The position numbers were made by a program, and so were the translations under genes. From Leptotrichiaceae bacterium (GTDB lineage: Bacteria > Fusobacteriota > Fusobacteriia > Fusobacteriales > Leptotrichiaceae), in contig JAUNKI010000107.1 in the NCBI GenBank assembly GCA_030532815.1, positions 1 to 7,037 of the forward strand: DNA of 7,037 nt. The letters are read 5' to 3'. This document shows, in pieces, positions 1-7,037 of this stretch (position 1 is the first letter of the stretch; every line of letters starts with the position of its first letter). Below the pieces are notes generated by a model. That model did not search any database. It saw nothing but the letters and a program-made list of their open reading frames with translations, and had not been told where the DNA came from.

Positions 1-60
1 ATAGTAAAATATATTATTTTTATATATAATTTATTTTTGCTTATGAAAAAAAATAATATT

Positions 61-77
61 AAAAAACAATGTTTTTT
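61..77. repeat. Small A/T hairpin near the window start
   Basis: AAAAAAC (61-67) pairs with GTTTTTT (71-77) around AAT. It is followed by ATTTTG and could be the tail terminator of a plus-strand gene lying left of the window. The rest of 1-120 is A/T-rich with no gene seen. Confidence 0.3.
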
Positions 78-129
78 ATTTTGTGTCGTCTAAAATATTC
101 ACTTCTATATTATTTAATATAATTCATCA

Positions 130-159
130 TTGACTATAATATTTATTTTATTATATAAT
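130..159 (+). promoter_or_regulatory. Sigma70-type promoter of glnN
   Basis: A -35 box TTGACT (130-135) and a perfect -10 box TATAAT (154-159) are separated by 18 bp. Transcription would start near 166, giving a leader of about 60 nt before the glnN start codon. The leader shows no strong hairpin or recognisable riboswitch. A second TATAAT at 135-140 overlaps the -35 box but has no matching -35 of its own. No repressor site was recognised. Confidence 0.7.
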
Positions 160-210
160 ATCCCATATTAAAAAATTACTTTCCGAAGCAGAACAATCTG
201 AAAACAATAG

Positions 211-217
211 AAAGAGG
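211..217 (+). promoter_or_regulatory. Ribosome binding site of glnN
   Basis: AAAGAGG lies 8 nt upstream of the ATG at 226. It supports that start over the in-frame ATG four codons later (238), which has no purine-rich site at the right distance. Confidence 0.7.
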
Positions 218-225
218 TAAAAAAT

Positions 226-2328
226 ATGGAAAACGCTATGAAAGTATTCGGTGAAAACGTATTTACCGAAAGCAATCTGAAAAAAAGAGTACCTAAAAGT
301 GTATTTAAGGAATTTGAGGCTTCACAGCTCGGAGAGGCACGTTTATCAAAAGAATCTGCCGATGTTATTGCAAATGCCATTAAGGATTGGGCAACAAAAA
401 GAGGAGCTACACATTACTGCCATTGGTTTCAGCCTCTGACAGATCTGACAGCTGAAAAACATGAGTCATTTTTAGAACCCACAGGAGATAAGGACGTTAT
501 TTATAAATTTTCGGGAAGCAGCCTGATTAAAGGAGAGTCTGACGCTTCATCATTTCCCAACGGAGGACTGAGGAGTACATTTGAAGCAAGGGGATATACT
601 GTATGGGATACAAGTTCCTATCCTTTTATAAGAGAAAATAAAAACGGAACTACATTATACATTCCCACAGCATTTATTTCTTTCAGCGGACAGGCTCTTG
701 ATAAAAAGGTTCCCTTATTAAGATCTATGAATTCCGTAGGAAAACAGGCATTAAGAGTATTGAAAGCTTTAGGAAATACTACTGTTAATTATATTTTCAA
801 TACTTTAGGCGTAGAACAGGAATACTTTCTTGTAAGAAGAGATTTATTTGAAAGCAGGGAAGATTTACTCCTGACAGGAAGAACACTATTCGGAGCTCCT
901 GCTCCGAAAGGGCAGGAACTGAGCGATCATTACTATGGAAGAATAAAAAATAAAGTTATAAATTTTATGAGTGATGTGGATGTCGAATTATGGAAACTGG
1001 GTATTCCTTCCAAAACAAGGCATAATGAAGTCGCACCTAATCAGTTTGAAGTTGCTCCGTTATTTTCAAGGGCAAATCTTGCTTCAGACCAGAATCAGAT
1101 AATCATGGAAACCATTGAAAAAACGGCATTGAAACACGATCTTGTCGCACTGCTTCATGAAAAGCCCTTTATAGGTATAAACGGTTCGGGAAAGCATAAT
1201 AACTGGTCTTTAGGAACTGATAACGGAAAAAATCTGTTCAGTCCCGGAAAAGACCCTAAAAACAACAGACAGTTTCTTTTATTTGTTTCTTCGGTAATAG
1301 AAGCCGTAGACAGATATTATCCCCTATTAAGAGCTGTAACTGCATCTGCCACAAATGACCACAGACTTGGAGGGCATGAAGCTCCTCCTGCCATAATATC
1401 CATTTTTCTCGGCGATGAATTAACTGATATCCTTGAAAATATAGCATTAGGGAAAAATAAGCCTATTAACGGTTCAGGAGCGTTAAACTTGGGAATAGAA
1501 GGCATTCTTCCGACTTTAAATACGGATTCGGGAGACAGAAACAGAACATCACCTTTTGCATTTACCGGAAATAAATTTGAATTCAGAATGCCGGGTTCAA
1601 GCTCCACACCTGCAACTACTGCTGCTGCAATAAATTCCATCGTTGCCAAAGTGTTAAGTGAATACGCAGATAAACTCGAAGCTTCTAGTGATATTGACAC
1701 AACAGTCATTGAGATTATTACAAATGCCTATAAAAAGCACGGAAGAATTATATTCAACGGAAACGGATACAGTGAAGAATGGGAAAAAGAAGCTGAAAAA
1801 AGAGGTCTTTCCAATATTACCTCGTCAAATAAAGCATTAAGGGCATTAATTTCTCCTGAAATTATAGACATGTTTGAAGAAACGGGAATGGTCACAAAAG
1901 AAGAAGCTGAAGCCCGTTATTCAGCTTATGCCGAGAGATATGTAACACAATTGACAATAGAATCAAGAGTACTGATTGACATTGCCAACAAACATATACT
2001 TCCTAATGCCGTCAAATATGCCAACATTTTAGCCGATAATATAAATAAGACTGAAAAATTCGGAAAAGAATTTGTAAGTGAGCAGGAAGAACTTTTAAAA
2101 TTTCTTCTCACTAATATAAATCTTATAAGAAAAGAAATAAAATCTCTGGAAAGTGGTATAGAAATCGTAAAATCCGAAAAAGATTTATCAAAACAGACTG
2201 ACTTAGCTGCAGATAAACTGATTTCAGGATTGAAATTACTTAGAAAACCTTGTGACGAAATTGAAAAAGTAACCGATTATTCCACTTGGAAATTACCTAC
2301 TTATAAAGCATTATTATTTAAACTCTAA
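226..2328 (+). CDS. glnN: Type III glutamine synthetase (GSIII)
   Basis: This cytoplasmic enzyme makes glutamine from glutamate, ammonia and ATP. At 700 aa it has the usual GSIII length (about 700-730), far longer than GSI or GSII. The N-terminal GSIII domain shows EPTGDKD (84-90) and GESDASSFPNGG (103-114). The catalytic part follows: GVEQEYF (195-201, metal-binding glutamates), NEVAPNQFEVAP (267-278), GSGKHNNWS (320-328, the glutamate-binding His loop), RLGGHEAPPA (380-389) and FEFRMPGSSSTPA (451-463). The tail after about 560 is helical and ends in the family-typical WKLPTY (688-693) before LLF. All expected active-site blocks are present and the frame is intact. It has its own promoter and terminator, so it is probably monocistronic. 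Leucine codons include a fair number of CTG, matching the tRNA-Leu(CAG) just downstream. Known from the family: GSIII enzymes are dodecamers. Not seen: any PII, GlnR or NtrC site. Confidence 0.97.
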   Translation: MENAMKVFGENVFTESNLKKRVPKSVFKEFEASQLGEARLSKESADVIANAIKDWATKRGATHYCHWFQPLTDLTAEKHESFLEPTGDKDVIYKFSGSSLIKGESDASSFPNGGLRSTFEARGYTVWDTSSYPFIRENKNGTTLYIPTAFISFSGQALDKKVPLLRSMNSVGKQALRVLKALGNTTVNYIFNTLGVEQEYFLVRRDLFESREDLLLTGRTLFGAPAPKGQELSDHYYGRIKNKVINFMSDVDVELWKLGIPSKTRHNEVAPNQFEVAPLFSRANLASDQNQIIMETIEKTALKHDLVALLHEKPFIGINGSGKHNNWSLGTDNGKNLFSPGKDPKNNRQFLLFVSSVIEAVDRYYPLLRAVTASATNDHRLGGHEAPPAIISIFLGDELTDILENIALGKNKPINGSGALNLGIEGILPTLNTDSGDRNRTSPFAFTGNKFEFRMPGSSSTPATTAAAINSIVAKVLSEYADKLEASSDIDTTVIEIITNAYKKHGRIIFNGNGYSEEWEKEAEKRGLSNITSSNKALRALISPEIIDMFEETGMVTKEEAEARYSAYAERYVTQLTIESRVLIDIANKHILPNAVKYANILADNINKTEKFGKEFVSEQEELLKFLLTNINLIRKEIKSLESGIEIVKSEKDLSKQTDLAADKLISGLKLLRKPCDEIEKVTDYSTWKLPTYKALLFKL

Positions 2329-2365
2329 TAATTACAATTATTGAATATAACATATTAGCAGAAAC

Positions 2366-2397
2366 GGCGGTCCTGATTTTTCAGGCTGCTTTTCTTT
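2366..2397 (+). terminator. Intrinsic terminator of glnN
   Basis: The stem pairs GCGG (2367-2370) plus CCTGA (2372-2376) with TCAGG (2381-2385) plus CTGC (2386-2389). It has one bulged T, one G-T pair and a TTTT loop. The T-rich tail TTTTCTTT (2390-2397) follows directly. It lies about 40 nt after the glnN stop codon, the classic arrangement. Confidence 0.85.
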
Positions 2398-2412
2398 ATA
2401 TTATCTTTTTAT

Positions 2413-2435
2413 AATACAGGTATTAAATACCGTAT
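2413..2435. repeat. Short palindrome around GGTATT-A-AATACC
   Basis: GGTATT (2419-2424) and AATACC (2426-2431) form a perfect 6-bp inverted repeat around a single A. If one A is bulged, pairing continues through ATAC/GTAT. It sits between the glnN terminator and the tRNA promoter and belongs to neither. The loop is too small for a good hairpin, so a protein-binding palindrome fits better. Its function is unknown. Confidence 0.4.
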
Positions 2436-2496
2436 ATATAATTCCGATTTTTTATATTTCCAACTGAAATTTAATTCGATTTCATTTCAATTTCAT

Positions 2497-2552
2497 AAAA
2501 AAATAAATTTTTTTATTTTTCCCTTGAATTTTTTTTATAAATATGATATTCT
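2497..2552 (+). promoter_or_regulatory. Promoter of tRNA-Leu with UP-like A/T tract
   Basis: The -35 box TTGAAT (2524-2529) is 17 bp from TATTCT (2547-2552), which carries an extended -10 TG at 2544-2545. The predicted start near 2559 lies just ahead of the mature tRNA 5' end. Directly upstream of the -35, 2497-2520 is a run of A then T tracts resembling an UP element, as is common at stable-RNA promoters. The same tract can fold into a 9-bp A/T hairpin (2499-2507 with 2512-2520), which I think is incidental. Confidence 0.55.
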
Positions 2553-2563
2553 AATATAGTTGA

Positions 2564-2648
2564 GCGAGTGTGGTGGAACGGTAGACACGCTGTTTTCAGG
2601 GAGCAGTGGACTCAGTCCGTGTGGGTTCAAATCCCACCACTCGCACCA
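2564..2648 (+). tRNA. tRNA-Leu, anticodon CAG, with encoded CCA
   Basis: This is a class II tRNA of 85 nt. The acceptor stem GCGAGTG (2564-2570) pairs fully with CACTCGC (2638-2644), followed by discriminator A and CCA (2646-2648). The D-arm contains GTG...CAC around GGTAGA. The anticodon stem CTGTT/AGCAG holds the loop TTCAGGG with anticodon CAG at 2597-2599, which reads CUG. The long variable arm has stem GGAC/GTCC. The T-arm is GTGGG-TTCAAAT-CCCAC. The discriminator A and long variable arm fit leucine. It has its own promoter. The hairpin at 2756-2783 is the first plausible terminator downstream, about 110 nt away, so the precursor would need 3' trimming. Confidence 0.97.
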
Positions 2649-2755
2649 TGAAGTCCCACATAAAAATAATAGTTAATACAGTAATAAATATGATTTCAGA
2701 TACGGAAAAATCAATTTTTACGTAGATATATAAATAAATTCAGAATATATAAAAT

Positions 2756-2790
2756 CAAAAAGAGCTTTAACCGGCTCTTTTTGTTATTTT
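2756..2790 (+). terminator. Terminator ending rightward transcription
   Basis: CAAAAAGAGC (2756-2765) pairs with GCTCTTTTTG (2774-2783) around an 8-nt loop containing TTTAACC. The T-rich sequence TTATTTT follows on the plus strand. It would stop plus-strand transcripts from the tRNA, and its A/T flanks also allow use from the minus strand. Together with the next hairpin it insulates the convergent junction with typA. Confidence 0.75.
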
Positions 2791-2795
2791 CTGAT

Positions 2796-2837
2796 GAAAA
2801 ACAAAACAGATAATATATAACCGATATTATCTGTTTT
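2796..2837 (-). terminator. Terminator of typA
   Basis: A perfect 14-bp stem pairs 2803-2816 with 2824-2837 around a 7-nt loop. It begins 10 nt after the typA stop codon. On the minus strand the stem's terminal TTTT runs into GTTTTTC, providing the U-rich tail. The stem is mostly A/T with CAG/CTG in the lower half. Because it is near-symmetrical it may also work as a backup for plus-strand transcripts. Confidence 0.8.
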
Positions 2838-2847
2838 ATTATACTTA

Positions 2848-4662
2848 TTAACTTTTTGAGTTTTCATGTTTCTTTCTTTCAATGCCGCTTAAATATTTTT
2901 TTCTCAGCCTTATATTATTAGGTGTTATTTCCACCAGTTCATCGTCAGCAATATATTCTAAAGCCAGTTCCAGAGTAAATTCCTTAGGCGGAGCCAGTTT
3001 CAATGCATCATCACTTCCTGCGGCTCTCATATTCGTAAGTTTTTTCCCTTTGCATACATTTACTACAAGGTCATTTTCCCGTGAGTGTTCGCCGACTATC
3101 ATTCCTTCATAAACTTCAACTCCCGGACCGATAAATAATATTCCTCTCGGCTGCAGGTTATTCAATGAATATCCTATGCTTGTACCCTGTTCCAAAGCTA
3201 TAAGTACACCTTTTCTTCTTCCCGTAACATCTCCTTTGTACGGTTCATATTCAAAAAATGAATGATTTAATATTCCTGTTCCCCTTGTTTCCGTTAAAAA
3301 TTCATTTCTAAAGCCGATAAGTCCTCGTGAAGGTACTTTAAATTCCAGTCTTGTATATCCGTCACTTCCCTGAACCATATTCAGCATTTCTCCTTTTCTC
3401 AAGCCCAGCTTTTCAATCACTGTGCCTACAAATTCATCAGCAACATCTATTACGGCAAGTTCAACAGGTTCCATTTTCATACCCTTTTCCTCTTTATAAA
3501 TAACTTCAGGTTTTGATACTGCCACTTCGTATCCTTCACGCCTCATATTTTCAAGTAATATGGATAACTGAAGCTCTCCTCTTCCTTTTACTATAAAAGC
3601 ATCGGGAGAATCGGTCATTTCAAGACGCATACTTACATTATGATTTACTTCCTTTGTAAGCCTTTCCAGAAGATTTCTTGAAGTGATGTACTTACCGTCT
3701 TTTCCTGCAAAAGGAGAATCATTTACAATAAAAGTCATTGCCAATGTCGGCTCATCTATGTCAATTAGCGGTAATGCACGGGGGTTTTCCCTTTCAGCAA
3801 CAGTTTCTCCTATATCTATTTTATCAATTCCCCCAATAGTAATAATGTCCCCTGCAAGAGCTTCTTCCATTTCTATTTTTTTCAGACCGTCGTATCCGTA
3901 TATTCTTGAAATTTTCCCGTTTACAAGCTCCCCGTTTCTTTTTATTAATACTATATCCTGATTTTTCCTCGCTTTTCCGTTATAAATTCTCCCTGTACCG
4001 AGTTTTCCTACATATTCATCATATTCAGTATTTGTAATAAGAATCTGAAGGGGTTCATTTTCATTTCCGTCAGGGTCATCTACATGTTTTAAAATCATAT
4101 CATACAAAGGCTTCATATCCTTATTTTCATCTTCAATATTGATTTTTGCAAATCCGTTTTTTGCAGATGCATACACTACGGGAAAATCAAGCTGCAAGTC
4201 ATTTGCTCCCAAATCTACAAATAAATCAAATACCGTATCCACAACTCCGTCAGGATCCGAATTAGGCCTGTCTATTTTATTTATTACTACAATAGGTCTA
4301 AGTCCATGCTCAAGTGCCTGCTTTAAAACATATTTTGTCTGCGGCATGACACCTTCAAAGGCATCTACAAGTAATAATACGGAATCTACCATTTTCAGTA
4401 TTCTCTGTACTTCTCCTCCGAAATCCGCATGTCCCGGTGTATCTACTATATTAATTTTATATTCATTATAATAAATGGAAGCATTTTTAGAAAAAATCGT
4501 AATTCCTCTTTCTCTTTCCAAATCATTACTGTCCATTACCCTTTCGCTTACTTTTTCATGTTCTGCAAATGTTCCTGCCTGTTTTAACAGTGCATCCACT
4601 AAAGTAGTTTTTCCGTGATCAACGTGTGCGATAATTGCTATATTTTTTATTTTATTACTCAT
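2848..4662 (-). CDS. typA: Ribosome-associated translational GTPase TypA/BipA
   Basis: A GTPase of the EF-G/LepA superfamily that binds the 70S ribosome. In studied bacteria it supports ribosome assembly, growth in the cold and stress responses. The length, 604 aa, is normal for the family. The G domain is complete: G1 AHVDHGKTT (12-20), G2 threonine in RGITI (52-56), G3 DTPGHAD (74-80), G4 NKID (128-131) and G5 SAK (166-168). A beta-barrel domain II follows (about 200-290), then EF-G-like domains III and V (about 305-480) with VKGRGELQL (358-366) and the TypA hallmark [13 protein letters not shown] (443-455). The TypA-specific C-terminal domain runs to the end with GEHSRENDL (524-532) and a basic tail. 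The start is supported by AAAGGAG (4668-4674), 5 nt upstream. It has its own promoter and terminator and is probably transcribed alone. Confidence 0.98.
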
Positions 4663-4692
4663 TTTTGCTCCTTTATTTATTTCATAGGTGCT

Positions 4693-4722
4693 ATTATAGC
4701 ATAATTTCGGAAAAACTGTAAA
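4693..4722 (-). promoter_or_regulatory. Extended -10 promoter of typA
   Basis: On the minus strand, -10 TATAAT (4693-4698) is preceded by TGC (4699-4701), giving a perfect extended -10. The -35 box TTTACA (4717-4722) matches five of six consensus bases at 18-bp spacing. The start would fall near 4686, leaving a leader of about 24 nt with room only for the AAAGGAG ribosome site. Confidence 0.8.
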
Positions 4723-4762
4723 CTTATTTTTTAATTCATTCCAAATTCCAAACTTTCTTTCC

Positions 4763-4786
4763 GTGAGGGTTCATCATCGCCCTCAC
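4763..4786. repeat. GC-rich hairpin GTGAGGG/CCCTCAC
   Basis: GTGAGGG (4763-4769) and CCCTCAC (4780-4786) form a perfect 7-bp stem with a 10-nt loop. The stem is much richer in G/C than its surroundings. No T-run follows on either strand, so an intrinsic terminator is unlikely. It lies 17 bp from element E1 and could be part of the same repeat unit. Confidence 0.65.
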
Positions 4787-4803
4787 ACTCCTACTATCGG
4801 CTA

Positions 4804-4916
4804 CAAAATTTTTTAACACTCAAAAATATTCATTATGCTTAGAAAACAGCAAACTCGCTTCGCTCAGACAACTGTTTTCCCGAGCAGCATAATTCATATT
4901 TTTTCGCAAAATTTTG
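4804..4916 (-). repeat. Long-stem inverted repeat element E1
   Basis: An imperfect palindrome of about 113 bp. Paired blocks, from outside in, are CAAAA/TTTTG at the ends, AAAAATA (4822-4828) with TATTTTT (4897-4903), ATTATGCT (4832-4839) with AGCATAAT (4886-4893), and GAAAACAG (4842-4849) with CTGTTTTC (4872-4879). The apex holds CTCGCTTCGCTC (4854-4865). Read on the minus strand it shares its end motifs with element E2: CATTCAAAATTTT then GCG and an A-run at one end, ATTTTTGAG then TTA and AAAATTTTG at the other. I see no coding frame of useful length and no terminator-like T-run after the stem. Confidence 0.75.
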
Positions 4917-4946
4917 AATGCCGAAATTCTAACTTTTATTTTAGTT

Positions 4947-5006
4947 TTACATTTCTACTATTATTAAAATTTCACTATCCTTTCGTTTAAAAGTCATTTC
5001 TTCCAT
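4947..5006 (-). CDS. Possible 19-codon small ORF between the two repeat elements
   Basis: An ATG at 5004-5006 opens a 19-codon frame starting MEEMTFKRKD and ending IIVEM, with TAA at 4947-4949. GAAGGGA lies 7 nt upstream of the ATG and could act as a ribosome site. The peptide is charged at the start and hydrophobic at the end. It resembles no family I recognise. It occupies most of the gap between inverted elements E1 and E2, so it may be a remnant of a longer gene or a chance frame. No promoter of its own was seen. It would have to be reached by readthrough from the lipoprotein gene. Confidence 0.2.
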   Translation of the reverse strand: MEEMTFKRKDSEILIIVEM

Positions 5007-5017
5007 TTTTAGTTCCC

Positions 5018-5131
5018 TTCAACATTCAAATTTTACTGCGTGAAAAATGCAAAGAGTGAGCGTCGTAAAAACATCCTTTTTGTTTTTACAGCGAACGGGC
5101 ATTTTTGAGCTTTAGTAAAATTTGTGTTGAA
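5018..5131 (+). repeat. Long-stem inverted repeat element E2
   Basis: A 114-bp imperfect palindrome. Paired blocks are TTCAACA (5018-5024) with TGTTGAA (5125-5131), CAAATTTTACT (5027-5037) with AGTAAAATTTG (5114-5124), AAAAATGC (5043-5050) with GCATTTTT (5099-5106), and GTAAAAAC (5065-5072) with GTTTTTAC (5082-5089). The apex loop is 9 nt. The stem blocks are perfect and the joints between them are unpaired. Read on the plus strand, its ends match those of E1 read on the minus strand, so the two are related copies in opposite orientation. No T-run follows the stem, which argues against a simple terminator. Confidence 0.85.
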
Positions 5132-5146
5132 TCGTTTTTTTGCTAA

Positions 5147-5212
5147 GCTTTTTTTCCAAAAAAAGCGTGAAAAACAGTTTTTTGGTCCAACCTTTTTTAC
5201 AAAAAAGTTCGG
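5147..5212 (-). terminator. A/T hairpin cluster after the lipoprotein gene
   Basis: Two tight hairpins lie here on the minus strand, the first starting about 11 nt after the lipoprotein stop codon. The first pairs 5187-5198 with 5201-5212 (CC and six A/T pairs, one mismatch, 2-nt spacer). The second pairs GC plus a 7-T run (5147-5155) with a 7-A run plus GC (5158-5166). A third, AAAAA-CAG-TTTTT, sits between them. T-runs lie within the arms rather than after the stem, so these are weak or unusual terminators. No other candidate ends this transcript. Confidence 0.45.
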
Positions 5213-5223
5213 ATATATTTTTT

Positions 5224-6213
5224 CTATTTATCTTCAGTAAATACAGCTTTTTTTAATATTTCTTCAGGAATTTCTATTTTAAGAAATTCCATATTTTTTC
5301 TGTTTATTTCTATTTTCAGATTTTTTATTGTTTCAATAGGAATTTCCGAAGGATTTTTTCCATTTTTCAATATTTCCACTGCTATTTCTCCTGCTCTGTA
5401 CCCTATATCATAATCAGTCGTCCCTTGAGAAATCAGCCCTCCCCTGTCAGAATAAACATCACTTGTAGCAAAAACAGGTACTCTGCCGTTATTCAGAATA
5501 TCAAGTAATGTAGGAAAATATGAAGAAATTGTATTATCCTGTATTGCATAAAAAATATCCGCCTGCTTTGAAATTATATTTGCCGCTGCAACAAGCTCTG
5601 TACCGTTTGTTATTGCTTTTTCAATGATTTCAAATCCTCTTTCAGGAGCCAATTTTTTTAGATTATTCAATTCGGAAACCGAATTCTGTTCAGATGAATT
5701 ATAAATTATACCGATTTTCTTCGCTTTCGGAAATATTTGTTTCATCAACTCAAGATTTTCATTAATCGGAGCTGCTCCGCTCGTTCCCGTAATATTTGCA
5801 ATGCCTTCCAGTCCTGCACCTTTAGGATCCGTAACTGCAGCTATGACAATAGGGATATCCTTTATCTGATTTTTTGCCGCCTGAGATGTCGGAGTAGTTA
5901 TTGCATACACCAAATCTTTTTTATCCGCTGAAAATTGCTGCATTATTAATGTCTGTGTAGGTATTTCCCCATTGGCAATCTTATCATCAAATGACGCTTT
6001 TATTCCTGCTTTTTCCAAAGCATCCTTAAATCCCTGTTTAGCCGAATTTAACGCCGGATGATCAACTATCTGGGATATCCCTATTTTGTAAATTTTTTCT
6101 TCAACTTGAGTCTTCTCAACTTTCTTCTCTTTTTTATTTCCGCTTTCTCCACATGACAGTAGCATGCCTCCTAACATACCGAATAACAGTACACCTCTCA
6201 TAATTGTTTTCAT
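5224..6213 (-). CDS. ABC transporter substrate-binding lipoprotein, TrpX/ABC_sub_bind type
   Basis: This is a membrane-anchored solute-binding protein of the COG2984 / ABC_sub_bind family, in which the studied member TrpX serves tryptophan uptake. It has 329 aa, normal for the family. The N-terminus is a lipoprotein signal: basic MKTIMR, a hydrophobic stretch, then lipobox LLSC with the acylated cysteine at 21. A charged Lys/Glu linker follows (about 27-40). The periplasmic-binding fold starts at YKIGISQIVDHPALN (42-56) and shows family-typical blocks around ITTPTSQAA (105-113), PIVIAAVTDPKGAGL (121-135), IGIIYNSSEQNS (167-178) and GGLISQGTTDYDIGYRAG (258-275). The start is supported by AAGGAGGA (6221-6228), 7 nt upstream. 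No permease or ATPase gene lies beside it on either side within this window. The substrate is inferred only from family membership and could be another aromatic or small solute. Confidence 0.9.
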   Translation of the reverse strand: MKTIMRGVLLFGMLGGMLLSCGESGNKKEKKVEKTQVEEKIYKIGISQIVDHPALNSAKQGFKDALEKAGIKASFDDKIANGEIPTQTLIMQQFSADKKDLVYAITTPTSQAAKNQIKDIPIVIAAVTDPKGAGLEGIANITGTSGAAPINENLELMKQIFPKAKKIGIIYNSSEQNSVSELNNLKKLAPERGFEIIEKAITNGTELVAAANIISKQADIFYAIQDNTISSYFPTLLDILNNGRVPVFATSDVYSDRGGLISQGTTDYDIGYRAGEIAVEILKNGKNPSEIPIETIKNLKIEINRKNMEFLKIEIPEEILKKAVFTEDK

Positions 6214-6250
6214 TTGAATTTCCTCCTTGAATAATTTTTGATTTTATTTA

Positions 6251-6259
6251 ATTATAGCA
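6251..6259 (-). promoter_or_regulatory. Extended -10 promoter of the lipoprotein gene
   Basis: TGCTATAAT on the minus strand is a perfect extended -10. No good -35 box is seen at 16-18 bp, which extended -10 promoters can tolerate. The predicted start near 6244 leaves a leader of about 30 nt. That is too short for a T-box or riboswitch, so any control by amino acid supply would have to act at the promoter. Confidence 0.65.
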
Positions 6260-6410
6260 TATTTTGCTACATTTTTCCGTATTTAATAAAGTATATTTTA
6301 ATTATTTTTTTCTTTTTTTATTTAATCTTTTAATATTTTATCCATATTTTTTATTATTAATTATATTATATTTTCTCCCTTTTATAACCGATTTTTCTAT
6401 TTTTATTTTC

Positions 6411-6626
6411 TTATTCTTTATTTATTGGAAATAAATCATCTCCTGAAATTTTTGCTAAAAATATGAACATAATCAATGTACCTGATAAAATCAACTTATC
6501 CAATATCAATTTACTATTTTTTAGAATAAGTATGATTATAAAATTCAATAGTTTCTTCTTATTTTTATATTTTTTAAATATATGTATTTTATTATAGAAT
6601 ATATAAAGTTTCAGTATTTCATATTT
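6411..6626 (-). pseudogene. 71-codon open frame without ATG; possible decayed or non-ATG small membrane protein
   Basis: Between the HU terminator and the lipoprotein promoter, the minus strand has a frame open for 71 codons. It ends at TAA (6411-6413) and starts right after an in-frame TAA (6627-6629). It contains no ATG before codon 53. TTG codons at codons 28 and 41 are possible starts, with only a weak AGAAG upstream of the first. The translation is Lys/Tyr-rich, then hydrophobic (LLNFIIILIL, 26-35), then LDKLILSGTLIMFIFLAKIS (42-61), then SGDDLFPINKE at the C-terminus. The second hydrophobic stretch followed by GDD reads like a membrane segment leading into a loop. In DNA this AT-rich a stop-free run this long is uncommon by chance. 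It could be the start of a larger membrane protein that lost its body. No family is assigned. Confidence 0.3.
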
Positions 6627-6647
6627 TTAAGGCAAATTTAAGGCAAA
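6626..6647. repeat. Tandem 11-bp direct repeat TTTAAGGCAAA
   Basis: Two identical copies of TTTAAGGCAAA sit end to end (6626-6636 and 6637-6647), directly beside the HU terminator hairpin. Two units are too few to call a tandem array. It may be a slippage duplication or a small target or recombination scar. Confidence 0.7.
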
Positions 6648-6687
6648 GAAAAAAAGAGATAATATGACGAACACACATCTCTTTTTT
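6645..6687 (-). terminator. Intrinsic terminator of the HU gene
   Basis: A perfect 11-bp stem pairs 6650-6660 with 6677-6687 around a 16-nt loop, beginning 6 nt after the HU stop codon. The stem has GAGAT/ATCTC next to the loop and A/T pairs at the base. Read on the minus strand it ends in seven T's followed by CTTTG. The large loop makes it weaker than usual, but position and T-run fit termination. Confidence 0.7.
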
Positions 6688-6693
6688 AATTCA

Positions 6694-6975
6694 TTATTTT
6701 CCTTTTGCAACTTTGTCAGCCAATTTTTTACCAACTTTAAATTTTACTACTTTTTTAGCAGCTATTTTAATTTCTTTACCTGTTTGAGGATTTCTTCCTT
6801 TTCTTGCAGCTCTTTTTTGAACTCCGAATGTTCCCCATCCAACAAACTGTACAGTTTCTCCTTTAGATAAAGATTTTTCAACAGTTCCCAAAAATTCATT
6901 TACCAATTCTTCAGCTCTTTTTTTAGTTTCTCCTGTTGCCTTTGCATAAGCCTCTACAAATTCTTTTTTTGACAT
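6694..6975 (-). CDS. hup: HU/IHF-family nucleoid DNA-binding protein
   Basis: This small basic protein bends and compacts DNA as a dimer and is a main component of the nucleoid. At 93 aa it has the normal HU length (about 90). It starts MSKKEFVEAYAKATG, the usual two-helix dimerisation part (about 1-40). The turn VGWGTFGVQKRAARKGRNPQTG (45-66) contains the HU signature, with Trp47 where Phe is more usual. The beta-arm carries RNPQTGKEI with the DNA-intercalating proline at 63. The C-terminus is Lys-rich. It looks like homodimeric HU rather than IHF alpha/beta, but sequence alone does not settle this. AGGAGG (6981-6986) is 5 nt upstream of the ATG. The gene is followed by its own terminator, so it is probably monocistronic. 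Confidence 0.95.
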   Translation of the reverse strand: MSKKEFVEAYAKATGETKKRAEELVNEFLGTVEKSLSKGETVQFVGWGTFGVQKRAARKGRNPQTGKEIKIAAKKVVKFKVGKKLADKVAKGK

Positions 6976-6980
6976 TTTTT

Positions 6981-6986
6981 CCTCCT
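6981..6986 (-). promoter_or_regulatory. Consensus ribosome binding site of the HU gene
   Basis: AGGAGG on the minus strand, 5 nt before the ATG, is a full Shine-Dalgarno core, as expected for an abundant protein. Confidence 0.85.
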
Positions 6987-6991
6987 AAAGA

Positions 6992-7013
6992 TTTATAAAT
7001 TATTATTTATAAA
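6992..7013. repeat. A/T-only inverted repeat in the HU upstream region
   Basis: TTTATAAAT (6992-7000) and ATTTATAAA (7005-7013) form a perfect 9-bp inverted repeat with a 4-nt centre. It overlaps the likely -10 area of the HU promoter: TATAAA (7006-7011 on the minus strand) is one -10 candidate, with TTGTTT upstream as a poor -35. It could be an operator or an A/T bending site, but base composition alone makes such repeats likely here. The promoter itself cannot be fixed with confidence. Confidence 0.4.
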
Positions 7014-7037
7014 AATATAAACAATAACTCTACACTT

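Follow-up and report, generated by a model that had tools for sequence, protein, structure and literature searches.

Two inverted long-stem palindromes with outer mini-hairpins form a composite, high-copy intergenic repeat in a Leptotrichiaceae genome

The window, that is, the whole stretch of 7,037 nucleotides analysed here (contig JAUNKI010000107.1), comes from a draft genome of 1.85 Mb in 230 contigs that is 82.5% complete (G000). Because its TypA protein is 88% identical to that of two Leptotrichia records (records of near kin were possibly left out of this comparison), the source appears to be a Leptotrichiaceae genus close to Leptotrichia. The gap between the typA/bipA gene and an ABC transporter substrate-binding protein gene holds two long-stem palindromes, E1 and E2, which face each other and raise the question of whether they are mobile DNA, a signal serving the neighbouring genes, or AT-rich sequence that folds by accident. 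The locus was compared, among others, with a complete genome of the same genus (G001), a sister species (G002) and a member of another genus (G009). From left to right, the gap contains a mini-hairpin, E1, a 95-bp spacer, E2 and two further mini-hairpins, placed among the neighbouring features as follows.

2848..4662, minus strand: typA/bipA gene (BipA_C and GTP_EFTU domains)
4722-4693: promoter-like site for typA, between E1 and typA and left of the whole repeat (TTTACA-18-TATAAT, 11/12 matches)
4763..4786, no strand assigned: type ii mini-hairpin (GTGAGGG..CCCTCAC) at the outer foot of the E1 unit, recognised by its fold; the same hairpin adjoins E1 at other loci
4797..4922, minus strand (given in the common E frame, that is, with the 5' end facing E2): E1 long-stem palindrome (covariance model R2, 155.3 bits on the plus strand; R1, 37.7 bits on the minus strand)
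4851..4870, minus strand: E1 apex motif TGTCTGAGCGAAGCGAGTTT, whose gapped pattern occurs in 25/98 Fusobacteriota genomes
4923..5017, no strand assigned: E1-E2 spacer, itself repeated (18 places in G000 loci)
5018..5131, plus strand: E2 long-stem palindrome (model R1, 144.1 bits; copies in its own genome; covariation), its inner stem bracketed by TGAGC (5057-5061) and GCGAA (5091-5095)
5147..5166, no strand assigned: mini-hairpin 1 (GCTTTTTTTCCAAAAAAAGC) behind E2, with a T-run ahead of the hairpin, recognised by sequence; the same design stands behind G001 copies
5186..5213, no strand assigned: mini-hairpin 2 (TCCAACCTTTTTT..AAAAAAGTTCGGA), recognised by its fold; similar extra tails stand behind some G001 copies
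5224..6213, minus strand: ABC transporter substrate-binding protein gene (PF04392, E 1.4e-69)

E1 with its flank (4735-4925) folds at -42.1 kcal/mol (z -5.9), and 0 of 200 shuffles folded as well; E2 with its tail (5010-5220, minus strand) folds with a z of -2.84, equalled by 1 of 200 shuffles. The two long-stem palindromes recognised in the first-pass annotation are thus real. Its limits for E2 were kept, and those of E1 proved slightly wider as defined by the covariance model. That annotation did not include the three mini-hairpins flanking the pair on the outside, nor the membership of the spacer in the repeat. The unit is not a bare palindrome: a mini-hairpin stands at the 3' foot of each long one. 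The stop codon of the ABC gene lies about 10 nt from the outer mini-hairpin, and mini-hairpin 2 may be the remnant tail of an older unit adjoining the gene. Promoter-like sites in the region numbered 3, against 1.7 expected by chance. A tRNA gene (2564-2645) was the sole Rfam match in the window.

Both palindromes recur in their own genome. With fragments included, BLAST returned 44 matches to E1 and 52 to E2 with its tail in G000, the number of scored candidates being capped at 40. The covariance searches, in which scoring by model was capped at 93 and 150 candidates, gave 64 (G000), 33 (G001), 69 (G002) and 2 (G009) matches for the E1 model. The E2 model had 58, 67, 29 and 2 matches in the same genomes and a single marginal one in G045, with no match in the remaining 35 of the 40 genomes. 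All these copy numbers are rough, and the counts of the two models cannot be summed because some sites are matched by both. Single occurrence in the genome, which would speak against a repeat family, is thus contradicted by both types of search.

Other loci align continuously with E1, the spacer and E2 (e.g. 386 columns, 89%). The spacer was found at 18 distinct places, the window included, with 72-100% identity (50 partly overlapping G000 loci), so that the doublet has the conserved spacer characteristic of the replicative unit of a REPIN. In G001, the same facing arrangement is seen at four sites, in pairs made up of two types. Furthermore, truncated units are joined to the next unit at one and the same E2|E1-hairpin junction in chimeras found at three contig places; another chimera, in which half an E1 adjoins a different type, was found at two. 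E1, the 95-bp spacer and E2 are one composite high-copy repeat, and the head-to-head arrangement with about 100 bp between, as first described, holds with an interval that is itself conserved. Because several contigs begin inside repeats (e.g. C140, C167, C173 and C223), the G000 assembly probably undercounts the composite copies. Plasmid and phage records contained no match to the composite. One E1 copy in G000 (L014 360-420) is without its centre, lost between short direct repeats GGAAAA, as expected from replication slippage across a hairpin; the G002 copy (L144 61-187) is intact. Upon inspection, an E2 copy (L041 1501-1614) has exchanged its outer arms and kept the orientation of its centre.

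The fold of E2 is conserved among copies. In an alignment of 47 E2-type copies from four genomes, 97.9% of the cells were paired, and shifting the partner by 1-3 columns lowered pairing to 34-51%. Changes on both sides were present in 11 of 28 pairs (58 cells), figures that kinship among copies can inflate, against shuffle means of 4.2 and 18.2, and 0 of 500 shuffles reached either value. The alignment covers E2-type copies apart from three diverged E2-like ones (L011, L013 and L117:2128-2238), other centre types and unretrieved G001 copies. The outermost foot, which lies outside that structure, has complementary arms of at least 3 nt in 42 of the 47 rows, in several different forms. At the purH-purD site, three pairs had changed on both sides, one on one side and three were broken in G001, the corresponding numbers in G002 being two, three and three. 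A second orthologous site gave two, two and two, and a third, whose reference folds poorly, gave two, none and 12. Since compensation at orthologous sites is thin when taken by itself, we base the covariation on the 47-copy alignment.

A tail hairpin accompanies the copies. A mini-hairpin of three types, detected with loose patterns, lies within 45 nt 3' of all 32 non-array G001 copies examined, and the T-run motif is found on the 3' side of 19 of these 32 and on the 5' side of none. The flanks of several G001 copies, when read by eye, contain a further end remnant with another mini-hairpin behind it. Such extra remnants and hairpins could represent older units, a reading that mini-hairpin 2 of the window would fit.

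Alignment of the reverse complement of E1 with E2 from end to end yielded a score of 37; dinucleotide shuffles aligned in the same way had a mean of 0.9 (sd 9.9), and only 1 of 2000 reached 37. Local alignment gave a weaker result, its score being reached by 47 of 2000 shuffles. In addition, each model recognises the other element on the minus strand in 52,955 bases (E2 model on E1, E 3.2e-5; E1 model on E2, E 2.1e-4). Part of this cross-matching is expected of any palindrome, because each model also matches its own element on the wrong strand (E 0.0024 for the E2 model and 7.3e-6 for the E1 model). The ends that the two elements had been said to share on opposite strands are therefore borne out by the end-to-end score, with weaker local support. 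E1 and E2 belong to one palindrome superfamily, within which they have diverged, and are read on opposite strands, in agreement with the inverted pair of one repeat family that the first reading proposed. A similar end frame surrounds further centres in G001, in elements of 128 and 127-144 bp, and on these centre types the matches of the E1 model (best E 4.9e-12) and those of the E2 model fall on opposite strands. The E2 type ends in CAAC/GTTG and the 127-144 bp type in CGAC/GTCG.

Copies lie at the 3' ends of genes. Neighbouring genes in G000 were taken from simple ORF calls with a minimum of 80 aa: 23 of 24 E2 copies have a downstream gene antiparallel to them, and 13 of 15 E1 copies have an upstream gene directed toward them. 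Of the 40 G001 copies examined, 27 have an antiparallel downstream gene, or 25 of 32 when an eight-copy array is set apart; 13 of those 25 copies start 31-45 nt from the stop codon. Depletion from divergent gaps in G001 was not significant (2/28 with a copy versus 8/37 without, p 0.17). Strand also followed GC skew in G001, where 42 of 58 non-array copies among the matches listed (66 of the 67 counted) lie on the expected strand; by inspection, three of the six non-array copies between convergent genes do so. We set this bias aside as evidence of single-strand transposition because the copies follow gene orientation too.

Comparison with related species revealed that the element type at one gene end can change. 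At the ABC gene end, the G000 element is E2, that of G002 is of an E1 type (E 9.1e-16), and G001 has a remnant of E2 (E 0.0043); the polarity is the same in all three. The synteny of the window is kept in G002, where the E1-type element points as the window E2 does. In G001, the ABC gene is located elsewhere, with the weak remnant at its 3' end, and the region upstream of typA contains no convincing element, the best match having an E of 1.4. In G009, the 3' end of the ABC gene carries a long palindrome of a different family (L255:2638-2778) with a weak match to the E2 model (E 0.002). This genome has its own long-stem palindrome family of about 140-160 bp, with 26 matches, 21 of them near full length, and the downstream gene is antiparallel in 9 of 13 copies; it also has an E1-model match (L251:3961-4090, E 5.5e-5) about 640 bp beyond the typA 3' end. 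Because the ABC gene end of the Leptotrichia-like G004 (L256) matches neither model, an element at this gene end is not universal.

Other gene ends behave similarly. At purH-purD (PF01808; GARS domains), all three species have E2 at the same position, and only G000 has E1 and the spacer in addition. Another gene end carries an E1 type in G002 and a 143-bp type in G001; at one, E2 is present in G000 with no match in G001; and at one, E1 is present in both G000 and G002, with a further unit only in G000. The search for empty sites in relatives, suggested at first as a check, found no clean one in the aligned orthologous gene ends, nor any target-site duplication, because the intergenic flanks of the sister species have diverged and do not realign. 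A site in G002 (C4, near 93.4 kb) that looked by eye like a degenerate element scored E 4.6 and was not used.

The apex motif extends beyond the genus. The apex pattern AAACTCGC-N2-26-GCTCRGACA, which describes the apex of E1 and of a 142-bp type, occurs up to 36 times per genome and in 9 of 29 Fusobacteriota genera; the reversed control pattern occurred once in the same 98 genomes, in G001. Folding was examined at twelve apex sites, each taken from a different genome (12 genomes, seven genera): they form long hairpins, with stems that are alike among members of one genus and unlike from one genus to the next. The T-run tail motif stands on the 3' side of 5 of these 12 sites and on the 5' side of none, with 0.014 expected per 100 nt. 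The downstream gene is antiparallel at 6 of the 12 apex sites of other genera, with no clear bias. Among 2.9 million viral contigs, the tail hairpin TTTTGGTTACTTTT..AAAAGTAAC was observed in 14 (L297-L310; 30-69% G+C), and no exact match was obtained with either of two forms of the apex pattern. The tail part of one of these contigs matches three Acinetobacter baumannii records, in which no feature is listed there. The 120 nt before the hairpin fell in the lowest tenth of same-contig fold windows in 10 of the 14 contigs, and those after it in 2. Because this test was chosen after the Fusobacteriota data and the contigs are of unassigned source, we regard the tail hairpin after stable folds in unrelated contigs as a lead, not as a result.

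On balance, we consider that the E1/E2 repeat probably consists of non-autonomous palindromes, likely mobile DNA, that stack at gene 3' ends. This explanation builds on the observed copy number, inverted pairing, conserved spacer, covarying stems and mini-hairpins, together with the gene-3'-end position, the type differences between sister species and the chimeras with a common junction; it is from these that we infer mobility. The composite repeat, with two inverted halves that each comprise a long palindrome and a mini-hairpin at the outer foot, would be moved in trans by an enzyme that a search confined to the Y1 family did not reveal. Copies would arrive by transposition of a folded strand, the enzyme reading the conserved TGAGC..GCGA internal loop and the mini-hairpin, and would settle at gene 3' ends, against or inside older copies. 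The type changes at one gene end could then be new insertions beside old copies, which subsequently decay. Several observations count against mobility: a search confined to the Y1 family found no transposase, and neither a clean empty site nor a target-site duplication was seen. Moreover, E2 at purH-purD is stable in three species, as selection for a function would give, and gene conversion could also spread composite junctions common to several places. The non-significant depletion from divergent gaps and the local E1-E2 score weigh likewise against the explanation as a whole.

A broader proposal, which we put forward tentatively and consider doubtful in its full extent, is a protein-free two-hairpin mobile lineage composed of a TGAGC..GCGA-loop palindrome and a TTTTTGGTTACTTTT..AAAAGTAAC-type tail hairpin. 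It would predate the split of the Fusobacteriota genera, live at gene 3' ends and exist well beyond the phylum, keeping its fold while swapping stem sequence, stacking new on old and being moved by a transposase other than the tyrosine enzyme of REP elements. The usual explanation of REP-like repeats is a resident tyrosine transposase. In the present case, a complete genome in which no such enzyme was found contains dozens of palindromes that are structured, covarying and often inverted, the core motif is present in 9 of 29 Fusobacteriota genera, and the second hairpin also stands beside stable folds in unrelated contigs. If the repeat is mobile, a transposition route without the known enzyme awaits discovery; if not, the Fusobacteriota have a 3'-end device undescribed in the literature searched. 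Either way, the question is testable with cultured Leptotrichiaceae.

The main rival to mobile DNA, which we judge unlikely while taking it seriously, is a 3'-end RNA element: the palindromes would terminate transcription or stabilise mRNA 3' ends, selection would maintain them, and gene conversion would keep the copies alike. The position at gene 3' ends, the covarying stems and the retention of E2 at purH-purD in three species are all consistent with such a role. A scan for intrinsic terminators (a G+C-rich stem directly followed by a T-run) found 0 sites in window 4660-5260, and this result bears on both sides: no consensus terminator was found between the ABC gene and the typA promoter-like site, but the region scanned includes the elements themselves. 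There is no fixed RNA strand, because E2 is antisense to the abutting gene (23/24) while E1 is sense to the upstream gene (13/15). Furthermore, the type differs between species at the same gene end, a gene end can be without an element, and the chimeras and composites with conserved spacers fit spread better than upkeep. Rfam 15 has no family for the element, and 10 element-bearing loci gave three matches up to E 1, all below gathering scores.

The repeat could also owe its mobility to a RAYT, a Y1 tyrosine transposase, and so be a genuine REP/BIME or REPIN system, in line with the RAYT possibility raised in the first-pass annotation. High-copy intergenic palindromes in inverted pairs that form mosaics are present here, so that this part of the likeness stands. 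The engine was not found: the Y1 family (PF01797) had 0 matches in G000 (which is incomplete), in the complete G001, which has 67 E2-model matches, and in G009, and G002 has one Y1 gene with a stop inside. As a control, PF01797 did detect the family in 5 of 14 genomes, among them E. coli. Y1 genes are present in other genera that have the apex motif, but the two show no simple link: three genomes of one other genus, G004, G018 and G029, gave 9, 7 and 4 Y1 matches against 36, 13 and 0 apex motifs, respectively, and an apex-like motif, searched loosely, lies near only 1 of 10 Y1 loci. REP/BIME units measure about 20-40 bp and have GTAG or CGTC at one end, tags that the parts of the literature drawn on here describe together with the features of REPINs (PMC3116915, PMC3733652). 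The present units measure about 110-145 bp, and although GTAG lies within the E1 outer foot (4801-4804, minus strand), GTAG/CGTC or the complement occurs in the first or last 12 nt of only 2 of the 47 E2-type copies and is absent from 45. A RAYT system is therefore very improbable as the source of these repeats.

Non-autonomous palindromes of this kind share features with several known classes. As far as the portions of the sources used here go, the likeness to REP/BIME and REPIN systems lies in palindromes that are intergenic, dispersed and present in many copies, in a unit of spread made of an inverted doublet and its spacer, and in mosaics (PMC3116915, PMC3733652). The differences are the separate mini-hairpin beside a palindrome of about 110-145 bp, the 45 of 47 copies without tags and, with regard to REPINs, the lack of Y1 matches in the complete G001 and in G009, both of which have this or a similar family. 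The TIR repeats of TIRtrons, according to the part of the source consulted, are in some cases self-complementary, occur as monomers, dimers and clusters, and predominate in REP-less species (PMC3733652). The present repeats resemble them in self-complementarity and in occurring as monomers, dimers and clusters; however, in a comparison by description and not by sequence, TIRtron TIRs flank tyrosine-transposase genes (PMC3733652), of which none was found in G001. A 131-bp repeat of Fusobacterium nucleatum subsp. polymorphum, reported seventeen times, mostly intergenic and of unknown function in the passages of its description used here (PMC1924603), shares phylum, similar length and mostly intergenic position with the window repeat. 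Those passages are silent on palindromes, and on this comparison by description, not sequence, the two could be of the same class (PMC1924603). A literature word search, with subscription journals and figures outside its scope, yielded no recognised description of the window repeat.

Miniature inverted-repeat elements (MITEs) are short, non-coding and present in high copy, with inverted-repeat ends. The repeat has all of these properties and may or may not be a MITE: between flanks too diverged to realign among species, neither a target-site duplication nor a clean empty site was seen, and a search of the Y1 family only found no parent transposase. A palindrome with a 3' mini-hairpin is a unit described by neither REP nor MITE.

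A further possibility, integron-like recombination at folded, attC-like sites, is highly improbable. The CAAC/GTTG ends around a folded palindrome would suit it, as would eight same-orientation copies about 1-3 kb apart between the modules of an exoprotein locus in G001. The core ends of attC sites are conserved as AAC/GTT, but the 127-144 bp type ends in CGAC/GTCG, and on this ground the attC reading was rejected; moreover, the array modules look on reading like repeated pieces of one locus, not like unrelated cassettes. Finally, accidental folding of AT-rich sequence, to which the only moderate local-alignment test of E1 against E2 (47/2000) would lend something, is practically untenable in view of high copy number and covariation and is already refuted by copy number.

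The array locus itself (L109 3634-14948, at 46.6-57.9 kb of G001:C1) contains eight palindromes of 128-129 bp in the same orientation between large exoprotein-locus modules. One ORF has a Fil_haemagg_2 domain, and repeated C-terminal pieces are then followed by small lipoprotein-like genes, one of which was scanned and matched no Pfam family. This layout may resemble the orphan modules of contact-dependent systems.
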